Shown one piece after another: positions 1 through 64,000 of a stretch of 64,000 bases of DNA. A model generated the notes under the pieces. That model worked only from the letters and a program-made list of their open reading frames with translations. It had not been told where the DNA came from and searched no databases. The DNA lies in contig NZ_LT629735.1 of assembly GCF_900104925.1 (NCBI RefSeq), positions 1,892,291 through 1,956,290 on the forward strand. The letters are read 5' to 3'. The translations under genes and the position numbers were made by a program. The stretch is from Opitutus sp. GAS368 (lineage in GTDB: Bacteria > Verrucomicrobiota > Verrucomicrobiia > Opitutales > Opitutaceae). How positions within the stretch are numbered: position 1 is the stretch's first letter; every line of letters starts with the position of its first letter.

Positions 1-698
1 GGCACAACGAAGTGCATCTCATCGAAATTCAGCAACGGGCTATAGTTGAGGTCTGTGACGTATTGATAGGCCAGGAAGTCGCCGATGGTTGGGTAGCCCA
101 GAAGCAGGGAGAACGCTTCTTGCATGGAGCCGGCCTCAATGAGTTTTTGAGGAAGATGGTCAGTGATCATCCGGGCGAGCAGATCAAGGTGCATACGGTG
201 CTTCCGCCCAGTCTTGTTCAGTTTTCCACCGGAGGGCATGATATAGGCCGGAGAATAAATCCGCTTCCCTGCCGCCATGGCGCGCGTCAGCACTTGATCG
301 TAGGCGCGAACGAAGCCCGGCGCATAACGAACTTCGCCAAATTCGCGCTCCAATAGTTCCCAAGTGTCGATCCGGTTGAAGATCTTGAAAAGCAGGATGC
401 GGAAACAAAGCTGAATGGGATCTTGGTCTCCGCGGTAAATCACCGAACGGATGAGATATTGGCTGACTCGGTCAGAGGCCCGGTAGGCGTTTGTGAATTT
501 GTGCGCCTGGAGCACGGGGTCGTCCGTCCAAGGTGCAGGCTGGCCGGCGATTCGCGCGAAGAAAATCCGTTGCCGCTCGGTGCTGAATTTCCAATAAGTA
601 TCGTAAACGACGGTCGGTTTGGCCGGCGAAAGGTGAACCAAAATGTTCGGTCGTGGTGGCGTGAAAGAGGCGAGGTTTCTTCGAGCAGTTGTAGGCAT
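1..698 (-). CDS. 5-hmdU DNA kinase helical-domain-like protein, partial (C-terminus beyond left edge)
   Basis: An open minus-strand frame begins at ATG 698 and runs off the left edge after 232 residues. The ATG overlaps the stop of the upstream kinase gene (TAATG), which supports this start and translational coupling. The protein contains the segments VYDTYWKFSTERQ, WTDDP, KFTNAYRASDRVSQYLIR, FRILLFKIFN, IYSPAYIMP and LGYPTIGDFLAYQ. I recognise these as typical of the all-alpha domain named 'HMUDK_hel' / 'nucleotide kinase domain-containing protein', known from the phage enzyme that phosphorylates 5-hydroxymethyl-deoxyuridine in DNA. No P-loop is present in the visible part; the adjacent gene supplies one. 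Inference: it acts with that kinase on a modified thymidine nucleotide or base. The family recall is from memory and could not be searched. Confidence 0.7.
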   Translation of the reverse strand, partial: MPTTARRNLASFTPPRPNILVHLSPAKPTVVYDTYWKFSTERQRIFFARIAGQPAPWTDDPVLQAHKFTNAYRASDRVSQYLIRSVIYRGDQDPIQLCFRILLFKIFNRIDTWELLEREFGEVRYAPGFVRAYDQVLTRAMAAGKRIYSPAYIMPSGGKLNKTGRKHRMHLDLLARMITDHLPQKLIEAGSMQEAFSLLLGYPTIGDFLAYQYVTDLNYSPLLNFDEMHFVV

Positions 699-1318
699 TA
701 GAGTCGCGGGAGCACACCGAGCGTTGTGAGGCGAGCCAAGCAGGATATTACGCGATCCTCGACCGATTGTGTGGGCCCCAGTTGGTCGATAGGGGCATGT
801 GCCCCCTGAACCTCGACCAATTGGCGATAAGCAGCTTGGACGGCTTCCCATTGCGGGGTGAGCGGATCGTCGAATGGGGCCGGGCGTAGGGTGCAAAAGA
901 TCACCGCAGGCTTAATAGGTTGCCACGCGTCGCACTCTATTTTGACGAGTTGATTAAGCAAGGTGGTGGAGAGACCCTGGGCGTGGCCATGGGCCCACAT
1001 CGACCACCAATACCGATCAAGCACAATCCAGCGGCCGGAAGCCAAGGCCGGCTTTATGCGGGACTCTATTGCATCGAGATGTGCTGCTAAATGGAGAACT
1101 TGGCGAGTTGCCGCTGGCAGCGCCGTGATCCCAAAACGGTCGGGTTTATGCTCTAGATCATAGACCACGGCTCCGATGGATGCGGTGCCGCGTCCTGGGA
1201 ATGACATGTATTCGGCGTGAACCCCCCGCTGGGCAAGGGCTGTAGGCAATACTTGCGCGAGCGTGGTTTTACCCGTGTTCTCGGGCCCCTCGACGACAAT
1301 GAGATGACCGAGGTTCAT
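698..1318 (-). CDS. Thymidylate-kinase-like P-loop nucleotide kinase
   Basis: This 206-aa cytoplasmic kinase-fold protein has a Walker A motif GPENTGKTT (residues 11-19) and a DRYWW motif (101-105) like the DR(Y/W) substrate motif of dTMP kinases. Housekeeping Tmk is about the same length, but this one has an atypical P-loop (GPENTGKT rather than GxDGxGKS/T) and lies in a mobile island, so it is probably not the core enzyme. The start lies 1 bp after the stop of the dCTP-deaminase-like gene, and its stop overlaps the start of the helical-domain gene, so all are co-translated. Phage 5-hmdU DNA kinase fuses a P-loop kinase to a helical domain; here the two parts may be split into neighbouring genes (inference). 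Confidence 0.75.
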   Translation of the reverse strand: MNLGHLIVVEGPENTGKTTLAQVLPTALAQRGVHAEYMSFPGRGTASIGAVVYDLEHKPDRFGITALPAATRQVLHLAAHLDAIESRIKPALASGRWIVLDRYWWSMWAHGHAQGLSTTLLNQLVKIECDAWQPIKPAVIFCTLRPAPFDDPLTPQWEAVQAAYRQLVEVQGAHAPIDQLGPTQSVEDRVISCLARLTTLGVLPRL

Positions 1319-1319
1319 G

Positions 1320-2018
1320 TTACGGTTTCTTGTTGGAAGGAGCCGTGGCAGGCGCTTCGTTACTCGAGTAGTGGCCGGTGTTATTCTGGATGATTAGCCC
1401 CACAATGCCGAGAATCAGGACAACGAGGCAACTCCAGAGCAGCTTGGCGTGGAACTTGGAGGTGGATTCCAGCGTGCGAATGCGCTCGGTGAGCATAGCG
1501 GGTGAAGCGATGTCCCCATCAATCTCCATGACGGCCTGTGGCTGGATTCCCCGCTGGCCGGAGTAACCGCCGGTGTAGAGATCACGCGTAGGTGCGGTCA
1601 GGTCACTGAACCAGATCAGAAAAACCGGATCTCCGCAGCCGATCCGAACCGAGCGACAACCTGCATTGTAGACTGAAAATACGAGTTGCCCGGTGAACCC
1701 CGGATCGACGTGAAACCCGGATACGTTGACAAGGCCCTTAAGCTTAATCTTGGCCTTTATGGAGATGAACGCGAGGGCGCTGTCGGGCACTTTAATGACT
1801 TCGGCCGTGTGCAGCAGGGCGAATTGGCCGGGTGGAATTTCGACATGATCGCCCGGCCAGAGAGAGACCTTTTTCTTGATCGGCGACGAGGTGACGTAGG
1901 CCTCGTTGCCCAAACTCATCTCATAGGCCGCGTGCTTGATGCGCCGAGCGTCATAAGGGGTAACCAAGTTACCCGCCGGGATACGCTGCCGAAGGGTTTC
2001 ACTAGACCAGAATGACAT
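1320..2018 (-). CDS. Membrane-anchored dCTP deaminase/dUTPase-fold protein
   Basis: The 232-aa protein has the trimeric dUTPase/Dcd beta-barrel signature: AAYEMSLG near residue 31, PPGQFALLHTAEVIKVP at 62-78, a variant SIKAKIKLKGL where Dcd has the RSSLARLGL type, HVDPGFTGQLVFSVYNAG at 103-120, and a final PVFLIWF. In E. coli Dcd the catalytic Glu sits in a VLEFYN-type segment. Here the equivalent reads VFSVYN, so the Glu appears to be missing, and deamination is doubtful. A hydrophobic helix at about 192-210 followed by a polar Pro/Ala tail predicts a C-terminal membrane anchor, which is unusual for the family. It may bind or sense a pyrimidine nucleotide instead of converting it (inference). 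It is part of the seven-gene operon. Confidence 0.72.
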   Translation of the reverse strand: MSFWSSETLRQRIPAGNLVTPYDARRIKHAAYEMSLGNEAYVTSSPIKKKVSLWPGDHVEIPPGQFALLHTAEVIKVPDSALAFISIKAKIKLKGLVNVSGFHVDPGFTGQLVFSVYNAGCRSVRIGCGDPVFLIWFSDLTAPTRDLYTGGYSGQRGIQPQAVMEIDGDIASPAMLTERIRTLESTSKFHAKLLWSCLVVLILGIVGLIIQNNTGHYSSNEAPATAPSNKKP

Positions 2019-2025
2019 GGCGGGA

Positions 2026-2859
2026 TTAGGCGACGGCCGCTGCGGCTTCTGCGGCGGCGATTTGGTTGCGAATCAGTTTTTCCAATGGGCGCAGCGGAGT
2101 CTTACTCACACCTTCGCCGCCAAGTAGGGGGTGGGCGATCACGCAATTCATCCGGATGAGGTGCAGACCCATGTTCTTGGCCATATATCGGCCCAAGTGG
2201 CAAAGACCGAGGTAGTTGCCATAGCCGCGGTCGAAAATGAATTCGCTCGGATAATAGCCCGTGATGGCCAGGCCCTCATGCTGACTGTCGTAGCTCAGGC
2301 TAACCTGCTGAAGGCATGGGAATCCGCTTCGGGCTTTCCCGTGGTGATCGCGGTGTGGGTCGAAGCACGCCATTTGCAGTGCGGAGCGGCGGTGACTACC
2401 GGCCCCGCGCCAGAACGCCAGGATCTTGGCGGGTTGATCGACATGGGCTGGAGACAAGTGTCCTTGCTTGTCGATATCGGCCCCGAACGCGACCATGCGC
2501 TGGAAATAGGTGCCCGTGCGATTCCCTCGATGGGCACGATACATGAAGGGGAAAATCCATTTCCGGAAGCCCGGCGCGAACTTCTCGTGTGGCGGTTGCT
2601 TTTGGAATTCCCAGGCGTCGTTGGGGAAAATAGTGTAAGCGGTGTTGGTTACGGGAAGCAGACCGTGGGCCTTCAGTGCAGCATCAGTCGCGTTACGAAT
2701 CACCGGATCTTCGATGGGCAGTCCCTTGGGGGTGAAAGCCTCGACGGAGAGAGTGATGGGAGCATGGGTCGAATCGGGCCCCATCATGCGCAGGAACGCC
2801 TTGCCCCAAGCATAGGACAGGTTCGTCTCAGCAATTATTTCAGGCCGGTTCGTTGACAT
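2026..2859 (-). CDS. Thymidylate synthase-like protein (possible pyrimidine hydroxymethylase/methylase)
   Basis: This 277-aa protein has ThyA-fold landmarks: SHRRSALQMACFDPHRD (155-171) matches the phosphate-binding SRRxxxxxWxPxxD region, FPCLQ (180-184) carries the candidate nucleophile Cys182 in the PCH position, and RGYGNYLGL (211-219) matches the D-x-x-x-G-x-P-F-N segment with Asn215. The usual PCH is PCL and the region around RSxD is altered, so substrate and product may differ from dUMP/dTMP. The same fold serves phage dUMP and dCMP hydroxymethylases. ATG 2859 overlaps the preceding metallopeptidase gene by 20 bp; longer upstream starts would lie deeper inside that gene. The kinase and Dcd-fold genes downstream support a role in nucleotide modification. 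Confidence 0.65.
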   Translation of the reverse strand: MSTNRPEIIAETNLSYAWGKAFLRMMGPDSTHAPITLSVEAFTPKGLPIEDPVIRNATDAALKAHGLLPVTNTAYTIFPNDAWEFQKQPPHEKFAPGFRKWIFPFMYRAHRGNRTGTYFQRMVAFGADIDKQGHLSPAHVDQPAKILAFWRGAGSHRRSALQMACFDPHRDHHGKARSGFPCLQQVSLSYDSQHEGLAITGYYPSEFIFDRGYGNYLGLCHLGRYMAKNMGLHLIRMNCVIAHPLLGGEGVSKTPLRPLEKLIRNQIAAAEAAAAVA

Positions 2860-3712
2860 CGGGATCCTCCAAAAATCTGAATTTGCTGCGCCCCACATAA
2901 TCTTTGCGGGCCACCCGCACGAAACTGGACCAGCCGTGGTCTTCAGAGAACACGCGACAGTAACCCGGCCGGACCGCCTCGAACCACGTGCCATGAAAGG
3001 TAATGCCGATCTGCTGCAAGACGGCGCCGTCGGCTTGGAAGCCCACCGGCAAAATCAGCGCGTCGCCCACGGTCAGATCGATCGGCACGCGCCACCAATA
3101 TTGGTCGGCGATGATGAGGTGCCGTGGGTCTGGGGTGCCAAGGACATTGGTGCGGATTTCCTTGGGGCTGGTCTTAAGCAAACGCTCGGCCCGGTCGTCC
3201 TTGATCAGCTTTACACCGTAGCGGAGGTGCTGCACTAGGGTCTCGTATCCGATCCCCAGTTGGTTCGCGATGCGGTAGCAGTCCAGCGCTTCGCAACGTG
3301 CCGGCACCAGGCTGCGCCGTCGGAAGGCATCTTCAACCGCCCAGTCGGGCATCAGCAGGTGTGAGGCGAACACATTGGCCATCCGCTCGTCGGGATCGTC
3401 CGATCCGCCTTTGTCGAGTTCCTCGATGAGTTCGACTCGGGTGCCATGACCGAACGCCCAATGCCCAAGTTCATGCGCGCAGGTAAACGCCTGCCGTCCC
3501 GGCGGGCGCTTGGTGGGAATCAGGATTTTTTCAAAGTCTTTCGCATACATTCCACCGAAGCTGTTGCCCGCCACGAAGCGCACCTCGACCTTCAGTTTGG
3601 TGGCTAGGTCGAAGACGCAAACCGGTTCAATCGCCTCGTAGCCGGCCTTCAGCCGGCAACGGAGCGCACGATCGATTGCTTTAACTATTTGGGGGCGAGT
3701 CAGGGTGGCCAT
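2840..3712 (-). CDS. ImmA/IrrE family metallo-endopeptidase
   Basis: The 290-aa protein has a zinc-protease HELGHWAFGH motif (His80, Glu81, His84), followed by the DERMANVFASHLLMP helix typical of ImmA/IrrE proteases that cleave XRE-type repressors. The C-terminal half (residues about 190-290) is an extra domain of unknown role. It is encoded 10 bp after the XRE repressor gene, the usual arrangement for a repressor and anti-repressor protease pair, and overlaps the thymidylate-synthase-like gene. Inference: it cleaves the adjacent XRE protein in response to a signal, derepressing the operon. Confidence 0.85.
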   Translation of the reverse strand: MATLTRPQIVKAIDRALRCRLKAGYEAIEPVCVFDLATKLKVEVRFVAGNSFGGMYAKDFEKILIPTKRPPGRQAFTCAHELGHWAFGHGTRVELIEELDKGGSDDPDERMANVFASHLLMPDWAVEDAFRRRSLVPARCEALDCYRIANQLGIGYETLVQHLRYGVKLIKDDRAERLLKTSPKEIRTNVLGTPDPRHLIIADQYWWRVPIDLTVGDALILPVGFQADGAVLQQIGITFHGTWFEAVRPGYCRVFSEDHGWSSFVRVARKDYVGRSKFRFLEDPDVNEPA

Positions 3713-3722
3713 TGCGGGAAGC

Positions 3723-4052
3723 TCACTTTCTCTTCATGGTTCGTAGGAGCTTGAGAACCATGTCCAAATCATCGGACTTGAGCTTCCCTAACTCTCTGGC
3801 TGCCAGTTCAACTTTTGGGTCCGCCATCGTGGCGGTGCCTGAAATTATCCACTCGACATTGACATCGAAGATTTCGGCCAACTGCGCGATTTCTTCGGCA
3901 GTTACGCGACGGCGACCAGCTTCGATTTCCGAGACAGCAGGTCGCTGCAGCTTCAGCAGGGTTGCGACCTGACCTTGGGACAAGCCGGCCTGCTCTCGGG
4001 CCGCGCGAAGGCGATCAGCGATCTCGGTGCGACGAGTTTCGAGGTCACTCAT
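3723..4052 (-). CDS. XRE-family helix-turn-helix transcriptional regulator
   Basis: This 109-aa DNA-binding protein has an N-terminal HTH (GLSQGQVATLLKLQRPAVSEIEAG, residues about 23-46) with the classic LSQ and SxIExG signatures. A short helical tail follows, ending in a basic KRK. It overlaps the upstream 106-aa gene by 8 bp and precedes the ImmA/IrrE gene by 10 bp. The palindromes upstream of the operon at 4381-4404 are its probable binding sites, making it autorepressing (inference). Confidence 0.9.
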   Translation of the reverse strand: MSDLETRRTEIADRLRAAREQAGLSQGQVATLLKLQRPAVSEIEAGRRRVTAEEIAQLAEIFDVNVEWIISGTATMADPKVELAARELGKLKSDDLDMVLKLLRTMKRK

Positions 4053-4365
4053 GTTTCTGGCCTCCGTGTTTTGCCAGATGATCCATCACGCGGTCGGCAA
4101 TTTCTCCGAGTGTGCGATAGCGCCGCGTGCCGCTGGAGTCATCGGCCCAATCGTATACTTCGTTGGGCAGATCCAGTTCGTCGGATTCACGGGCGAGTTC
4201 CGGGCCGACTTGGGCCAGGTCGAGGGAGGGAATCCCGAGGGTGAGCACCGGGTCGATGTTCTCGGGGATAGGCTCTTCAGCTTCTTCGGTTTTGCCTCGG
4301 AAAATGAGAATTTTCCGGACGGCCTTTGTTAGGCAGGTGAGGACTTCTGGGCGTGTGTAGCTCAT
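4045..4365 (-). CDS. Hypothetical acidic protein, first gene of the nucleotide-modification operon
   Basis: The 106-aa protein matches no family I recognise. It has a basic N-terminal stretch (about residues 1-26), an acidic centre with many Glu/Asp, and a C-terminal amphipathic segment (RYRTLGEIADRVMDHLAKH). No membrane helix or metal motif is visible. It starts about 25 bp downstream of the operator palindromes and overlaps the XRE gene by 8 bp, so it is translated with the repressor. It could be a small antitoxin-like or regulatory partner, but nothing in the sequence proves this. Confidence 0.7.
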   Translation of the reverse strand: MSYTRPEVLTCLTKAVRKILIFRGKTEEAEEPIPENIDPVLTLGIPSLDLAQVGPELARESDELDLPNEVYDWADDSSGTRRYRTLGEIADRVMDHLAKHGGQKHE

Positions 4366-4380
4366 GGTGGGCGGGATGCC

Positions 4381-4412
4381 TTACACTGTGTAAGAAAATC
4401 TTACCATGTCAA
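4381..4412 (-). promoter_or_regulatory. Promoter and overlapping palindromic operators of the seven-gene operon
   Basis: Two perfect palindromes overlap upstream of the first gene: TTACAC-T-GTGTAA (4381-4393) and GTAAGA-aaa-TCTTAC (4390-4404). Both are built from TTAC/GTAA half-sites. On the minus strand a perfect TTGACA -35 box lies at 4412-4407, immediately upstream, so a bound repressor would cover the promoter. The -10 box is weak. The probable binder is the XRE protein of the operon. Confidence 0.6.
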
Positions 4413-4570
4413 GCGACGAAACCCACTGCTTCCATTTCCAAAAAAGCTTACTGGGCCGAAAATCATGGGCATCGGAAGCGTTGGTGGCCCGACCAACACT
4501 CCTCTATAAGGTCAGTTCAACACATACCTGCCGTGGGGCAAGACGTTATACCTTCTCGCCCAACGACGCT

Positions 4571-4882
4571 TCAGGCGTCAACCCGACCGTCAACTTTGCG
4601 AAGCCCCAAAGCAATGGCGGCTTCTACCAACACTCGGACGACAGGGTTGCATCCCTTAAAGGCAACCTTGTGCAACACGTCTTGGCCGTGCTGTTCGACA
4701 ATACCGGCAACCAAAGCGTTAACGAATGAACTGTTAGCACTCCGCACGCCGGTAAAATCAAGCACGACCTGCTCACATAGGCTGAGATAGGGCTCGACCC
4801 GCGCCAAGCGATAACAGCTCGCTGCTTCGCCATCAGCGAGCTGCGGGCCGAAGTCGGTCGCGAGGAACAGTTCGTGTTTCAT
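4571..4882 (-). CDS. STAS-like domain protein (DUF4325-like)
   Basis: The 103-aa protein has a STAS/SpoIIAA-like arrangement: VVLDFTGVRSANSSFVNALV at about 38-57, followed by a C-terminal helix. Such DUF4325-type proteins are commonly encoded directly beside a histidine-kinase-like ATPase, as here: its ATG overlaps the stop of the ATPase gene (ATGA). By analogy with anti-sigma/anti-anti-sigma pairs, it would bind the ATPase or be phosphorylated by it. The conserved Ser/Asn cluster (SANSS) marks the site where such phosphorylation occurs in STAS proteins (inference). Confidence 0.7.
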   Translation of the reverse strand: MKHELFLATDFGPQLADGEAASCYRLARVEPYLSLCEQVVLDFTGVRSANSSFVNALVAGIVEQHGQDVLHKVAFKGCNPVVRVLVEAAIALGLRKVDGRVDA

Positions 4883-5814
4883 GGTTGGAAGCTATCCGAT
4901 AGACCCGGCGGGCGCAAGAGTCCAGCCGCGGCTTTGGCGGCAGTAAGCAGCGCTGCAAAGTCTTGCACCTGATTTTGAGGAACAGTAAGGGCCAGTAAAG
5001 TTCCCTGAAATACGGCACCATGCCCTTGTTCTTGAGCGATTACATGCCCATGCGCGTCCATTGTTAACATACCGCGCCCGCTGACGATCAGGAGTCGTGC
5101 CCCGGTCAACCGGGCTAGTCCCGATACGAGGGTCAATCCCACGCCTTCGTTGGTAGGGCTGCCCTTGCTGGAGACGAAGGGCTCAAGCGCCTTTTGGATG
5201 GCGCCCGGATCGTCCAGTCCCGCACTCCACGAGAACCCCGCGTCGCGGAAACTTTGCCGAATGCCCTTGCCGTTGTCTGCCAGGGCGAGCCGCACGAAGC
5301 CCTCGTGCTGGGTGACCTGCGCCGTCGCGTAGCCGATTCCGCCGCTGTGCTGCCTGACGTTGTTTGCGACCTCAGTGAGAACATACCACACGAGGTCATA
5401 CAACGCGGCCAATGGATGGTCGAGATCGTCGCCTCCGGGGGCGACGCACATCGCCATGTCGTGGCCCATGGCATCGACCGGGTGGTCGATCAGTTGGACC
5501 GGCATGAATCGACCCGCGGCTTGGTGGCGGGTAAAGTGCTCGGGCAGTTGCACGTCGCAGGTCTTCAACACATCCATGCGCTGGAGGTAGCCGGTGATCG
5601 CGCAGGATCCAAGGTTGTCGAACAACACAATGCGGCCGTCGCGCTGCCAGCGCTTCACAGTTGCGACCAGAGCTACCATTCCGGCTGGCGAGACGCGTCG
5701 GAGTTGGGCGAAGTCTAGCAGGACAGTGCGCTCAGTGACGGGTTGTCCGATCAATTCAAGGAAGTGCGGCAGACCTGCGGCGTTTATTTGCGCGGGAACA
5801 ACAATGCGATGCAT
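4879..5814 (-). CDS. STAS-HATPase fusion protein (histidine-kinase-like ATPase)
   Basis: With the start at ATG 5814 the protein has 311 residues; an in-frame ATG at 5856 would add 14. Residues about 1-90 look like a STAS domain (VLLDFAQLRRVSPAGMVAL). From about 135 on there is a GHKL ATPase: N box EVANN (148-152), G1 DNGKGI (180-185) and G2 GVGLTLV (224-230). There is no dimerisation/phospho-acceptor His domain, so it is not an ordinary sensor kinase. It forms an overlapping pair with the STAS-like gene downstream. Similar pairs occur in accessory and defence-rich regions; the role is unknown. Confidence 0.75.
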   Translation of the reverse strand: MHRIVVPAQINAAGLPHFLELIGQPVTERTVLLDFAQLRRVSPAGMVALVATVKRWQRDGRIVLFDNLGSCAITGYLQRMDVLKTCDVQLPEHFTRHQAAGRFMPVQLIDHPVDAMGHDMAMCVAPGGDDLDHPLAALYDLVWYVLTEVANNVRQHSGGIGYATAQVTQHEGFVRLALADNGKGIRQSFRDAGFSWSAGLDDPGAIQKALEPFVSSKGSPTNEGVGLTLVSGLARLTGARLLIVSGRGMLTMDAHGHVIAQEQGHGAVFQGTLLALTVPQNQVQDFAALLTAAKAAAGLLRPPGLSDSFQP

Positions 5815-6145
5815 GGAGATGGGCGGCGACCGGTCACAACAATGGTTTGTTACCAACCAAACTCGCGGGAGAGAGGCTGTCGAGGTAAGACGTGGCCCGC
5901 CCGCGGAGGCTTCAAGTTGCCGGGCTCCGCTCGACTGCTGCCTCGCCTCCGCCCGTCAACCCGCAGCCACCGCTTCCGCCCTTCTTTTGGGAAAAGAACC
6001 AAAAAGGCGGGCCGGCGCAGACGTTGGCGGAGCCGGCCAGCCGCCAACGACTGCTCTGGCCCGCGCGACGTGTTAGGGGGAGAGCCGGCACATCGGTTAC
6101 CCGGCCGCCTTTGCGTGATTTCAGGCGGCATGGTAGGGTCAGGGC
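5815..6145. other. Intergenic region between divergent island genes, with inverted repeat
   Basis: No convincing gene lies in these 331 bases. The reading frames present have no recognisable product and include low-complexity stretches. A short inverted repeat, CTTTT-ggg-AAAAG (5984-5996), sits inside a larger imperfect palindrome bounded by CCGCC and GGCGG (about 5977-6010). Promoters for the ATPase (leftward) and the zinc-ribbon gene (rightward) must lie here, but none is clear. Confidence 0.5.
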
Positions 6146-6394
6146 ATGGCAAAGATAAGACGTGAGAAAGGAGATCGGGACGCATGGGTCTGTGTCTGCG
6201 GTAATACACCGTGCGGCGATGGGTTCTATGAATGCGACGCCTCCGGGCGCCAGGTAGAGCCGGTTAGAGGAGGCTCGTGGGACGGTCGCCTCTATATCTG
6301 CAATTGTTGTGGCGTCATCATCGACCAAAAGACCTTGCGGATCGTGGGCCAAGGCATCCCTCCCTACAAACTAGAGGCTCCCATTGCGGCCTAA
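6146..6394 (+). CDS. Small zinc-ribbon-like hypothetical protein
   Basis: The 82-aa protein has cysteines in two clusters, CVCGNTPCGDGFYEC and CNCCGVII, which look like a zinc ribbon. It ends in an IDQKTLRIVGQ tail. I recognise the pattern from small conserved proteins of unknown function found on mobile elements. ATG 6146 is the only in-frame start. The gene overlaps the annotated 5' end of the TraD-like frame by 118 bp, another sign that the TraD-like frame is not intact there. Confidence 0.65.
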   Translation: MAKIRREKGDRDAWVCVCGNTPCGDGFYECDASGRQVEPVRGGSWDGRLYICNCCGVIIDQKTLRIVGQGIPPYKLEAPIAA

Positions 6395-8700
6395 TAATTC
6401 TGCTAGCCGGGGCAGCGAGGAACAAGACGGCCCGGCCGCTGTATGCTGCGGTGGTCCGGATTGCCGCGCGCAGCTCCGACTACGACCGCACCGCGAGCAT
6501 CCTGCGCTCGCTGGCGAGCGGGCTAAGGGCCTTCGGCAACCCTAACGGTAACGAGTTGATTCCGCTACGTAACGACGATTACCCATACGAAGCGCATGTG
6601 GCGGACGTGGTGCGCCGGCAGAGCCGCCGCGCAGGCATGATCCTGAGCGCTGAGGAACTGCTCGGGTTCGTGCACTTACCATCGAGCGCGGTGCGTTCGC
6701 CGAAGTTTCGGCGCATGCTGCGGAAGACCAAGGCAGCACCGGTGGTGGCGACCGGCAAGGAAGGGGTGTTGCTCGGCACGAATGAACATGGTGGCGAGAC
6801 GCGGGAGGTGCGGCTGACGGCCGAGCAGCGCCGCAAGCACATGCACATTGTCGGCGCATCGGGCACCGGCAAGACGACCCTGCTCTACAACCTGATCCGG
6901 CAGGATATCGAGGCCGGTCAGGGGCTGGCCGTGCTCGATCCGCACGGCGACCTGATCGACCGTATCTTGGGGTGCATTCCCTCGTCGCGGATCGGTGACG
7001 TGGTGCTGCTCGATCCCGGCGATGAGGAATTCTCCATCGGGTTCAACATTCTGTCGGCTCATTCCGACTTGGAGAAAAACCTGCTCGCTTCTGACTTGGT
7101 GTCGGTCTTCCAACGGCTTTCGACGAGCTGGGGCGATCAAATGGGCATTGTTCTCAGCAACGCCATCCGGGCCTTCCTCGAGAGCGAGCGGGGCGGCACA
7201 CTAGCCGACCTACGGCGTTTCCTGCTGGAGCCGGGTTTCCGCGAGCAGTTTCTGTCGACGGTTAAGGATCCGGATGTCGTCTACTATTGGAAGAAGGGCT
7301 TCACGCAGCTCTCCGGCAATAAGTCCATCGGGCCGGTGATGACGCGGCTGGAGACCTTCCTCAGTCCGAAGCCGATTCGCTACATGGTATCGCAACCAGC
7401 CAACCGGCTGGACTTCGGCGAGATCATGGACAGCGGGAAGATTTTTCTGGCGAAGTTGTCGCAGGGCGCCATCGGCAAGGAGAACTCCTACCTGCTCGGC
7501 AGCCTGCTGATGACGAAGTTCCACCAGATGGCGATGGGCCGGCAGCGGATGCAGGAAACCGCCCGGCGTGACTTCTGGATGTATGTGGACGAATTCCAGA
7601 ATTTCGTGACGGATTCGATGGCGGGGATCCTGACGGAGGCCCGGAAGTATCGGCTCGGCCTCACGCTGGCCCACCAAGAGTTACGGCAGTTGCAGCGGGA
7701 TCCCGAGGTGGCTGGCGCCGTACTGTCGAACCCCTACACGCGGGTTTGCTTCCGGGTGGGCGATGCCGACGCGCGGACGATTGAGCATGGGCTGTCGGGT
7801 TTCGAGGCTCGGGATTTGCAGAACCTTGGCACGGGCGAAGCGGTGTGCCGGGTTGAGCGCAGCGATTATGATTTCAATCTGGATGTGCCGCCACCCGACT
7901 TCCCTGCCGAGGAGGAGGCCGCGGCGAGGCGGGAACTGGTGATAGAGCTTTCGCGGCGGACATATGCCACGCCAAGGGCCGAAGTGGAGGCCGCGTTACA
8001 TCGGCCGGAGGAAGCGGAGGAAAAGCCTGGGGCCAAACCGGCGAGGGTGGGGGCACCACCGCCACCCGCTGTTAACCAGAGCGAGCCGGCTACCCCACCG
8101 GTTAGCCAGCCGGTGCCCAGGCCAGTCCCGATGGGAAACACGACAGTGGCCGGTGCGGCGCAGCCATCAGGAATGACAATGGCAGCAGGAAGAGGCGGGA
8201 TGCAGCACACGACTGTGCAACGGAGGTTAAAGGAGGCGGCCGAGGTGCTGGACTTCCGGGCGGTCATCGAGCAGTCGATCCTCAATAACTCAGGCAGCGT
8301 GGACTTGGCGCTGTCGCGGGCCGGGGTGTCGATCGCCTGCGAGATTTCCATCACCACGACGATTGACCATGAGGTCGGCAATGTCGCCAAATGCCTGGAG
8401 GCCGGTTACCCGCTGGTTGCCGCTGTGGGTGTGGACAGGGAGCGGTTAGCGCGACTCGAGAATGCCGTGCGTCAGAGCCTGGGCGAGGCGGCCGCGGCCA
8501 AGGTGAACTATTTCCTGCCGGACGAGTTGATCGGCTATTTGCGGGAACTGCCACCCCCGGTGCCGCCGGAACCGACCGCCAAGCAGATCCGGGGCTACAA
8601 GGTGAAACGGATCTATCCACAACTGACGCCGGAGGAGAAAAAGCGGCGCGAGGATGCGGCGATACAAGCCATCGCCGACCTGATGAAGCGAAAACTCTGA
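6277..8700 (+). CDS. TraD/VirD4-like conjugation coupling ATPase, probably truncated at its 5' end
   Basis: The frame gives 807 residues. It contains Walker A GASGTGKTT (about residue 193), LDPHGDLID and WMYVDEFQNF (Walker B), and a late AHQELRQL segment, all typical of VirD4/TraD/HerA-type DNA-pumping ATPases. A low-complexity Pro/Ala linker (about 560-640) leads to a C-terminal domain with VLDFRAVIEQSIL. The first ~45 residues do not look like protein, and the family-like sequence starts abruptly at GAARNKTARPLYAAVV (about 6412). Homologues I recall have several hundred more N-terminal residues. The start at 6277 also lies inside the zinc-ribbon gene. I infer a truncated remnant whose real start, if any, is downstream. 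Confidence 0.7.
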   Translation: MGRSPLYLQLLWRHHRPKDLADRGPRHPSLQTRGSHCGLIILLAGAARNKTARPLYAAVVRIAARSSDYDRTASILRSLASGLRAFGNPNGNELIPLRNDDYPYEAHVADVVRRQSRRAGMILSAEELLGFVHLPSSAVRSPKFRRMLRKTKAAPVVATGKEGVLLGTNEHGGETREVRLTAEQRRKHMHIVGASGTGKTTLLYNLIRQDIEAGQGLAVLDPHGDLIDRILGCIPSSRIGDVVLLDPGDEEFSIGFNILSAHSDLEKNLLASDLVSVFQRLSTSWGDQMGIVLSNAIRAFLESERGGTLADLRRFLLEPGFREQFLSTVKDPDVVYYWKKGFTQLSGNKSIGPVMTRLETFLSPKPIRYMVSQPANRLDFGEIMDSGKIFLAKLSQGAIGKENSYLLGSLLMTKFHQMAMGRQRMQETARRDFWMYVDEFQNFVTDSMAGILTEARKYRLGLTLAHQELRQLQRDPEVAGAVLSNPYTRVCFRVGDADARTIEHGLSGFEARDLQNLGTGEAVCRVERSDYDFNLDVPPPDFPAEEEAAARRELVIELSRRTYATPRAEVEAALHRPEEAEEKPGAKPARVGAPPPPAVNQSEPATPPVSQPVPRPVPMGNTTVAGAAQPSGMTMAAGRGGMQHTTVQRRLKEAAEVLDFRAVIEQSILNNSGSVDLALSRAGVSIACEISITTTIDHEVGNVAKCLEAGYPLVAAVGVDRERLARLENAVRQSLGEAAAAKVNYFLPDELIGYLRELPPPVPPEPTAKQIRGYKVKRIYPQLTPEEKKRREDAAIQAIADLMKRKL

Positions 8701-8708
8701 TCTTACCT

Positions 8709-9299
8709 ATGAGAACCATCCGTATGTTAGTCGCGGTCTGTTTGGCCGCTTTTTGTGGGAGTGCCCGCGGCGAGGAAACCGGCGATTTGCGCGCCACTAT
8801 TGCGCGTTTGGAGAAGGCTGTCGCCGAGCTGAGCGACCGGGTTGCGGCCTTGGAAAGCAAGCCACAAGCCAAGCCCGAAGCGCCCAAGCCGCCGGAGGGG
8901 CCGGAAGAGGTCGCGGCGGGCCAGGGCTTGGCCGCTGTCGTGCACCAGCAGTCGCAGGGTGCGATCGAGCTGACCGGATTCAGAAAAACGGATGGACTAA
9001 TGAACACCGAGGCCGGAGTGCAGCACTACGTCATGTCGTTCGAGGCGGATATCCGGTGCAACGCCCAGGGTATCTGGCGGTTCATGCCGGCGCTGGAGGA
9101 GGACTTCAAATTCCAGTTCGCCCCGACTCCGCGGAAGATGCAGCCGATGGATGAGATGCTTTTTTATAGTTCCAATCCGGGGGCGAGGGTGGCGCGAGGG
9201 GCGGGTTTCCGGCTTCAGGGTAAATTCCACTTCGAAAGAGCTGAGAACGGTTGGCGAATTACCCGGATCGAGAAAACCGGCGTGGAATCATTACGCTAG
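8709..9299 (+). CDS. Secreted coiled-coil hypothetical protein
   Basis: From ATG 8709 the protein has 196 residues. A signal peptide (VAVCLAAFCGSARG) is followed by a short leucine-heptad coiled coil (about 25-52, ATIARLEKAVAELSDRVAAL), a Pro/Lys/Glu linker, and a C-terminal region rich in aromatic and charged residues that looks like a small NTF2- or DUF-type fold (IELTGFRKTDG, YVMSFEADIRC, FHFERAENGWRI). I do not recognise a family. It begins 8 bp after the TraD-like stop, so it is probably co-transcribed. Confidence 0.65.
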   Translation: MRTIRMLVAVCLAAFCGSARGEETGDLRATIARLEKAVAELSDRVAALESKPQAKPEAPKPPEGPEEVAAGQGLAAVVHQQSQGAIELTGFRKTDGLMNTEAGVQHYVMSFEADIRCNAQGIWRFMPALEEDFKFQFAPTPRKMQPMDEMLFYSSNPGARVARGAGFRLQGKFHFERAENGWRITRIEKTGVESLR

Positions 9300-9748
9300 T
9301 TCTCCGCGCGTTCATGGAAATAGCCCTCCACATAGGCGACGAATCCGGCGTCTTGAAACTGACGCAGGTTTTGCCAGACGGCGCGCGGGACGGGACGCGC
9401 AAAGAAAGTGCGGATGTCCGCCCCCAAGCCGTCCAGCGGGTCCATCAGCCCCTGTTTGATGGCCTGGTGGGCGGTGCTCAGGTGCAGGATGAGGAAGCCG
9501 ACGAACAGGGCTTCATTGTCGGTGACGGGTTCGCGGTCGAGGTCGGCCCGGGCCGAGAGAACGCGGCGCAGTTCGGGTTGCTTAAACAATTCGGCCCACA
9601 CGTCGTGATGGTGGGCTGTCAACTGGAACAAGTTACCCACCCGACGGGAGCGTGCGTCACGCCGCAGGGTGATACACGTGAAAGCGAAGCCGCTGACAAT
9701 CGCCAGCGTTTGGAGGGCCGTAAACCAGTTGTCCGCGAACCACGACAT
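9296..9748 (-). CDS. Membrane-anchored hypothetical protein
   Basis: The 150-aa protein has one N-terminal transmembrane helix (about 8-26, TALQTLAIVSGFAFTCITL) followed by a cytoplasmic helical domain containing the motif NLFQLTAHHHDVWAELF and a later FVGFLILHLS segment. I recognise no family, though small proteins of this layout occur in accessory regions. It converges with the coiled-coil gene, overlapping 4 bp at the stops, and follows the XRE gene by 42 bp on the same strand. Confidence 0.65.
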   Translation of the reverse strand: MSWFADNWFTALQTLAIVSGFAFTCITLRRDARSRRVGNLFQLTAHHHDVWAELFKQPELRRVLSARADLDREPVTDNEALFVGFLILHLSTAHQAIKQGLMDPLDGLGADIRTFFARPVPRAVWQNLRQFQDAGFVAYVEGYFHERAEN

Positions 9749-9790
9749 GCCGCCAGTATAGCGCGGCCAAACAGAGGAAACAAAGCCGGG

Positions 9791-10048
9791 CTACGTCGCC
9801 TTAAGGTGCGCTGCGCGTTGGGCCCGCTGCAGCACGTCCGAAAGTTCGAGATCAAGGGCAGTCGAGATCCGCAGCAGTGTTTCAAGGGTGGGCTTGCGCA
9901 CCTCACGCTCGACCAAACTAACCATCGATTGTGAAAGCCCGGCGCGTTCAGCAACTCCGTTCATGGAGAGTTTCTGCCTCTCCCTTTCGGCCCGAAAAAT
10001 GGCCGCTACCTGAGAGCCGACAGCATCGAGGTTCTTCTGGGCGATCAC
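9791..10048 (-). CDS. XRE-family transcriptional regulator (small)
   Basis: The 85-aa protein is almost entirely an HTH domain: RAERERQKLSMNGVAERAGL (19-38) followed by SQSMVSLVEREVRKPTLETLLRIS. It starts at GTG 10048. It is divergent from the 80-aa gene and recombinase. Two copies of ACTATRGTCATAA lie in the gap and are its likely operators, so it probably controls recombinase expression and its own (inference). Confidence 0.88.
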   Translation of the reverse strand: MIAQKNLDAVGSQVAAIFRAERERQKLSMNGVAERAGLSQSMVSLVEREVRKPTLETLLRISTALDLELSDVLQRAQRAAHLKAT

Positions 10049-10056
10049 GTCTTCAT

Positions 10057-10102
10057 ACTATGGTCATAATGAATTTGACTAAGCATAAGACTATAGTCAT
10101 AA
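10057..10102. promoter_or_regulatory. Direct-repeat operator between divergent XRE and recombinase genes
   Basis: ACTATGGTCATAA (10057-10069) and ACTATAGTCATAA (10090-10102) are near-identical repeats 33 bp apart (about three helical turns). The second contains the palindrome GACTATAGTC. Their position between divergent genes, beside a small XRE regulator, suggests autoregulation. Confidence 0.55.
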
Positions 10103-10109
10103 GTAAATC

Positions 10110-10352
10110 ATGTTCCTACGTCGCCTCGGACCCGACCCGCATGCGAACGGCGCGAAAAGCGCCGGTCTCAGCGGCTGCCCGGACATCCTGGAGATGGCGT
10201 CGGGAGACTTTGCGGTCATCGGCATCGACATCACCGCGCGCGGCCGGGGCCAGCTGCCGCCGACGGTTGGATGCGGGCCGGACGAACGGATCGTCTGGAT
10301 TCCGCGGAAGACGCTGGTGCTGGCGAAAGCCGACATCCCCGACAAATTCTAG
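10110..10352 (+). CDS. Small hypothetical protein preceding serine recombinase
   Basis: The 80-aa protein has the central segment MASGDFAVIGIDITARGRGQ and a C-terminal PRKTLVLAKADIP. I recall similar small proteins directly upstream of serine recombinases on integrated elements, but their role is not known to me. It starts 62 bp from the divergent XRE gene and ends 9 bp before the recombinase, whose AGGAGG ribosome site overlaps this stop codon, so the two are co-translated. Confidence 0.65.
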   Translation: MFLRRLGPDPHANGAKSAGLSGCPDILEMASGDFAVIGIDITARGRGQLPPTVGCGPDERIVWIPRKTLVLAKADIPDKF

Positions 10353-10361
10353 GAGGTCGTC

Positions 10362-11861
10362 ATGACCGAGAGGCCCAAGAAGGCCGAACTCACCAAGCAG
10401 GTGGGGATTTGGATTCGCGTGAGCACGGAGGATCAGGCGCTGGGCGACAGCCCGGCAATCCACGAGACCCGCGCCCGCGAATACGCCAAGTTCAACGGGT
10501 GGAATGTCCGCGAGGTTTACGACCTGGCCGGGGTTTCGGGCAAGACGGTCATGGAGCACCCCGAGGCCAAGCGGATGCTGGACGACATTAAGCGCGGGCA
10601 CATCACGGCGCTGATTTTCTCCAAGCTCGCGCGGCTCGCTCGCAACACCAGGGAGCTTTTGGAGTTCTCGGACTTCTTCCAGTCCCACGGGGCGGACATG
10701 GTGTCACTGCACGAAAAGATGGATACGGGCACGCCGGCCGGCCGGCTGTTTTATACGATCATTGCCGCGATGGCCCAATGGGAACGGGAGGAGATCGCCG
10801 ACCGCATCCGGGCGTCCGTTGCGACGCGATCAAAACTCGGCCAGCAGATCAGCGGCACCTCGCCCTATGGCTACGTCTGGAAAGACGGCAAAATGGTGAT
10901 CGAACCCAAAGAAGCGATCATCCGGAAGCAAATCTATGAGCTGTTCCTCGAACACCGCCGTATTGGCACTGTGGCGCGGATGCTCAACGAGGCGGGTTAT
11001 CGCACGAGGGCGGGGGCGACGTGGAGTGATACGGCGGTATTACGCTGTATTGTTCATCCCACCGCCAAGGGCGTGCGTTACTCCAATGTATTTAAAAAAA
11101 CCGGCAGTTGGGCGGCCGAGGAGAAGCCGGAAGATCAGTGGTTCGTGCATCCGATCGAGCCCATCGTGTCAGAGGAGGTTTGGAGCACGGCCAATCGGAT
11201 GATCGAGGAGAGGAAGAAGCAGAACAAGCGCCCCACCAAGCGGCCGACGCATATTTTCGCGGGCATCGCCCACTGTCATTGCGGCCACCGCATGTATGTG
11301 CCCACCACTTCCACGAAATACGTCTGCCATAAGTGTAAGAACAAGATTCCCGCGGCGGACTTGGAAAGCATCTTCCATGAGGAGTTGAAGAACTACTTTG
11401 CCGACCCGGAGCGCATCACGCGGCATTTTCTGGCGGCTAAAAAGAACACGGACGAGAAGGAGCAGCGGGTCGCGTTGCACCGGCAGGAAATCGAGAAGAC
11501 CAAGGAAGAGATGACTCGGACGCACCGACTTTACTTGGACGGCCGGTTGAACGATCAGAGCTTCACCGCGCTCTACCGGCCGCTGGAGGACCAGGTGCGC
11601 CAGTTGGGTGTTTCGATTCCGGCCTTGGAGGCGGAGCTGGCATTCCTCCGCATCAACGAGGTTTCGGCCGACCAAGTGTTGCGGGACGCCCAAAAGCTTT
11701 ACGAGCGCTGGCCCCAGCTGACCACCGAGCGAAAGCGCCGGGTGATCGAATCCATCGTCGAAAAAATCACGATTGGCACCGACGATATAAGCGTAACCTA
11801 TTGCTATATTCCATCTTCGGAAGAACTAACACTTTCCCAACAGCGCCTACCAGCGCCGTAA
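10362..11861 (+). CDS. Large serine recombinase (integrase/resolvase family)
   Basis: The 499-aa protein has an N-terminal resolvase catalytic domain (WIRVSTEDQ with Ser21 as nucleophile, then SKLARLARNT and AAMAQWEREEIADRI). A recombinase domain follows, then a zinc ribbon (HCHCGHRMY...CHKCKNK, about 303-330), then a long coiled coil (about 365-460), which is the standard large serine integrase layout. The RBS AGGAGG is at 10351-10356. The 3' end, including the last residues, runs into the host TRIC gene sequence, so the gene lies at the right end of the element and its own stop codon is supplied by the chromosome. Confidence 0.93.
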   Translation: MTERPKKAELTKQVGIWIRVSTEDQALGDSPAIHETRAREYAKFNGWNVREVYDLAGVSGKTVMEHPEAKRMLDDIKRGHITALIFSKLARLARNTRELLEFSDFFQSHGADMVSLHEKMDTGTPAGRLFYTIIAAMAQWEREEIADRIRASVATRSKLGQQISGTSPYGYVWKDGKMVIEPKEAIIRKQIYELFLEHRRIGTVARMLNEAGYRTRAGATWSDTAVLRCIVHPTAKGVRYSNVFKKTGSWAAEEKPEDQWFVHPIEPIVSEEVWSTANRMIEERKKQNKRPTKRPTHIFAGIAHCHCGHRMYVPTTSTKYVCHKCKNKIPAADLESIFHEELKNYFADPERITRHFLAAKKNTDEKEQRVALHRQEIEKTKEEMTRTHRLYLDGRLNDQSFTALYRPLEDQVRQLGVSIPALEAELAFLRINEVSADQVLRDAQKLYERWPQLTTERKRRVIESIVEKITIGTDDISVTYCYIPSSEELTLSQQRLPAP

Positions 11862-12336
11862 GCAGGTAGAACTGGCCGGGCTTGAACACCAGCGGCTCCT
11901 CGCGCGTGAGCACATCGCGCAGCAGGCCGCCGCCGACGGCGTTGATCACCCCGACGAGCACGGCGGCCGAGGGCGGCAGGCCGGAGTTGAGGGATTTTTG
12001 CACGCCGAACACCGCGTAGGCGCCCAGCCCCAACGCATCGACCCACGCGATGAGCCGGTGGAAACGATGGACGTGCTGCCGGAAGAAAAGGCTGACCACC
12101 GTGGCCGCCGTGATCGTATACATGTAGGCGGGGTTCGTGAGCAGCGGCGTGAGGCCGTCCCGCAGAAAAATGCCGTCACGGATCAGCCCGCCGCCGATGC
12201 CGGACACCAGGGCGAGGGCCAGCACGCCCACGATATCGTAGTGGCGGCGGATGGCCGCGAGCGCGCCGGTGAGGGCGAAGGCGAAGGTCGCCCCGAGGTC
12301 GAAAAGCACCGGCAGGTCAAAACTCCCTTTCAGCAT
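11767..12336 (-). CDS. TRIC/UPF0126 channel family membrane protein, 3' end altered by island insertion
   Basis: The 189-aa membrane protein contains two glycine-rich repeat modules: VSGIGGGLIRDGIFLRDG near residue 43 and NAVGGGLLRDVLTREEPL near 135, the YadS/UPF0126 hallmark. About 5-6 of the expected seven helices remain. The usual length is around 200-210 residues. Here the final helix is replaced after about residue 166 by 23 residues encoded by the mobile element. The gene is convergent with and overlaps the recombinase. Whether the altered protein works is unknown. Confidence 0.85.
   Translation of the reverse strand: MLKGSFDLPVLFDLGATFAFALTGALAAIRRHYDIVGVLALALVSGIGGGLIRDGIFLRDGLTPLLTNPAYMYTITAATVVSLFFRQHVHRFHRLIAWVDALGLGAYAVFGVQKSLNSGLPPSAAVLVGVINAVGGGLLRDVLTREEPLVFKPGQFYLLTALVGAVGKVLVLPKMEYSNRLRLYRRCQS
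11825..11850. other. Probable right attachment junction of the genomic island
   Basis: Read leftward, the TRIC gene is conserved through the TALVGAV segment and then changes abruptly to a non-family tail (GKVLVLPKMEYS...). The rightward recombinase reading frame enters the same bases. The crossover therefore lies at about 11825-11850, around AACAGCGCC. The left junction, with the displaced TRIC 3' end, should lie to the left of this window. Confidence 0.5.
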
Positions 12337-12430
12337 GGCAGGGTGGGGTTAAGGGCTGGTGGCCCCAAAAACCCGCCGTGACAAGCGAACTTTGTCCCGC
12401 AACGCTGTCCCAGACCCTAGACCGCGCACC

Positions 12431-12838
12431 ATGAAGATCCCCCTCACCCCCCTGATCCTGTCCTGGCTGCTGGCCGGCTGCGCCAGCGAACCCGCCGCCT
12501 TTTTGCCGGAGGAAAGCGCCAAGTATTCGCTGGAGAACACGGAGAAATTTCAGCTGCTGGACCGGCCGGTGCAGGAAGCCGTGTCCTGCACCGGCCTGCA
12601 GGAACGCTTCGGGGAGTCCGGCCGCCTTGAAGTGGTGGCCAATCTCCGCAACCACGGCCGCGAGGCCATCACCATGCAGGTACGCTGTGTGTTCAAGGAT
12701 GCGGCAGATGTACCGACGGGCGACGAGACCCCGTGGCAGGCGCTGAACCTCGCGGCGGGCGACACCGAGGCGGTGCGCTATTCCGCGGGGAACAACCTCG
12801 CGCGAAAATTCACCATCCTGGTCCGCGCGGCCCGGTAA
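12431..12838 (+). CDS. YcfL-like (DUF1425) lipoprotein
   Basis: The 135-aa secreted protein has a lipobox LLAGC (cysteine at about residue 17) and a C-terminal domain with VVANLRNHGREAITMQVRCVFKD, the pattern of DUF1425/YcfL lipoproteins. It is monocistronic in appearance, next to the divergent TRIC gene. The molecular role is unknown. Confidence 0.7.
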   Translation: MKIPLTPLILSWLLAGCASEPAAFLPEESAKYSLENTEKFQLLDRPVQEAVSCTGLQERFGESGRLEVVANLRNHGREAITMQVRCVFKDAADVPTGDETPWQALNLAAGDTEAVRYSAGNNLARKFTILVRAAR

Positions 12839-12973
12839 ACCGCGGCGCACCCCTCGGTCCGCGGAGTGGAGGCGGAAGACTTTGCGGAACATTACGGCGC
12901 GATGGGCTGAAGGTTCACCGTTCTGCCACGCGGGCGTAACGCGTTTGCCACAGGCAGCTGGCAAGCTGGGGCG

Positions 12974-15226
12974 GTGAAACCTACCACCTCGCACACCCGT
13001 TTGAATCTCACCCTGCTCTGCCGGCTGACTGCCAGCCTGTTGAGCTCCGCGCTGATCACCAGCGCTTTGGCCGACGACGCCGGCGGCGGCTCGGCGATCC
13101 GCTTGGAAGACCTTGAGGTCACCGCCCCGCGGACCTCCGCCCAGACCATGGCGCCCACGGAAAGCCGGCTGGATGCCTACCAGCCGCAGTCCATCATCAA
13201 TCTGCAGACCATCCAGAACAGCATCACGCCGACAGCCGACTACGCCTTGATTGCCAACCTGGCGCCGAGCGTGTCGAATTTCACCACCAACGGCCCGGGC
13301 CTGAACGAGTCCAAGCCGATCGTGCGCGGTTTCACCGACGGACAGTATAACGTCACCTTCGACGGCATCCCCTTTGGCGACGGCAACGACTACACCCACC
13401 ACACGACGAGTTATTTCCCGGCCAAGATCCTCGGCCGGGTGGTCGTGGATCGCGGCCCGGGCGACGCCAGCACGATTGGCATGGCCACCTTCGGCGGCAC
13501 GATCGCGCTGTTCTCCAAGGACCCGCGCGCGGAGCCCTCGTTCACCCCCACGCTCAGCGACGGCAGCTACCACACGCGCCTCGTCAACCTCGAGGTGAAC
13601 ACCGGCACGCTGGCCGGGGCCCACAACGCCTCCCTCATCGCCAGCTATCAGAACATGAGCACCGACGGCTACCGCACGCTCGGCACCCTGAAGCGCAACA
13701 CCTATTTCCTCAAATACCTGCAGCCGGTCGGCAAGAACACCACGGTCACCGTCTACGGTTCGTATAACAACATCCTGTTCAACAATCCCAACGCCGCCAC
13801 GCTGACCCTGACGCAGATCCAGACGCTCGGGCGCAACTTCGGGCAGGACAACGATCCGACCGATTTCAACAACTACGTCGGCTACAGCTACCAAAGCAAG
13901 CAGACCGACCTGGAATACATCGCGTTGGATTCCGACCTCGGCAACGGCTGGAAGGTGAGCGACAAGCTCTACACCTTTTCCTACAATAATTTCAGCCACG
14001 AGTCCCCGAACAACAATTCCGGCCCGGCCAAGACCGACCTCGGCGGACAGTTCAAGGTGAACATCGTGCGCAGCCTGGGCGATTATCTGCTCCTCTCGCA
14101 CGAGGACGACATGGGCACGGTCAAGGCCGGCGTCTGGGGCGATTACCAGCATGGCCCGCGCTACAACTATTTCCTCGATTACAACCCGGCGGCCAACACC
14201 GGCCCGATCATGAGGGGCGGCATGATCGACCTGAACCACAAGAACTCGGTCGGCGGCTACGCCTGGAACATGAAATTCTACACCCGGACGGTGCAGCCGT
14301 TCGTGCTGTATGACTGGCGCGCCCTGCCGGCCCTCACGATCACCCCGGGGCTCAAATACCTCAGTGTCAGCCGCGAGATCGCCGCTTCCGTGAACCAGAC
14401 CAAGGATCTTCTGCCCGCGTATTTCACCAAGAAATGGACGAAGACGCTGCCCAGCGTCACCGCCAACTACCGCGTCGCCTCGGACTGGTCGGTCTACGCC
14501 CAATACGCGAAGGGCCTCCTCACCCCGGCGCTGGCGACCCTGCAGGTCGACCATCCGGAGACGACGGACATCCCGCCCCAGGAGACGACCAACTACCAGA
14601 TCGGCACCGTCTACAAGCACGGCCGGTTCAACGCCGACTTTGACGCCTACTGGATTGATTTCGTCCATTTTCCCATCACGCAGCAAAATCCGGCCAACCC
14701 GACCAACGCCAATGACGTGATCTACACCACCGCGAGCGGGGCCTACTACAGCGGCCTTGAGACCGAGGTAACCTATTACGTGGGCGGCGGCCTCAGTCTC
14801 TTCGGCAACGGTTCGCTCAACCGGGCGGTCTACAAGAAATCCAAGCGCCAGATCGACGGCGTGCCGCAATCCACGGCGGGCTTTGGCGCCGTCTACGACC
14901 GTGCGGGCTTTTCCGTCTCGCTGATGGAAAAATACATCGGGCCCTACAACGTCTACTCCGGCGCGCCGAGCCCCGACCTGCCGCTGCCCCCGACGGCCCT
15001 GACTGCGGTCCAGGGCGGCTATTCCCTGGTCGACCTTGCGATCGGCTACGGCAGCAAGCTGCCCGGACACGGTTTCCTGCACAGCTACAAGGTGAAGCTG
15101 CAGGTGGACAATATTCTTGATCGGAAGGTTGAGCTCTTGAAATCCGTCAACGCCAACCCGCTCAACAGCACCTACAACGTGCTGGTGCCGCGGGATTATT
15201 ACCTGACGGTGTCGGCCGAGTTCTGA
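12974..15226 (+). CDS. TonB-dependent outer-membrane receptor
   Basis: The 750-aa protein starts at GTG 12974. A signal peptide (to about ALA35) leads to a plug domain (residues about 60-190, with NGPGLNESKPIVRGF and VVVDRGPG), followed by a long beta-barrel ending in Phe (LTVSAEF), the usual OMP sorting signal. It would take up a siderophore or similar ligand across the outer membrane; no ligand is recognisable. A phosphatase gene follows after 8 bp and is probably co-transcribed, which hints at a phosphate-ester or metal-complex substrate (weak inference). Confidence 0.93.
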   Translation: MKPTTSHTRLNLTLLCRLTASLLSSALITSALADDAGGGSAIRLEDLEVTAPRTSAQTMAPTESRLDAYQPQSIINLQTIQNSITPTADYALIANLAPSVSNFTTNGPGLNESKPIVRGFTDGQYNVTFDGIPFGDGNDYTHHTTSYFPAKILGRVVVDRGPGDASTIGMATFGGTIALFSKDPRAEPSFTPTLSDGSYHTRLVNLEVNTGTLAGAHNASLIASYQNMSTDGYRTLGTLKRNTYFLKYLQPVGKNTTVTVYGSYNNILFNNPNAATLTLTQIQTLGRNFGQDNDPTDFNNYVGYSYQSKQTDLEYIALDSDLGNGWKVSDKLYTFSYNNFSHESPNNNSGPAKTDLGGQFKVNIVRSLGDYLLLSHEDDMGTVKAGVWGDYQHGPRYNYFLDYNPAANTGPIMRGGMIDLNHKNSVGGYAWNMKFYTRTVQPFVLYDWRALPALTITPGLKYLSVSREIAASVNQTKDLLPAYFTKKWTKTLPSVTANYRVASDWSVYAQYAKGLLTPALATLQVDHPETTDIPPQETTNYQIGTVYKHGRFNADFDAYWIDFVHFPITQQNPANPTNANDVIYTTASGAYYSGLETEVTYYVGGGLSLFGNGSLNRAVYKKSKRQIDGVPQSTAGFGAVYDRAGFSVSLMEKYIGPYNVYSGAPSPDLPLPPTALTAVQGGYSLVDLAIGYGSKLPGHGFLHSYKVKLQVDNILDRKVELLKSVNANPLNSTYNVLVPRDYYLTVSAEF

Positions 15227-15234
15227 GCCCTCCC

Positions 15235-15924
15235 ATGAAAGAACACCGCTTCCCCGCCTTCCTCCTGCTCGCGGCACTCCTTGCGCTGCGGGTATCCGCC
15301 GCCTACCTGCCGAAGGGCACGCCCGATGCCAACGCCCTGCTCGCGCCGCCGCCCGTCCTTGGTTCAGCCGAGGACAGGTTCGACCTGGAGTGCGCCTATA
15401 CCGCCCACACCGCCGCCACGCCGGCCGAGATCGCGCTGGGCCAGGACGAGAACACGCTGACCATCTACCACTACGCGCCGGCCATCGGCGCGTGGTTCAC
15501 GCCCGGCAAATTCCCCCGGACCGACGCGCTCTTCAAGGAAGTCGAGGCCGAGGCCAAGGCGGTGGTGGATGACTCCAAGAAATACTTCAAGCGGCCGCGA
15601 CCCTACCACGTGGCGCATGACCGGTTCCCGCGCGCCATCGAGCACGAGGACCTGACACACTACAGTTATCCCAGCGGGCACTCCACCCGCGGCACGGTCT
15701 TCGCGCTGCTGCTCGCGGAGCTTTTTCCCGACCGCCGCGAGGCGATCCTGGCGAAGGGCCGCGAGGCCGGCTGGTTGCGCGTGCAGGGCGGGGTGCACTA
15801 CCCGACGGATATCTACGCCGGCCGGGTGCTCGGACAGGAGCTGGCCCGGGACTTCCTGCACAGCGAGTCCTTCCAGCACGATCTCGCCGAGGCCCGGGCT
15901 GAACTCGCGGCGGTTGTCCGGTAG
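15235..15924 (+). CDS. PAP2-family (class A type) secreted acid phosphatase
   Basis: The 229-aa protein has a signal peptide (about 1-21) and the three PAP2 motifs: KKYFKRPRPY (about 118-127), SYPSGHSTRG (about 142-151) and VQGGVHYPTDIYAGR (about 181-195), with the catalytic His residues. These match class A bacterial nonspecific acid phosphatases. It would dephosphorylate organic phosphates in the periplasm. It follows the TonB receptor gene by 8 bp. Confidence 0.9.
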   Translation: MKEHRFPAFLLLAALLALRVSAAYLPKGTPDANALLAPPPVLGSAEDRFDLECAYTAHTAATPAEIALGQDENTLTIYHYAPAIGAWFTPGKFPRTDALFKEVEAEAKAVVDDSKKYFKRPRPYHVAHDRFPRAIEHEDLTHYSYPSGHSTRGTVFALLLAELFPDRREAILAKGREAGWLRVQGGVHYPTDIYAGRVLGQELARDFLHSESFQHDLAEARAELAAVVR

Positions 15925-15932
15925 GCCGCGGC

Positions 15933-16085
15933 CTATTTGCCGGGCGCCGGCGAGGCGGACTGCCCGGCGGCCGGCCGGGACATGGCGCGATTCTTGGCCC
16001 GGCGGTCGATAACATACCAGGAAACTCCGGCGATCATCACCAGCAGCAGAATGAGAAGGACAAGGATTTCCTTGGGCAAGCGCAT
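15933..16085 (-). CDS. Small single-helix membrane protein (50 aa)
   Basis: A 50-residue reading frame starts at ATG 16085: a short basic N-terminus, one hydrophobic helix (ILVLLILLLVMIAGVSWYVI, about 7-26), a basic patch DRRAKNR, then a Pro/Ala-rich tail. It fills an otherwise empty gap between the phosphatase and the sigma gene and has a natural protein-like layout. No family is recognised. Confidence 0.6.
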   Translation of the reverse strand: MRLPKEILVLLILLLVMIAGVSWYVIDRRAKNRAMSRPAAGQSASPAPGK

Positions 16086-16191
16086 GGCGAAAGCCTAGGC
16101 CGGGCTCAGCCCGGCGCCAGTGCAATCACCCCTGAGGGGCAATATGGGATTGTGACCCGCGGCCTCGGCCCCATAGCCTCCGGCGCGAGGC

Positions 16192-16911
16192 ATGAGCGCG
16201 TTTCCGCAGACCGACTGGATTCGCTTGGCCGCGCTGCGGGAAGGCCGCGCGGAGGACAAGCAGCGGGTGTTGGGTGAATTGTTTGGGCGCTACCGCGATC
16301 CGGTGCTGGCCTATCTCCGGGGCCGGGGCAGCCGGGCCGAGCAGGCAGAGGACTTGGTCCAGGATTTTTTCCTGCACGCCATCCGGCACGGACTGTTCGA
16401 GAAAGCCGACGCCTCGCGCGGCCGCTTCCGCAACCTGCTGCTGACGGCGCTGCAGCACTATGCCGCCAAAGCACACCGGGCGGAGCACGCGCTGCGGCGC
16501 CGCCCCGCCGGGGGGTTTGCCGGGAACGACGTGGCGGACCTGCCCGAGGGCGCGCTGCCCGCGGACCACGCCACGCCGGAGCGGGCCTTTCTGCGCGGCT
16601 GGGCCCTGACGCTGATCCGGCGCGTGCTGGTCGTCCTGGAGAAGGAGTATGCCGGACCCGACCGCCGCGCCCATTATGAGATTTTCCGCCGGCTGCTGAT
16701 CGCCCCGATTCTCGAGGGCACCGGCGCGCCCACCCAGCACGAGCTGGCGGGCGCGCTCGGCCTGACCGAGAAGGAAGTGGCTAACCGGCTGGTGACCGCC
16801 CGCCGCGCCTATCAGCGCCTGTTGCGGGAGGAAATCGCCACCTACGCCCGCAGTGAGGCGGAGATCGACGAGGAAGTCCGCGAACTTTTCCAAAAACTCA
16901 GCCAACCCTGA
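16192..16911 (+). CDS. ECF-type RNA polymerase sigma factor
   Basis: The 239-aa protein has a sigma-70 region 2 (LFGRYRDPVLAYLRGRG...QAEDLVQDFFLHAI, about 29-63), then a long insert, then a region-4-like HTH (ELAGALGLTEKEVANRLVTARRAYQRLL, about 184-211). The AEDLVQDFF segment is the core-binding helix. It is longer than usual ECF factors, as in Planctomycetes/Verrucomicrobia families. The zinc-binding membrane protein gene starts 4 bp after its stop; the TPR kinase gene nearby may belong to the same signalling unit (inference). Confidence 0.85.
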   Translation: MSAFPQTDWIRLAALREGRAEDKQRVLGELFGRYRDPVLAYLRGRGSRAEQAEDLVQDFFLHAIRHGLFEKADASRGRFRNLLLTALQHYAAKAHRAEHALRRRPAGGFAGNDVADLPEGALPADHATPERAFLRGWALTLIRRVLVVLEKEYAGPDRRAHYEIFRRLLIAPILEGTGAPTQHELAGALGLTEKEVANRLVTARRAYQRLLREEIATYARSEAEIDEEVRELFQKLSQP

Positions 16912-16915
16912 TCTT

Positions 16916-17503
16916 ATGAGCCAAGTAACCTTTGACCAAGTCTTCGTGCGGGAGCTCGGCAAACAGCGGGAGAGTGGATTCAACACCAAGGTCTGCGTGG
17001 CCTTCGGCGCGGTTAGCATACCGCTGGCGATATTCTCGCACCCGGCCTGGCTGGCAGTCACCGCGCTGGCCGCGCTGTTTTACTGGTTTCACCGCTCGAT
17101 GTATGGCGGCGACCACGACCTGATGAACCCGGCGGCCCGCCAAGCGTGCGAATTCATGGTGCAGGTGCGTCAGTCGGGCCACGCGCGCAGCCTGATGCCG
17201 CTTACCGGTGTCGTGACGATCATGAGGCTGGCCTTGTCGGAGTATTGCGCGAATGACTCCCGGGCGGGGGCGAAGAACCAGGCGCCGGACCAAGTGGTCT
17301 GGCCGGGGGCGCGGATCGCGCGAAACCTGACGGTCACCTGTGCGCATTGCCAGCATACGGCCGACCGGTCCGTCACCGGAGCCTGGTGGGCGGCGAAAGC
17401 GGCTTTCAAGCCGTTCACCGACCGGGCGCGCTACCTGCGTCCGGACGGCACCTGCGCCAAGTGCGGCAACATCGAGGGTTGGTTTGAGTCCTGTCATCCA
17501 TAA
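16916..17503 (+). CDS. Hypothetical membrane protein with CxxC zinc-binding motifs
   Basis: The 195-aa protein is set from ATG 16916, right after the sigma-factor stop. A hydrophobic hairpin lies at about 25-55 (VCVAFGAVSIPLAIF, WLAVTALAALFYWF). In the C-terminal part there are two CxxC pairs (TCAHCQH and TCAKCGN, about 141-186) that look like a zinc ribbon. The role is unknown; co-transcription with the sigma factor suggests a membrane-bound partner or target. Confidence 0.7.
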   Translation: MSQVTFDQVFVRELGKQRESGFNTKVCVAFGAVSIPLAIFSHPAWLAVTALAALFYWFHRSMYGGDHDLMNPAARQACEFMVQVRQSGHARSLMPLTGVVTIMRLALSEYCANDSRAGAKNQAPDQVVWPGARIARNLTVTCAHCQHTADRSVTGAWWAAKAAFKPFTDRARYLRPDGTCAKCGNIEGWFESCHP

Positions 17504-17570
17504 AGCGGGCTGTTTGGCGCGCGGGCGCGGCACCCTCTGGCTGGCGATTGCCTCGAAGTAGATGGCCGGT

Positions 17571-19358
17571 TCAGTCCAGCTTCCGGCGGGCGCGCAGCAG
17601 CAATTCATTGCCCGGCAGGATGGCCAGGCCGCGCTCGATACAGGTCCGCGCCTCGGCGAAGCGGCCGAGCGAGGCGAGTGCCGAGAACTTGGCGCTGTGG
17701 GCGCCGGCCAGGGTCTGGTCGAGGGTCAGGGCGCGTCCGGCCGCTTCGAGCGCCTCCGTCCACCGCCCCAGCTCGAGCAGGGCGTTGGCCTTCTGCACAT
17801 GGGCCTTGGCGTAGGTGGGATTCAGCGCCAGCGCCTGTTCCGCGCTTTCCAGCGCCTGGGGAAAGGCGCCCATCCGGCGCATAAGGATCGCGCGGTTGTT
17901 CCAGGTGATGGCCGCCTTGGGATTTTCCGTGAGGATCCGGTGGATGAGGTCGTAGGCTTCCTTTTCCTCCAGCAGCTCGATGGCCAGCTGGGTGCAGCCG
18001 TCGAGCGGGGCGAAACGGTCCGCCGTCGCGCAGTGCCGCAAGGCCAGGCGCAGCCAGCGGCGGGCGTCCTCCGTGCGGCCGAGGGCGCTCGCCGCCTGCG
18101 CGGCGCTGGCGACGGGCTCCAGCGCATCGGGGGCAAATTCATGCGCCGCGGTAAAGCTGGCCAAGGCGGCGGGCAGGTCCTGCGTGGCCTGTAACACCAG
18201 GCCCAGCGCGCTGTGAGCCTTCCAGTTTTCCCGATCCAGCTGCAGCGCCTGTTTGGCGGCGACCTTCGCCTGGTCGAGGCGGCCGAGGTTGATCCACGAC
18301 TGCGCGGCGTTGACGAGGGCGGCGGCCCGGTCGGGGGCATCGGGCGCGGGATCGGTGACCGGTTCAGTGCCGAGCAAGGTGCGATGGATGTGGGTGAGCT
18401 CGGCGGCGAGCGCGGCGAAACCGGCGGGTCGGCGCGCGGGATCCCGTTCCAGGCAGCGGAGGATCAAAGCGGCAAACGCCGGCGGGATATCCGCCACGAT
18501 TTCCCGCGGATCGGGCGCGGGTTGCACGACGTTGAGCGCGGATTCTTCCAGTGGAAACGGGAAACAGCGGGTGGCTGAAACGTAAAGCACCACGCCACAG
18601 GCATAGAGGTCGGTGGCCACGGTGCGCGCCGGCCGGCCGGAGAGCATCTCGGGCGCAAAAAATCCCCGCGTGCCCGCGAGCAGCATGTCGTCGGCCGCGT
18701 CATCGGGCGTCAGCGCGAGGCCGAAGTCCGCGACCTTGGCGGCGCCCTCCGGGCCGAGCAGGATGTTGATCGGTTTCAGATCGCCATGCACCAGTCCGGC
18801 GAAGGCCAGGCCGCGGGCCACGCCCAGTCCGGTGCGCAGGGTGGTGCGCCAGTCGGTCGTGCCGGCGAGGATCTCGTCCTGGAGGCTGCGGGCCCCGGGG
18901 ATGTATTCGAGCACCAGATAAGGCAGGCGGTTGTGTTCCTCTACACCGTAGGCGAGCACCAGGTTGGGGTGGGGGGCCAGTGCGACGCAGTGAGCGGCTT
19001 CGGCGAGGAACATCTCGCGCAGCTCCGGGTTGGCAAGGTGGCGGGGCAGGGGGGTCTTCAGCGCGACGAGATTGCCGCTGTGGGTGAATTGCTCGGGCCC
19101 GAGGTAACGGCCGATATACACGAGGCCGAATCCGCCCCGGAGGATTTTTTCCACCCGGTAGCGGTCGCCAATGGTGTCGCCCGGTTGGAAGGGCGCGCGT
19201 TCGATCAGTTCACAATCGCGCTGGAGCTGCGCGCGCGCAGCTCCGTGATCCGGCAGCACGGCCGAGGCGAAAAGGCGGGCGAGGCTGCGGGTTGGCGCCG
19301 CGGTGGCGTCACGCAGAGCCTGCTGCAATTTGCCGAGGCGGGGGGCGGGGTCGCTCAT
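17571..19358 (-). CDS. Serine/threonine protein kinase with C-terminal TPR repeats
   Basis: The 595-aa protein has a Hanks-type kinase domain from about residue 60: glycine-rich loop RGGFGLVYIG, catalytic loop HGDLKPINILLG (HGD in place of HRD) and VADFGLAL (DFG). A TPR array follows over about residues 340-595 (e.g. AQSWINLGRLDQAKVAAKQALQLD). No transmembrane helix is evident, so it is probably cytoplasmic. It converges with the sigma/zinc protein operon. Together with the adjacent CxxC protein, this suggests a kinase-based sensory unit. Confidence 0.92.
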   Translation of the reverse strand: MSDPAPRLGKLQQALRDATAAPTRSLARLFASAVLPDHGAARAQLQRDCELIERAPFQPGDTIGDRYRVEKILRGGFGLVYIGRYLGPEQFTHSGNLVALKTPLPRHLANPELREMFLAEAAHCVALAPHPNLVLAYGVEEHNRLPYLVLEYIPGARSLQDEILAGTTDWRTTLRTGLGVARGLAFAGLVHGDLKPINILLGPEGAAKVADFGLALTPDDAADDMLLAGTRGFFAPEMLSGRPARTVATDLYACGVVLYVSATRCFPFPLEESALNVVQPAPDPREIVADIPPAFAALILRCLERDPARRPAGFAALAAELTHIHRTLLGTEPVTDPAPDAPDRAAALVNAAQSWINLGRLDQAKVAAKQALQLDRENWKAHSALGLVLQATQDLPAALASFTAAHEFAPDALEPVASAAQAASALGRTEDARRWLRLALRHCATADRFAPLDGCTQLAIELLEEKEAYDLIHRILTENPKAAITWNNRAILMRRMGAFPQALESAEQALALNPTYAKAHVQKANALLELGRWTEALEAAGRALTLDQTLAGAHSAKFSALASLGRFAEARTCIERGLAILPGNELLLRARRKLD

Positions 19359-19375
19359 CGGTCAGCCCGCCGGAG

Positions 19376-20479
19376 TCAGGCGAGCATCCGGCTGGCCTCG
19401 GCCAGCCCGCCGCCCAGCCGGGGCGCAAGCCGGGCGAAATGCGTCCGGCGCTCCGACGTGTAACCAAGGTCAAACAAAACAAGGCCCAGCCCGACCTCGC
19501 CATAGATGCGTCCCGCGTCGGTCAGCTTGGCCCGCTCGGCCGGGGTGGCGGGGAGTTGCAGCGCTTTTTCATAGGCGGTCACGATGCTCTCCGGCTCCGT
19601 GATGCAATGATGGAATGATTCCCAGGCTTCGTCGTGCCGCCGCTCCAGCAACAGGGCCACGGCGCGCAGCGGCCGGCAGACGATCATCGATTCCAACACG
19701 CGCTTCCGTGGGTGCAGCAGTTGGGTTTGCAGCCACTGGTCGCTCATCGTCACAAAGTCTGCCAGCAGGAGAAAGGCGGCGAATTCACAGGAGGGTCGGG
19801 TCGCGGCCGCAGCCAGAAACGATTCACCCAGCCAGTTGTAGTCTCTTCCCCCGAACGCCACCAGGGTGTCAATGAGGGTCTTGTCCGCCGGGGGGAGCTC
19901 GGCGACCACTTTGCCGATCTTGAAAGTCTCGTCGTGGGGCGGGCGGCGGCCCTCGAAGCAAAACAGCAGGCGCGTGGGATTGTCCGTCCCGTGCAAGACG
20001 AGGCGCTGGAGCAGTTCGCGGGCCTCGGAAATTCGGCCGTGCCGGATTAGCGCGGTGGCCTGGCCGGCATCTCCCCAAGGTTTGCCCCGGCCAAAGAGTC
20101 CCGCTTTCAGGCCTGGTTTCCAGTCGGCAGGCACGCCCGGGGGTGGCGGCAGCGGGTGCAGCCGCCGCAAGGGTTCCAGCGAATTCGGCAAGCCGATCTC
20201 CTGGACCGGGGCCCGGGGCGTTGCCGCCGCTTCGGCCTCCGACTGGGTTTGCGCATGAAAGGCGCGATGACAGGCGTGGCAGAGAAACCAGTCGGTCTCG
20301 TTCTCGCGGACCACCTTTGACCAGTAAGCGAGGTTCTGGTCATGGCTCCAGCCGGCCCGACCCACCGCCAAGCGCAGTTGAAACGGATTGAATTTTCCAT
20401 CCACAACTGCGCGTTGGAATGTCCGCACGGGCACCGTCACGCCATCGCTCCCGGCATTGCACACGTCGCAGATCCCCAT
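19376..20479 (-). CDS. Hypothetical zinc-binding protein with CxxC motifs
   Basis: The chosen ATG 20479 gives 367 residues; a start at 20539 would add 20 less likely residues. The N-terminus carries CDVCNAG (about 4-10) and a second pair FLCHACHRAFH (about 60-70), so the N-terminal 75 residues look like a zinc-binding module. The remainder is a leucine-rich helical region with no family I recognise. It lies 17 bp upstream of the kinase gene on the same strand and is probably its operon partner. Confidence 0.7.
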   Translation of the reverse strand: MGICDVCNAGSDGVTVPVRTFQRAVVDGKFNPFQLRLAVGRAGWSHDQNLAYWSKVVRENETDWFLCHACHRAFHAQTQSEAEAAATPRAPVQEIGLPNSLEPLRRLHPLPPPPGVPADWKPGLKAGLFGRGKPWGDAGQATALIRHGRISEARELLQRLVLHGTDNPTRLLFCFEGRRPPHDETFKIGKVVAELPPADKTLIDTLVAFGGRDYNWLGESFLAAAATRPSCEFAAFLLLADFVTMSDQWLQTQLLHPRKRVLESMIVCRPLRAVALLLERRHDEAWESFHHCITEPESIVTAYEKALQLPATPAERAKLTDAGRIYGEVGLGLVLFDLGYTSERRTHFARLAPRLGGGLAEASRMLA

Positions 20480-20613
20480 GGGCAGAATGCAAACCGACGC
20501 CTCCGGCCGGCGCAATCCGCGAAAAAGTGCGAATCTCACGCAGAGTCAGGCCGATTCTCGGTAAGTAAGGGGTGAACGCAAAAATTAAACCCGCAACCTC
20601 CACCCCCGCCTCC

Positions 20614-20781
20614 ATGAAAAATACACCGCTCAGGTTACTCCTGCTCCTGGGGTTCGTCGTCTCCGCCGCCACGGCGGCACACGCGGACCCCAGTTCCTAC
20701 ACGGTCAACAGTTCCAGCGGCACGGTCCACAATCCCCCGCCGCCGCCCCGGCCGCCCGCGTGCGCTTGCGTGCGCGGTTAA
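20614..20781 (+). CDS. Small secreted Pro/Cys-rich peptide (55 aa)
   Basis: From ATG 20614 the peptide has a clear signal sequence (LLLLLGFVVSAATAAHA), a short Ser/Thr/Asn segment, then a PPPPPRPPACACVRG tail. It follows a normal start in an otherwise empty stretch. No function is known. Confidence 0.5.
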   Translation: MKNTPLRLLLLLGFVVSAATAAHADPSSYTVNSSSGTVHNPPPPPRPPACACVRG

Positions 20782-20842
20782 ACCACTCGCGCCCGCCGGA
20801 CCGGGATTGCCGATCCGGCGGGCGCGAGCCACTTTTCCTTCC

Positions 20843-21190
20843 ATGAAAACACTAATCTGTCTCCTCGGGCTCGCGCTGGCACCGCTCCCCATGCTCGCGC
20901 TCATGCCGCGCTCGCTCCCCGCGCCGTTGGCGGCCCCGGCTCCCGCCGGCGAAGTCTCGCTCATGGGCACGCTGCAACAGCGCGTGGCCCTCGGCGGTGA
21001 GACCACGGGCTGGTCGCTCCACTATGACCAGGACCAGCGGGTCGATCTGCTGCTGCCCATCGATGCCTTTGCCTGGATCCGTGACGGTCTCGCGGTGGGG
21101 GTGAAGGGTCATTTCGAGACCCGCCAATATCCGGAGCGCGGTGCGGTGCGGGTCTTGGTCGTGCGCGAAATCACTCAGGTCGTGACCTGA
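20843..21190 (+). CDS. Small secreted hypothetical protein
   Basis: From ATG 20843 there are 115 residues: a signal peptide (ICLLGLALAPLPMLAL), then a soluble domain containing EVSLMGTLQQRVALGG and GLAVGVKGHFETRQYPE that looks like a beta-rich OB-type fold. No family is recognised. Confidence 0.6.
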   Translation: MKTLICLLGLALAPLPMLALMPRSLPAPLAAPAPAGEVSLMGTLQQRVALGGETTGWSLHYDQDQRVDLLLPIDAFAWIRDGLAVGVKGHFETRQYPERGAVRVLVVREITQVVT

Positions 21191-21249
21191 CACGCGCGAT
21201 TAGTCGTTCACCCCTCCCGCGTCGCCCCCGCATCCACCCTCTGCCCGCC

Positions 21250-21531
21250 ATGGCCTCCGCCCAGATCATCTGCCCGAAATGCCACCGGTCGCTCAACCTG
21301 CCGGCGCAGCTGGAAGTGATGCGGGAGGTGCACCAGGGCGGCGGCGGTTATATCGCCTTCGGGGATCCCGATCGCCGATTGGGTTGCCCGTCCTGCGGGC
21401 ATGGCATCCGCGTCGGCGACATCACCGAGGGCAAGCACAACCCCAAGCCGGCCGGCTGGCTCGCGACCCTGCTCAACTTCGCGTTCCTCGCGGCCATCGT
21501 GCTGGGCGTGCTCTACGCCTGCTCGCGTTGA
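21250..21531 (+). CDS. Zinc-ribbon protein with C-terminal membrane helix
   Basis: The 93-aa protein has two CxxC pairs, IICPKCHRS (about 7-15) and LGCPSCGHG (about 49-57), forming a zinc ribbon, and one transmembrane helix at about 74-91. It is tail-anchored by design. The function is unknown. It converges with the EamA transporter gene. Confidence 0.7.
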   Translation: MASAQIICPKCHRSLNLPAQLEVMREVHQGGGGYIAFGDPDRRLGCPSCGHGIRVGDITEGKHNPKPAGWLATLLNFAFLAAIVLGVLYACSR

Positions 21532-21540
21532 CGCGAACTT

Positions 21541-22401
21541 TCAGCCCAGCGCCAGGGCAATCACGCCCGCGACCATGCCGCCGGTGGCGATGAGCCGGTG
21601 CCGGACGTCGCCCTCCTGTAGAAACCGGGCGCCGAGATAGGCGCCCATGAGGATGCTGATTTCCCGCACCGGGGCGACATAGCTGAGCGGGGAGAGCGTC
21701 AAGGCCGTGAGGACAAGGATATAGCCGGCCGGTCCGAGCACCGCGACGGTCAGGCACTCGCGCCAGTTTTTGCGCCAGACTTCGCGGCATTCCGGCCAGC
21801 GGCGCAGGGCGAGCGGAGCGAAGAGCCCGGAACGGGCGACATTGCCGCCCCAGTCGATCAGGAGCGGCGATATCGCCGCGAAGACCACCGCGCGCTGGTC
21901 GGCGAAGGTGTAAGCGGCAATGAACACCCCGCAAGTGACGCCGTTGAAGATCGCCACCCCGTGCGGATGGCTGCGCCAGAGCGCGGCGCCGCCCGTGAGG
22001 TAAAAGATGCTGCCAACAATCAGCGCGATGCCGCCCAGGGCGAGAAGGGAGGGGCGCTCGCCGAGGAAGATGATGGCGGCGAGGGCGGAGAGCAGCGGCC
22101 CGGTGCCGCGCGCCAGCGGGTAGACGAGCGAAAAATCCCCGGTGCGATACGCCCGTTGCAGGTAGATCGAGTAGCCGGAGTGCAACACGCCGCTCAGGAT
22201 CATGAAACCCACGCCCGCCGCGGTGATAACCGCCGGGTGCAGCCAAAAATAAACCGCGACCACCGGCGTCCACAGCGCAAACGACAGCAGGCCGACGATC
22301 CAGATGAAGGGCAATCCGCTGGCGGCGCGCTTCGAGGCCAGGTTCCACGTCGCGTGCATGATGGCGGCGATGAGGACGAGACCGAGCGCGAGGGCGGACA
22401 T
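21541..22401 (-). CDS. EamA-family (DMT) transporter
   Basis: The 286-aa membrane protein starts at ATG 22401. It has two EamA halves with about ten helices; MHATWNLASKRA near the start and YPLARGTGPLLSALAAI mid-protein are typical. It would export metabolites across the inner membrane; the substrate is unknown. It is divergent from the MATE gene. Confidence 0.85.
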   Translation of the reverse strand: MSALALGLVLIAAIMHATWNLASKRAASGLPFIWIVGLLSFALWTPVVAVYFWLHPAVITAAGVGFMILSGVLHSGYSIYLQRAYRTGDFSLVYPLARGTGPLLSALAAIIFLGERPSLLALGGIALIVGSIFYLTGGAALWRSHPHGVAIFNGVTCGVFIAAYTFADQRAVVFAAISPLLIDWGGNVARSGLFAPLALRRWPECREVWRKNWRECLTVAVLGPAGYILVLTALTLSPLSYVAPVREISILMGAYLGARFLQEGDVRHRLIATGGMVAGVIALALG

Positions 22402-22487
22402 GACAGTGCACCACGAAGGCAGGATGCACAGGGGGAACAATAAAAAACCGGGTTGCGGGCCGGCACGGTCGCGGCCTTCGTGGCGGG

Positions 22488-23819
22488 GTGTTTGATTTCA
22501 CTGAGATTCGCCGCGAGCTGCGCCCGACGCTGACGCTGGCCTTTCCGATCGTCGTCGGGCAGGTCAGCCAGATGTTGATCGGGCTCACCGACAGCGCGTT
22601 CATCGGCCGGGTGGGCAAGGTGGAGCTGGCGGCGGCGGCGTTCACGCACGGCATATTCAACATTTTCTACATCGTCGGCCTCGGGCTGCTGCTCGGCACC
22701 GGCGTGTTTGCGGCGCGGGACCACGGCGCGGGCGACGATGCCGGCTGCGCCGCCTGGCTCCGTCACGGCCGGGCGCTGGCGCTCGTCGTGGGCGTGCTTG
22801 GTTTTGGCTGCATGCTGGTGTTGTCCACGCAGCTCCATCGCTTCGGCCAGCCGGCGGAGGTGGTGGCGGTCGTGCGGCCGTTCTACCTGCTGATCGCGGG
22901 CTCGATCGTGTTTGCGCTGTTCTTCCAGGTGCAACGCCAGTTCGCCGAGTCCCTCGGCCGGCCGTGGGTGCCGATGGGCATCATGCTCGCGGACATCGCG
23001 CTGAACGCGTTTTTCAACTGGGTGTTCGTGTTCGGCCACCTGGGCTTTCCGGCGCTGGGCCTGGTCGGTTCCGGGTGGGCGACGCTCCTGGCTCGCTTTA
23101 CCGCGGTGGCGGCCATCGCGGTGTGGCTGCGGAGTTCAGCGACATTCGCTTGCGTGCGGTCTGAACCGTGGGCGGGCTGGGAGCGCGGGCGTTTCGGGGC
23201 GCTGCTGAGGCTGGGTGTGCCGGCGGCGGGCATGCTGCTGTTCGAGGGCGGAGCGTTTGCCGCGTCCGCGCTGATGATGGGCTGGCTCGGCACGGTGCCG
23301 CTGGCCGCGCACCAGATCGCCATCGGCTGCGCGTCGCTGGCCTTCATGTTCCCGCTCGGGCTGTCGCTGGCCGTGAGCATGCGCATCAGCCGGGCGAGCG
23401 GCGAGGGCCGGACCGGGGCGCTGCGGTCCATCGGCTTCGGCGCGCTGGCGACCGGCCTGGTGATCATGCTGGGCTTCGCGTTGGCGTTTGCGCTGGCGGG
23501 CCGCGCCATCACGGCGGCGTTCACGCCGGCGGCGGACGTGGCGTCACTGGCGGCGGAGCTGCTCGTGGTGGCGGCGTTCTTCCAGCTGTTCGACGGCGGG
23601 CAGGTGATCAGCGTCGGGGCCCTGCGCGGCCTGCACGACGTGCGCGTGCCGACCGTCATCACCTTCATTGCCTACTGGGTCATCTCGCTGCCGCTCGGCT
23701 ACTGGCTGGCGTTCCACACCTCACTTGGCGCGGTTGGTTTGTGGACCGGACTGGCCGCGGGATTGGGGTCCGCCGCGTTGCTGCTCGGCTGGCGCTTCCA
23801 TCGGCTGACCAAGTCATAG
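22488..23819 (+). CDS. MATE-family multidrug/Na+ efflux transporter
   Basis: The 443-aa, twelve-helix protein starts at GTG 22488. The N-terminal half has FPIVVGQVSQMLIGLTDSAFIGRVG, the classic MatE segment, and the second half repeats it (VPAAGMLLFEGGAFAASALMMGWLG). The length is normal for the family. It would export cationic compounds using a Na+ or H+ gradient. It ends at the junction with the restriction-modification genes. Confidence 0.92.
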   Translation: MFDFTEIRRELRPTLTLAFPIVVGQVSQMLIGLTDSAFIGRVGKVELAAAAFTHGIFNIFYIVGLGLLLGTGVFAARDHGAGDDAGCAAWLRHGRALALVVGVLGFGCMLVLSTQLHRFGQPAEVVAVVRPFYLLIAGSIVFALFFQVQRQFAESLGRPWVPMGIMLADIALNAFFNWVFVFGHLGFPALGLVGSGWATLLARFTAVAAIAVWLRSSATFACVRSEPWAGWERGRFGALLRLGVPAAGMLLFEGGAFAASALMMGWLGTVPLAAHQIAIGCASLAFMFPLGLSLAVSMRISRASGEGRTGALRSIGFGALATGLVIMLGFALAFALAGRAITAAFTPAADVASLAAELLVVAAFFQLFDGGQVISVGALRGLHDVRVPTVITFIAYWVISLPLGYWLAFHTSLGAVGLWTGLAAGLGSAALLLGWRFHRLTKS

Positions 23820-24776
23820 TTATCGCCGACTGGTTCGTTTTCTCCGAGTTGCCGCGATAAACTTCTTCAAGTCGTCGATGCGATGAGCCCAGAAAATAAC
23901 CAGTGGTGTTTCTTGCGCGCTAACAACTCCAGCGGGATTGAAAACTCCGCGAATGGCTGCAGCAGAAATGACATCACGTCCAAAGGTGGCCCAGGCTTTG
24001 GCTTTCTGCACAGCCTCCATGTTCAGGCGCTTCCGGCTATTGATGGCCGAATTCGAACCCTTCGCCTCGATCACCAGCAAGCGACTATCCCATAGTCCGA
24101 TAACAAAATCGGCGTTGTTTTCACCCAACGTGCAGCCGGTCATGTATTCGCCGGGTTTTGGCACATCTGCTCCAAGAAGACTTTGGATGCCTTTTTGTGG
24201 AGCGGCACGTTTCTTATAGCCCAGTCCGATCAGGACGCCCTCTACCAGGCCCTCGACGATCTGGCGCTCGTCAGAGCGTCTTTTTGTTTGCACTTCTTGA
24301 GATGACGCCAGGACTGTTGAGGCAAGAATTGCTGCGCTACGTTCCTGCTTGGTTGGCTCCCGTCGAGCGGCAATCCAAGGGAAGCGTTTGGGGTCAAGAA
24401 TTGCGCAGAGGACATCTTTTACTGCAGTCGCGAATTCTGCGTCGGAAAGAATGCGAGTGGCGTTTAGGGAATCCCCGCTAAGGGTTTCCAAGTCATCTTC
24501 TGAAACAGGAGGCGCTCCAACATACCGCAAGGCAGTCAGCAGATCCCGGTTGCGCATGACTTCTGCCAGTGCGCTTTGATTAACCGGAGTCTCAAGAATG
24601 GTGGCCAATCCACCAACAATCTGACGATTCGCTTTTTCGAGACGCAAAAAAGCTTCAAGGTATTTTTGCAGCGGCTCACCCATGCGGCGCTGGCGAAAAT
24701 CATCCCGCGAGATTGCCGCCTCCTGTGTGATCTGCGTGGGAGTCCACCGACGTGCTAGGTCAGGCCACATGAACAA
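23820..24776 (-). CDS. XamI-family type II restriction endonuclease
   Basis: The 318-aa protein has the features I recall for XamI-family nucleases: an N-terminal region with DDFRQRRMGEPLQKYLEAF and APPVSEDDL, and a catalytic core NADFVIGLWDSRLLVIEAKGS, an (D)...ExK metal site at about residues 237-257. Characterised family members cut GTCGAC (SalI/XamI), so this is the predicted site (inference). The gene overlaps its methyltransferase by 17 bp, as in a tight type II operon. Confidence 0.85.
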   Translation of the reverse strand: MFMWPDLARRWTPTQITQEAAISRDDFRQRRMGEPLQKYLEAFLRLEKANRQIVGGLATILETPVNQSALAEVMRNRDLLTALRYVGAPPVSEDDLETLSGDSLNATRILSDAEFATAVKDVLCAILDPKRFPWIAARREPTKQERSAAILASTVLASSQEVQTKRRSDERQIVEGLVEGVLIGLGYKKRAAPQKGIQSLLGADVPKPGEYMTGCTLGENNADFVIGLWDSRLLVIEAKGSNSAINSRKRLNMEAVQKAKAWATFGRDVISAAAIRGVFNPAGVVSAQETPLVIFWAHRIDDLKKFIAATRRKRTSRR

Positions 24777-26385
24777 AGTGCTCTAGCGGTGGGATCGGAA
24801 TGCGCATAGCCTCGCCAGGTTCAAATTTAATCAGGCCCCCAGCATAAGCACGGCCGGAAGAAAGCAATACGTGTTCGTTCAACCAACCAACAAGGGCATC
24901 AAGGGTTGGATCATCGATGGGGGTTCTGGGGTAAAGCCCATGTGCGATATTGAGTAACCGTGCGTCAGCAAGGTTACGGGCAAAAACAGGCGGGCGGCGG
25001 CCCATATAGGTCATAATGATGGAAGGCGGCGCCTTTAGTTTCACTCGCCACCAAGGTCTGCGATGCTGGGCGATATAAGAAGCGGTGCCCCCGTGAGTTT
25101 CAGCCCAGGCGATAAAGGCTTCAACCACGCGGCGGTCTCGCGCGGGAAGGGCACCTAAGTCAGCAGGCAGATCGATGACGCGCTGCAGATTAGTAGGGTC
25201 GCACAGCGGGCCGCCACCGAGCCGGATAATTTCTTTGGCGTGAGTGACCGCAGGAAAAAGACAGGAAGCAGGCAACGGTGGGGTCGCCTCATTGGCGATC
25301 CAGAGATGATTGGCGCCGGTCACCTGACCGCGATGGATCAGAAAATAGTCACCAAGCGTTGCGGTCGCTTCGGTTGCTGTTTGGCGCAGCGGCCGTGCAA
25401 AACTGGACCAAGCACGGGCCTCTTGGAGCTCTTGCGTGGGCACCCAATGGGTGAGCCGACGTGGCTGCCCATTTGACTCCGTGAAACCCATGCCATGATG
25501 GGTCTGGCCGACCTGAAAGGTGGTGATGGCGGAAGTTGTAAGGGCATCAGCAAAAAGCTGATGTGCCGCTGGAAAGAGATGGACCGTGTGTCCACCCAAA
25601 CCATTAAGCAGTAGCTTTCGCAGGTCCTTACCGTAATTCACATCAAGCCATTCTGCAGAGGTAATAAAACACCCCGCATCGCCGGGTTGGCCAAGTTGGC
25701 GGGCTTTTAGAAAAAAATGCAGGTGCAAACCAGCGAGCTGGCTGCCGGTAATATGATGCCGGGCGAGTTCATCCTGATACCATCGTTTCCAATGGGGCTC
25801 GATATCGTGATGCCGCACATAGGGAGGATTGCCAATGAAGAGGGTTGGCGTAGAGCGCCGAGGTAACTTCAACGCGCGGAAATCTCCCAAGACTACCTTC
25901 ATGCGCGAGTCCAGGCCGGCGACTCGTGCGGTGGCTCGGATGATAAGCGCGAGAAGGGGATTGATCTCGCACGCCAGCACGTGGGCTTTGCGATAATGCC
26001 GCAAAGCAGCGATAGTGAAGCGACCGCTGCCAGCGCCACAGTCAACGACAAGGCCCGGGTCTCGCACCAAGCGCGCGGCCAAATCGAACATCTGGCTGAT
26101 GATTTTGGCTGGGGTAAAGGTCGTTCCTGTGCTTCGGCGTTCTTCGGGGGAGAATATTCTGGCGTAAGCTTCGCCCAAAGGATCCCCGCCTAGTCGAATT
26201 TGCCTTCGGATGTCCGCTAGAAAGGAAGCGCGGACTTTTGGCAAATCAGATGGTAGCTCACGCTTCTCCGCTTTCGTAAGAGATGGACACCTGTGGACGA
26301 GATCCGCCAAGACCGCGCGTAGACTAGCCTCAAGGGCGAGGTCATTGACAGGCAAGTTAGCGGAGGGGCTGGTCACAAGGCTCAT
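24760..26385 (-). CDS. Type II N6-adenine DNA methyltransferase (partner of XamI-like nuclease)
   Basis: The 541-aa protein has SAM-binding motif I VDCGAGSGRF (about 119-128) and catalytic motif IV FIGNPPYVRHHD (about 179-190), which mark a gamma-class N6-adenine methyltransferase. A target-recognition region fills the C-terminal half. It would protect the host from the nuclease encoded just downstream. The pair lies between the MATE and PLP genes, consistent with acquisition by transfer. Confidence 0.9.
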   Translation of the reverse strand: MSLVTSPSANLPVNDLALEASLRAVLADLVHRCPSLTKAEKRELPSDLPKVRASFLADIRRQIRLGGDPLGEAYARIFSPEERRSTGTTFTPAKIISQMFDLAARLVRDPGLVVDCGAGSGRFTIAALRHYRKAHVLACEINPLLALIIRATARVAGLDSRMKVVLGDFRALKLPRRSTPTLFIGNPPYVRHHDIEPHWKRWYQDELARHHITGSQLAGLHLHFFLKARQLGQPGDAGCFITSAEWLDVNYGKDLRKLLLNGLGGHTVHLFPAAHQLFADALTTSAITTFQVGQTHHGMGFTESNGQPRRLTHWVPTQELQEARAWSSFARPLRQTATEATATLGDYFLIHRGQVTGANHLWIANEATPPLPASCLFPAVTHAKEIIRLGGGPLCDPTNLQRVIDLPADLGALPARDRRVVEAFIAWAETHGGTASYIAQHRRPWWRVKLKAPPSIIMTYMGRRPPVFARNLADARLLNIAHGLYPRTPIDDPTLDALVGWLNEHVLLSSGRAYAGGLIKFEPGEAMRIPIPPLEHFVHVA

Positions 26386-26479
26386 TCAAGAGATGCTACG
26401 CGGCGTAGCAAACCTGAGTTTCGGAAAGGGAGAGATTTTACTCGATCTAAGCACTTCCCATCACAAACAAAGCTGGACT

Positions 26480-27988
26480 TCAGTCCAGAGCCTCGCTGAG
26501 GGCGGCGATGATAGCATCGACGGGTTCGGTGCCGACGGAGAGGCGGAGCAGGTCGGGGGACAGGCCGTGGGCGGCGAGCTCGGCGCGGCCGGCTTCGCTC
26601 GTGACGAGATCGTAGTGCGCCAGATAGATGAACGGGGAGATCAACGTGGTCGTCATGCCGAAGCTTGGACCTTTGGGCAGGCGCACGGCGTCGTAGAACT
26701 TCGCGAGCGGCCCCTTGAGCGTGAACGAGATCATGCTGCCGGCCGATTCCGGGGTGCGGGCGATCTTGAGGTAGCTGGCCCTGGTGGCGGGTTGCAGCGC
26801 CCACCAGACTTTCTCGACGGCCGGATGTGATTCGAGAAATGCGGCGACCTGGCGGGTGCTGGCATTGATGCGGGCGACGACCCCGGACGTGGCATCGATT
26901 TGCGCCGCGAGCCGGGCGAGGTCGCGCGCGTGCACGGGTTCGAGCTGGGCGCCGACAAGTCCGCGGAGTTCGGCGGCGTCGGGGCGGGTGGCGTTCACGA
27001 CGACCGCACCGGCGATGACGTCACCCTCGTGGGCGGTGTATTTGGTGAGACTGGTGGCGACGAGATCAGCGTGGGGCAGCAGGTCGACGTTGAAGGGCGA
27101 GCTGACGGCCGGATCGAGGATGACCTTGGCGCCGTGGCGGCGCGCGAGCGCGGTGACGGCGGCGATGTCGGCCGTCTGGATGAGCGGATTGGTCGGCGCC
27201 TCGATGATCAGGCCGGCAAGGCGCGGGCCGTGCGTGGCGAGGAGTTTTTCCAGTCCGGCAAGGTCGGTGACGTCGCCGTGCCGCAGGTAATCGCGCGCCG
27301 GGTCGGGCGTGAATTTTCTCAGCAGCGCGATGCTGTCGAGGTAGAGCCAGCCCAGCTGCACCCAGGCGGTGCGGCCGGCGCGCGCCTGCACGGTGCTGAT
27401 GGCGCGGAAAGCGGCGTAAAGGGCGTTCATGCCGCTCGGCGCCAGCAGCAGGTCGGCGTCGGCGACGGGAAACGGGCCGCGCAAAACACGCCTGATCTCG
27501 GCCACAGCATCACCGGCGAAGAGCTTCTCCGGTGCGACGGCGGGCAACAGGCCGAGTCGCACGAGGTGATCCTCGGCGGCGCGCGAGGAGAGGAAACCGC
27601 CGATGTTCTGAAGATAGACCTTGCCCCGGGCATTCAGCTCCGGCGTGTCGATGTGGGCGACGCCATCCAGGCCCTCGACGGAAAATGGTCGGGCGGCAGC
27701 CTGGTCCGTGCGGCCGAGATAGTGCGCAAAAGACGCGGCCATTCTGGCCGAGGTGACCAGCCACAGCGACTTGCCGGCGAGCTCGGGTCGGCGGCCAAGG
27801 TATTCGCACAGCCGCTTGGCGTGGGTGTGGACGACAAAACGCGGGTAGCCGGAGGCGATGTGGCGCGTGGTCTCGGGCCGGCCTTCCTCATACCCGATGA
27901 CGTCGCGCATGGTCGGCAGGCTGCACGCGACAGAGTGCGGGCTGCCGGGAATGCGCTGACCGAGCGGGATGGGCGAGAAGACGGACAT
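26480..27988 (-). CDS. Cys/Met-metabolism PLP-dependent enzyme (cystathionine gamma-synthase-like)
   Basis: The 502-aa protein has the PLP-Lys segment TSLTKYTAHEGDVIAG of the MetB/MetC family (about residue 312), the upstream EAPTNPLIQ substrate-site segment, and LAPSGMNALYAAFRA. The N-terminal 100 residues are an extra region (SVACSLPTMRDVIGYEEG) beyond the usual ~390 residues, a form I recall in an uncharacterised bacterial subfamily. It probably acts on a sulfur amino acid; the exact reaction is not determined. Confidence 0.85.
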   Translation of the reverse strand: MSVFSPIPLGQRIPGSPHSVACSLPTMRDVIGYEEGRPETTRHIASGYPRFVVHTHAKRLCEYLGRRPELAGKSLWLVTSARMAASFAHYLGRTDQAAARPFSVEGLDGVAHIDTPELNARGKVYLQNIGGFLSSRAAEDHLVRLGLLPAVAPEKLFAGDAVAEIRRVLRGPFPVADADLLLAPSGMNALYAAFRAISTVQARAGRTAWVQLGWLYLDSIALLRKFTPDPARDYLRHGDVTDLAGLEKLLATHGPRLAGLIIEAPTNPLIQTADIAAVTALARRHGAKVILDPAVSSPFNVDLLPHADLVATSLTKYTAHEGDVIAGAVVVNATRPDAAELRGLVGAQLEPVHARDLARLAAQIDATSGVVARINASTRQVAAFLESHPAVEKVWWALQPATRASYLKIARTPESAGSMISFTLKGPLAKFYDAVRLPKGPSFGMTTTLISPFIYLAHYDLVTSEAGRAELAAHGLSPDLLRLSVGTEPVDAIIAALSEALD

Positions 27989-28044
27989 GGGAGGCGAGGG
28001 GAGAGTTCACCGGCCGGGACCGGGCGAGGCAACGGCGGGTTGTG

Positions 28045-28317
28045 TCATGTGGCAGCGGACAACCGGGTGCGGACCTCGGCCAGCGTCAGTCCGGCGATGC
28101 GGACGACCTTGTGGCGCGACTTGTCGCCGCGGATGAGGGTGAGCGCGCGGCGGGGCAGGCCGAGTCTGCCGGCGAGGAAATCAAGCAGGGCGTCGTTGGC
28201 GCGGCCCTCGAGGGCCGGGGCGTGCACCTTGACCTTGAGCGCCGGGCCCAGCCACCCGGCGATCTCGTCGCGCGGGGCGTTGGGGATGGTCTTCAGCTCA
28301 AGGGTGCAGCCGGGCAT
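28045..28317 (-). CDS. DUF167/YggU-family protein
   Basis: The 90-aa protein starts at ATG 28317 and has the DUF167 signature: TIPNAPRDEI near residue 9, KVKVHAPALEGRANDALLDFLA and VRIAGL. Its role is unknown; members are small alpha/beta proteins. It is divergent from exonuclease III. Confidence 0.9.
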   Translation of the reverse strand: MPGCTLELKTIPNAPRDEIAGWLGPALKVKVHAPALEGRANDALLDFLAGRLGLPRRALTLIRGDKSRHKVVRIAGLTLAEVRTRLSAAT

Positions 28318-28400
28318 GGGGCCAGCATGGGCCGGCCGCACGGGTGCGAAAGGCAAAACATGTTGCGGTCGGCATTTGAAACGGCGAACTAGGGGGCCGC

Positions 28401-29162
28401 ATGAAACTGGTTTCCTGGAACGTCAACGGCGTGCGCGCCGCCCTCAAGAAGGGTTTTCTCGATTACATGGCGAAGGTGGACGCCGACGTCATCTGCCTCC
28501 AGGAGACCAAGGCGCACCCCGGCGACGTCCAGCACGTGGCGTGGGTGACCGGTTACACGCCGCATTGGTATTCGGCGGTGAAGAAGGGCTACGCGGGCAC
28601 GGTAATATTCACGCGGGTGCCGCCGCTTAGGGTGACCAACGGCATCGGCCTGCCGGACCACGATGACGAGGGACGGGTCATTGCGGCGGAATTCAAGGAT
28701 TTCTTTCTCGTGAACGTCTACCAACCCAACTCGCAGCGCGGGCTGACGCGCTTGAAATATCGCACCGAGGCATGGGATCCCGCGTTCCTGGCCTTTCTGA
28801 AAAAACTCGAGAAGAAGGGCAAACCGGTGGTGTTTTGCGGCGACCTGAACGTGGCGCACACGGAGATCGACCTCACGAACCCCAAGACCAACCGGCGCAA
28901 TGCCGGTTTCACGGACGAAGAGCGGACGAACTTCTCCACCCTGCTCAGCAAGGGGTTCGTGGACACATTCCGCGAATTCGAAAAGGGACCCGGCCACTAC
29001 ACGTGGTGGAGCCAGATGATGAACTGCCGCGCCCGGAACATCGGGTGGCGCGTCGATTATTTCGTGGCATCGGAAAAACTGAAACCGGCGCTGAAGCGCG
29101 CGTGGATCTCGCCCGAGGTGATGGGCAGCGACCATTGTCCGGTCGGGCTGGAGCTGAAGTGA
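28401..29162 (+). CDS. xth: Exodeoxyribonuclease III
   Basis: The 253-aa protein has the AP-endonuclease/exonuclease family motifs: WNVNGVRA (near 6), LQETKAH (about 35-41), GDLNVAHTEIDL (about 152-163) and MGSDHCPVGL at the C-terminus. It removes 3' blocks and cuts AP sites in base-excision repair. Its stop overlaps the next gene's start by one base (TGATG). Confidence 0.95.
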   Translation: MKLVSWNVNGVRAALKKGFLDYMAKVDADVICLQETKAHPGDVQHVAWVTGYTPHWYSAVKKGYAGTVIFTRVPPLRVTNGIGLPDHDDEGRVIAAEFKDFFLVNVYQPNSQRGLTRLKYRTEAWDPAFLAFLKKLEKKGKPVVFCGDLNVAHTEIDLTNPKTNRRNAGFTDEERTNFSTLLSKGFVDTFREFEKGPGHYTWWSQMMNCRARNIGWRVDYFVASEKLKPALKRAWISPEVMGSDHCPVGLELK

Positions 29163-29662
29163 TGTCGCACGCGGCCGAGCTGAAGAAGCTGATGATGCGC
29201 CGGCCGCCGCTGACGCTCGCGGTGGCGGAGAGCCTGACGGCCGGGCATGTGCAGGCGCGGATCGCGGCGGTGTCAGGGGCCTCGGATTATTTTCTCGGCG
29301 GCATCACCGCCTACACCCTGCGCCAGAAGGTAAAGCTGCTCGGCGTGAACCGCGCACACGCGAAACGCGTGAACTGCGTGTCCCAGCGCGTGGCGGTGGA
29401 AATGGCCTTTGGCGCCACACGGCTCTTCGGGGCGGATCTGGCGGTGGCGACGACTGGTTACGCCGAGCCCGCGCGCGCCGCCGGCGTAAAATCGCCCATG
29501 GCCTGGTGGGCGATCTGCCAGCGACTGGCGAATGGCCGGTTGGCGCTGACCTCCGGCACCATCGAAGTGCCGGGCGCGAATCGCACCGAGGCCCAAGCGC
29601 GAATCGCCGACGATGTGCTCGGGCGGCTCGTCGCCCATCTGGCGGCGTGGCGGGCCCAATAA
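29162..29662 (+). CDS. CinA C-terminal (nicotinamide-nucleotide amidohydrolase) family protein
   Basis: The 166-aa protein starts at ATG 29162, overlapping the exonuclease stop by a base. It matches the CinA C-terminal/PncC domain: LAVAESLTAGHVQARIA (about 18-34), GASDYFLGGITAYT, and a central VATTGYAEP where the standard motif is TGIAGP. It would hydrolyse NMN to nicotinate mononucleotide in NAD salvage; the altered motif leaves the activity uncertain. Confidence 0.85.
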   Translation: MSHAAELKKLMMRRPPLTLAVAESLTAGHVQARIAAVSGASDYFLGGITAYTLRQKVKLLGVNRAHAKRVNCVSQRVAVEMAFGATRLFGADLAVATTGYAEPARAAGVKSPMAWWAICQRLANGRLALTSGTIEVPGANRTEAQARIADDVLGRLVAHLAAWRAQ

Positions 29663-29692
29663 AAAACCCGCCGGAGCCCGGCGGGTTGAAAA
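29661..29692 (-). terminator. Terminator between convergent CinA-like and SYLF genes
   Basis: AACCCGCCGG (29665-29674), loop agc, CCGGCGGGTT (29678-29687). In the minus direction the stem is followed by a six-T run (29666-29661), so it terminates the SYLF transcript and may work both ways. Confidence 0.85.
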
Positions 29693-29710
29693 GGAAGGGG
29701 AATTGGCTGG

Positions 29711-30397
29711 TTACCGCGTGAGGTTCGTCACGTAGTTCATGATGAAGCGGGTTTCTTGGGGCGGGGTGACCCAGTCGCTGTAGAGCAGCTCCGGCATGCG
29801 GCTGTTCGTATTGTAGAACAGCCGGTTGGCATCTTCATCGGGGGACATATAGCCGGTCTTGACGGCGGCTCCGAGATAGAAGCCCTCGGTGGTGGAGTAG
29901 ACGAGCACGTTGGCGTCGCCCGGCAGGGGCTTGTTCACGGCCTCGCGCTCGGCGGCGCGGATGCCGGCCACCGCCTTGGCCTCGGCGCCGAAATTCATGC
30001 GGTTCTTCAGGAGGAGGCGCGCCGCATTGTCGTCCATGAGGAGGTAGATGGCATTGATGGCCTTGCCGCCGGCCTGCAGGCCGAAACTGAGTTCGCCGGC
30101 ACGGAAAAAGGCCGGCACCGACCATTTGCCGTTCGGGCGGCGGACCAGCGCGACCGCATAGCCGTCCTTGATGCCCAGCAGGAAGCCGGCCTGGAACTGG
30201 TTGACGATGACGATGCCCTTGGCGTTGCGCAGCTTGTCCGCGGGGATGGCGGTCCGGACGTTGCCTTGGATTTCCTGCAGGATGGCCTCGCAGCTATCGA
30301 GGTGCGAGACCACGGCCTCGCGGGTCAGGCCGGTCGCGGCAGGCAGCATGGCCGCGAGGGCGGACACGCAGAAAAGGGCGGTGAGAAACTTCTTCAT
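29711..30397 (-). CDS. SYLF-domain lipid-binding protein (Ysc84-like)
   Basis: The 228-aa secreted protein starts at ATG 30397 with a signal peptide (CVSALAAMLPAATG). It matches bacterial Ysc84/SYLF proteins: AKGIVIVNQFQAGFLLGIKDGYAVAL (about 60-85), FFRAGELSFGLQAGGKAINAIYLLM. These proteins bind phosphoinositides or lipids; the role in bacteria is not clear. It ends 24 bp from the hairpin terminator. Confidence 0.88.
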   Translation of the reverse strand: MKKFLTALFCVSALAAMLPAATGLTREAVVSHLDSCEAILQEIQGNVRTAIPADKLRNAKGIVIVNQFQAGFLLGIKDGYAVALVRRPNGKWSVPAFFRAGELSFGLQAGGKAINAIYLLMDDNAARLLLKNRMNFGAEAKAVAGIRAAEREAVNKPLPGDANVLVYSTTEGFYLGAAVKTGYMSPDEDANRLFYNTNSRMPELLYSDWVTPPQETRFIMNYVTNLTR

Positions 30398-30555
30398 GTT
30401 GTGAATGGAGCGGAGAATGGGGCTGCGCCGGAGGAGCGCAAAGCTGTTTTCCAAGACGGGTATATGCAGATTCAGGGGGGGAATGAAAGCCCTACTTAGC
30501 CCGCTGGCCGGCCGGAACGGTGGTTGGGACTCCTTGGCGAGGAGAAGGTTGCCGC

Positions 30556-30927
30556 TCAATCCAGACCCCGTTGTGCGATCTCGTCCTCGTCCCAGCCGAG
30601 GTAATGGCCCAGCTCGTGGAGGTAGGTCAGCCGCACTTCATCGCGGTAAACGGTCTCGTCCTGCTCGGCGTAGTCCCAGAGGTTTTCGAGGAAAAGGAGG
30701 ATTTGGGGCGGCAGGGGCGTATCCTCGGCGAGTTCGCCCCGGTGTTCGTGGCCGACAAACAAGCCGAGGATATCGGGCTCCCAGCCCTCGGCCTGAAGCG
30801 CAGCATTGGGGTGCGGTTCATAGCAGACCGGGACTTGCTCGGCCGCTGTCCGCACCGCCGCTGGCAGGCGGCGCCGCGCCGCGGACACCACGGGTTCGGC
30901 GAGGGCGGTGAGTCGTTTGAAATTCAT
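30556..30927 (-). CDS. Zincin-like metallopeptidase family protein
   Basis: The 123-aa protein starts at ATG 30927 and has YLHELGHYLGWDEDEI (about 102-117), the HExGHxxGxxxxx motif of the small 'metallopeptidase family' (PF06262-type). These proteins are short and usually act as putative zinc proteases of unknown substrate. It is divergent from the Spy-like gene. Confidence 0.85.
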   Translation of the reverse strand: MNFKRLTALAEPVVSAARRRLPAAVRTAAEQVPVCYEPHPNAALQAEGWEPDILGLFVGHEHRGELAEDTPLPPQILLFLENLWDYAEQDETVYRDEVRLTYLHELGHYLGWDEDEIAQRGLD

Positions 30928-31092
30928 GATGAATGCCGCCCGCCACCTTGGGGGAAGCCGATCCGGGAGTAAAGCGGGCGCATGACGGTGGGGTGACGGG
31001 CAGGTTACACCACCGGTGAAAATTATCCCGGCAAAATAATGCAACGCCGGCGGCGAAGCGGCGTCTATCCCCCGAACCCCAACAACGACTCC

Positions 31093-31527
31093 ATGAAAAA
31101 CCGATTCAAACTGGTCCCTCTTTTCCTCATCCTGGCCATGGCCGCCGTGCCGGCCCTGCGCGCCGAAGACACCGTCGCTCCGGTCGACAAACCCGAACAA
31201 AAGCGTGAACACGGCCCCGGTGCCATGATGGAGCGTGCGGCCAAGGAACTCGGCCTGAACGCCGACCAGGAGGCCAAATGGAAGGACATCGGCCAGCAGG
31301 AAAAAACCGCGCTGGACGCCCTGCGGGGCGACAAGTCTGTGGCCAAGGAAGACAAGCGGGCCAAGAGGCGTGAAATCAACAAGAGCTTTGCCGACCAACG
31401 GCGGGCGGTCCTGACTCCCGATCAGGCGACCAAGTTCGACGAAATGCGCGCCAAGATGCGTGAGCACGGTCCCCGCGGTGGTGGCGACCGTCCGACGAAG
31501 GGCGACAAGCCGGACGACGCCAAATAA
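31093..31527 (+). CDS. Spy/CpxP-like secreted protein
   Basis: From ATG 31093 the protein has 144 residues, with a signal peptide ending near RAED. The mature part is highly charged and helical: AKELGLNADQEAKWKDI near 50, and a repeated LTPDQATKFDEMRAKM near 113, typical of LTxxQ-type Spy/CpxP or heavy-metal resistance proteins. A strong terminator follows. It would act as a periplasmic chaperone or metal-stress protein (inference). Confidence 0.75.
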   Translation: MKNRFKLVPLFLILAMAAVPALRAEDTVAPVDKPEQKREHGPGAMMERAAKELGLNADQEAKWKDIGQQEKTALDALRGDKSVAKEDKRAKRREINKSFADQRRAVLTPDQATKFDEMRAKMREHGPRGGGDRPTKGDKPDDAK

Positions 31528-31560
31528 CCCTTACTGCTCAAGCAGCAGTGTGTGCAATAG

Positions 31561-31597
31561 AAGCGCCGTGGCGTGGGGCCACGGCGCTTTTCTTTTT
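31561..31597 (+). terminator. Rho-independent terminator after Spy-like gene
   Basis: AAGCGCCGTGG (31561-31571) pairs with CCACGGCGCTT (31579-31589), followed by TTCTTTTT. Confidence 0.92.
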
Positions 31598-31633
31598 GGA
31601 CAAGCCGCCGGCCCCGCCGCACGCTCGCCGGCC

Positions 31634-32869
31634 ATGGGTCAACGACAGGCAATCATCGCAGGGGGCGGCGCGGCAGGCTTTTTCGCGGCCATCGCCTGCG
31701 CCGAGGCCGATCCCGATTGTGCGGTGACAATTTATGAGGCGACGGCGCACCCGCTGGCCAAGGTGAAGGTCTCGGGCGGCGGCCGCTGCAATGTCACCCA
31801 CGCCTGCTTTGACCCGCGGGAATTGGTGAAACGCTACCCGCGCGGTGGGCGCGAACTGCTCGGGGCCTTCCACCGGTGGCAGCCGCGCGACACGGCCGAA
31901 TGGTTTGAGGCGCGCGGCGTGGCGCTAAAAACCGAAAAGGACGGGCGGATGTTCCCCGTCACGGACAGCTCGCAGACCATCGTGGATTGCCTGCAGGGGG
32001 CCGCCACCCAGGCCGGCGTGCGGCTGGTGCTGCGCACAGGCCTGAAGACGGCCGTGAAAACCGCCCGCGGCTTCCAGGTCGCGCTCACGACCGGCGAGGT
32101 TGTCGATTGCGACCGGCTCCTGCTGGCGACCGGCGGCAACAAATCCAATGCGGGCCTCGAGATCGCCGCGCGGCTGGGGCACACGATCGAGCCGCCGGTG
32201 CCATCACTCTTCACTTTCCACATCGACGATCCGCGACTGAAGGAGCTGGCGGGCATTTCCGTCGAAGAGGCGGTCACGGCGGTACGGGGCACGACGCTGA
32301 AGGAGCGCGGGCCGTTGCTCGTCACCCACTGGGGCCTGAGCGGACCGGCGGTGCTCAAGCTTTCGGCCTGGGGGGCGCGGGCCTTGCACGATTGCGGCTA
32401 CAGGTTCACCCTGCTCGTCAACTGGGCGCCGGCGTTCAATGCCGAGGCCTTGCGCGCCGAACTGGAGCGGGCCCGCGCGGCCAATCCCAAGAAACAACTG
32501 GGCACCTGGTGCCCGGTCGGACTGCCTCTGCGGCTCTGGGAAAAACTGCTGCCGGCGGCGGGGTTGAAGCCGGATACGACCTGGGCGACCGTGCCCGCGG
32601 CGGCGCTGCGCGCGCTGGCGGCGCAGGTGGGCGAGGGGGAGTTCGCCGTGACCGGCAAGAGCATGTTCAAGGAAGAGTTCGTGACCTGCGGTGGCGTGCG
32701 GTTGAGCGAGGTGGACTTCAAGACCATGGAAAGCCGGCTCGTGCCGGGACTGCACTTCGCCGGCGAGGTGATCGACGTCGATGGCATCACCGGTGGATTT
32801 AATTTCCAGGCGGCGTGGACCGGCGGCTGGCTCGCGGGCCGGGCGATGGCGGGGAGGCCGGCGGCATGA
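31634..32869 (+). CDS. BaiN/RdsA-family (HI0933-like) NAD(P)/FAD-dependent oxidoreductase
   Basis: The 411-aa flavoprotein starts at ATG 31634. It has an N-terminal dinucleotide-binding loop GGGAAGFFAAIACAE, SGGGRCNVTHA (about 51-61), LLLATGGNKSN and a C-terminal GEVIDVDGITGGFNFQ segment that are the signature of the HI0933/BaiN family. The reaction is not known for most members. Its stop overlaps the next gene's start by 4 bp (ATGA). Confidence 0.93.
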   Translation: MGQRQAIIAGGGAAGFFAAIACAEADPDCAVTIYEATAHPLAKVKVSGGGRCNVTHACFDPRELVKRYPRGGRELLGAFHRWQPRDTAEWFEARGVALKTEKDGRMFPVTDSSQTIVDCLQGAATQAGVRLVLRTGLKTAVKTARGFQVALTTGEVVDCDRLLLATGGNKSNAGLEIAARLGHTIEPPVPSLFTFHIDDPRLKELAGISVEEAVTAVRGTTLKERGPLLVTHWGLSGPAVLKLSAWGARALHDCGYRFTLLVNWAPAFNAEALRAELERARAANPKKQLGTWCPVGLPLRLWEKLLPAAGLKPDTTWATVPAAALRALAAQVGEGEFAVTGKSMFKEEFVTCGGVRLSEVDFKTMESRLVPGLHFAGEVIDVDGITGGFNFQAAWTGGWLAGRAMAGRPAA

Positions 32870-33819
32870 TGTCCTACGGCCAGCTGTTCCTGGCGGTCCT
32901 GCCGGTGTTCGCGATGATCGTGCTCGGCGCCTTCCTGCGACGCACGCAGCTGATCACCGAGTCGGCGGAGGAAAGCCTGTTCAACCTCGTGGTGAAGGTC
33001 ACCACCCCGTGTCTCATCTTTGAATCCGTGGCGACCAACCCGGCCATGCGCGAGCCGGGCAACCTGCTGGTGCCGCCCCTCCTGGGCTTCGGGCTGACGC
33101 TGCTGTCGATGGCCCTTGGCTGGTATGTGGCCCGGGCGCTCGGGCTGACGATCGGCCACGGGTTGCGCACTTTTGCGCTGGCGGTGGGGCTGACGAATTA
33201 CAGCTACCTGCCCCTGCCGCTGATGGATGCCATGTTCGGTCCGGAAAGCCGCGCGGTGCTGCTGGTGCACAACGTCGGCGTGGAAGCGGCCATCTGGACG
33301 GGCGGTGTCCTCGTCGTGACGGGTCTCTCGCCGCGGGAGGGCTGGCGGAAGCTGATCAACGCGCCCGTGGTGGCCCTGCTGCTCGCGGTGACGGTCAACC
33401 TCACGGGCGCGGCGGCCCAGGTGCCGCCGGTGGTGATGAACTTTGTGCACGTGCTCGCCGCCTGCGCGATCCCGCTTGGTTTGCTCATGACCGGTGTGAG
33501 CATCCAGCCGCACCTTGACGATCCGAAGCAGCTGGTGAACCCGCGGGTGACGCTCACGGCCTGGCTGTTGCGGCTGGTGGTGTTGCCCTGGGTGTTCCTG
33601 CTCGCGGCCCGCTTCCTGCCGTGCCCGGTGGAGCTGAAGCGCGTGCTGGTGGTCCAGGCGGCGATGCCCTCGGCGGTGATCTCGATCATCGTGGCCCGCG
33701 TCTACGGCGGGCAACCGCTGGTGGCCGTGCAGATCATCTTCGGCACGACGGCGCTGGCGCTGTTCACGATTCCTTTCTGGCTCCGGTTCGGCCTGGCTTT
33801 TGCGGGCCTGGTGCCATGA
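32866..33819 (+). CDS. Auxin efflux carrier (AEC) family transporter
   Basis: The 317-aa, about ten-helix protein starts at ATG 32866. Internal landmarks are VVKVTTPCLIF near 44, VGLTNYSYLPLPLMDAMFG near 107 and VVQAAMPSAVISIIVARVYGG near 262, typical of the AEC/YfdV family that exports organic anions. The substrate is unknown. It is coupled to the flavoprotein upstream. Confidence 0.88.
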   Translation: MMSYGQLFLAVLPVFAMIVLGAFLRRTQLITESAEESLFNLVVKVTTPCLIFESVATNPAMREPGNLLVPPLLGFGLTLLSMALGWYVARALGLTIGHGLRTFALAVGLTNYSYLPLPLMDAMFGPESRAVLLVHNVGVEAAIWTGGVLVVTGLSPREGWRKLINAPVVALLLAVTVNLTGAAAQVPPVVMNFVHVLAACAIPLGLLMTGVSIQPHLDDPKQLVNPRVTLTAWLLRLVVLPWVFLLAARFLPCPVELKRVLVVQAAMPSAVISIIVARVYGGQPLVAVQIIFGTTALALFTIPFWLRFGLAFAGLVP

Positions 33820-33820
33820 T

Positions 33821-33850
33821 CCCGCCGGGTTGAAACTCGGCGGGATTTTC
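33821..33850 (+). terminator. Terminator after AEC transporter gene
   Basis: CCCGCCG (33821-33827) pairs with CGGCGGG (33838-33844), followed by ATTTTCC. The T tract is short. Confidence 0.75.
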
Positions 33851-33899
33851 CACCCCGCGGGGCGTTGACCTCCAGCGGACGGGCGGGCTTGCTGCGGGC

Positions 33900-34637
<738 letters not shown>

Positions 34638-34690
34638 CGGTGACACAGAAAGCATTGGAATAAAACGGCCGGCTGCGCATCCTGTCCGGC

Positions 34691-35191
34691 ATGAAACGAT
34701 TGGTTTGGTTCCTCCCGTTGCTGACCGCCGGCCTGCTCCGGGCCGCGGTCCCGGCGACCGACCCGCTGGAAATGCAGGTGGCCGAGCTCGTGGCCGGCCC
34801 GCAAGTGACGGTCGTGCATTTCTGGGCCCCGTGGTGTCCGAACTGCCGCGCCGAACTCGACCCCGCCACCGGCTGGGCGAAGTTCATCGCCGCGAATCCC
34901 GACGTGAAGGTCGTATTTCTCAACATCTGGCACAAAGGGCAGGATCCGGCTCCTCGCCTGGCCGCCGCGGGACTCGGGGCGCAGCCCAACCTGCTGCTGC
35001 TGACGCACCCCAATCCCTCGCGACTGGCCGCCGACCGGCTGAATTCATTCATGGGTCTGCCGGTCACCTGGATTCCCACGACCTGGGTTTATCGCGAGGG
35101 CAAGCTGCGCGTCGCCTTCAACTACGGGGAAATCCGCTTTCCCGTGCTGCAACAGATGGTGGACGACGCCCGCAACGAGTGGCCGCACTGA
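34691..35191 (+). CDS. Secreted thioredoxin-like protein
   Basis: The 166-aa protein has a signal peptide (about 1-18), then FWAPWCPNCRAEL with the redox CPNC at about 50-53, and a later cis-Pro segment LPVTWIPTTWVY. It is likely a periplasmic disulfide reductase or oxidase. Its stop overlaps the start of the oxidoreductase gene by one base (TGATG). Confidence 0.88.
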   Translation: MKRLVWFLPLLTAGLLRAAVPATDPLEMQVAELVAGPQVTVVHFWAPWCPNCRAELDPATGWAKFIAANPDVKVVFLNIWHKGQDPAPRLAAAGLGAQPNLLLLTHPNPSRLAADRLNSFMGLPVTWIPTTWVYREGKLRVAFNYGEIRFPVLQQMVDDARNEWPH

Positions 35192-36222
35192 TGACGGCGA
35201 AACTCCAGTGGGGCATCCTCAGCACCGGGCGCATCGCGCACGAGTTCGCCACGGCACTCGCGGCCTCGCGCACCGGCCGGTTGGTGGCGGTCGGCAGCCG
35301 CACCCGCGGGGCGGCGGAGAAATTCGCGGCGGAATTCGGCGGCATCAAGGGCCACGCCAGCTACGACGCCCTGCTGGCCGATCCGGCGGTGCAGGCCGTC
35401 TACATCGGCACGCCGCATGATTCCCACGTGGCGCTGTGCATCGGGGCTGCGCGGGCCGGCAAGCACATCCTCTGCGAAAAACCGCTGGCGCTCAACCGGG
35501 CCGACGCCGCCCGGGCGGTGGCCGCGGCGCGCGAGCACCAGGTCTTCCTGATGGAGGCCTTCATGTATCGCTGTCATCCGCAGACGGCCAAGCTGGCGGA
35601 ACTGGTGCGCGCCGGTGCCATCGGCGAGCTGCGGCTGGTGTCGGCGGCGTTCTGTTTCAACCGGCCCGTGAATCCCGCCCTGCGGCTCTACAACCGCGCC
35701 CTCGGGGGCGGCGGCATCCTCGACATCGGCTGCTATCCGGTGTCCATCGCGCGGCTGGTCGCCGGCGCGGCCCAAGGGCGGCCCTTTGCCGAGCCGGTCG
35801 AGTTTTTCGGCACCGGCCGCATCCATCCGGAGGCCCAGGTGGACGAACAGGCCGCCGCCACGCTCAAGTTTCCCGGCGGCGCGCTCGCCCAGCTCACCTG
35901 CGGCACGACCATGGCGAAAGAGATCGCGGTGCACATTTATGGCACGGACGGAGTCATTCACGTCCCGTTCCCGTTCCATCCCGGCAAACCGGCGGAAGGG
36001 CCGGGCCGGATCATCCTCCAGCGGCCCGACGCGGCGGCCGAGGAGATCGCGTGCGGGCTGGTGGCCGACATTTATGCGATCGAAGCCGATACCGTGGGTG
36101 AAGCCATTGCCCGCGGTGAATTGGAATCGGCCGTCATGAGCCACGCCGACTCGCTCGGCAACATGGCCGTGCTCGATGCCTGGCGGGCCGCGGTCAGGGT
36201 GAAATACGACGGGGAGTTGTAG
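35191..36222 (+). CDS. Gfo/Idh/MocA-family oxidoreductase
   Basis: The 343-aa protein starts at ATG 35191. The Rossmann start WGILSTGRIAHEFATAL, HILCEKPLALN (about 92-102; catalytic Lys in EKP) and GGGGILDIGCYPV are typical NAD(P)-dependent sugar or inositol dehydrogenase features. The substrate is unknown. Its TAG stop is part of a long inverted repeat. Confidence 0.92.
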   Translation: MTAKLQWGILSTGRIAHEFATALAASRTGRLVAVGSRTRGAAEKFAAEFGGIKGHASYDALLADPAVQAVYIGTPHDSHVALCIGAARAGKHILCEKPLALNRADAARAVAAAREHQVFLMEAFMYRCHPQTAKLAELVRAGAIGELRLVSAAFCFNRPVNPALRLYNRALGGGGILDIGCYPVSIARLVAGAAQGRPFAEPVEFFGTGRIHPEAQVDEQAAATLKFPGGALAQLTCGTTMAKEIAVHIYGTDGVIHVPFPFHPGKPAEGPGRIILQRPDAAAEEIACGLVADIYAIEADTVGEAIARGELESAVMSHADSLGNMAVLDAWRAAVRVKYDGEL

Positions 36223-36296
36223 GGCGGGATCACCGCATCCCGCCTGGACCGTGATATTATTTTCGAACGAAGGCGGGATGCGGTGATCCCGCCCTA
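36220..36296. repeat. Perfect 26-bp inverted repeat (REP/MITE-like) at a gene end
   Basis: Arms 36220-36245 and 36271-36296 are perfect reverse complements (starting TAGGGCGGGATCACCGCATC and ending in CCCGCCCTA), with a 25-bp AT-richer loop. The left arm contains the stop codon TAG of the preceding gene. No T tract follows, so it is not a plain terminator. Confidence 0.9.
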
Positions 36297-36342
36297 CAGG
36301 GCTTGCGCCCGGCGGGATTTCGCGGCACACAGGCGTTCCCCT

Positions 36343-38169
36343 ATGCAAAACCGCACCCGTCTGCTGACCGCATGCGCGGTCGCCCTGTTCGCGGCGTGGC
36401 CGGCCTCCGCGGCCGATAATCCCACGCCGGCCCAGATCGCCGCCGAATCCGCCAAGGCCAACGCGTTCTTCGACCGCGTGTTTGACGAGGCCGTGGCCCG
36501 CAGCCCGATGTTCGAGGCCCAGCTCGGCATCAAGAAGGACACCGACAAGTGGGACGACATCTCCGACGCCCATGCGCTCGAAGACCTCGTCATCACCGTC
36601 CGGAATCTCGCCGAGCTGAAGCGCTCCATCGACTTCGAGACGTTGAACGACCAGGCCAAGGTAAGCTACCGGATGTTCGTCAACGACGCCGAGCGCAGCA
36701 TCGAGGGCTGGCGCTGGCGCTTCCACAACTACCCGCTCAACCAGATGTCGGGCCTCCACTCGGAGGCGCCGGCGTTCCTCATCAACTACCATCCCATCGC
36801 CGATGCCGCCGATGCCCGCGCCTACATCGCCCGGCTCCGCGGCATGGACCCGATGTTCGACCAGCTCATCGCGGGCGTGAAGATCCGCGAAACGAAGAAC
36901 ATCATCCCGCCGCGCTTCGTCTTCCCGCTGGTCACCGACTCGATCAAGGAGGTTATCAGCGGCGAGCCGTTCGACGGCTCGGCGAAAAAGAGCGCATTGT
37001 GGGAGGACTTTGAGGGCAAGGTCGGCGCGCTGAAAGATGTCGATGCCGCCACGAAGGCGAAACTCCTGGCCGACGGCCGCGCGGCCCTGCTCGAGGCGGT
37101 GAAGCCGGCCTACGAAAGGCTTCTCGCCGTGCTGGCCGCCCAGCAGAAGATCGCGACCGACGACGACGGGGCCTGGAAATTCTCCGAGGGCGACGAGTTC
37201 TACGCCTTCGCCCTCCGCGGGGCGACGACCACGCGCATGACCGCCGACCAGATCCACCAGCTGGGCCTGAGCGAGGTGGCGCGCATCCACCGCGACATGC
37301 AGGCAATCATGACCAAGGTCGGCTTCAAGGGCGACCTGAAGGCCTTCTTCAAGTTCATCAAGGAGGACCCGCAGTTCTACTACCCGACCACGCCCGAGGG
37401 GAAGGCCGCCTACCTGAAGCGCGCGACGCAGATCATCGACGACATGCGCGTGCGCCTCGACGAGTTCTTCATCACCAAGCCGAAGGCCCCGCTCGTCGTG
37501 AAGCAGGTCGAGCCGTTCCGCGAGCAGGGCGCGGCCGGCGCGTTTTACGAGCAGCCGTCCGCCGACGGCTCCCGCCCCGGCACCTATTACGTCAACACGG
37601 TCGACATGCGCGGCGTGCCGATCTTCGAGATGGAGACGCTCGCCCACCACGAGGCGATCCCGGGCCACCACATGCAGATCGCCATCGCGCAGGAACTGCA
37701 GGGCATCCCGAAATTCCGGATGTATGGCGGCAACAACGCCTACGTCGAGGGCTGGGCGCTCTACTGCGAGTATTTCCCGAAGGAGTTCGGCTTCTACACC
37801 GACCCCTACATGGATTTCGGCCGGCTCAACGACGAGCTGCTGCGCGCCGTCCGCCTCGTGGTCGACACCGGCATCCACTCGAAGCACTGGACGCGCGACC
37901 AGGTCGTGCAGTATTTCCGCGACAACACGCCGAACCCCGAGCGCGACATCTTCACCGAGACCAACCGCTACATCGTGTGGCCGGCGCAGGCCACCTCATA
38001 CAAGATCGGCATGCTGAAAATCCTGGAGCTCCGCGAACTCGCGAAGAAGCAGCTCGGGGCCGCCTTCGATCTCCGCCAATATCACGACCTCGTGTTGAAG
38101 AACGGCTCCGTGCCCCTCGACATCCTCGAGGAAAACGTCCGCGCCTGGATCGCGAAGAAGAAGGGCTGA
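36343..38169 (+). CDS. DUF885-family protein (metallopeptidase-like, secreted)
   Basis: From ATG 36343 the protein has 608 residues, with a signal peptide ending near ASA (about 22). The core DUF885 motif HHEAIPGHHMQIA lies at about residue 437, with the later YVEGWALYCEYFP, both consistent with a zinc HEXXH-like centre. The family includes putative carboxypeptidase or dipeptidase enzymes; its substrate is not established. A terminator follows. Confidence 0.92.
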   Translation: MQNRTRLLTACAVALFAAWPASAADNPTPAQIAAESAKANAFFDRVFDEAVARSPMFEAQLGIKKDTDKWDDISDAHALEDLVITVRNLAELKRSIDFETLNDQAKVSYRMFVNDAERSIEGWRWRFHNYPLNQMSGLHSEAPAFLINYHPIADAADARAYIARLRGMDPMFDQLIAGVKIRETKNIIPPRFVFPLVTDSIKEVISGEPFDGSAKKSALWEDFEGKVGALKDVDAATKAKLLADGRAALLEAVKPAYERLLAVLAAQQKIATDDDGAWKFSEGDEFYAFALRGATTTRMTADQIHQLGLSEVARIHRDMQAIMTKVGFKGDLKAFFKFIKEDPQFYYPTTPEGKAAYLKRATQIIDDMRVRLDEFFITKPKAPLVVKQVEPFREQGAAGAFYEQPSADGSRPGTYYVNTVDMRGVPIFEMETLAHHEAIPGHHMQIAIAQELQGIPKFRMYGGNNAYVEGWALYCEYFPKEFGFYTDPYMDFGRLNDELLRAVRLVVDTGIHSKHWTRDQVVQYFRDNTPNPERDIFTETNRYIVWPAQATSYKIGMLKILELRELAKKQLGAAFDLRQYHDLVLKNGSVPLDILEENVRAWIAKKKG

Positions 38170-38191
38170 ACCGACTGCCGCCTTTTACCCC

Positions 38192-38222
38192 AGTCCCGCC
38201 CGAAACGGCGGGACTTTTTTAT
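38192..38222 (+). terminator. Terminator after DUF885 gene
   Basis: AGTCCCGCC (38192-38200) pairs with GGCGGGACT (38207-38215), followed by TTTTTATT. Confidence 0.93.
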
Positions 38223-38237
38223 TCCCTTTGGGTTCAA

Positions 38238-38372
38238 TACCCCGGAGCTTGCTCCGGCTTGGATGGAGGCGGGACTATCAGTCCCGCGGGTTGCGGTCAC
38301 GCGATGCATGCCTCGCGGGGCTAATAGCCCCGCCTCCATTTTCCGAATGCCCCGGGGCTTGCCCCGGGGATC
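38238..38372. repeat. Cluster of palindromic REP-like elements
   Basis: Three hairpins stand in a row: CCGGAGC-tt-GCTCCGG (about 38243-38258), a long inverted repeat with arms of about 28 bp (38263-38290 and 38313-38340; four mismatches) of which each arm is itself palindromic, and CCCCGGGG-cttg-CCCCGGGG (about 38350-38369). Confidence 0.82.
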
Positions 38373-38373
38373 T

Positions 38374-39243
38374 TTACTTCAACCCCAGCTCCTGCGCGAG
38401 CCAGGCCACGCGGTCGGCGGCGACCTCGGCGGTGTGCAGGTCGTGGCCGGCCGCATAGGTGGTCATCTGTTTGCGCACGCCCGCGGCGGCATAAGCCTCG
38501 GTGGCCTGGGTCGCGCTCACGTATTCATCCTTGTTCGCGAATTGGAAGAAAACGGTGGCCGGGGCGAGAGCCGGCACAAAGTTCACCGGGTCCAGCGGGG
38601 CGATCTGCCGCCGGTAGGCCGCAAGGTCCTTGGGCTGGCGGGCGAAGAGCGCCCAGTCGATGAAATGCGGCACGCCCGCCATGAAGACATAGGTCTTCGC
38701 CCGCCGGTCCAGTCCGCCCGCAATCATGCCATACATGGCGCCGAAATCATGCCCGACATAGGCGACACGCTGCGAATCAACGCCGGGCTGGGCGAGCAAC
38801 AGGTCCAGGGCCCGGCGCAGCTCGATCACCTGCTGCACGGAGCGGTCGTAATCTTCCTCCGGCACGCGCTGGCCATACCACTTGGGCTGGGCCCACATTG
38901 CGTCGACGAGCAGCGAGACCACGCCGCGGCCGGCGAGCGCGACGGCTTCATCGAGAAACTCGGTGCGGTTGGTGGTCGCCGGGTCGCCGAGCCAGTGCAC
39001 GTAGAGGATGGCGGCGTGCGGCCCGGGTTGGGCGGGCGTGACGAGGTAGGCCTTGATGGGGTCCTTGACACCGACGAAGGTGAGGTCGTGCACCGTGGCG
39101 CCGCCGCGTTGCTCGACGCCGAGTTCACGGACGTCGAGCGGGGCGGACTTGTCGTAGTCAAACGGGCCGGTCTCCGCGGCGAAGACGGCGCTGGCGAGCG
39201 AGAGTGAAAGTGAGAGTGAGAGAAGGACAAAACGTGAACGCAT
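38374..39243 (-). CDS. Dienelactone-hydrolase-like alpha/beta hydrolase, secreted
   Basis: The 289-aa protein has a signal peptide with an (SL)n run and an alpha/beta-hydrolase nucleophile elbow VGHDFGAMYG (about 164-173). The residue at the nucleophile position is Asp rather than the usual Ser or Cys. A catalytic His follows in AAGHDLHT near 266. The Asp nucleophile recalls haloalkane dehalogenase or epoxide hydrolase chemistry, but the rest of the fold looks dienelactone-hydrolase-like. Substrate unknown. Confidence 0.82.
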   Translation of the reverse strand: MRSRFVLLSLSLSLSLASAVFAAETGPFDYDKSAPLDVRELGVEQRGGATVHDLTFVGVKDPIKAYLVTPAQPGPHAAILYVHWLGDPATTNRTEFLDEAVALAGRGVVSLLVDAMWAQPKWYGQRVPEEDYDRSVQQVIELRRALDLLLAQPGVDSQRVAYVGHDFGAMYGMIAGGLDRRAKTYVFMAGVPHFIDWALFARQPKDLAAYRRQIAPLDPVNFVPALAPATVFFQFANKDEYVSATQATEAYAAAGVRKQMTTYAAGHDLHTAEVAADRVAWLAQELGLK

Positions 39244-39320
39244 GGGTGACAGCTGGTGGTGTGGTGGCAGCGAGGCAAATGATGTGCGGTGAATGACAGG
39301 GGGAATGCGATGGTTGCCTC

Positions 39321-39398
39321 GAGGTGGAACCCGGCCTCCGGACGGGTTTTTAAGATTCTCGCATGTTAAAAACGCGTCCGGAGGCCGCGTTCCGCCTC
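39321..39398. repeat. 33-bp inverted repeat (REP/MITE-like) between two genes
   Basis: Arms 39321-39353 and 39366-39398 pair with three mismatches (core GGCCTCCGGACGGGTTTTTAA against its complement), with a 12-bp loop. The right arm touches the stop codon of the rRNA-methyltransferase gene. Confidence 0.88.
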
Positions 39399-40167
39399 AA
39401 GACGAAAGCCGCCGCAGATTGTCGCACACGATGGCGGCGGCGATGGCGGCGTTGAGAGACTCGGCGCCGCCGTAGCGGGGAATGGTCACCCGCTTCGTCA
39501 CCAGCGCCTGCACGGTCGGGGAGAGCCCGCGGCCCTCACTGCCGATGACAATCACCGCATCGCGCGCCGGCTTGAGCGTATGCACATCGTAACCGGCGAG
39601 TTCGCAGCCAAGCACGGGCACCTTCACGCCGGCGAGTGCCTCGGCCAAGGGGATGGTGTGGACGGTCACGCGGGCGAACGAGCCCATGCTGGCGTTGACG
39701 ACCTTCTGGGAAAACAGGTCGGCGCAATCCGGCGAGAGCAGCACGCGATCGAGGGCGAACCAGTCGGCCAGCCGCAGCAGGGTGCCGACGTTGCCCGGGT
39801 CCTGGATCCCGTCGAGGGCCAGCGTCAGGCCGCGATCGAGCGCGTCCGCGGCCAATGGGGTGCGGGCGATCCGGCCCACCGCCAGCACGGTTGAAGGGGT
39901 GGGGAAGTGACTGGCGCGCGCCATGTCCTCCACGGTGACCTCAAAGACTTGGAGCTGCGGCGACTCCGCCGCAGTCCGCGGGCGGGGTCGCCCGCGCTCC
40001 AGTTCCGGCCAGGCCGGCGTCGCGTAGATTTCCAGCAGGGGGAATTTCGCCGCGAGGAGTTCACCGACGACCTTTTCGCCCTCGATGACGAACAAGCCCG
40101 CCGCCTCGCGATGCTTCTTGTCGCGCAGATCGCGCAGGCGGGTGAGCTCGGCTTTCGTCAGGGGCAT
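39397..40167 (-). CDS. TrmH/SpoU-family RNA methyltransferase
   Basis: The 256-aa protein starts at ATG 40167. The N-terminal substrate-binding domain (LTKAELTRLRDLRDKKHRE, VIEGEKVV) is followed by the SPOUT core: LDGIQDPGNVGTLLRLADWF (motif 1), VIVIGSEGRGLS (motif 2) and RVTIPRYGGAESLNAAIAAAI (motif 3). It likely 2'-O-methylates rRNA or tRNA. Confidence 0.93.
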   Translation of the reverse strand: MPLTKAELTRLRDLRDKKHREAAGLFVIEGEKVVGELLAAKFPLLEIYATPAWPELERGRPRPRTAAESPQLQVFEVTVEDMARASHFPTPSTVLAVGRIARTPLAADALDRGLTLALDGIQDPGNVGTLLRLADWFALDRVLLSPDCADLFSQKVVNASMGSFARVTVHTIPLAEALAGVKVPVLGCELAGYDVHTLKPARDAVIVIGSEGRGLSPTVQALVTKRVTIPRYGGAESLNAAIAAAIVCDNLRRLSS

Positions 40168-40662
40168 GGAGCGACATGAGCAAGGCCGGCTCCGGTTGGC
40201 AAAGCTTTGTGGGCCCGGCCTGCAGGTAATCGGGGTGGAGCGGGTTGTCCTCCACACGCTGGTTTGCAGATGCACGCTCCGAAGCGCGTTGGGGCAACGC
40301 GCTCCACCTGGTCATGGGGTCGGAAGAGATTCGAAGACCCGGCCTCCGCCATGACGGCGAGGAGCGCGCTTTGTGGCGGGAAGGTCACGGCCGGGTTAAG
40401 AAAAGGCGGCGGGACGTTCACGGTTTGACGGGGTGAAATCATCCGCCCGAAATGAGGTCTTGTTCCTTGGTTCAGCTGTTAGGTGTGTTGTTGCGGCCCG
40501 GCCTCCGAAAGGGAGCCGGGCCGTAGCTTTTGCAGGGTGCGGTAGCGGCGCGCCAGGGGTGCCGTTCCCGGAGTCGGCGGTCTTAGACCGTCGCTACAGA
40601 GTCGCTGTTTCGCGGTCTTTTGCGGGCTTTTCAAAGCATCGCGGAGCGGTATGGTGGGGGGC
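40168..40662. other. 495-bp intergenic region with hairpin repeats, no gene seen
   Basis: No supportable gene. It contains an imperfect inverted repeat around GGTGGAGCG (arms about 40233-40250 and 40291-40308), a nested perfect hairpin AGCGCGTTG-ggg-CAACGCGCT (40283-40303), and a further hairpin CGGCCCGGC...GCCGGGCCG (40494-40523). This fits REP-like decay. The promoter of the rightward membrane-protein gene should lie near its end. Confidence 0.55.
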
Positions 40663-41871
40663 ATGAAACGCCTCGCGCCCCTGGTTCTTGCGTTGTGTTG
40701 CGCCGTCCTGTTCACCGGTTCCGCGCCGGCGGCCGAGAAGAAGGAAAAGACCCCGGGCATCGAGCTGGCCACCATGGCTTCCCAAGTGACGGGCATTGCC
40801 ATCTCACCGCTATTGGGGGTCAGCGGAGTCGGGGCCTACCAATGGATGAAGGCGAGCACACCGGAGGAGAAGGCGCGGCTGCCTTGGTTCGCGCAGGTCT
40901 CGTTCTGGCTGCCGGCGCTGCTGCTGGTCGGCGTGTGCGCGTTCAAGGACACCTTTGCGGTCATGGTGCCGCCAGGCATGAAGAAGCCGCTGGATGTGGC
41001 CGAGACGGTGGAGAACAAGATCAGCGGACTGGTCGCCGCCGGGGCCGTGGTTCCCTCGCTGGTGACGGTGGGTTCCAAGCTCATCATGCACTCCACTGGG
41101 CTGCTGGGGCACGCGCCGGTGGTGTCGGGCGGCTTCGGCGTGCTGCCGCTCGCCGCCTTCGACATGTCCTGGCTGCTGACACTCCTGATGGTGCCGCTGT
41201 CGGTCGCGGTGTTTGCCGTCGTGTGGGTGGTGGGCCACGCGATCAACGTGCTCATCCTGCTCAGCCCGTGGGGCGGCCTGGACACGGCGCTGAAGGGCAT
41301 CCGGACCAGCGTGCTGTCCCTCGTCGCGGCCACGGCCTACATTGATCCGGTGGTGGGGGCGACGCTGTCGGTCGCCATCATCATCCTGGCGTATTTCATG
41401 GCGGGCTGGGCCTTCCGCCTGATGGTGTTCGGTTCGGTCTTCAGCTGGGATTTCTTCACCTTCCGGCGCACCCGGTTCCAGCTGCTGGCGGACGACAACA
41501 AGCTTTTCACCGGCCGCGACATTGCCGATGCCCCGCGGCGCACCTACGGCCGGCTGCACCAGGACGCCGACGGCAAACTGCTCTTCAAGTTCCGGCCGTG
41601 GCTGGTGCTGCCCGAGCGTATGGTCGAGGTGCCGCGCGACGGCATCGTGGTCGGCAAGGGGTTTTTCTACTCGGAAGTGCTGGGTTTCGAAAAGGTGGCG
41701 GACAAGAACAGCACCCTGCTGCTCCTGCCGCCGCGCTATGTCGGCCACGAGGAGCTGTTTGCCCGCACCTACCGCATCAACGGCACCTGCGACATCGGCC
41801 TGCGCAAGGCCTGGAGCTGGTTGCGGGAGGCGTTCGGCTTAAGCACGAAGAAAGCACCGGCCGCGATGTAA
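40663..41871 (+). CDS. Secreted/multi-pass hypothetical membrane protein
   Basis: From ATG 40663 (an ATG at 40651 is possible) the protein has 402 residues: a signal-like N-terminus, then GIAISPLLGVSGVGAYQWM and several transmembrane helices (about 72-95, 155-175, 190-215, 240-280) before a soluble C-terminal domain of about 120 residues. I recognise no family with confidence; the N-terminal half faintly resembles DUF4126. The HEAT-repeat gene starts 9 bp after the stop, so they are probably an operon. Confidence 0.72.
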   Translation: MKRLAPLVLALCCAVLFTGSAPAAEKKEKTPGIELATMASQVTGIAISPLLGVSGVGAYQWMKASTPEEKARLPWFAQVSFWLPALLLVGVCAFKDTFAVMVPPGMKKPLDVAETVENKISGLVAAGAVVPSLVTVGSKLIMHSTGLLGHAPVVSGGFGVLPLAAFDMSWLLTLLMVPLSVAVFAVVWVVGHAINVLILLSPWGGLDTALKGIRTSVLSLVAATAYIDPVVGATLSVAIIILAYFMAGWAFRLMVFGSVFSWDFFTFRRTRFQLLADDNKLFTGRDIADAPRRTYGRLHQDADGKLLFKFRPWLVLPERMVEVPRDGIVVGKGFFYSEVLGFEKVADKNSTLLLLPPRYVGHEELFARTYRINGTCDIGLRKAWSWLREAFGLSTKKAPAAM

Positions 41872-41880
41872 CCGGATTTC

Positions 41881-44115
41881 ATGTCGCGGCCCGTCATAAT
41901 GCTTCTGGTCGGCGTGCTGGCGGCCGCCGCGGGGCGGGGTGCGGACAACGGGGCCTTCACGCCGGACCAAGCGAAGCTCCTGCGCCAGGCCCGGACGGTG
42001 AGTCTGGAGATCAAGCAGGGCTGGGCCTGGGGGGCCGAGGACCAGGCGGAGAAAGCCGAAGCCTCCGACGGCGCGGCCGGGGACAAGAAACCGCGCGAAC
42101 CGCTGCCCCTGGCGGAATGCACCAAGGCGGCGTTGGAATTCGCCGGCTGGAAAGTCGTGGGGCCGGGCGAGCCGGCGGATATGAAACTGCGGGTTGATAC
42201 TTACGGCAGCGCCCTGGGGGCGGACTACGTCGGCACGGTGATGGGGCACCAATACAGCGGGGCGGAACTGAGTGGCAGCGTGACACTCTTTCATCAGGGG
42301 CAGGAAATGATCCACGAGAAATTTGAAGGCACCGTCCATCCGCCGACCAGCATCAACCGCTACTACAGCCAGCCACAGGACGCGCCATATGAACGGCTGC
42401 GGCCGGAATACCTGGAGGCCGTCTACAAGGTGGAGGAAACCGTGTTCGGCCTGCCCCCGGTTCTGGCCGCGGTGAAGAAAGCCGAGGACGAGCACCGTGT
42501 GGCCGCCACCAAGGTCTTGTTGGCCCGCGGCGAGGCGGCGTCCGTCCCGGCGCTGGTTGAACTCCTGCGGGCCAAGGACGAGCGTTTGGGCGCCATCGCC
42601 GCCACGGCCCTCGGGGCGTTCGGCGAGGCCTCCGCTTTTCCCGCCCTCCTGGCCGCTTTGCGCGACGACCCGGATTACCCGGCCAATCCGGCGGAATTGA
42701 GCGAGGAGCAACTGAACAGCTGGACCCAGTTTGACCACGAATTTGAAACGGCCGCCCGCCGTGACCAAGCGGCGGACGTCGCGATGCTCAGCCGGCAGGA
42801 AGCCGTGCAATGGGCGCTCTTGCAGAACCCCGCCTCCGACAAAGTCCCGCGGCTCGCGGCGATGCTGCGCGACCGGTCCACCCCGCCGATGGCCCGGTGC
42901 GGCGTGGCGCTGGTGCTCGGCCCGCTGGTGGACCCGATCGCGGGAGAGGCCCTGCTCTCGGCCCTGAAGGATGAATCATTCGTGGTCCGCGCCGCGGCGA
43001 TCTCGGCGCTCAGCACCGCGAATTACCACGGACAGCGTCCCGTTGCGGACGCCTTGCTGGCCCTGACCACCGACCCGCAGCCCTTCGTGCGCAACCGGGC
43101 GCGGGCGGCGCTGGGGAATTTCGCCCTGGAAATAGTGGAGCGGCATATGAACGCGCACACCACCGCCGCCGCGATGCAGGATGATATTGCCCGCAGTTTG
43201 GAGGATCCGGATCCGCTGGTGCGGCTCGGCGCCGTGCGGCTGACGCAATACGCCGTTGAGGGCGGGACGGCCGCGCTGGGCCGGGTGTTGCAGTCCGACC
43301 CGGTTCCGGCGGTGCGCGAGGCGGCGGTCGACATGCTCCTTGCGCGGCATCGCGCGGAGTTGGAGCCGGTGCTGGCACCGGCCCTGGCCGATCCGGACGA
43401 GGGGACGCGTTCGCACGCGTTGCTGGCGCTCGATTCGCCGGAGGAAAACAACGGCGACGGGGAGCAAAAAGCACATCCGCCCCTGCCGGAGTCGGCCGCG
43501 AAGCCCCTGCTGGCGATGATGGACGTGGACACGCCGCCCGAGGCCGCCTGGCATGTGCTGGAGCGGGTGCAGGGCGAAGGGGTCAATGGCGTCTTGCTCG
43601 CCGCCGCGCAACGCGACGGCGCCCGGCCGGTGTTCAGGGAGATCGCCGTGATCGAACTGGCGCGTCGCGGCGACCGGCACGCCACGCCATTGATCATCAC
43701 CCTGCTTGATCGCTCCGGGGAGTTGCGCTTCGGCTATCTGCTGGTGGATGCCGCGGCCAAACTTGACGACCCGGCGTTGCTGGACCCGCTGTTTGTGGTG
43801 ATGCGCCAGGGCGCCCCGGCGGCCCGGTTGCTGGCCGTCCGCACCCTGGGCAAAATGAGTCACACCCGGTCGGTCGGGCCGCTCATCGCCGCCCTCCGCC
43901 CGGCGGAGGCAAGCGATAGCGAACTGGCCGGGGCTATCCGCGAAGCATTGCAGAGTCTCACCGGGCAGGAGAACAGCGGCAGCAACGGCTGGTTGCGCTG
44001 GTGGAAGGAAAATTCCGGCAAGCCCATCGTCCGTCCGGTGCCGAAGAAACCGGTGGAGGAAGCGCCGGCTGAGGAACCCGCCGAGCCCAAGGCCGAAGCG
44101 CCCAAGGCGGATTAA
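41881..44115 (+). CDS. Secreted HEAT-repeat protein
   Basis: The 744-aa protein has a signal peptide (about 1-20), an N-terminal alpha/beta domain (about 25-190) and then HEAT repeats to about residue 705, e.g. AATALGAFGEASAFPALLAAL (about 240) and AVRTLGKMSHTRSVGPLIAAL. A Pro/Glu/Lys tail ends it. HEAT solenoids mediate protein binding. It follows a membrane-protein gene with which it may interact. Confidence 0.88.
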   Translation: MSRPVIMLLVGVLAAAAGRGADNGAFTPDQAKLLRQARTVSLEIKQGWAWGAEDQAEKAEASDGAAGDKKPREPLPLAECTKAALEFAGWKVVGPGEPADMKLRVDTYGSALGADYVGTVMGHQYSGAELSGSVTLFHQGQEMIHEKFEGTVHPPTSINRYYSQPQDAPYERLRPEYLEAVYKVEETVFGLPPVLAAVKKAEDEHRVAATKVLLARGEAASVPALVELLRAKDERLGAIAATALGAFGEASAFPALLAALRDDPDYPANPAELSEEQLNSWTQFDHEFETAARRDQAADVAMLSRQEAVQWALLQNPASDKVPRLAAMLRDRSTPPMARCGVALVLGPLVDPIAGEALLSALKDESFVVRAAAISALSTANYHGQRPVADALLALTTDPQPFVRNRARAALGNFALEIVERHMNAHTTAAAMQDDIARSLEDPDPLVRLGAVRLTQYAVEGGTAALGRVLQSDPVPAVREAAVDMLLARHRAELEPVLAPALADPDEGTRSHALLALDSPEENNGDGEQKAHPPLPESAAKPLLAMMDVDTPPEAAWHVLERVQGEGVNGVLLAAAQRDGARPVFREIAVIELARRGDRHATPLIITLLDRSGELRFGYLLVDAAAKLDDPALLDPLFVVMRQGAPAARLLAVRTLGKMSHTRSVGPLIAALRPAEASDSELAGAIREALQSLTGQENSGSNGWLRWWKENSGKPIVRPVPKKPVEEAPAEEPAEPKAEAPKAD

Positions 44116-45395
44116 GGCCGATTACCACGCACCAGCAGCCAGTTGACCAGCCCGATGGTGGCGATGAGACTAATGACGACCGCATGCGTGAGGCTCATCT
44201 GGGCGACGAGCACGGCGCACAGCACCAGACCCGCCACGGCAATCACCGGGCCCGCGGGCAGGCGGAAGGCGTCGGCGTGCGGGCGCAGACGTCGCAGCCG
44301 GATCAGGGCGACGCAGGCGATGCCGTAGGTGATGAGCCGGGCGCCGGCCGAGATGATGGCGTTCCAGATGAAGTTGCCGTAGATGGCCAGCGCCAGCACG
44401 AGCACGCCCCACAGCAGGATCGAAATCCACGGGGTGCGAAAACGCGGATGCACTCCGCCCAGGCTGGCGGGAAAATCGCCGCGTTCGGCCATGGCGTAGG
44501 TCTGGCGCGGCACGCCCAGCAACTGCGCGCTCAGGTAACCGGAGGTCGAGATCATGGCGCCGAGGGCGATGAAGCCGGCGCCGGCGGGGCCCACGAGGGC
44601 GCGCGCGGCGTCGGCCAGCGGGCGGGCGCTCCCGGCGAGGTTGGGCACCGTGCGCATGGCGACAATCTGGGTCAGCAACAGGCAGGAGGCGATGACCAGC
44701 AGGCCGGTAAAGAGCGCGAAGGGAAGATCGCGCCGCGGATCCTTGCCCTCGGCCAGTGGCATCAGGGCGGCCTCAAAACCACCGAAGGCAAAAAGCAGGG
44801 CGAGGACGGCGTTCATCCAGCCCGCCGACGTGGCGGCCACCGGCGGCTGGGTGACGGGGGCGCCGGTCCAGAGGAATCCGGCCAGGATCAGCAGGGCGAG
44901 GGGCGTCAGCTTGGCGACGGTGAGAAAATTGGAAAGCCGCGCCCCGCTGCCGACACTGCGGATATTGGCCAGCACGAGTCCGCCCAGCAGCAGACCGAGC
45001 AGCGCAATGCGCGGCCCCGTGGCCGTCACGCCGGGCCAGAATTCACCCAGGTAGACGACAAAGAGATTGGCGTTGGCGGCGGCGGACGTCAGGCGCACCA
45101 GCCAGATAAACCAGCCCATCTGGATGCCCCAAAAACGGCCGCAACCTTCCCGGGCAAAAAGATAAGGCCCGCCCGCCTCGCTGAACTGCGAGCCGAGTTC
45201 GGCGAAAACGCCCATGAAGAGGGCGATGCCGCCGGCCGCCAGCACATAGGCCCAGGGCGCGGAATTTCCGACGAACCTGACCAGGTCGCCGGGCAGACCG
45301 AAGGCGGCGCTGCCGATCACGCTGTTGATGACAAGCCCCACCATGGTCCACCGGCCGAGAGCACGGACCAGCCGGGGTTGGGTGGGGGCGGTCAT
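44112..45395 (-). CDS. APC-superfamily amino-acid permease
   Basis: The 427-aa, about twelve-helix protein has GLVINSVIGSAAFGLPGDLV near residue 19, matching the APC helix 1 (GxxIGSGIFGLP), and ALLFAFGGFEAALMPLAEGKDPRRDLP near 200, the typical helix-6 segment. It would import or exchange amino acids. Its 3' end overlaps that of the HEAT-repeat gene by 4 bp (convergent). Confidence 0.92.
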   Translation of the reverse strand: MTAPTQPRLVRALGRWTMVGLVINSVIGSAAFGLPGDLVRFVGNSAPWAYVLAAGGIALFMGVFAELGSQFSEAGGPYLFAREGCGRFWGIQMGWFIWLVRLTSAAANANLFVVYLGEFWPGVTATGPRIALLGLLLGGLVLANIRSVGSGARLSNFLTVAKLTPLALLILAGFLWTGAPVTQPPVAATSAGWMNAVLALLFAFGGFEAALMPLAEGKDPRRDLPFALFTGLLVIASCLLLTQIVAMRTVPNLAGSARPLADAARALVGPAGAGFIALGAMISTSGYLSAQLLGVPRQTYAMAERGDFPASLGGVHPRFRTPWISILLWGVLVLALAIYGNFIWNAIISAGARLITYGIACVALIRLRRLRPHADAFRLPAGPVIAVAGLVLCAVLVAQMSLTHAVVISLIATIGLVNWLLVRGNRP

Positions 45396-45407
45396 GCGGG
45401 CGCTCGG

Positions 45408-46094
45408 TCAGGGTTTTTTCAGCTCGGGTGGCTTCGGGGCGATCGGACCCGGGTATTCGACGCCAAAGAGGGTGGGATGCTCCGGGGGTTTCGGGTCCGC
45501 CCCGGGAGCGAGATATTGGAACACATCGCGGAAACGGATCGAGCACTGGAGACGGCGCTGGCCTTGATCGTCGATCTTGGGGTTCACCTGGATGATGGCT
45601 TCGGTGAAGGGTGGAGCGTTCTTCATCTGCAGCGCGCGGCGGCGGGTTTCCTCGATGGCCGGACCGGTGTCCTTGATGATCGCGTCGAGTTTGAGCAAAT
45701 CGGCATAGGTGACCGGGCCCCACAATTTGCGCCACAGCTCCGGGGAGATTTCCGGCGCGATGATGTTGACCATGCGCTTTACGCCGCCGTCCTGTTGCCA
45801 GAACCCGATGATGAGCATGAACGGCTCGTCGATCTCATACTGGCGCAGCGCGTCGCCGAGATCCACGGCGGTGCCGAGCCTGGCGACCCTCGGATTGACC
45901 GGAATGGCGCCGTGATCCTTGTTTTCCGTCGCCGGGATATCCCAGCGCTGCGTGTAACTGACCGGCCGGTAGCCGGCGAAAAACGTATCGCGTACCCATT
46001 TTTCGAAGACCAGTCCGTGCGCCTGGACCTCCTGCGCGGGGGCCAGGGTCAGGACGGCCGCCAAGGCCGCCAGCATGGTCAGGAGAGGTCTCAC
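45408..46094 (-). CDS. Secreted hypothetical protein
   Basis: The start GTG 46094 overlaps the preceding SRPBCC gene's stop (GTGA), giving 228 residues; the internal ATG at 46076 is an alternative. A signal peptide (LLTMLAALAAVLTLAPAQ) precedes a domain with VFEKWVRDTFFAGYRPVSYTQRWDIP and FMLIIGFWQQDGGVKRMVNI. I do not recognise a family; the charged/aromatic pattern could be a nuclease-like fold, but that is not supported enough to claim. Confidence 0.75.
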   Translation of the reverse strand: MRPLLTMLAALAAVLTLAPAQEVQAHGLVFEKWVRDTFFAGYRPVSYTQRWDIPATENKDHGAIPVNPRVARLGTAVDLGDALRQYEIDEPFMLIIGFWQQDGGVKRMVNIIAPEISPELWRKLWGPVTYADLLKLDAIIKDTGPAIEETRRRALQMKNAPPFTEAIIQVNPKIDDQGQRRLQCSIRFRDVFQYLAPGADPKPPEHPTLFGVEYPGPIAPKPPELKKP

Positions 46095-46645
46095 GTTTCC
46101 AAGAAGACCCGCAGGGCCTCGAGTTTCCCGGCCCAGAAGGCCTTCATTCTCTCGGCGGCCTCGGGCGTGATGAGCCTGCCATGTTGCGGCACCACCTGGC
46201 ACTTCAGCGGGCCTTTCGGCCAGAAATTCACGCTCACGCAGGTGTCGTCGGACCAGAGGATGCGGATGGATTTGTGCGGGGTGGCCTTGCGGATGGTGAG
46301 CGGGGTGCGGGGCAGCCAGCGCTCGCGCAGGTCGGGGTTTTTCCAGGCGGCGAAGGCCCGGTCGACCGGGGCGGCCATGGTCTTGCTGACGCTGATCTCG
46401 AAACCGTCGGTCTTCTGGTGCTTCACCCGCAGCCCGCGGGCCTGTTCGTAACCAACGGCCACCATCTGGCGCCACCAGTCGGCCAGGCGCGGCTGCCGCT
46501 CGAGCCATTGCACGATTTCCCGGTGGGAGAGCTTCCGGGCGCCGGCCTGGTCGAGCAGCGCCAGCCATTGGGGCCACGTCTGGCCGGTGGCTTTTTTGAC
46601 CGCGACGGAGCTGATTCCGCCATAACTGCCCGCTGCACGCTTCAT
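46091..46645 (-). CDS. SRPBCC-family protein with DUF4287-like N-terminus
   Basis: The 184-aa protein starts at ATG 46645. Residues about 10-60 (SVAVKKATGQTWPQWLALLDQ) resemble DUF4287. Residues about 83-180 are an AHSA1-type SRPBCC domain (ISVSKTMAAPVDRAFAAWKNPDLRERWL, then SIRILWSD). SRPBCC domains bind hydrophobic ligands. Its 3' end is coupled to the next gene by a 4-bp overlap. Confidence 0.82.
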   Translation of the reverse strand: MKRAAGSYGGISSVAVKKATGQTWPQWLALLDQAGARKLSHREIVQWLERQPRLADWWRQMVAVGYEQARGLRVKHQKTDGFEISVSKTMAAPVDRAFAAWKNPDLRERWLPRTPLTIRKATPHKSIRILWSDDTCVSVNFWPKGPLKCQVVPQHGRLITPEAAERMKAFWAGKLEALRVFLET

Positions 46646-46749
46646 CAGTAGGGGCGGTTTGTAAGGCACACGTGGCCGGGCCACAAGGCTGATGGAAGGG
46701 GCAATCTTTTTGTTTCCGCCGCGAGGGCGAAACTGCTAGGCATGGAGGC

Positions 46750-47886
46750 ATGAGCGAAGATAACGCACCCAAGCTCCGCCTGAAACCCAAGCTGGCTGCC
46801 GACCCTTCCGCTGCATCGTCCCAACCCGCCACGCCGGACACCGCGCCAGCCGAGACGCCGGTGGCCGCGCCGACCCCCGCGGCTGAAGCCGCCCCCGCGG
46901 TCCGTCTCAAACCCCGTTTGTCGGCCGCTCCGGTGCAGGAAACCACCCCGGCGCCCGAACCGGAACCCGCCGCCGCGCCTGCGCCGGAACCGCCGCCCGC
47001 GCCGCCGCCGGCCGAGCCTGTCGAATTTGTCCCGGCGCCCGTGGCGGAAAAACCGAAATTCAGCCTGAAACCCAAAGCCGCCATCACCGCCGAACCGGCG
47101 CCGGCCGAACCCGCCCCGGCGGCCGAGGCGGCCCCTTCGCCCTTTCCCCCGCCGGCTCCAGCCAGCGAGGCCGCCATTCCCGCCGAGACCCCGGTCATGC
47201 AGGCCGCGCCCGCGCCGTTTCCGCCCCCCCGGCTCGTCGGCGGAGCGGCCTTTCCCCCGCCTCCGCCCAACGCGCCGTTCCCGCCTCCCCCTGGAGGCAA
47301 CTTTCCCCCGTCGGCCGCAGCAAAGAAAAAGAAGGGCGGAGCGGGCTCGAAGAAAAAACTCCTTTTCATCGGCGGCGGTGCCTTGGTGTTAGCGCTCGTG
47401 GTAGTCGGCGGCTTTGTCTTCCCGCGCCCGCAGCCTGAACCGCCGCCCCGGCCGAAGCCCGCGGTCAAATCGGTGCCGCCGCCCGCGCAAACTCCCGCGG
47501 AGAAGCCGGCCGCTGTTCCGGCGACCCCGGTCGCGCCCACGCCCGCGCCCGTCACCCGGGCTCCCGCCGAGGCCAAACCGGCGGAAACCAAGCCGGCCGT
47601 GACTCCCGCTCCGGCCGCGGTGGTGACCGCTCCGGTGGAAGTCAAACCGGAGGCCCCGCCGCCGCCCCCTCCACCGAGCATGCAGTTCCGGGCGGCGGTC
47701 GAGAATCTCAAGATCAGCGGCGTGCGCGGCGGCGCCAATCCCCGCGTCTTCATCGGCGGCACGTCCTACCAGACAGGCGATCTCGTCAATCCCCAGCTGG
47801 GGATCACCCTCGAAAGCTACAATGCCGAGACCCGCATGCTGACCTTCCGGGACAAGACCGGCGCCAAGGTCGAGCGGCGCAACTGA
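46750..47886 (+). CDS. Proline/alanine-rich single-pass membrane protein
   Basis: The 378-aa protein has three copies of a short basic motif (LRLKPKL, VRLKPRL, FSLKPKA) in a long Pro/Ala/Glu-rich region, then a KKKKGG-basic patch, one transmembrane helix (about 200-221), another Pro-rich stretch and a C-terminal globular domain (MQFRAAVENLKISGVRGG..., about 315-378). The layout recalls a TonB-like or secretion-regulating spanning protein with the small C-terminal domain outside the inner membrane; no true TonB C-terminus is seen. Function unknown. Confidence 0.8.
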   Translation: MSEDNAPKLRLKPKLAADPSAASSQPATPDTAPAETPVAAPTPAAEAAPAVRLKPRLSAAPVQETTPAPEPEPAAAPAPEPPPAPPPAEPVEFVPAPVAEKPKFSLKPKAAITAEPAPAEPAPAAEAAPSPFPPPAPASEAAIPAETPVMQAAPAPFPPPRLVGGAAFPPPPPNAPFPPPPGGNFPPSAAAKKKKGGAGSKKKLLFIGGGALVLALVVVGGFVFPRPQPEPPPRPKPAVKSVPPPAQTPAEKPAAVPATPVAPTPAPVTRAPAEAKPAETKPAVTPAPAAVVTAPVEVKPEAPPPPPPPSMQFRAAVENLKISGVRGGANPRVFIGGTSYQTGDLVNPQLGITLESYNAETRMLTFRDKTGAKVERRN

Positions 47887-47958
47887 GCCGCGGCACCGTT
47901 GCCCGCGGCTGCGGGCCCGGGGCTTGTCCCCGGTTCTCGCGGCGCGAAACCGAGGCAA

Positions 47959-48642
47959 TCAGTGCGCCGCGAGCGCGGCCTTGATGGCGCGCAGCAGCGC
48001 GGGTTCCGTCGCGATGCCGAGCACGCCGTTCACCACGAACTGCACGCCGATGCACATGATGAGGAAGCCCATGATCTTCGTCATCGCGTTCACGCCGACG
48101 GGGCCGATGAAACCGACAATCCGGCTGGAGAGCCGCAGCACCACATAGGTGATCAACGCCACGGTGATGATGCCGGCGATGATGGCGAGGTAGTCAAACC
48201 AACCGTCGGCGAGCGAGGTGAAACCGAGGGTCACGGCGATGGAGCCGGGACCGCTCAGCATCGGCATCGCCAGCGGCGAAAAGGAGATGTCGGCCTTCTT
48301 CACGGCGGCGGCGCGCTCCTCCTCGTCCTCGGACTTGGCGGCGGCGTTGCGCGCCAGGAGCATGTCCATGCCGATGCCGGCCATCAGGATGCCGCCGGCG
48401 ATGCGCAGGCCCGGGATCGAGATGCCGAAGAAATTCATGATGAACGTGCCCCCGATGAGGAAGCTCACGAGGATGGCCACCATGTAGAGGCAGCCCTTGC
48501 GGGCCTGCTCACGGCGGCGCGCGACGCTGTCGCCCTCGGTGATGGCCAGAAAGGTGGGCGCGGCGGCCAGCGGGTTGATGATCGGCAGCAGGCCGATGAA
48601 CGTGCCGAGGAAGATCGCCCAGAGGTGCGTGACGTTGGACAT
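47959..48642 (-). CDS. MarC-family (NAAT) membrane protein
   Basis: The 227-aa, six-helix protein starts at ATG 48642. FIGLLPIINPLAAAPTFLAIT (about 15-35) and FSPLAMPMLSGPGSIAVTLG (about 120-140) are the two MarC repeats with conserved NP and GPG. The transport role is unproven. A 31-bp inverted repeat lies just upstream. Confidence 0.9.
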   Translation of the reverse strand: MSNVTHLWAIFLGTFIGLLPIINPLAAAPTFLAITEGDSVARRREQARKGCLYMVAILVSFLIGGTFIMNFFGISIPGLRIAGGILMAGIGMDMLLARNAAAKSEDEEERAAAVKKADISFSPLAMPMLSGPGSIAVTLGFTSLADGWFDYLAIIAGIITVALITYVVLRLSSRIVGFIGPVGVNAMTKIMGFLIMCIGVQFVVNGVLGIATEPALLRAIKAALAAH

Positions 48643-48687
48643 CGTGAGTGAATCTGAGCGGGAACGAATACTCAGGGCCATCCTAAT

Positions 48688-48775
48688 CCTGTCATTCTGA
48701 GCGCAGCGAAGAATCCGGCGGCATGATCGATGGCGCACATCATACCGGATCCTTCGCTGCGCTCAGGATGACAGG
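48688..48775. repeat. 31-bp inverted repeat of the TGTCATTCTGAGCGCAGCGAAG class
   Basis: Arms 48688-48718 and 48745-48775 match with two mismatches. The core CCTGTCATYCTGAGCGCAGC is a motif I recognise from dispersed bacterial palindromic repeats. It lies between the MarC start and the DusB stop. Confidence 0.92.
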
Positions 48776-48793
48776 TGGTGTGGGTTGAATTCC

Positions 48794-49906
48794 TCACCAC
48801 ACGTCCACCGGGCCCTTGGGCACGGGGATGGACTCACGGCGCAGCACCGCCGGGTCGTCGGGATCGAGCATGAACGAGGCGACCATGGCGCCGGGCCGGT
48901 ATTGGGCCTTGAGCTCGCCGCGCTCGTCGAGGAAGGGCGCGCGCCATTTCTCGTAGGCCGTGAGCAGGGCCTCGAACTCCGCGCGGGTGCCGAACTGGGT
49001 GATGCCCTTCTTGAATTCCTTGGCCGGGCCGAAGCGCTTGGCATACCACGCGGCCGGCTTGCGGAAAAGCCGGCAGCCGAAATCCTCCCCGTAAAATTCG
49101 ATCATCAACTCGAGATGCCGGCGCATGACGGTGACGCGCTCGGCATAGCCGGCCTCGGGGCGCAACTCGCCGGTCTTTAGGTAGTGCTGCGTGTCGCGGA
49201 AGATCCAGGGATTGTAGAACGCGCCGCGGCCGATGCTCACGCCGGCGCAGCCGGTCTCCGCCAGCATGTGCTTCGCGGCCCCGGGCGTGGTCACATCGCC
49301 GTTGCCGATGACCGGGATGTGTTTCACGGCCTGGACGACGGCGCGAATGCCGGCGAGGTTGACCGTACCGCCGAAGCCCTGGGCGCGGGTGCGGCCGTGC
49401 ACGAAGATGGCGGCGACGCCCGCGTCCTCGAGCACGCGGGCCAGGTCCGGGGCCGTGAGGTTGTTCTCGTCCCAGCCGAGCCGCATCTTGGCGGTGATGG
49501 GGATTTTCACGGCGGCGACCATGCCGCGCACCAGCGCCGCGGTCTTGTTCAGCTCGGTCATCATGGCCGAACCGCCGCCGATGCCGGTGACCTTCTTCAC
49601 CGGGCAGCCCATGTTGATGTCGACGGAAGCGATGCCCATCGCCTCGACCATCACGGCCGCGTCGCGCATTTCCTCCGGCACGGCGCCGAACAACTGGACG
49701 GCGAGGCGTTTCTCGGCCGGACAGGTGCTGACCATCTGCAGGGCGCGCTTGTTTTTCTCGAGCAGCGAACGGGCGTTGACGAGGTCGGTCGTGGTCCAGT
49801 CGACGCCGCCGATTTCGCGGACCACGAGCCGGAAGGGCAGGTTGGTGTAGCCCGCCAGCGGCGACAGGAACAGATTCGAATCCAGCTCGTAGGGCCCGAT
49901 GCGCAT
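48794..49906 (-). CDS. dusB: tRNA-dihydrouridine synthase (Dus family, DusB-like)
   Basis: The 370-aa TIM-barrel flavoenzyme has LAGYTNLPFRLVVREIG (about 17-33), the active-site segment INMGCPVKKV (catalytic Cys at about 100), KMRLGWDE (about 141) and VHGRTRAQGF (about 175). It reduces uridine in tRNA. It is slightly longer than usual because of its C-terminal helical domain. Confidence 0.93.
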   Translation of the reverse strand: MRIGPYELDSNLFLSPLAGYTNLPFRLVVREIGGVDWTTTDLVNARSLLEKNKRALQMVSTCPAEKRLAVQLFGAVPEEMRDAAVMVEAMGIASVDINMGCPVKKVTGIGGGSAMMTELNKTAALVRGMVAAVKIPITAKMRLGWDENNLTAPDLARVLEDAGVAAIFVHGRTRAQGFGGTVNLAGIRAVVQAVKHIPVIGNGDVTTPGAAKHMLAETGCAGVSIGRGAFYNPWIFRDTQHYLKTGELRPEAGYAERVTVMRRHLELMIEFYGEDFGCRLFRKPAAWYAKRFGPAKEFKKGITQFGTRAEFEALLTAYEKWRAPFLDERGELKAQYRPGAMVASFMLDPDDPAVLRRESIPVPKGPVDVW

Positions 49907-49916
49907 GGGGGGCCGC

Positions 49917-51074
49917 TCAGCGCGCGGCGATGGCGCGCTTCATCCGGACGAGGGCCTCGGCGAGCGTGGCGCGGGGGCAGCCGAAGTTGAGCCGGACGTG
50001 CGTGCCGCGCGGCACGCCGAAGAAGGCACCGTCGCTCAGGCCGACGCCGTGAGCCTCGAAGTGCGCGATGGGGTCGGGGAGCTGGAGGGCGGAGACATTG
50101 AGCCACGCCAGGTAGGTGGCCTCGATCGGCGCCTCGATGACGACGCCCGGCAGTTCGCGGGCGACGAAATCAAAAAGAAAATCACGGTTGCCGCGCAGGG
50201 TCTGCAGCAAGGCCTGCCGCCACGGCTCGCTGTCGCGGTAGGCAGCCTCGCAGGCGACATAGCCAAGCCCGGTGACCTCGGCCATGACCCCTGCGGTGGC
50301 GCGAACAAACCGGGCGCGGAGCTGGGCATCGGGAATGATGGCGATGGAGGTGCCGAGGCCGGGGACATTGTAGGTCTTGCTCGGCGCCATGAGCGTGACG
50401 GTGCGCTTGGCCACTTCGGCGCCGAGCAGCGCCGTGGGGATGTGCGGCAGCCCGTCGAGGATGAGGTCGCAATGGATCTCGTCGGAGCAAAGCACGAGAT
50501 CGTGCCGCACGCAGAACTCGCCGAGCTGCACGAGTTCGTCCCGCCGCCAGACGCGCGCGACGGGATTGTGCGGGTTGCAGAGGAAGAAGAGTTTGGTTTT
50601 CGGCGTGACGGCCTTTTCCAGCGCCGCCCAGTCGATCTCCCAACGACGGTTGACCGCATCGTGCCGGAAGGGAACCTGGGTGGAAACGCGGCCGCTGTTC
50701 TTCGGCGCGCTCATGAACGGCGGATAGACTGGCGTGAGCGTCATCACTTCCTCGCCGGGCTGGGCAAAGGCCTCGGCGGTAAGGTTGAGGCCGACGACCA
50801 GCCCCGGCAGCCAGACGAGCCAGGCCGGGTCGATCTGCCAGCCGTAGCGCTGCGCCAGGGCGCCGACGAAGGCGTCGACCGAGGATTTCACCGGCCGGGC
50901 GTAACCAAACAGGCCGGTGGCCACACGTTCCTGCAGGGCCGCGATGATCGCCGGCGACGACTTGAAATCCATGTCGGCTACCCACAGCGGCAGGATGTCG
51001 CGGCCGGCATACTTCTGCCATTTCTGCGAGTCGGTGCCGCGGCGGTCGATGACGGTGTCGAAGTCGAAGGTCAT
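49917..51074 (-). CDS. MalY/PatB-family aminotransferase-like PLP enzyme (C-S lyase type)
   Basis: The 385-aa protein starts at ATG 51074. WVADMDFKSSPAIIAAL (about 31-47), CNPHNPVARVW (about 165) and the PLP lysine in APSKTYNVPGLGTS (about 230) match MalY/PatB cystathionine beta-lyases. It likely cleaves C-S bonds of cystathionine or cysteine conjugates. It ends 10 bp from DusB on the same strand. Confidence 0.9.
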   Translation of the reverse strand: MTFDFDTVIDRRGTDSQKWQKYAGRDILPLWVADMDFKSSPAIIAALQERVATGLFGYARPVKSSVDAFVGALAQRYGWQIDPAWLVWLPGLVVGLNLTAEAFAQPGEEVMTLTPVYPPFMSAPKNSGRVSTQVPFRHDAVNRRWEIDWAALEKAVTPKTKLFFLCNPHNPVARVWRRDELVQLGEFCVRHDLVLCSDEIHCDLILDGLPHIPTALLGAEVAKRTVTLMAPSKTYNVPGLGTSIAIIPDAQLRARFVRATAGVMAEVTGLGYVACEAAYRDSEPWRQALLQTLRGNRDFLFDFVARELPGVVIEAPIEATYLAWLNVSALQLPDPIAHFEAHGVGLSDGAFFGVPRGTHVRLNFGCPRATLAEALVRMKRAIAAR

Positions 51075-51303
51075 TTGGGTAGGGCGCAATAGAAGCCACG
51101 GGGCATCCCGAAGCCACGGAAAAAAGCCGGCGGGACGGAGTTTCCCGCCCGGCCGTCACACTGCGGGGCATTCCGGCGCGGCGGCTGTGCCGGGAGGCGG
51201 GCTAAGTGCCGGCTTTGCGGCATGTTGGGCACCACCGGCCGCCGGCACGCGCGGTGCAAAGAGGCGGCACACAGTTCAACCTCCAACCAACAAGGAAACA
51301 GCC

Positions 51304-51705
51304 ATGTATCGCCTCATTCGTTACAGCCAGCCTCTCGCCACCAGCGCCGTCCGTTCGCCCTGGACCGGCTTTGACCGTGAAATCAACTCCTTCCTCGCCG
51401 CCGCCTTTTCCGACACGGCGCGCTCCATCCCGGTGAGCGTGCACGAGGACAAGGACAACCTGCAGGTCAGCGCCGAGCTGCCGGGCGTCGAGCGCGCCGA
51501 CATCAGCATCGAGCTGCTCGACGACACGCTCAGCCTCAGCGCCACGCGCAAGCAGGGCGAGCAGGTGCTCTCGTTCGCGCGCAGCTTCAGCCTCCCGTAT
51601 GCGGTGCAGGCCGACAAGGTGGCCGCGACCTACGAGAACGGCATTCTGCGGCTCACGCTGCCCAAGGCCGAGGCCGCGAAGCCGCGCAAGATCGCCCTCA
51701 ACTAA
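51304..51705 (+). CDS. Hsp20 small heat-shock protein
   Basis: The 133-aa protein starts at ATG 51304 and has an alpha-crystallin domain (about 42-125): VHEDKDNLQVSAELPGVE and a C-terminal GILRLTLPKAEAAKPRKIAL with the I/L-x-I/L-like end. It acts as an ATP-independent chaperone. A perfect terminator follows. Confidence 0.93.
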   Translation: MYRLIRYSQPLATSAVRSPWTGFDREINSFLAAAFSDTARSIPVSVHEDKDNLQVSAELPGVERADISIELLDDTLSLSATRKQGEQVLSFARSFSLPYAVQADKVAATYENGILRLTLPKAEAAKPRKIALN

Positions 51706-51753
51706 GTTTTTGGGCAAGACTCCCCGCCGCAAGCGGGGAACGTGTGTGTGCAA

Positions 51754-51790
51754 CCGCCGGGCGTGTTCAGCGCCCGGCGGTTTTATTTTG
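51754..51790 (+). terminator. Terminator after Hsp20 gene
   Basis: CCGCCGGGCG (51754-51763) pairs with CGCCCGGCGG (51771-51780), followed by TTTTATTTTG. Confidence 0.94.
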
Positions 51791-51834
51791 TCCCGTAACC
51801 ATCGCTGGCATGGGACAAGCTTATGACAAAGGGC

Positions 51835-51928
51835 TGCCGGAGGCTTAGGGGTAGGTCGCCGGTAGCAAGTCCGCCTCGTGCGGACATGATCGCCGGGAGC
51901 CGCTTAGCGGCCCCGGCGATTTTATTTT
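51835..51928 (+). promoter_or_regulatory. Candidate yybP-ykoY-type manganese riboswitch / attenuator before terC
   Basis: The leader of the TerC gene ends in a strong terminator: ATCGCCGGG (51889-51897) with CCCGGCGAT (51912-51920), then TTTATTTT. Upstream, TCGCCGG (51856-51862) repeats the same bases and could compete for the CCGGCGA arm, giving an antiterminator. GTCCGC-ctcgt-GCGGAC (51869-51885) forms a middle helix. TerC/YkoY genes are classic yybP-ykoY riboswitch targets, but the consensus GGGGAGUA is seen here only as AGGGGTAGG, so the class is tentative. Confidence 0.5.
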
Positions 51929-52005
51929 CCGCCCCGGGCCGGGTTCCGGCCGCGCGGCCAGTTGCCGTTGACGCCGGCCCGCGGACAGGAAATCTTGGCC
52001 GCGAA

Positions 52006-52725
52006 ATGACCGATACCCTTGCCGTCGTGACCTCGACCGCCAATTTGAACACCCCGATCGACTGGCTGCTGGCCATCCTCAGCATTGTGCTGATCGACAT
52101 CGTGCTGGCCGGTGACAACGCGGTGGTCATCGCCCTGGCCGTTCGCCGCCTGAAGGGCCGGGAGCGGTTGTGGGGCACCGTCATCGGGTCGGGCATGGCG
52201 GTGGTCTTGCGGGTCGGACTGACTTTCGTGGCGTCCCAATTGCTGGCGATCAGTTACGTCAAGCTCATCGGCGGCCTCCTGATCCTGTGGATCGCCGTCA
52301 AGCTGCTGGTGGACAACACCGGCGGCGAAGAAGGCAAGGGCGAGGCGCAGAACCTGTGGCAGGCGGTCTGGCTTATCACGGTCGCCGACATCACGATGTC
52401 CCTCGACAACGTCCTGGCCGTGGCCGGCGCCTCGAAGGGCAGTTTCGGCCTGCTGCTGTTCGGGCTGGGCCTGAGTATTCCGCTGGTCGTTTTTACCAGC
52501 AACCTGCTGGCCAGGCTGATGGACCGCTACCCGGTGGTCATCTATGTCGGCTCGGCCATTCTCGGCAAGGTGGGCGGAGACATGATCATGACCGACCGGC
52601 TCGTCGCGGACGCTTTCCACCCCGAGCCGTGGCTGGTTCATACCGTCGAGGGGCTGCTGGCCCTGGGGGTGATCCTGCTCGCGCTGGTTTGGCGGAAGGC
52701 ACGGAAAAAAAACGACGCCGTTTGA
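52006..52725 (+). CDS. TerC-family (YjbE-type) manganese-exporter-like protein
   Basis: The 239-aa, about seven-helix protein starts at ATG 52006. LIDIVLAGDNAVVIALAVRRL (about 29-49) and ITVADITMSLDNVLAVAGAS (about 118-137) are the two TerC metal-binding repeats. YjbE/YkoY-type members export Mn2+, which fits the attenuator-like leader upstream. It is a different subfamily from the TerC gene at 33900. Confidence 0.9.
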   Translation: MTDTLAVVTSTANLNTPIDWLLAILSIVLIDIVLAGDNAVVIALAVRRLKGRERLWGTVIGSGMAVVLRVGLTFVASQLLAISYVKLIGGLLILWIAVKLLVDNTGGEEGKGEAQNLWQAVWLITVADITMSLDNVLAVAGASKGSFGLLLFGLGLSIPLVVFTSNLLARLMDRYPVVIYVGSAILGKVGGDMIMTDRLVADAFHPEPWLVHTVEGLLALGVILLALVWRKARKKNDAV

Positions 52726-52782
52726 GCCAACCAAACCGTTGACAAGCCCCTGGCGAAGGCTTTCCAAGGGCCCTTTCCCGTC

Positions 52783-54051
52783 ATGAAATTCCGCCTCCTG
52801 ATCACCTCCGCGCTCTGGCTGGTGTCCGCGCTTTTCCTCCGGGCGCAGGAACCTGCGCCCGCTGCGGCCCAGCATGACGCCAACACGACCGCGGCGGCGG
52901 CGGCGACCGCCACCGCGCACGTGCCGGCGGCGCCGGGATTCTTGCGGCACATGGTGGACACGGTGCTCGAGCAATTCGACGTGCGGACCAGCGAGAACAC
53001 GGTGACGCACTACGCCATCGCGGCCGTCTTCCTGATCGGCGCACTGCTCCTGCGGCGGGTGGTGACCAACATCATCTTCGGCTACCTTCGGAGGCTGACG
53101 GCCAAGACCGAGACGACGCTCGACGACAGGCTCCTCCCCGTTCTCGAGACACCCGTGGCGACATTCATCATGCTCACGGGCATCTTCAGTGCGCTGCGGG
53201 TGCTGAAGCTTTCCGAAACCACCGACCAGTATCTGGCCAGCGCCGCGACCGTGGCCTTCTCGCTCAACCTGTTCTGGGCGCTCCTGAATGTGCTCGATGC
53301 GCTGGTCGACCACGCCCACGAGATTGCACGGGCAAGGCAGATGGGCGTGGCGGCGTTCATGCCGTGGATCAAGAAGACCCTCGTGGCGGTCTTCGTGGTG
53401 TTCGGGGTGCTGCTCACGGTCCAGAGCCTCGGCTACAACGTCTCCACCATCCTGCAGGGCCTCGGCCTCGGCGGCCTGGCCTTCGCCCTCGCGGCGCAGG
53501 ACACCATCGCAAACCTCTTCGGCTCGATCGTCGTGGCCATCGACCAGCCGTTCAAGCTGGGCGAGACCGTACGGATCGTCACCTATACCGGCACCGTCGA
53601 GGACATCGGCCTCCGCTCCACCAAGATCCGGCTCGTGGACAAGTCGCTCGTCATCCTGCCCAACAAGCTCGTTTCTTCCGAAGCGATCGTGAACCTCTCG
53701 CGCTTCGCGGCGCGCCGGGTCGAGCAGGTGCTTAACCTGACCTACGACACGACGCCAGCGCAGATGGAGGCCATCGTCGGCGAGATCCGCGCCCTCATCC
53801 TGGCCGAGCCCGAGGTGGATGCGGCCTCGGTGCAGGTTTACTTCCGCGACCTCGCCGCCTCCTCGCTCGACATCTGGCTGGTCTACGTCGCGAAGAACGC
53901 CGATTTCGAAAAGCACATGGCGCTGCGGCAGCGGCTGAACCTCGCGTTCATGCGCGCGGTCGCGGCGCGCGGACTGTCGTTCGCGTTCCCGACCTCGGTC
54001 ATGCACCTCGACGGCCCGATCGCCAAGCAGCTGGCGGGCGGGAAGGGGTAG
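52783..54051 (+). CDS. MscS-family mechanosensitive channel
   Basis: The 422-aa protein has a signal-like N-terminus, four or five helices, and the pore segment GLGLGGLAFALAAQDTIANLFGSIVVAIDQPFKLGE (cited by key residues at about 225-260), followed by the VEDIGLRSTKIR beta domain. It releases solutes during osmotic shock. It is 57 bp downstream of TerC and may be co-transcribed. Confidence 0.93.
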   Translation: MKFRLLITSALWLVSALFLRAQEPAPAAAQHDANTTAAAAATATAHVPAAPGFLRHMVDTVLEQFDVRTSENTVTHYAIAAVFLIGALLLRRVVTNIIFGYLRRLTAKTETTLDDRLLPVLETPVATFIMLTGIFSALRVLKLSETTDQYLASAATVAFSLNLFWALLNVLDALVDHAHEIARARQMGVAAFMPWIKKTLVAVFVVFGVLLTVQSLGYNVSTILQGLGLGGLAFALAAQDTIANLFGSIVVAIDQPFKLGETVRIVTYTGTVEDIGLRSTKIRLVDKSLVILPNKLVSSEAIVNLSRFAARRVEQVLNLTYDTTPAQMEAIVGEIRALILAEPEVDAASVQVYFRDLAASSLDIWLVYVAKNADFEKHMALRQRLNLAFMRAVAARGLSFAFPTSVMHLDGPIAKQLAGGKG

Positions 54052-54097
54052 GGCGGCGAGTCCCGTCGCCGCCAAGGCGCGGAACGGAGTCCGCGCC
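54052..54097. repeat. Two hairpins between convergent MscS and ABC genes
   Basis: GGCGGCGA-(loop)-TCGCCGCC (54052-54073) and GGCGCGGA-(loop)-TCCGCGCC (54076-54097) directly follow the MscS stop TAG. No T tract follows, so they are REP-like or weak bidirectional terminators. Confidence 0.7.
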
Positions 54098-54101
54098 CCA
54101 C

Positions 54102-55235
54102 CTAGTCCAGGGTCTGGCGGTAGCGCTTCACGCCGATGGACATCGCCACGACGAGGAAGAGCAGCAGCGGCCAGATCTCCGGGGCGATCTCGAGCGGGCC
54201 GTTGCCCTTGAGCAGGATGCCGCGCACGATGCGGAGGAAATGGGTGTTGGGCAGGCAGCTGCCGATCCACTGCGCCCACTCCGGCATGCCGCGGAACGGA
54301 AACATGAAACCGGAGAGCAGGATCGACGGCAGGAAGAAGAAGAACGCCATCTGGACCGCCTGCAGCTGGTTTTGCGCGAGGGTCGAGAAGGTGATGCCGA
54401 CGGAGAGATTGGCGGCGATGAACAGCAAGGCCACCGTGTAGACCAAGGCGAGGTTGCCCACCATTGGCACGCCGAAAATAAACCGGGCCGCGAGCAGGAT
54501 CAGCGTGACCTGGATGTAGCCGACCGCGATGTAGGGCAGGATTTTTCCGACCATCACCTCGAAGGGCCGCACCGGTGTGGCCAGGAGGTTTTCCATCGTG
54601 CCACGCTCGCGTTCGCGGGTGATGGCGAGCGCGGTGATGACGACCATGGTCATCGTGAGGACGACGCCCATCAGGCCGGGCACGACATTGTATTGGGTGA
54701 TGTTCTCCGGGTTGTAGTGGGCGTGGATGGAGAAATCCACCGGACCGTCCGTCCCGCGCAGGCGGGCGAGAGGGCCGGGCAGGTCGCGGGTGAACGCCGT
54801 GGTGGCGATAGTGCGCGCGGCGGCGATGGCCGGGCCGGTGGCGGCCGGGTCGGTCGCATCGGCCTCGATCAGGACCTGCGGGTGCTCGCCGCGGAGGATC
54901 CGGCGCGAGAAGTCCTCGGGAATATTGATCACAAACTGCACGTCGCCGAGCTGGAGCAGCTCGCGGGTTTCCTCCTCGGTGGCGGTTTCGCGCACGATCG
55001 TGAAATAGTCGCTGTGCCGCAGGGCGGCGACGAACGTGCGGGCAAACGGCCCCTGGTCGGCGGCGCGGATGGCGGTGGGCAGGTGCTTCGGGTCGGAATT
55101 GATGGCGAAGCCGAACAGCATCAGCTGCATCAGCGGGATGCCGACCATCATCGCAAACGTCACGCGGTCGCGCTTCATCTGGATGAACTCCTTCAGCACG
55201 ATGGCCCAGAGACGATGGAAGGTGAAACGCGGCAT
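54102..55235 (-). CDS. ABC-2 type transporter permease
   Basis: The 377-aa protein starts at ATG 55235. A first helix (ILKEF...FAMMVGIPLMQLMLFGFAI), a large external domain (about 55-175) and five or six C-terminal helices (from LMGVVLTMTMVVITALAITRERERGTMENLL) match YhhJ/YbhR-type permeases. It is the last gene of the TetR-HlyD-ABC operon and probably exports drugs or lipids. Confidence 0.92.
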   Translation of the reverse strand: MPRFTFHRLWAIVLKEFIQMKRDRVTFAMMVGIPLMQLMLFGFAINSDPKHLPTAIRAADQGPFARTFVAALRHSDYFTIVRETATEEETRELLQLGDVQFVINIPEDFSRRILRGEHPQVLIEADATDPAATGPAIAAARTIATTAFTRDLPGPLARLRGTDGPVDFSIHAHYNPENITQYNVVPGLMGVVLTMTMVVITALAITRERERGTMENLLATPVRPFEVMVGKILPYIAVGYIQVTLILLAARFIFGVPMVGNLALVYTVALLFIAANLSVGITFSTLAQNQLQAVQMAFFFFLPSILLSGFMFPFRGMPEWAQWIGSCLPNTHFLRIVRGILLKGNGPLEIAPEIWPLLLFLVVAMSIGVKRYRQTLD

Positions 55236-55237
55236 GG

Positions 55238-56164
55238 TCAGGCGAAGTTGTCGCGCGCCGTGTCCATCAGGCTGATGAACACGTCCTCGAGGCCGGAGGA
55301 GATTTTCCGCCACTCGTGCCGCGGGTCCCGGACGGAGGCGATGGTGCCGTCCAGCTGCGCCGCGTTGCGGCCGCTGATGTGAAGCAGGTTGCCGAAGGCG
55401 ACGACCTGCTCCACGCCGGGCAGGCCGCGCAGCTTGGCGGCGAGCTCGCGCAGGTCCGGGCCGGCGACCGTCCACGTCGAGAGCGGCGCGCTGTGCAAGA
55501 CCTGGTCGAGCGTGCCGTGGGTCAGCAGCTTGCCGTAGGCGAGGTAGGCGAGGCGGTGGCAGCGCTCGGCCTCGTCCATGTAGTGGGTCGTGATCAGCAC
55601 CGTGAGGCCGCCGGCGGCCAGTTGGTGGATCTCGTCCCAGAATTCGCGCCGGGCCTTGGGGTCCACGCCGGCGGTCGGTTCATCGAGCAGGAGGAGCTGC
55701 GGCGAATGGATCAGGCAGGCCGCCAGCGCCAGCCGCTGCTTCCAGCCGCCGGAGAGCTGGCCGGCCAGCTGGTGGCTGCGATTGGCGAGACCGAGGCGGT
55801 CGAGGCTTTGTTGCACGGCGGCCGCGCGGTCGGGCACGGCGTAAACCCGGGCGATGAAGTCGAGGTTCTCGCGGATCGTGAGATCCTCGTAGTAACTGAA
55901 CTTCTGCGTCATGTAGCCGACGTGGCACTTGATCTCCGCCTGCTGCGTGCGGACGTCATAGCCCAGGCAGGTCCCGGAGCCGTGGTCGGGCGTGAGCAGG
56001 CCGCAGAGCATGCGGATGAACGTGGTCTTGCCCGAGCCATTGGGCCCGAGGAAACCGTAGATCTCGCCGCGCCGCACCTGCAGGCCCACCGAGTCGACCA
56101 CGGTCTTCGGGCCGAAGCGCTTGGTGACGCCGGTGACGTCGATGACGAAGTCGGTCGCGCTCAT
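55238..56164 (-). CDS. ABC transporter ATP-binding protein
   Basis: The 308-aa protein has Walker A GPNGSGKTT (about 39-47), signature LSGGWKQRLALA (about 139-150), Walker B LLLLDEPTAGVDP (about 157-169) and H-loop THYMDEAER. It energises the permease encoded 2 bp downstream. Confidence 0.95.
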   Translation of the reverse strand: MSATDFVIDVTGVTKRFGPKTVVDSVGLQVRRGEIYGFLGPNGSGKTTFIRMLCGLLTPDHGSGTCLGYDVRTQQAEIKCHVGYMTQKFSYYEDLTIRENLDFIARVYAVPDRAAAVQQSLDRLGLANRSHQLAGQLSGGWKQRLALAACLIHSPQLLLLDEPTAGVDPKARREFWDEIHQLAAGGLTVLITTHYMDEAERCHRLAYLAYGKLLTHGTLDQVLHSAPLSTWTVAGPDLRELAAKLRGLPGVEQVVAFGNLLHISGRNAAQLDGTIASVRDPRHEWRKISSGLEDVFISLMDTARDNFA

Positions 56165-56169
56165 GCGGG

Positions 56170-57135
56170 TTAGTTCGCGGCGGTCACGTCCGCCGGCTGG
56201 CCGGGATGAAGATCCTTCGCGGCGGCGGGGTCGAACACCGCCTCGACCATGAAGACCAGCTTGGCGCGGTTCTCGCGGTTGTAGAGGACCGGCGGCGTGT
56301 ATTCGGGCTGGGGCGAAAGGTAGCTGATGCGCGCCTCGAGCGGCGTCGCGCGGCCGGTGATCCCCACTTTCACCGCAGCGCCGGCCTTGAGGGCGGCAAA
56401 ATCCGCCTCGGGGACGAAGAAACGCACCTTGATATTGGCCGGCGGCAGCAGCGCGACGACCGGCTGGCCCGCCGTGATATATTCGCCCTCGCGGAAAAGA
56501 GTGTCGTAAACGAGCGCGCCCACCGGGGCGGAGCGGCTCTTCTGGGCCACGCTCCAGCCGGCCCGGTCGAGCGCGGCCTGGGACGCCGCCGCATCCGCTT
56601 CCGCCGCGGCGATGACATCGGACCGTCCGCCGAGCTGGGCGGTTTCCAACTGGGCGGCCAGTTCGATCACCTGCTTGGTGTCCGCCTCATGGTTCAGGCG
56701 CGCGCGATCGAAGTCGTCGTCCGACAGGACGGTGGTCTGGTGCAGCTTGGTGGCGCGCTGCAGTTCGAGGGCCGAGAGTTCGGCGGCGGCCCGGGTCTGC
56801 GCCAGCCGGGCCTCGAGGGCGGCGAGTTCGGACGGGCGCTGGCCCTTCTTCAGGTCGGCCAGCCGGGCTTGCGACTGGCGCAGCCGCTCGGCCGCTTCCC
56901 GCAGGGCGGAGAGTTCCGCGCTCTGCTCGAGGGTGAAGAGGGGGGCGCCGGCCTCGACCCGCGCGCCGCGGGTGACCGAGAGTTTCTCCAATTGGCCGCC
57001 GAGCGGCGCGGCGATATAGACAAACTCACCCTCCAGGTATCCCTGGTAGGCGGATGACTCGTGCCGGGTGCAGGCGCCGAGGAGGAGGGCCGCGAGCGCG
57101 ACCAGCGCGGGTTTAGCGGGGGAATAGTTTTTCAT
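56170..57135 (-). CDS. HlyD/YbhG-family periplasmic adaptor of an ABC efflux system
   Basis: The 321-aa protein has a lipobox-like LLLGACTR (about 17-24), biotinyl-like half domains, a long coiled coil (about 65-140, REAAERLRQSQARLADLKKG...), and a C-terminal beta domain (VRFFVPEADFAALKAGAAV). It would link the ABC permease to an outer-membrane channel. It overlaps TetR by 23 bp. Confidence 0.92.
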   Translation of the reverse strand: MKNYSPAKPALVALAALLLGACTRHESSAYQGYLEGEFVYIAAPLGGQLEKLSVTRGARVEAGAPLFTLEQSAELSALREAAERLRQSQARLADLKKGQRPSELAALEARLAQTRAAAELSALELQRATKLHQTTVLSDDDFDRARLNHEADTKQVIELAAQLETAQLGGRSDVIAAAEADAAASQAALDRAGWSVAQKSRSAPVGALVYDTLFREGEYITAGQPVVALLPPANIKVRFFVPEADFAALKAGAAVKVGITGRATPLEARISYLSPQPEYTPPVLYNRENRAKLVFMVEAVFDPAAAKDLHPGQPADVTAAN

Positions 57136-57766
57136 GTTCTTTGCGGCCGGCGGGGGTGAGCAGTCCGCCGAAAAAGAGTCCGATGGCGCGGGGCGCGATG
57201 TCGCGCGGGGCCAGGCCCAGCCGCTCCATCGTGGCGGGTTGGCAGAGGCCGTTCATGGCCTGCAGGAAAAATTGCACGGCGAAGGCGGTGTCCACCTCCG
57301 GCCGCACCATGCCGGCGAGCTGGCCTTCCTCGATGAAGCGGCCGAAGACGTAGGGGATGTTCTTCTCGCGCATCTCGGCGACCTGCCGGTAAAGGTCGGG
57401 GGCGAAGCGCTGCAGGTCGCGCAGCAGGCGCGGGTTCGTCTTGGTCAGCCGTTCCACCATGCCTTCGGCAAACCCGCGCAGCTTCTCGGCAAAGTTCAGC
57501 TGCCGGCTGGCGAAAAGCTCGTCCGCCGAAGTGCGGATCTCCCGGCCGAGGTCCTCGATCACGGCGCGCATGATGGCCTCCTTGCTGGGGAAGTGCACGT
57601 AAAGCGTCTTCTTGCTCATGCCCAGTTCGGCGGCGAGCTCATCCATCGTGCACTGGCTATAGCCGTGGGTGAAAAAATGGGCGCGGGCCAGCCGCACGAT
57701 GCGGGTGATCACCGGCGGGGTGTCGCCGACCGGGCGGGGCGGAAGCTTGGGGACGGAGAGGGCCAT
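57113..57766 (-). CDS. TetR-family transcriptional repressor
   Basis: The 217-aa protein has an N-terminal HTH (FFTHGYSQCTMDELAAELGMSKKTLYVHFPSKEAIM, about 32-66) and a ligand-binding C-terminus with DIAPRAIGLFFGGLL. It is the first gene of the efflux operon and probably represses it. A palindrome overlaps its start codon. Confidence 0.93.
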   Translation of the reverse strand: MALSVPKLPPRPVGDTPPVITRIVRLARAHFFTHGYSQCTMDELAAELGMSKKTLYVHFPSKEAIMRAVIEDLGREIRTSADELFASRQLNFAEKLRGFAEGMVERLTKTNPRLLRDLQRFAPDLYRQVAEMREKNIPYVFGRFIEEGQLAGMVRPEVDTAFAVQFFLQAMNGLCQPATMERLGLAPRDIAPRAIGLFFGGLLTPAGRKEHEKLFPR

Positions 57767-57802
57767 AAACCTACGGAAACTTTAAAAGTATTTATGGTTT
57801 CC
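57763..57802. promoter_or_regulatory. Candidate TetR operator overlapping its own start codon
   Basis: CCATAAA (57763-57769) pairs with TTTATGG (57791-57797), and GGAAAC (57775-57780) with GTTTCC (57797-57802). The first palindrome contains the tetR ATG (57764-57766). Low confidence because the two symmetries overlap. Confidence 0.4.
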
Positions 57803-57868
57803 AACGTCAAGCGGGATTTTCCCCCGCGCCATGGTTGCCATGCCGGACCCGCGGCCTAGCTTGCGCCG

Positions 57869-58288
57869 ATGCGACGCCCGGTCCTCCTCTACGATGGCGA
57901 ATGCGGCCTGTGCAACCGGGTGGTGCAGCGGCTGCTGCGGGCGGACCGGGCGGGCCGGCTCCACTACGCGCCGCTGCAGAGCGAGCCGGCCCAGGCGTAT
58001 CTGCGGGCCCAGGGTCTGCCGGTGGCGGATTTCGACAGCCTGGTGTTTGTGTCCGACTGGAATGACCCCGCCCCCGGGGCCTACCGGCTGCGCACCGACG
58101 GGGCGCTGGCGGCGTGCGCCGTGGCCGGCGGCGGCTTGTGGCGCGCGGTCGGCTGGATGCGGTTCATTCCCGCTCCCGTGCGCGATTTGGGCTACAAGCT
58201 GGTCGCCCGCTCGCGCTATACGCTGTTCGGGAAATACCAGCCGACGCCGTTGCCGAACCCGGAGTGGGAGCGGCGGTTCTTAAGATAG
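57869..58288 (+). CDS. DCC-family (DUF393) thiol-disulfide oxidoreductase-like protein
   Basis: The 139-aa protein has the DUF393 signature YDGECGLCNRVVQRLL (about 6-21; CxxC-type LCN) and a C-terminal RYTLFGKYQPTPLPN. Function is uncharacterised. It is divergent from TetR. Confidence 0.93.
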   Translation: MRRPVLLYDGECGLCNRVVQRLLRADRAGRLHYAPLQSEPAQAYLRAQGLPVADFDSLVFVSDWNDPAPGAYRLRTDGALAACAVAGGGLWRAVGWMRFIPAPVRDLGYKLVARSRYTLFGKYQPTPLPNPEWERRFLR

Positions 58289-58311
58289 GACGTATAGGTC
58301 GAATAAGACCT

Positions 58312-58349
58312 ATGGGATAAACAAAGAGGCCGGACAAACGTCCGGCCTC
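58312..58349 (-). terminator. Terminator of the RRM gene (minus strand), with adjacent palindrome
   Basis: GAGGCCGGAC-aaac-GTCCGGCCTC (58326-58349), followed in the minus direction by TTTGTTTATC (58325 down to about 58316). A second palindrome ATAGGTC-gaataa-GACCTAT (58294-58313) lies beside it on the DUF393 side and may be a repeat. Confidence 0.8.
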
Positions 58350-58371
58350 GAAAGTATACTGCGATGCAGGC

Positions 58372-58809
58372 TTATTCGCGGCCGTAGCCACCACCACCAC
58401 CGCGTTCACCGCCGCCGCGGTAACCGCCGCCGCCGCCGCGACCGCCGCGATAGCCACCGCCGCCACCACGACCGCCCCGGCCGCCGCCAAAGCCGCCGCG
58501 ATCACCACCGCCGCCGCCGCCGCGGAAACCGCCACCGCCACCGGGCGGGCGCTCTTCACGCGGCCGGGCGATATTGACCGCCAGAGCGCGGCCTTCGAGC
58601 TGGTGGCCGTGGAACTTCTCCACGCCTTTCTGGGCCTCCTCGCCGTTCGCCATCGTGACGAACGCGAAACCGCGGGAACGACCGGTGAATTTGTCGAAGA
58701 TGATCTCGACGACACTGACGGTGCCCACCTCGCCGAAGAGGGCCTCGAGGTCCTGGGCGGTGGTGGCGAAGGGGAGGTTCCCCACGTAGAGCTTGCTGTT
58801 TTCTGACAT
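58372..58809 (-). CDS. Glycine-rich RRM RNA-binding protein
   Basis: The 145-aa protein has one RRM: KLYVGNLPFATT (RNP2, about 6-17) and RSRGFAFVTMAN (RNP1, about 45-56). From about residue 85 it becomes a Gly/Arg repeat tail (GGG-FRGGGGGGD type). Such proteins resemble cold-shock RRM proteins and bind RNA. It has a 278-bp upstream region that could be a cold-regulated leader. Confidence 0.93.
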   Translation of the reverse strand: MSENSKLYVGNLPFATTAQDLEALFGEVGTVSVVEIIFDKFTGRSRGFAFVTMANGEEAQKGVEKFHGHQLEGRALAVNIARPREERPPGGGGGFRGGGGGGDRGGFGGGRGGRGGGGGYRGGRGGGGGYRGGGERGGGGGYGRE

Positions 58810-59087
58810 GTGATGATGAGAGCTGATGCTGTCGCCTTACCGCCCGTCCCCGAAAATCCGGATTTCAAATCATCACTGAACACGGTCGCTCACCTGACAA
58901 TTCTCCGTAGCGATAGAATCTAACAAACAACCAACCCAACGGCGCCGAGGCTGGCCGGGGGGCTATTTTTGGCAAGCGCTTATTGGGTCGCCGCGCCACG
59001 GGGCCGCGGCGGATTTCGCGGGGGTTTCCCCTCAGCCGCAAAAATATTTCGTGCACTGAAAAGGGTTCCCCGTAGCGTGAACCGTTC

Positions 59088-60965
59088 ATGACCGCCGCAC
59101 GCGAGGCCGCCGCCCCCGAGCCATCCGACAACCGGATGCTGGTCCGGCGGTTGTTCGGCCTGGCCTGGCACTACCGGCTCCACTGCCTGCAGGTGCTCGG
59201 CATCCAGCTGGTGCTGCTCACGCTTGGCATCGGGGGCCTGAGTTTCACGGGCGTCGGCATCGATTACATCCGGCACAAGCTCGACGGCACGCCGCTCGGG
59301 GCCAACCGCCTGCACCTGACACTCCCCGAGGACTGGCCGCCGCTGAAGGTGCTGGGCCTGCTCGCGGGCCTCATCCTGTCTTTCGCCCTCGTCCGCGCGG
59401 TGCTGAACTACGTCTATGCCGTTTCGGTCAACCGCCTCGTGCAGCAGAAGCTCGTCGTGGACCTGCGCGGCGAGGTCTACGACAAGCTGCAGCGGCTGAG
59501 CTTCCGTTTCTTCGACGCCAACAGCACCGGCTCGATCATCACCCGCGTGACGGGCGACGTGCAGTCGGTGCGCATGTTCATGGACCAGGTGCTGATCCAG
59601 AGCATCATTATGATCATTTCGCTCACGGCCTACGTCGCCATCATGGTGACCCTCAGCCCGGGCCTGACGCTGGCCTGCTTGGCGACCACGCCGATCCTGT
59701 GGATTCTTTCCGCCTGGTTTTCCCGGAAGGTGCAGCCGGCGATGCTAAACAACCGCACGCTGGTGGAGCAGATGGTGCAGATTCTGGCCGAGAGCATCTC
59801 GGGCGCCGCGGTCACCAAGGGTTTCGGCCGCGAGGCCGAGGCGCGGGCGAAGTTCAATGCGGCCAACCAGGCCTGCTTCGACCAGCAGCGTGAAATCTTC
59901 TGGCGCATGAGCCTGTTCTCGCCCGCCGTCGGTTTCCTGACACGCATCAATATGATAGTCCTGCTCGGCTACGGCGGCTGGCTCGTGGCGCATGACCGGC
60001 TGCCGCTGGGCCTCGGGCTCTTCACCTTCGCCGGTTTCCTCGAGCAGTTCTCTGGGCAGGTCAACAACCTCGCGAACATCGTGAACAGCGTGCAGCAGTC
60101 GCTGATCGGCGCGCGGCGCGTATTCGAGATCCTCGACGCACCGGTCGAGGTGAAGAGCGCCCCGGACGCGCTGCACCGGCCCAAGCTCGTGGGGGCGGTG
60201 CGTTTCGAGCAGGCCTCTTTTGCCTATGACGGCGCCGAGACGGTCCTGCACGACGTCGACCTCGATGTGCCGCCCGGCCGGTGCGTCGCGATCCTCGGGG
60301 CCACCGGTTCGGGCAAGAGCGTGCTGATGAGCCTGATTCCCCGCTTCTTCGATCCGACGGCCGGGCGGGTGCTGCTGGATGGTGTGGATGTGCGCCGGCT
60401 CGACCTCGACGAGGTGCGTCGGAACATCGGCATCGTTTTCCAGGAGAGCTTCCTGTTCTCCAACACGGTCGCGGCCAACATTGCGTTTGGTCATCCCGGC
60501 GCCACGCGCGAACAGGTCGAGAAGGCGGCGAAGATCGCTGCGGCGCACGACTTCATCACGGCCCTGCCCCAGGGCTACGACACGCTGCTCGGCGAGGGCG
60601 CCCAGACCCTGTCGGGCGGCCAGCGCCAGCGGCTGGCGATCGCCCGCGCGGTGCTGCTCGAGCCGGCCATCATGCTGCTCGACGACCCGACGGCCGCGAT
60701 CGACAGCGAGACCGAGCACGAGATCTTCGAGGCGCTCGACCGGGCCATTGCCGGCCGCACGACCTTCATCGTGGCCCACCGGCTGAGCACGCTGCGGCGC
60801 GCGGACTTCATCATCGTCTTGGAAGACGGCCGCATCGTGCAGCGCGGCACGCACGAGGAATTGATGAAGGTGCCGGGACCGTATCTGCGCGTGGCCAACC
60901 TGCAGCTGGTCGACGCACGCGAACTGCAGCAGCTGAAGCTGCGCGAGCGGGAGGGCGGCGCATGA
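59088..60965 (+). CDS. ABC exporter half-transporter with degenerate Walker B (heterodimer partner A)
   Basis: The 625-aa protein has six transmembrane helices (about 25-330) and an NBD with Walker A GATGSGKS (about 404), a complete signature [13 protein letters not shown] (about 508) and Walker [11 protein letters not shown] (about 529), where the catalytic Glu is Asp. It overlaps the next gene by 4 bp. The partner has the opposite defect, so the pair forms one normal and one degenerate ATP site, as in TM287/288-type exporters. Confidence 0.95.
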
Positions 60966-62935
60966 CCCCGGAGGGAAAAATCAAGGACGTCGGCCTCGTC
61001 CGCCGGGTGCGCGAGGACGAGGACGAAGAACTGCAAAAGCCGCTCGAGTGGGGCTTGATCCGCCGCCTCTTCACCTACACCGCGCCCATCAAGGGCAAGG
61101 TCGTGGCGCTGGTCCTCATGACGCTGGTCCGTGCGGCACAGCTGCCGGCGCTGGGCTGGCTGATGGCGCTGATCATCCAGGGGCCGATCGCCGGTCATGC
61201 CGCGGGGGCTGCGGCCGCCGGCCCCGGGGGCTTTTTCCACGTCGCTTCCTGGAGCATCATGACCGGCGTGGTGGTGTATGGGCTGCTCGCGCTTTCCACC
61301 GACCTGCTCTTCCACTTCCGCCAGCGCTACGCGCTGGAAATCGGCGAGACGGTGGTCAACGGCCTGCGCGCCGAGCTCTTCGCGCGGACCATGCGGCAGC
61401 CGATGAGCTTTTTCCACCGCGTGAAGATCGGGCGCATCATCGGCCGCGTGACCAGCGACATCGAGGCCGTGCGCACCGGCATCCAGGATGTGCTCTTTGT
61501 CAGCGTCATCCAGTTCGGCTCGGTCATCTTCTCGGCGGTCGTGATGCTCTGGTGCGACTGGGTGCTGTTCCTCGTGGTGCTGGCGATGGCGCCGGTGCTG
61601 TGGGCGCTCAACCGGCATTTCCGCATGCGGCTCAGCCACTACACCCGCGCCTCGCAGGAAAGCTTCAGTCGCGTGACGGCGACGCTGGCGGAGTCGGTCA
61701 ATGGCATCCGCGTGACGCAGGGCTTCGTGCGGCAGGAGACCAATGCCGGGCTTTTCCGCAGCCTCCTGGCCGACCATGCCAAATACAACATCGCGCTGGC
61801 GCGGACCTCGGCGATCCTCACGCCGCTGCTGGAATTGAACAGCCAGTTCTTTGTCGCCACCCTGCTGATGTTCGGCGGCTGGCGCGTGTTCAACGGCGAC
61901 ATGACGATGGGCGGCCTGATCACGTTCTTCCTGCTCGCCAACCAGTTCTTCGCCCCCATCTCGATCATCGGTAACCAATACAACCAGGCACTCGTGGCCA
62001 TGGCCGGCGCCGAGCGGGTCTTCCGTCTGATCGACGTAAAACCGGAGTGGGAGGACGACCCGGCGGCGACCCCGCTGCGCGATCCCCGGGCAACGGGGTC
62101 GCAAGTAACAAGTGACAAGGATCAATTAACAGGAGGGGAGGCCGATGCCCTTGATCCTTGTCCCTTGCCCCTTGTTACTTCGCATGCCCCGGGCATGCGG
62201 ATCGAGTTCCGATCCGTGACCTTCGGTTACGACCCGGCCAAGCCGGTGCTGCACGACGTTAGTTTCACGGCCGGGCCGGGACAGACCGTCGCGCTCGTCG
62301 GCCACACCGGCAGCGGCAAGAGCTCCATCATCAACCTGGTTTCCAAATTCTACCTGCCGACGCGCGGCGAGGTGCTGTTGGACGGCCGCGAAATCCGCAC
62401 GATCACCAGCCATTCGCTGCACCGGCAGATGGGCATGGTGCAGCAACAGAACCTCCTTTTTACCGGCACGGTGCTGGAAAATATCCGGCTGGCGAAGCCG
62501 GAGGCGACCGAGGAAGAGGCGCGCGAGGCCGCGCGCCGGCTCGATTGTCTGGATTTGCTTGAAGCGCTGCCGCAAGGGTTTGCCACGGAAGTCGGCGAGC
62601 GCGGCGCCGGGCTTTCCCTCGGCCAGCGGCAGCTCGTCTGCTTCACCCGGGCACTGGTCGCCGATCCGCGGATCGTCATCCTCGATGAGGCCACGAGCTC
62701 GATTGATGCGATCACGGAGGCGCGGCTGCAAAAGGCCCTGGTGGAACTGCTGCGCGGCCGCACCAGCTTCGTGGTGGCGCACCGGTTGAGCACCATCCGG
62801 CACGCCGACCTGGTGCTGGTGCTGGACCAGGGCCGCGTGATCGAGCGCGGCACGCATGCGGAATTGCTGGCGCAGGCCGGCCACTATGCGGCGCTTTACC
62901 GGCAGTTCGTGCAGATGGATTCGCCGGGGCCCTAG
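60962..62935 (+). CDS. ABC exporter half-transporter with degenerate signature (heterodimer partner B)
   Basis: The 657-aa protein starts at ATG 60962. The NBD has Walker A GHTGSGKS (about 446), a degenerate signature LSLGQRQLVCFTR (about 551) and a canonical Walker B ILDEATSSID (about 573). The catalytic site of the heterodimer thus combines its Glu with partner A's LSGGQ. Between the transmembrane and NBD parts (residues about 381-406) an inverted DNA repeat is translated in frame, forming an extra linker. Confidence 0.95.
   Translation: MTPEGKIKDVGLVRRVREDEDEELQKPLEWGLIRRLFTYTAPIKGKVVALVLMTLVRAAQLPALGWLMALIIQGPIAGHAAGAAAAGPGGFFHVASWSIMTGVVVYGLLALSTDLLFHFRQRYALEIGETVVNGLRAELFARTMRQPMSFFHRVKIGRIIGRVTSDIEAVRTGIQDVLFVSVIQFGSVIFSAVVMLWCDWVLFLVVLAMAPVLWALNRHFRMRLSHYTRASQESFSRVTATLAESVNGIRVTQGFVRQETNAGLFRSLLADHAKYNIALARTSAILTPLLELNSQFFVATLLMFGGWRVFNGDMTMGGLITFFLLANQFFAPISIIGNQYNQALVAMAGAERVFRLIDVKPEWEDDPAATPLRDPRATGSQVTSDKDQLTGGEADALDPCPLPLVTSHAPGMRIEFRSVTFGYDPAKPVLHDVSFTAGPGQTVALVGHTGSGKSSIINLVSKFYLPTRGEVLLDGREIRTITSHSLHRQMGMVQQQNLLFTGTVLENIRLAKPEATEEEAREAARRLDCLDLLEALPQGFATEVGERGAGLSLGQRQLVCFTRALVADPRIVILDEATSSIDAITEARLQKALVELLRGRTSFVVAHRLSTIRHADLVLVLDQGRVIERGTHAELLAQAGHYAALYRQFVQMDSPGP
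62103..62180. repeat. Inverted repeat inserted in frame inside an ABC transporter gene
   Basis: AAGTAACAAGTGACAAGGATCAA (key ends AAGTAACAAG and GACAAGGATCAA, 62103-62125) pairs with TTGATCCTTG...CTTGTTACTT (62151-62180); the right arm has seven extra bases. The frame stays open throughout. Copies of this palindrome class are typical of intergenic repeats. Confidence 0.85.
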
Positions 62936-63111
62936 CCGTTCGGTCCATTTTCGGCCGCCGCGAGGTTTTGCGCGTGGCGCGAAAAGCGCGCGGCGCATTT
63001 GCCGCAAGACTATTTTGGCGGAAATCCCCCCGTTTCTCCTCTGAGAAAATGTGATTTTCCCTCTAGAAAATCGTTGCATTGGGTCCGGCCGGTTCTTTGA
63101 TGACTAGCACT

Positions 63112-63378
63112 ATGGCTAAATCCACTCGTAAACCCAACGCCGCTTTCATGAAGCCGGTTACTCCGGACGCCGCTCTCGCCCCCATCGTGGGCTCGAAGCC
63201 GCTTCCCCGCACAGAGCTCACCAAGAAGCTCTGGGCCTACATCAAGAAGAACGGTCTGCAAGACTCCAAGAACCGCCGCAACATCAACGCCGACGCGGCG
63301 CTGAAGGTTGTGTTCGGTGGCAAGGCCACCGTCAGCATGTTCGACATGACCAAGCTGGTCAGCAAGCACGTCTCGTAA
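63112..63378 (+). CDS. SWIB/MDM2-domain protein
   Basis: The 88-aa protein starts at ATG 63112 (an ATG at 63100 is possible). The SWIB fold is visible: ELTKKLWAYIKKNGLQDSKNRRNI (about 35-58) and the final LVSKHVS. A basic N-terminal tail precedes it. Its role is unknown in bacteria; it may be a DNA- or protein-binding adaptor. A strong terminator follows. Confidence 0.92.
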   Translation: MAKSTRKPNAAFMKPVTPDAALAPIVGSKPLPRTELTKKLWAYIKKNGLQDSKNRRNINADAALKVVFGGKATVSMFDMTKLVSKHVS

Positions 63379-63407
63379 GACATCCGCTCTTAGCGAAACC
63401 TTTGAAA

Positions 63408-63440
63408 CCGCCGCGGAGCAATCCGCGGCGGTTTTGTTTT
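63408..63440 (+). terminator. Terminator after SWIB gene
   Basis: CCGCCGCGG (63408-63416) pairs with CCGCGGCGG (63423-63431), followed by TTTTGTTTTGG. Confidence 0.93.
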
Positions 63441-63454
63441 GGTCGGATGAGTTG

Positions 63455-63564
63455 GCCACGAAAAGGCACAAAGTGATCCGGCTCGCGAAGTGAGTCTGCG
63501 TCGCGCCTATAGGCGCGCGGGAGGGCAACGCGGCAGGCGGAATTCCCTTGTGCCTTTTTGTGGC
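63455..63564. repeat. Long palindromic repeat element between SWIB and EamA genes
   Basis: GCCACGAAAAGGCACAA (63455-63471) pairs with TTGTGCCTTTTTGTGGC (63548-63564) with one mismatch, enclosing a GC-rich interior that includes GCGCCTATAGGCGC. REP/MITE-like. Confidence 0.88.
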
Positions 63565-63623
63565 TAAAAATCCTCCGGCATCGACAGGAGTCGTCCATCT
63601 CCCGCAGATTCATCTCCAGTAGC

Positions 63624-64000
63624 CATGACATCTTCTCCTCCCTCGATCCACCGGCAGGCGCTGTTGATGCTGCTGCTCGCCAACCTGTTTTGGGGGCTGA
63701 GCTTCCCGGTCATCAAGGCGATGGTCTTTGCCCACCAGCAGCTCGTGCCGGGGAGCAGCAGCTGGTTCATCACCGCCTACACGGTGGCCCCGCGCTTCCT
63801 CATCGCCGCGGCGGTGCTGGTTTGCCTGCTCGGGCCGCAGCTTCGCACGTTCACGCGGCTCGAGTTCAAGCAGGGGGCGCTCATCGGCGTGACGGCCGGC
63901 ATCGGCATGCTGTTCCAGAACGACGGCATCCAGTTCACGTCGGCCTCCGTGTCGGCGTTCCTGACCCAGTTCTACGCCATCATGATCCCCGCTTGGCTGG
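63624..64000 (+). CDS. EamA-family transporter, truncated by the right window edge
   Basis: The start is ATG 63624; 125 residues are visible. MLLLANLFWGLSFPVIKA (about 15-32) is the first EamA helix, followed by three more helices (FLIAAAVLVCLLG, GALIGVTAGIGMLFQNDGIQFTSASVSAFL). The rest lies beyond the edge. Substrate unknown. Confidence 0.88.

What the first reader, a model, noticed from the sequence alone, without database searches (positions are those of the whole stretch)
1..4412. Seven-gene island operon joining XRE/ImmA control to a thymidine-modification-like enzyme set
Seen: one minus-strand operon, with genes overlapping or separated by at most 10 bp, encodes an unknown 106-aa protein, XRE, ImmA/IrrE, a thymidylate-synthase-like enzyme, a dCTP-deaminase/dUTPase-fold protein, a thymidylate-kinase-like P-loop kinase and a 5-hmdU-DNA-kinase-helical-domain-like protein. 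Known: phages that hypermodify thymine use a ThyA-like dUMP hydroxymethylase, nucleotide kinases and a 5-hmdU DNA kinase. Inferred: a bacterial system that makes a modified pyrimidine nucleotide or base, or senses such phage nucleotides, kept silent by the XRE protein and released by ImmA cleavage. To my knowledge this combination is not characterised.
Basis: partly seen in the sequence, partly recalled or inferred. Interest (0 to 1): 0.9.

Follow-up and report, generated by a model that had tools for sequence, protein, structure and literature searches.

The report
Inducible thymine-modifying operon with carrier protein
A bacterial gene cassette, found in ten phyla behind one and the same DNA switch, joins an acyl carrier protein to enzymes of the kind that viruses use to make and phosphorylate a modified thymine; it is probably a switchable anti-virus system of a form not met in the paper searches made here.

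Summary
The operon is real and larger than reported. An eighth gene lies just outside the window: a thymidylate-synthase relative closest to phage dUMP hydroxymethylases. The 'unknown' first gene is an acyl carrier protein (ACP): its attachment serine stands in 70 of 70 aligned copies, and fold and profile searches agree. The 'thymidylate kinase' and the 'helical' protein are two halves of one enzyme, a 5-hydroxymethyl-dU DNA kinase, fused in 29 of 80 related loci.

The set ACP, XRE, ImmA, TS-like enzyme upstream of the kinase recurs: all four are present in 55 of 65 loci with enough flank, in 11 phyla. A palindrome, GTAAG-N5-CTTAC, stands just before the ACP gene in 56 of 75 copies, this one included, against 0 of 15,000 shuffled controls.

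Best reading: an XRE-repressed, ImmA-released cassette that makes hydroxymethyl-dU, phosphorylates it and probably completes the modification with a carrier-bound group, most likely as anti-phage defence. Gene order, operator and enzyme classes are shown; the product, the role of the ACP and defence are inferred. Nearest tested relatives in the papers read are systems with TS, dNMP kinase, 5-hmdU kinase and NMAD domains validated against phage in E. coli; ACP, XRE and ImmA are not mentioned for them in the parts read.

The parts
4407..4412 (-). TTGACA, possible -35 element of the operon (its -10 is not clear in this copy)
   Evidence: Sequence read. In 66 aligned copies a weakly conserved TTGAC stands about 17 nt before the operator's TAAGAT; here the TTGACA directly adjoins the operator, so the spacing differs.
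4390..4404 (-). probable XRE operator GTAAGATTTTCTTAC, ending 24 nt before the ACP start codon
   Evidence: GTAAG-N5-CTTAC exact in 56 of 75 ACP upstream regions (this one included), <=1 mismatch in 66 of 75; 0 of 15,000 shuffled controls exact, 0.29% at one mismatch. In the 4.15-Mb genome the tighter pattern GTAAGANNNTCTTAC with <=1 mismatch occurs only here, without mismatch; the reversed control pattern also matched once somewhere, so one match is near the chance rate.
4380..4384 (-). third operator half-site GTAAG
   Evidence: The letters GTAAG stand at this spacing in 43 to 54 of 66 aligned copies, column by column.
4045..4365 (-). acyl carrier protein (106 aa), phosphopantetheine serine in the motif GIPSLD
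   Evidence: Serine in 70 of 70 aligned copies and 62 of 62, this copy included in both; PP-binding PF00550 in 11 of 62 members, not in this one; PDB profile hits are ACPs, best 1.6e-7; model pLDDT 88.8, best match a holo-ACP, Z 10.2, rmsd 1.9, 79 aligned.
3723..4052 (-). XRE-family repressor (109 aa), CapH-like
   Evidence: HTH_31 2.1e-14; best PADLOC hit capH 2.4e-15.
2840..3712 (-). ImmA/IrrE metallopeptidase (290 aa), CapP-like, HELGH motif
   Evidence: Peptidase_M78 1.2e-11; best PADLOC hit capP 4.1e-18; HExxH in 82 of 82 aligned copies.
2026..2859 (-). TSa: divergent thymidylate-synthase-fold protein (277 aa), nucleophile Cys kept, RSxD and HxY motifs not found
   Evidence: AlphaFold2 pLDDT 94.1; best matches FAD-dependent dCMP hydroxylase 9iqc Z 16.2 and CMP hydroxymethylase MilA Z 15.9; Cys and Asn in 80 of 80 aligned copies.
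1320..2018 (-). dCTP-deaminase/dUTPase-fold protein (232 aa) with a C-terminal hydrophobic, probably membrane-spanning segment
   Evidence: DCD 1.5e-14, TIGR02274 6e-20 but below its cut-off; hydrophobic tail read by eye from the sequence.
698..1318 (-). P-loop (thymidylate-kinase-like) kinase, the kinase half of a split 5-hmdU DNA kinase (206 aa)
   Evidence: Thymidylate_kin 2.1e-13; the same domain matches inside 31 of 103 HMUDK ORFs; Walker A G-x4-GK[TS] in 17 of 17 aligned separate copies.
1..698 (-). helical half of the 5-hmdU DNA kinase (351 aa); runs 358 nt past the window's left edge to genome 1891933. The operon's eighth gene, TSb (336 aa, dUMP-hydroxymethylase-like), lies wholly outside the window at genome 1890939-1891949, minus strand (L003:940-1950).
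   Evidence: HMUDK_hel PF18723 2.2e-110, open frame without stops. TSb: Thymidylat_synt 4.3e-19, SPO1-like dUMP hydroxymethylase 1.9e-41.

Best explanation
A mobile, switchable cassette that makes and phosphorylates 5-hydroxymethyl-deoxyuridine and completes the modification with a dedicated carrier protein, most likely as an inducible anti-phage system. (1) XRE binds a GTAAGATWATCTTAC-like site plus a third half-site and keeps the operon off [site conservation shown; binding inferred]. (2) ImmA, on a DNA-damage or infection signal such as single-stranded DNA, cleaves XRE [inferred from the homologous pair CapH/CapP]. (3) TSb makes 5-hmdUMP from dUMP; the Dcd/dUTPase-like protein steers the dUMP/dUTP supply [homology]. 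(4) The P-loop kinase and the helical protein act together as a 5-hmdU DNA kinase and put phosphate on hydroxymethyl-U, in DNA or as nucleotide [domain fusion shown; activity inferred]. (5) Holo-ACP carries an acyl or aminoacyl group, or offers its own thiol, which TSa and/or the helical domain bring to the activated base [inferred; weakest step]. (6) The product blocks transcription or replication of the template, stopping the phage or the cell [inferred].
For: Gene set: ACP, XRE, ImmA and TSa all present in 55 of 65 loci with >=4.2 kb upstream, in 11 phyla over all 80 loci. Operator: 56 of 75 exact against 0 of 15,000 controls. Kinase fused to the helical domain in 29 of 80 loci, separate in 15. 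TSb aligns end to end with an SPO1-like dUMP hydroxymethylase (1.9e-41, residues 2-313) against 1.9e-10 for E. coli ThyA, and such enzymes are among its best phage matches; it keeps the Asn of uracil-type enzymes. TSb occurs only where the kinase does: 27 of 38 against 0 of 30 loci (but see evidence against). The ACP serine is invariant, with AcpS-like genes near 27 of 80 loci. Regulators closest to CapH/CapP, a pair whose protease is activated by ssDNA (PMC13373217, passages). Phosphorylating hmU in a template cut E. coli RNA polymerase output to 37% of unmodified and 10% of hmU DNA (PMC6457204, passages). Systems with TS, dNMP kinase and 5-hmdU kinase domains were validated against phage in E. 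coli (PMC13092281). Surroundings: 217 PADLOC families matched at 1e-10 among 135 neighbour proteins of 20 loci, against 21 among 129 proteins of other regions of the same genomes. A cassette with ACP, XRE, ImmA, TSa and MazG sits between terminase and portal genes of a phage contig (L114).
Against: No product, activity or phage assay is available. Kinase and TSb are missing from 30 of 68 loci and no HMUDK was recognised in L114, so hydroxymethylation plus phosphorylation cannot be the whole story. Among the 14 neighbour families found in four or more loci (not all of them identified) I recognised no acyl- or aminoacyl-activating enzyme, so what the ACP carries is unknown. TSa lacks motifs of working TS enzymes. 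The kinase/TSb link rests on only 6 independent pairs on the tree (sign test median p 0.25). PADLOC families overlap one another and no family matched more than 2 neighbours, so 217 against 21 overstates the difference; the control also holds defence-like genes. The reversed control of the operator search also matched once in the genome. The own TTGACA is not at the consensus spacing.
Confidence: 0.45

Rival explanations
1. Free-nucleotide poison or signal: the enzymes never touch DNA but make a modified deoxynucleotide (possibly loaded from the ACP) that stops polymerases or triggers a nearby effector.
For: Several proteins are of mono- or triphosphate type: TS folds, Dcd/dUTPase, MazG-MazG_C, dTMP-kinase-like P-loop. 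Effector-like genes stand beside some relatives: TIR and TIR-SLOG, patatin, a gene annotated as caspase (no Pfam match for the piece held).
Against: The helical domain belongs to a family named for acting on hmU in DNA; effector-like genes are not constant, and none was recognised in this operon.
Confidence: 0.2
2. Self-marking: the cassette hypermodifies the DNA of its own host or mobile element, protecting it as phage hypermodifications do.
For: Same enzyme types as phage thymidine hypermodification; 7 plasmid records carry a TSa relative; related HMUDK genes sit beside dnaE/dnaQ-like genes on two plasmids.
Against: A repressor, a protease and a conserved operator point to a normally silent cassette; a protective mark would be on all the time. 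No nuclease was recognised in the operon.
Confidence: 0.12
3. Targeting of phages that already carry hmU DNA: the kinase and carrier protein add a blocking group to incoming modified DNA.
For: 30 of 68 loci lack TSb and a recognised kinase, so hmU might come from the phage; the authors of PMC6457204 suggest defence against hmU phages as a possible role of the kinase (passages).
Against: 27 of 38 kinase-bearing loci carry their own hydroxymethylase-like TSb.
Confidence: 0.1
4. Ordinary nucleotide metabolism or a nucleoside natural-product cluster that happens to be regulated by XRE/ImmA.
For: TSa resembles MilA of mildiomycin synthesis in fold.
Against: Patchy: TSa in 3 of 387 genomes of the own phylum, the own one included, and 4 of 398 of another, its centre included; the genome has a ThyX-like gene for dTMP; I recognised no export, glycosylation or peptide-synthesis family among the 14 that recur in four or more loci.
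Confidence: 0.08

Closest known systems
Systems with TS, dNMP kinase, 5-hmdU DNA kinase and NMAD domains validated in E. coli MG1655 by the DefensePredictor study (PMC13092281; section 5 read in full, figure legends as passages)
   Same: The domain set TS, dNMP kinase, 5-hmdU kinase; relatives of the present operon with TIR-like and Nmad2-like neighbours (L034, L037, L053, Nmad2 confirmed by Pfam in L037) show the NMAD as well.
   Different: No ACP, XRE, ImmA or divergent TSa is mentioned in the text read; whether the four domains form one system, and the sequences, could not be checked (no supplements). A distant DNA search of E. coli genomes with a relative (L037) found nothing.
Phage thymidine-hypermodification pathways (ViI, M6, phi W-14; PMC6449724 as passages; Lee et al. 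2018 and 2022 not held, recalled)
   Same: dUMP hydroxymethylase-like TS and a 5-hmdU DNA kinase with P-loop and helical parts.
   Different: Bacterial, repressor-controlled, with ACP and often AcpS; no aGPT-Pplase or PLP enzyme was recognised in the operon; own TSa has no match in 50,697 phage records.
CapH/CapP control modules of CBASS, BREX and other immune operons (PMC13373217, passages)
   Same: Small XRE-type repressor plus M78 peptidase at the head of an operon.
   Different: Preceded by an ACP gene in 55 of the 59 well-flanked loci that have XRE, ImmA and TSa, and with one operator shared across phyla; the cargo is a nucleotide-modification set.
MilA CMP hydroxymethylase and FAD-dependent dCMP hydroxylase (solved structures 5b6e, 9iqc)
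   Same: Fold of TSa.
   Different: 10 to 12% identity; substrate and cofactor of TSa unknown.

Membership tests
Acyl carrier protein | Conserved serine that takes the 4'-phosphopantetheine arm | tested here: met
   Ser in 70 of 70 and 62 of 62 aligned copies; preceded by Asp in 57 of 70, by Pro in this copy alone.
Acyl carrier protein | ACP fold | tested here: met
   Model pLDDT 88.8; the best rows are carrier proteins by title, Z 10.2 over 79 residues at the top. Helical bundles can reach such Z by chance, but the PDB profile search by sequence gives ACPs at 1.6e-7.
Acyl carrier protein | Match of this copy to the Pfam carrier family | tested here: inconclusive
   PP-binding matches 11 of 62 members (best 1.2e-7) but not the window's own copy.
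Acyl carrier protein | Carries phosphopantetheine in the cell | not testable with these tools
   AcpS-like genes near 27 of 80 relatives; the own genome has PF01648 matches elsewhere (2).
5-hmdU DNA kinase | P-loop kinase domain plus HMUDK_hel domain | tested here: met
   Here in two adjacent genes; fused in 29 of 80 relatives, e.g. L041.
5-hmdU DNA kinase | Phosphorylates hmU in DNA | not testable with these tools
   Needs purified protein.
dUMP hydroxymethylase / TS (TSb) | Catalytic residues of ThyA (Y94, R126, C146, R166, S167, D169, N177, H207, Y209; roles recalled) | tested here: met
   Invariant in 14 TSb sequences plus E. coli ThyA.
dUMP hydroxymethylase / TS (TSb) | Closer to hydroxymethylase than to ThyA | tested here: met
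   1.9e-41 over residues 2-313 against 1.9e-10 over 168 columns, one reference of each kind. Activity not tested.
Canonical thymidylate synthase (TSa) | TS fold with nucleophile Cys | tested here: met
Canonical thymidylate synthase (TSa) | R-S-x-D and H-x-Y nucleotide/folate-site motifs | tested here: not met
   The segments that I line up with them lack both in 80 aligned copies (placement by eye and by a weak profile alignment). Not filed as a canonical TS.
dCTP deaminase | DCD fold family | tested here: met
   PF22769 1.5e-14, over its cut-off; TIGR02274 6e-20 but below its cut-off.
dCTP deaminase | Deaminase glutamate (position recalled) | tested here: not met
   The position that I recall as the catalytic Glu is S or A in 27 of 29 and R in 2; the Asp that I recall from dUTPases is kept in 29 of 29. 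Not filed as a deaminase.
CapH/CapP regulator pair | XRE repressor and adjacent M78 peptidase with HExxH at an operon head | tested here: met
   HExxH in 82 of 82.
CapH/CapP regulator pair | Peptidase activated by ssDNA cleaves the repressor | not testable with these tools
   Needs purified proteins.
TS/dNMPk/5hmdUk/NMAD systems of PMC13092281 | Nmad domain next to the enzymes | tested here: not met
   None of the eleven genes scanned in and around this operon matches one; relative L037 does, as do neighbours clustering with it in seven other loci.
Phage thymidine-hypermodification pathway | Enzyme that replaces the phosphate by an amino group (aGPT-Pplase type) | tested here: inconclusive
   No such Pfam match among the operon's eight proteins; a gene of a radical SAM cluster follows HMUDK in 8 relatives (Pfam checked in one).

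The most novel reading that the evidence does not exclude
Carrier-protein-templated modification of thymine: hydroxymethyl-U activated by phosphorylation is attacked by the thiol of holo-ACP, or by the group it carries, with TSa or the helical domain as the transfer enzyme, so that DNA (or a nucleotide) is tagged with an acyl-pantetheine group or with the carrier protein itself, and this tag is the anti-phage act.
Probability: 0.18. Interest if true: 0.95.

Novelty: new variant of a known kind. Interest (0 to 1): 0.74.

Why it matters
None of the listings returned by my searches (open-licence papers only) showed a paper that ties an acyl carrier protein to modification of DNA bases or to phage defence. 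Yet here one with an invariant attachment serine heads a gene set seen in 11 phyla. It would add a chemistry (thioester or phosphopantetheine) to DNA and nucleotide modification, and give a role to proteins now annotated only as 'nucleotide kinase domain-containing'. The conserved operator makes the system testable at once: one short palindrome helps to predict where the cassette is and how to switch it on.

Tried and rejected
Rejected: the 106-aa protein as a novel family (it is an ACP); TSb as the housekeeping thymidylate synthase (a ThyX-like gene with two Thy1 stretches is elsewhere in the genome, although TSb is the only PF00303 match); TSa as a plain TS (motifs not found); the Dcd-like protein as a plain deaminase; phage origin of TSa (no match in 50,697 phage records; 1 locus in a pattern scan of viral contigs); loss of Trp80 as a sign of hydroxymethylase activity (T4 dCMP hydroxymethylase has a Trp82 at the folate site, PMC6400193, passages). 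I first wrote that TIR and Nmad2 replace the ACP module; in fact neighbours of those two clusters also stand near loci with the module (L023, L056, L095, L101), so replacement is not strict.

Led nowhere: finding an E. coli relative by distant DNA search (no match) or through plasmids with Nmad2 (16 records, none of Escherichia); PDB search with the neighbouring 279-aa protein (one hit at E 0.44). MazG or AcpS against the kinase gave no signal after allowing for relatedness. Papers not held: Iyer et al. 2013, Lee et al. 2022 and 2018. Iyer 2013 is the likeliest place for an earlier mention of such operons, which limits the novelty claim.

Rows dropped: five loci with broken or distant HMUDK, and HMUDK stretches under 270 aa, were left out of the tree; 15 of 80 loci with under 4.2 kb upstream and 12 of 80 with under 3 kb downstream were not counted in those tables; 4 of 80 loci have no phylum label; for the PADLOC comparison up to seven proteins per region were drawn at random from 164 and 201 candidates, and those over 900 aa (4 of 139 and 7 of 136) were left out; one of the 20 test loci, L053, lacks the ACP module. 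The operator pattern was chosen after seeing the palindromes, so its counts in these loci are not blind; controls are the shuffles and the whole-genome count, where the reversed pattern also matched once.

Full report
WHAT IS THERE. The window's left end carries a minus-strand operon with genes overlapping or up to 10 nt apart. Reading past the window edge shows the end of the helical gene and one further gene, TSb, overlapping it by 17 nt with the start chosen here. So there are at least eight genes: ACP, XRE, ImmA, TSa, Dcd-like, kinase, HMUDK_hel, TSb (genome 1890939 to 1896655). A convergent 279-aa gene without a named family follows. Upstream, on the same strand, lie a DUF4325 STAS-like gene and a STAS-HATPase gene. 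The first 6 kb have lower GC (57 to 59%) than most of the window, and a serine recombinase lies at 10362-11861, so the operon is probably part of an island.

THE FIRST GENE IS AN ACYL CARRIER PROTEIN. Relatives on three plasmids are annotated so. In 70 of 70 aligned copies, this one included, the serine that would carry phosphopantetheine is kept, after Asp in 57 and after Pro only here. A second alignment gives 62 of 62. Pfam PP-binding matches 11 of 62, not the window's copy itself. A profile of 55 members finds ACPs in the PDB (best 1.6e-7). The model (pLDDT 88.8) matches carrier proteins (best Z 10.2, rmsd 1.9, 79 residues). Holo-ACP-synthase-like genes stand near 27 of 80 relatives.

KINASE AND HELICAL PROTEIN ARE ONE ENZYME. 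HMUDK_hel is at 2.2e-110. A profile of the separate kinases matches inside 31 of 103 HMUDK ORFs, N-terminal to the helical part, in 30 of them over most of the kinase. Of 80 loci, 29 have the fusion and 15 a separate kinase gene. Pfam sees Thymidylate_kin plus HMUDK_hel in the fused L041 protein.

TWO TS-FOLD PROTEINS. TSb keeps the nine ThyA catalytic residues checked. It aligns end to end with an SPO1-like dUMP hydroxymethylase (1.9e-41), far better than with E. coli ThyA (1.9e-10); SPO1-type dUMP hydroxymethylases are among its best phage matches. It keeps the Asn that goes with uracil where T4 dCMP hydroxymethylase has a cytosine-reading Asp (PMC6400193, passages). The genome's dTMP can come from a ThyX-like gene. 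TSa has the TS fold, a Cys and an Asn in 80 of 80 aligned copies, but the R-S-x-D and H-x-Y motifs were not found. Its profile alignment to TS is weak (hhalign probability 21%, E 0.001), so the fold, not the sequence, carries the assignment.

RECURRENCE. Of the 65 with at least 4.2 kb upstream, 60 have XRE, 60 ImmA, 60 TSa, 55 ACP, and 55 all four; of the 59 with XRE, ImmA and TSa, 55 have a recognised ACP. The ten exceptions are listed; three of them, L034, L037 and L053, have TIR-like and Nmad2-like neighbours (Nmad2 8.9e-70 in L037). Such neighbours also occur near loci that do have the module (L023, L056, L095, L101). Of the 80 loci, 76 bear a phylum label, 12 phyla in all; the four-gene set is present in 11 phyla (60 labelled loci), and together with the operator at one mismatch or fewer in 10 phyla (55 loci); the Spirochaetota locus lacks the set and the Bacteroidota locus lacks the operator. 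Labels come from the titles of records, many of them metagenome bins. The tree of 96 HMUDK domains needs 22 changes of phylum where 11 is the least, which suggests transfer but does not prove it. TSa was found in 3 of 387 genomes of the own phylum, the own included and none of the other listed genomes of its genus or family, and in 4 of 398 of another phylum, the centre genome included.

TWO FLAVOURS. Among 68 loci with at least 3 kb downstream, TSb is present in 27 of 38 with a kinase and 0 of 30 without; kinase-less loci mostly have MazG (23 of 30, against 14 of 38 of the others). Fisher's test for TSb gives 1.9e-10, but rows are related: only 6 independent pairs remain and the sign test gives a median p of 0.25. 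So the link is suggestive only.

THE OPERATOR. GTAAG-N5-CTTAC stands exactly within 100 nt upstream of ACP in 56 of 75 copies and with at most one mismatch in 66; shuffles by a dinucleotide chain gave 0 exact and 0.29% with one mismatch in 15,000. Of 54 exact sites in 1.28 Mb of fetched loci, 51 lie within 110 nt upstream of ACP. The other three are 132 nt upstream of ACP (L040), 22 nt inside the ACP frame as I called it (L054), and about 350 nt upstream of the XRE gene in a locus without a recognised ACP (L097). The aligned consensus is a weak TTGAC, 17 nt or so, then TGGTAAGATtaTCTTACca-N3-GTAAGA. TAAGAT fits a -10 element, so the repressor would cover the promoter; in the window's copy the TTGACA is displaced, so its promoter is unsure. 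In the own genome the tighter pattern GTAAGANNNTCTTAC, one mismatch allowed, occurs once, without mismatch, at window 4390-4404; the reversed control pattern also occurs once, so that count alone is not telling. The shared site across ten phyla is the strongest evidence that this is one coherent, self-regulated unit.

HOW IT PROBABLY WORKS. The XRE and ImmA proteins are closest to CapH and CapP in PADLOC; CapP is activated by ssDNA and cleaves CapH (PMC13373217, passages). Once released, TSb would supply hmdUMP, and the split kinase would phosphorylate hmU. Phosphorylated hmU in a template lowered E. coli RNA polymerase output to 37% of unmodified DNA and 10% of hmU DNA in vitro (PMC6457204, passages), so the modification could by itself stop gene expression. 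The ACP, nearly always in front, implies a group carried on phosphopantetheine; TSa and the helical domain, common to both flavours, are the candidates for handing it on. This last step is inference.

IS IT DEFENCE? For: CapH/CapP-like control; systems with TS, dNMP kinase and 5-hmdU kinase domains validated against phage in E. coli (PMC13092281, section 5 in full and legends as passages); richer PADLOC surroundings than other, arbitrarily chosen regions of the same 20 genomes (217 against 21 families at 1e-10, from 135 and 129 proteins; families overlap and none matches more than two proteins, so this is rough); TIR, SIR2, ABC-3C, caspase-annotated and patatin genes beside relatives on annotated plasmids; and a phage-borne ACP-XRE-ImmA-TSa-MazG set with the operator, between terminase and portal genes of a viral contig (L114). 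Against: no experiment, and no effector recognised in this operon.

LITERATURE. Searches with the terms ACP, ImmA, thymidylate synthase, 5-hmdU kinase, HMUDK, Nmad, CapH/CapP and Pfam names returned listings none of which shows a paper on this operon; only open-licence papers are held, and most listed papers were not opened. Iyer et al. 2013, the likeliest earlier source, could not be opened. Hence 'new variant of a known kind', with a bolder reading kept as the novel case.

Noticed in passing
L114 (viral contig IMGVR_UViG_3300017540_000228), 6345-9573: ACP-XRE-ImmA-TSa-MazG with the same operator but no recognised HMUDK, between a gpA-type terminase and a lambda-family portal gene; a DUF1643 gene precedes it.
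   Followed up: partly
L034, L037, L053: Kinase-HMUDK-TSb (with Dcd in L037 and L053) beside TIR-like and Nmad2-like genes, without ACP-XRE-ImmA-TSa; perhaps the form nearest to the systems validated in E. coli.
   Followed up: partly
L104, L112, L070, L097, L083, L081, L077, L108: A gene of one radical SAM cluster follows HMUDK in these eight loci (Pfam checked for L104 only).
   Followed up: partly
L088 and L095, about 10580-12760: A long TS-related gene near the cassette; in L095 it is a calcineurin-like phosphoesterase fused to a TS-like domain.
   Followed up: partly
L019, L065, L068, L072: A gene of one papain-like cluster between ImmA and TSa (Pfam Peptidase_C1 checked in L065).
   Followed up: partly
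window 4571-5856, minus strand: DUF4325 STAS-like gene and STAS-HATPase gene just upstream, recalling CapS/CapK controllers (PMC13373217, passages) but without recognised HTH parts.
   Followed up: partly
window 10362-11861, plus strand: Large serine recombinase (Resolvase plus Recombinase domains), a candidate integrase of the low-GC island that holds the operon.
   Followed up: partly
L003:69-908 (genome 1890068-1890907): Convergent 279-aa gene with H-G and C-C-F-G motifs that look caspase/CHAT-like to me by eye; only a PHROG of unknown function matched (2.1e-11), and the PDB search gave nothing.
   Followed up: partly
L047, L069, L071, L074, L087, downstream of the cassette: A gene of one cluster, DUF1643 by Pfam in L047, recurs in cyanobacterial copies on the opposite strand.
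   Followed up: partly
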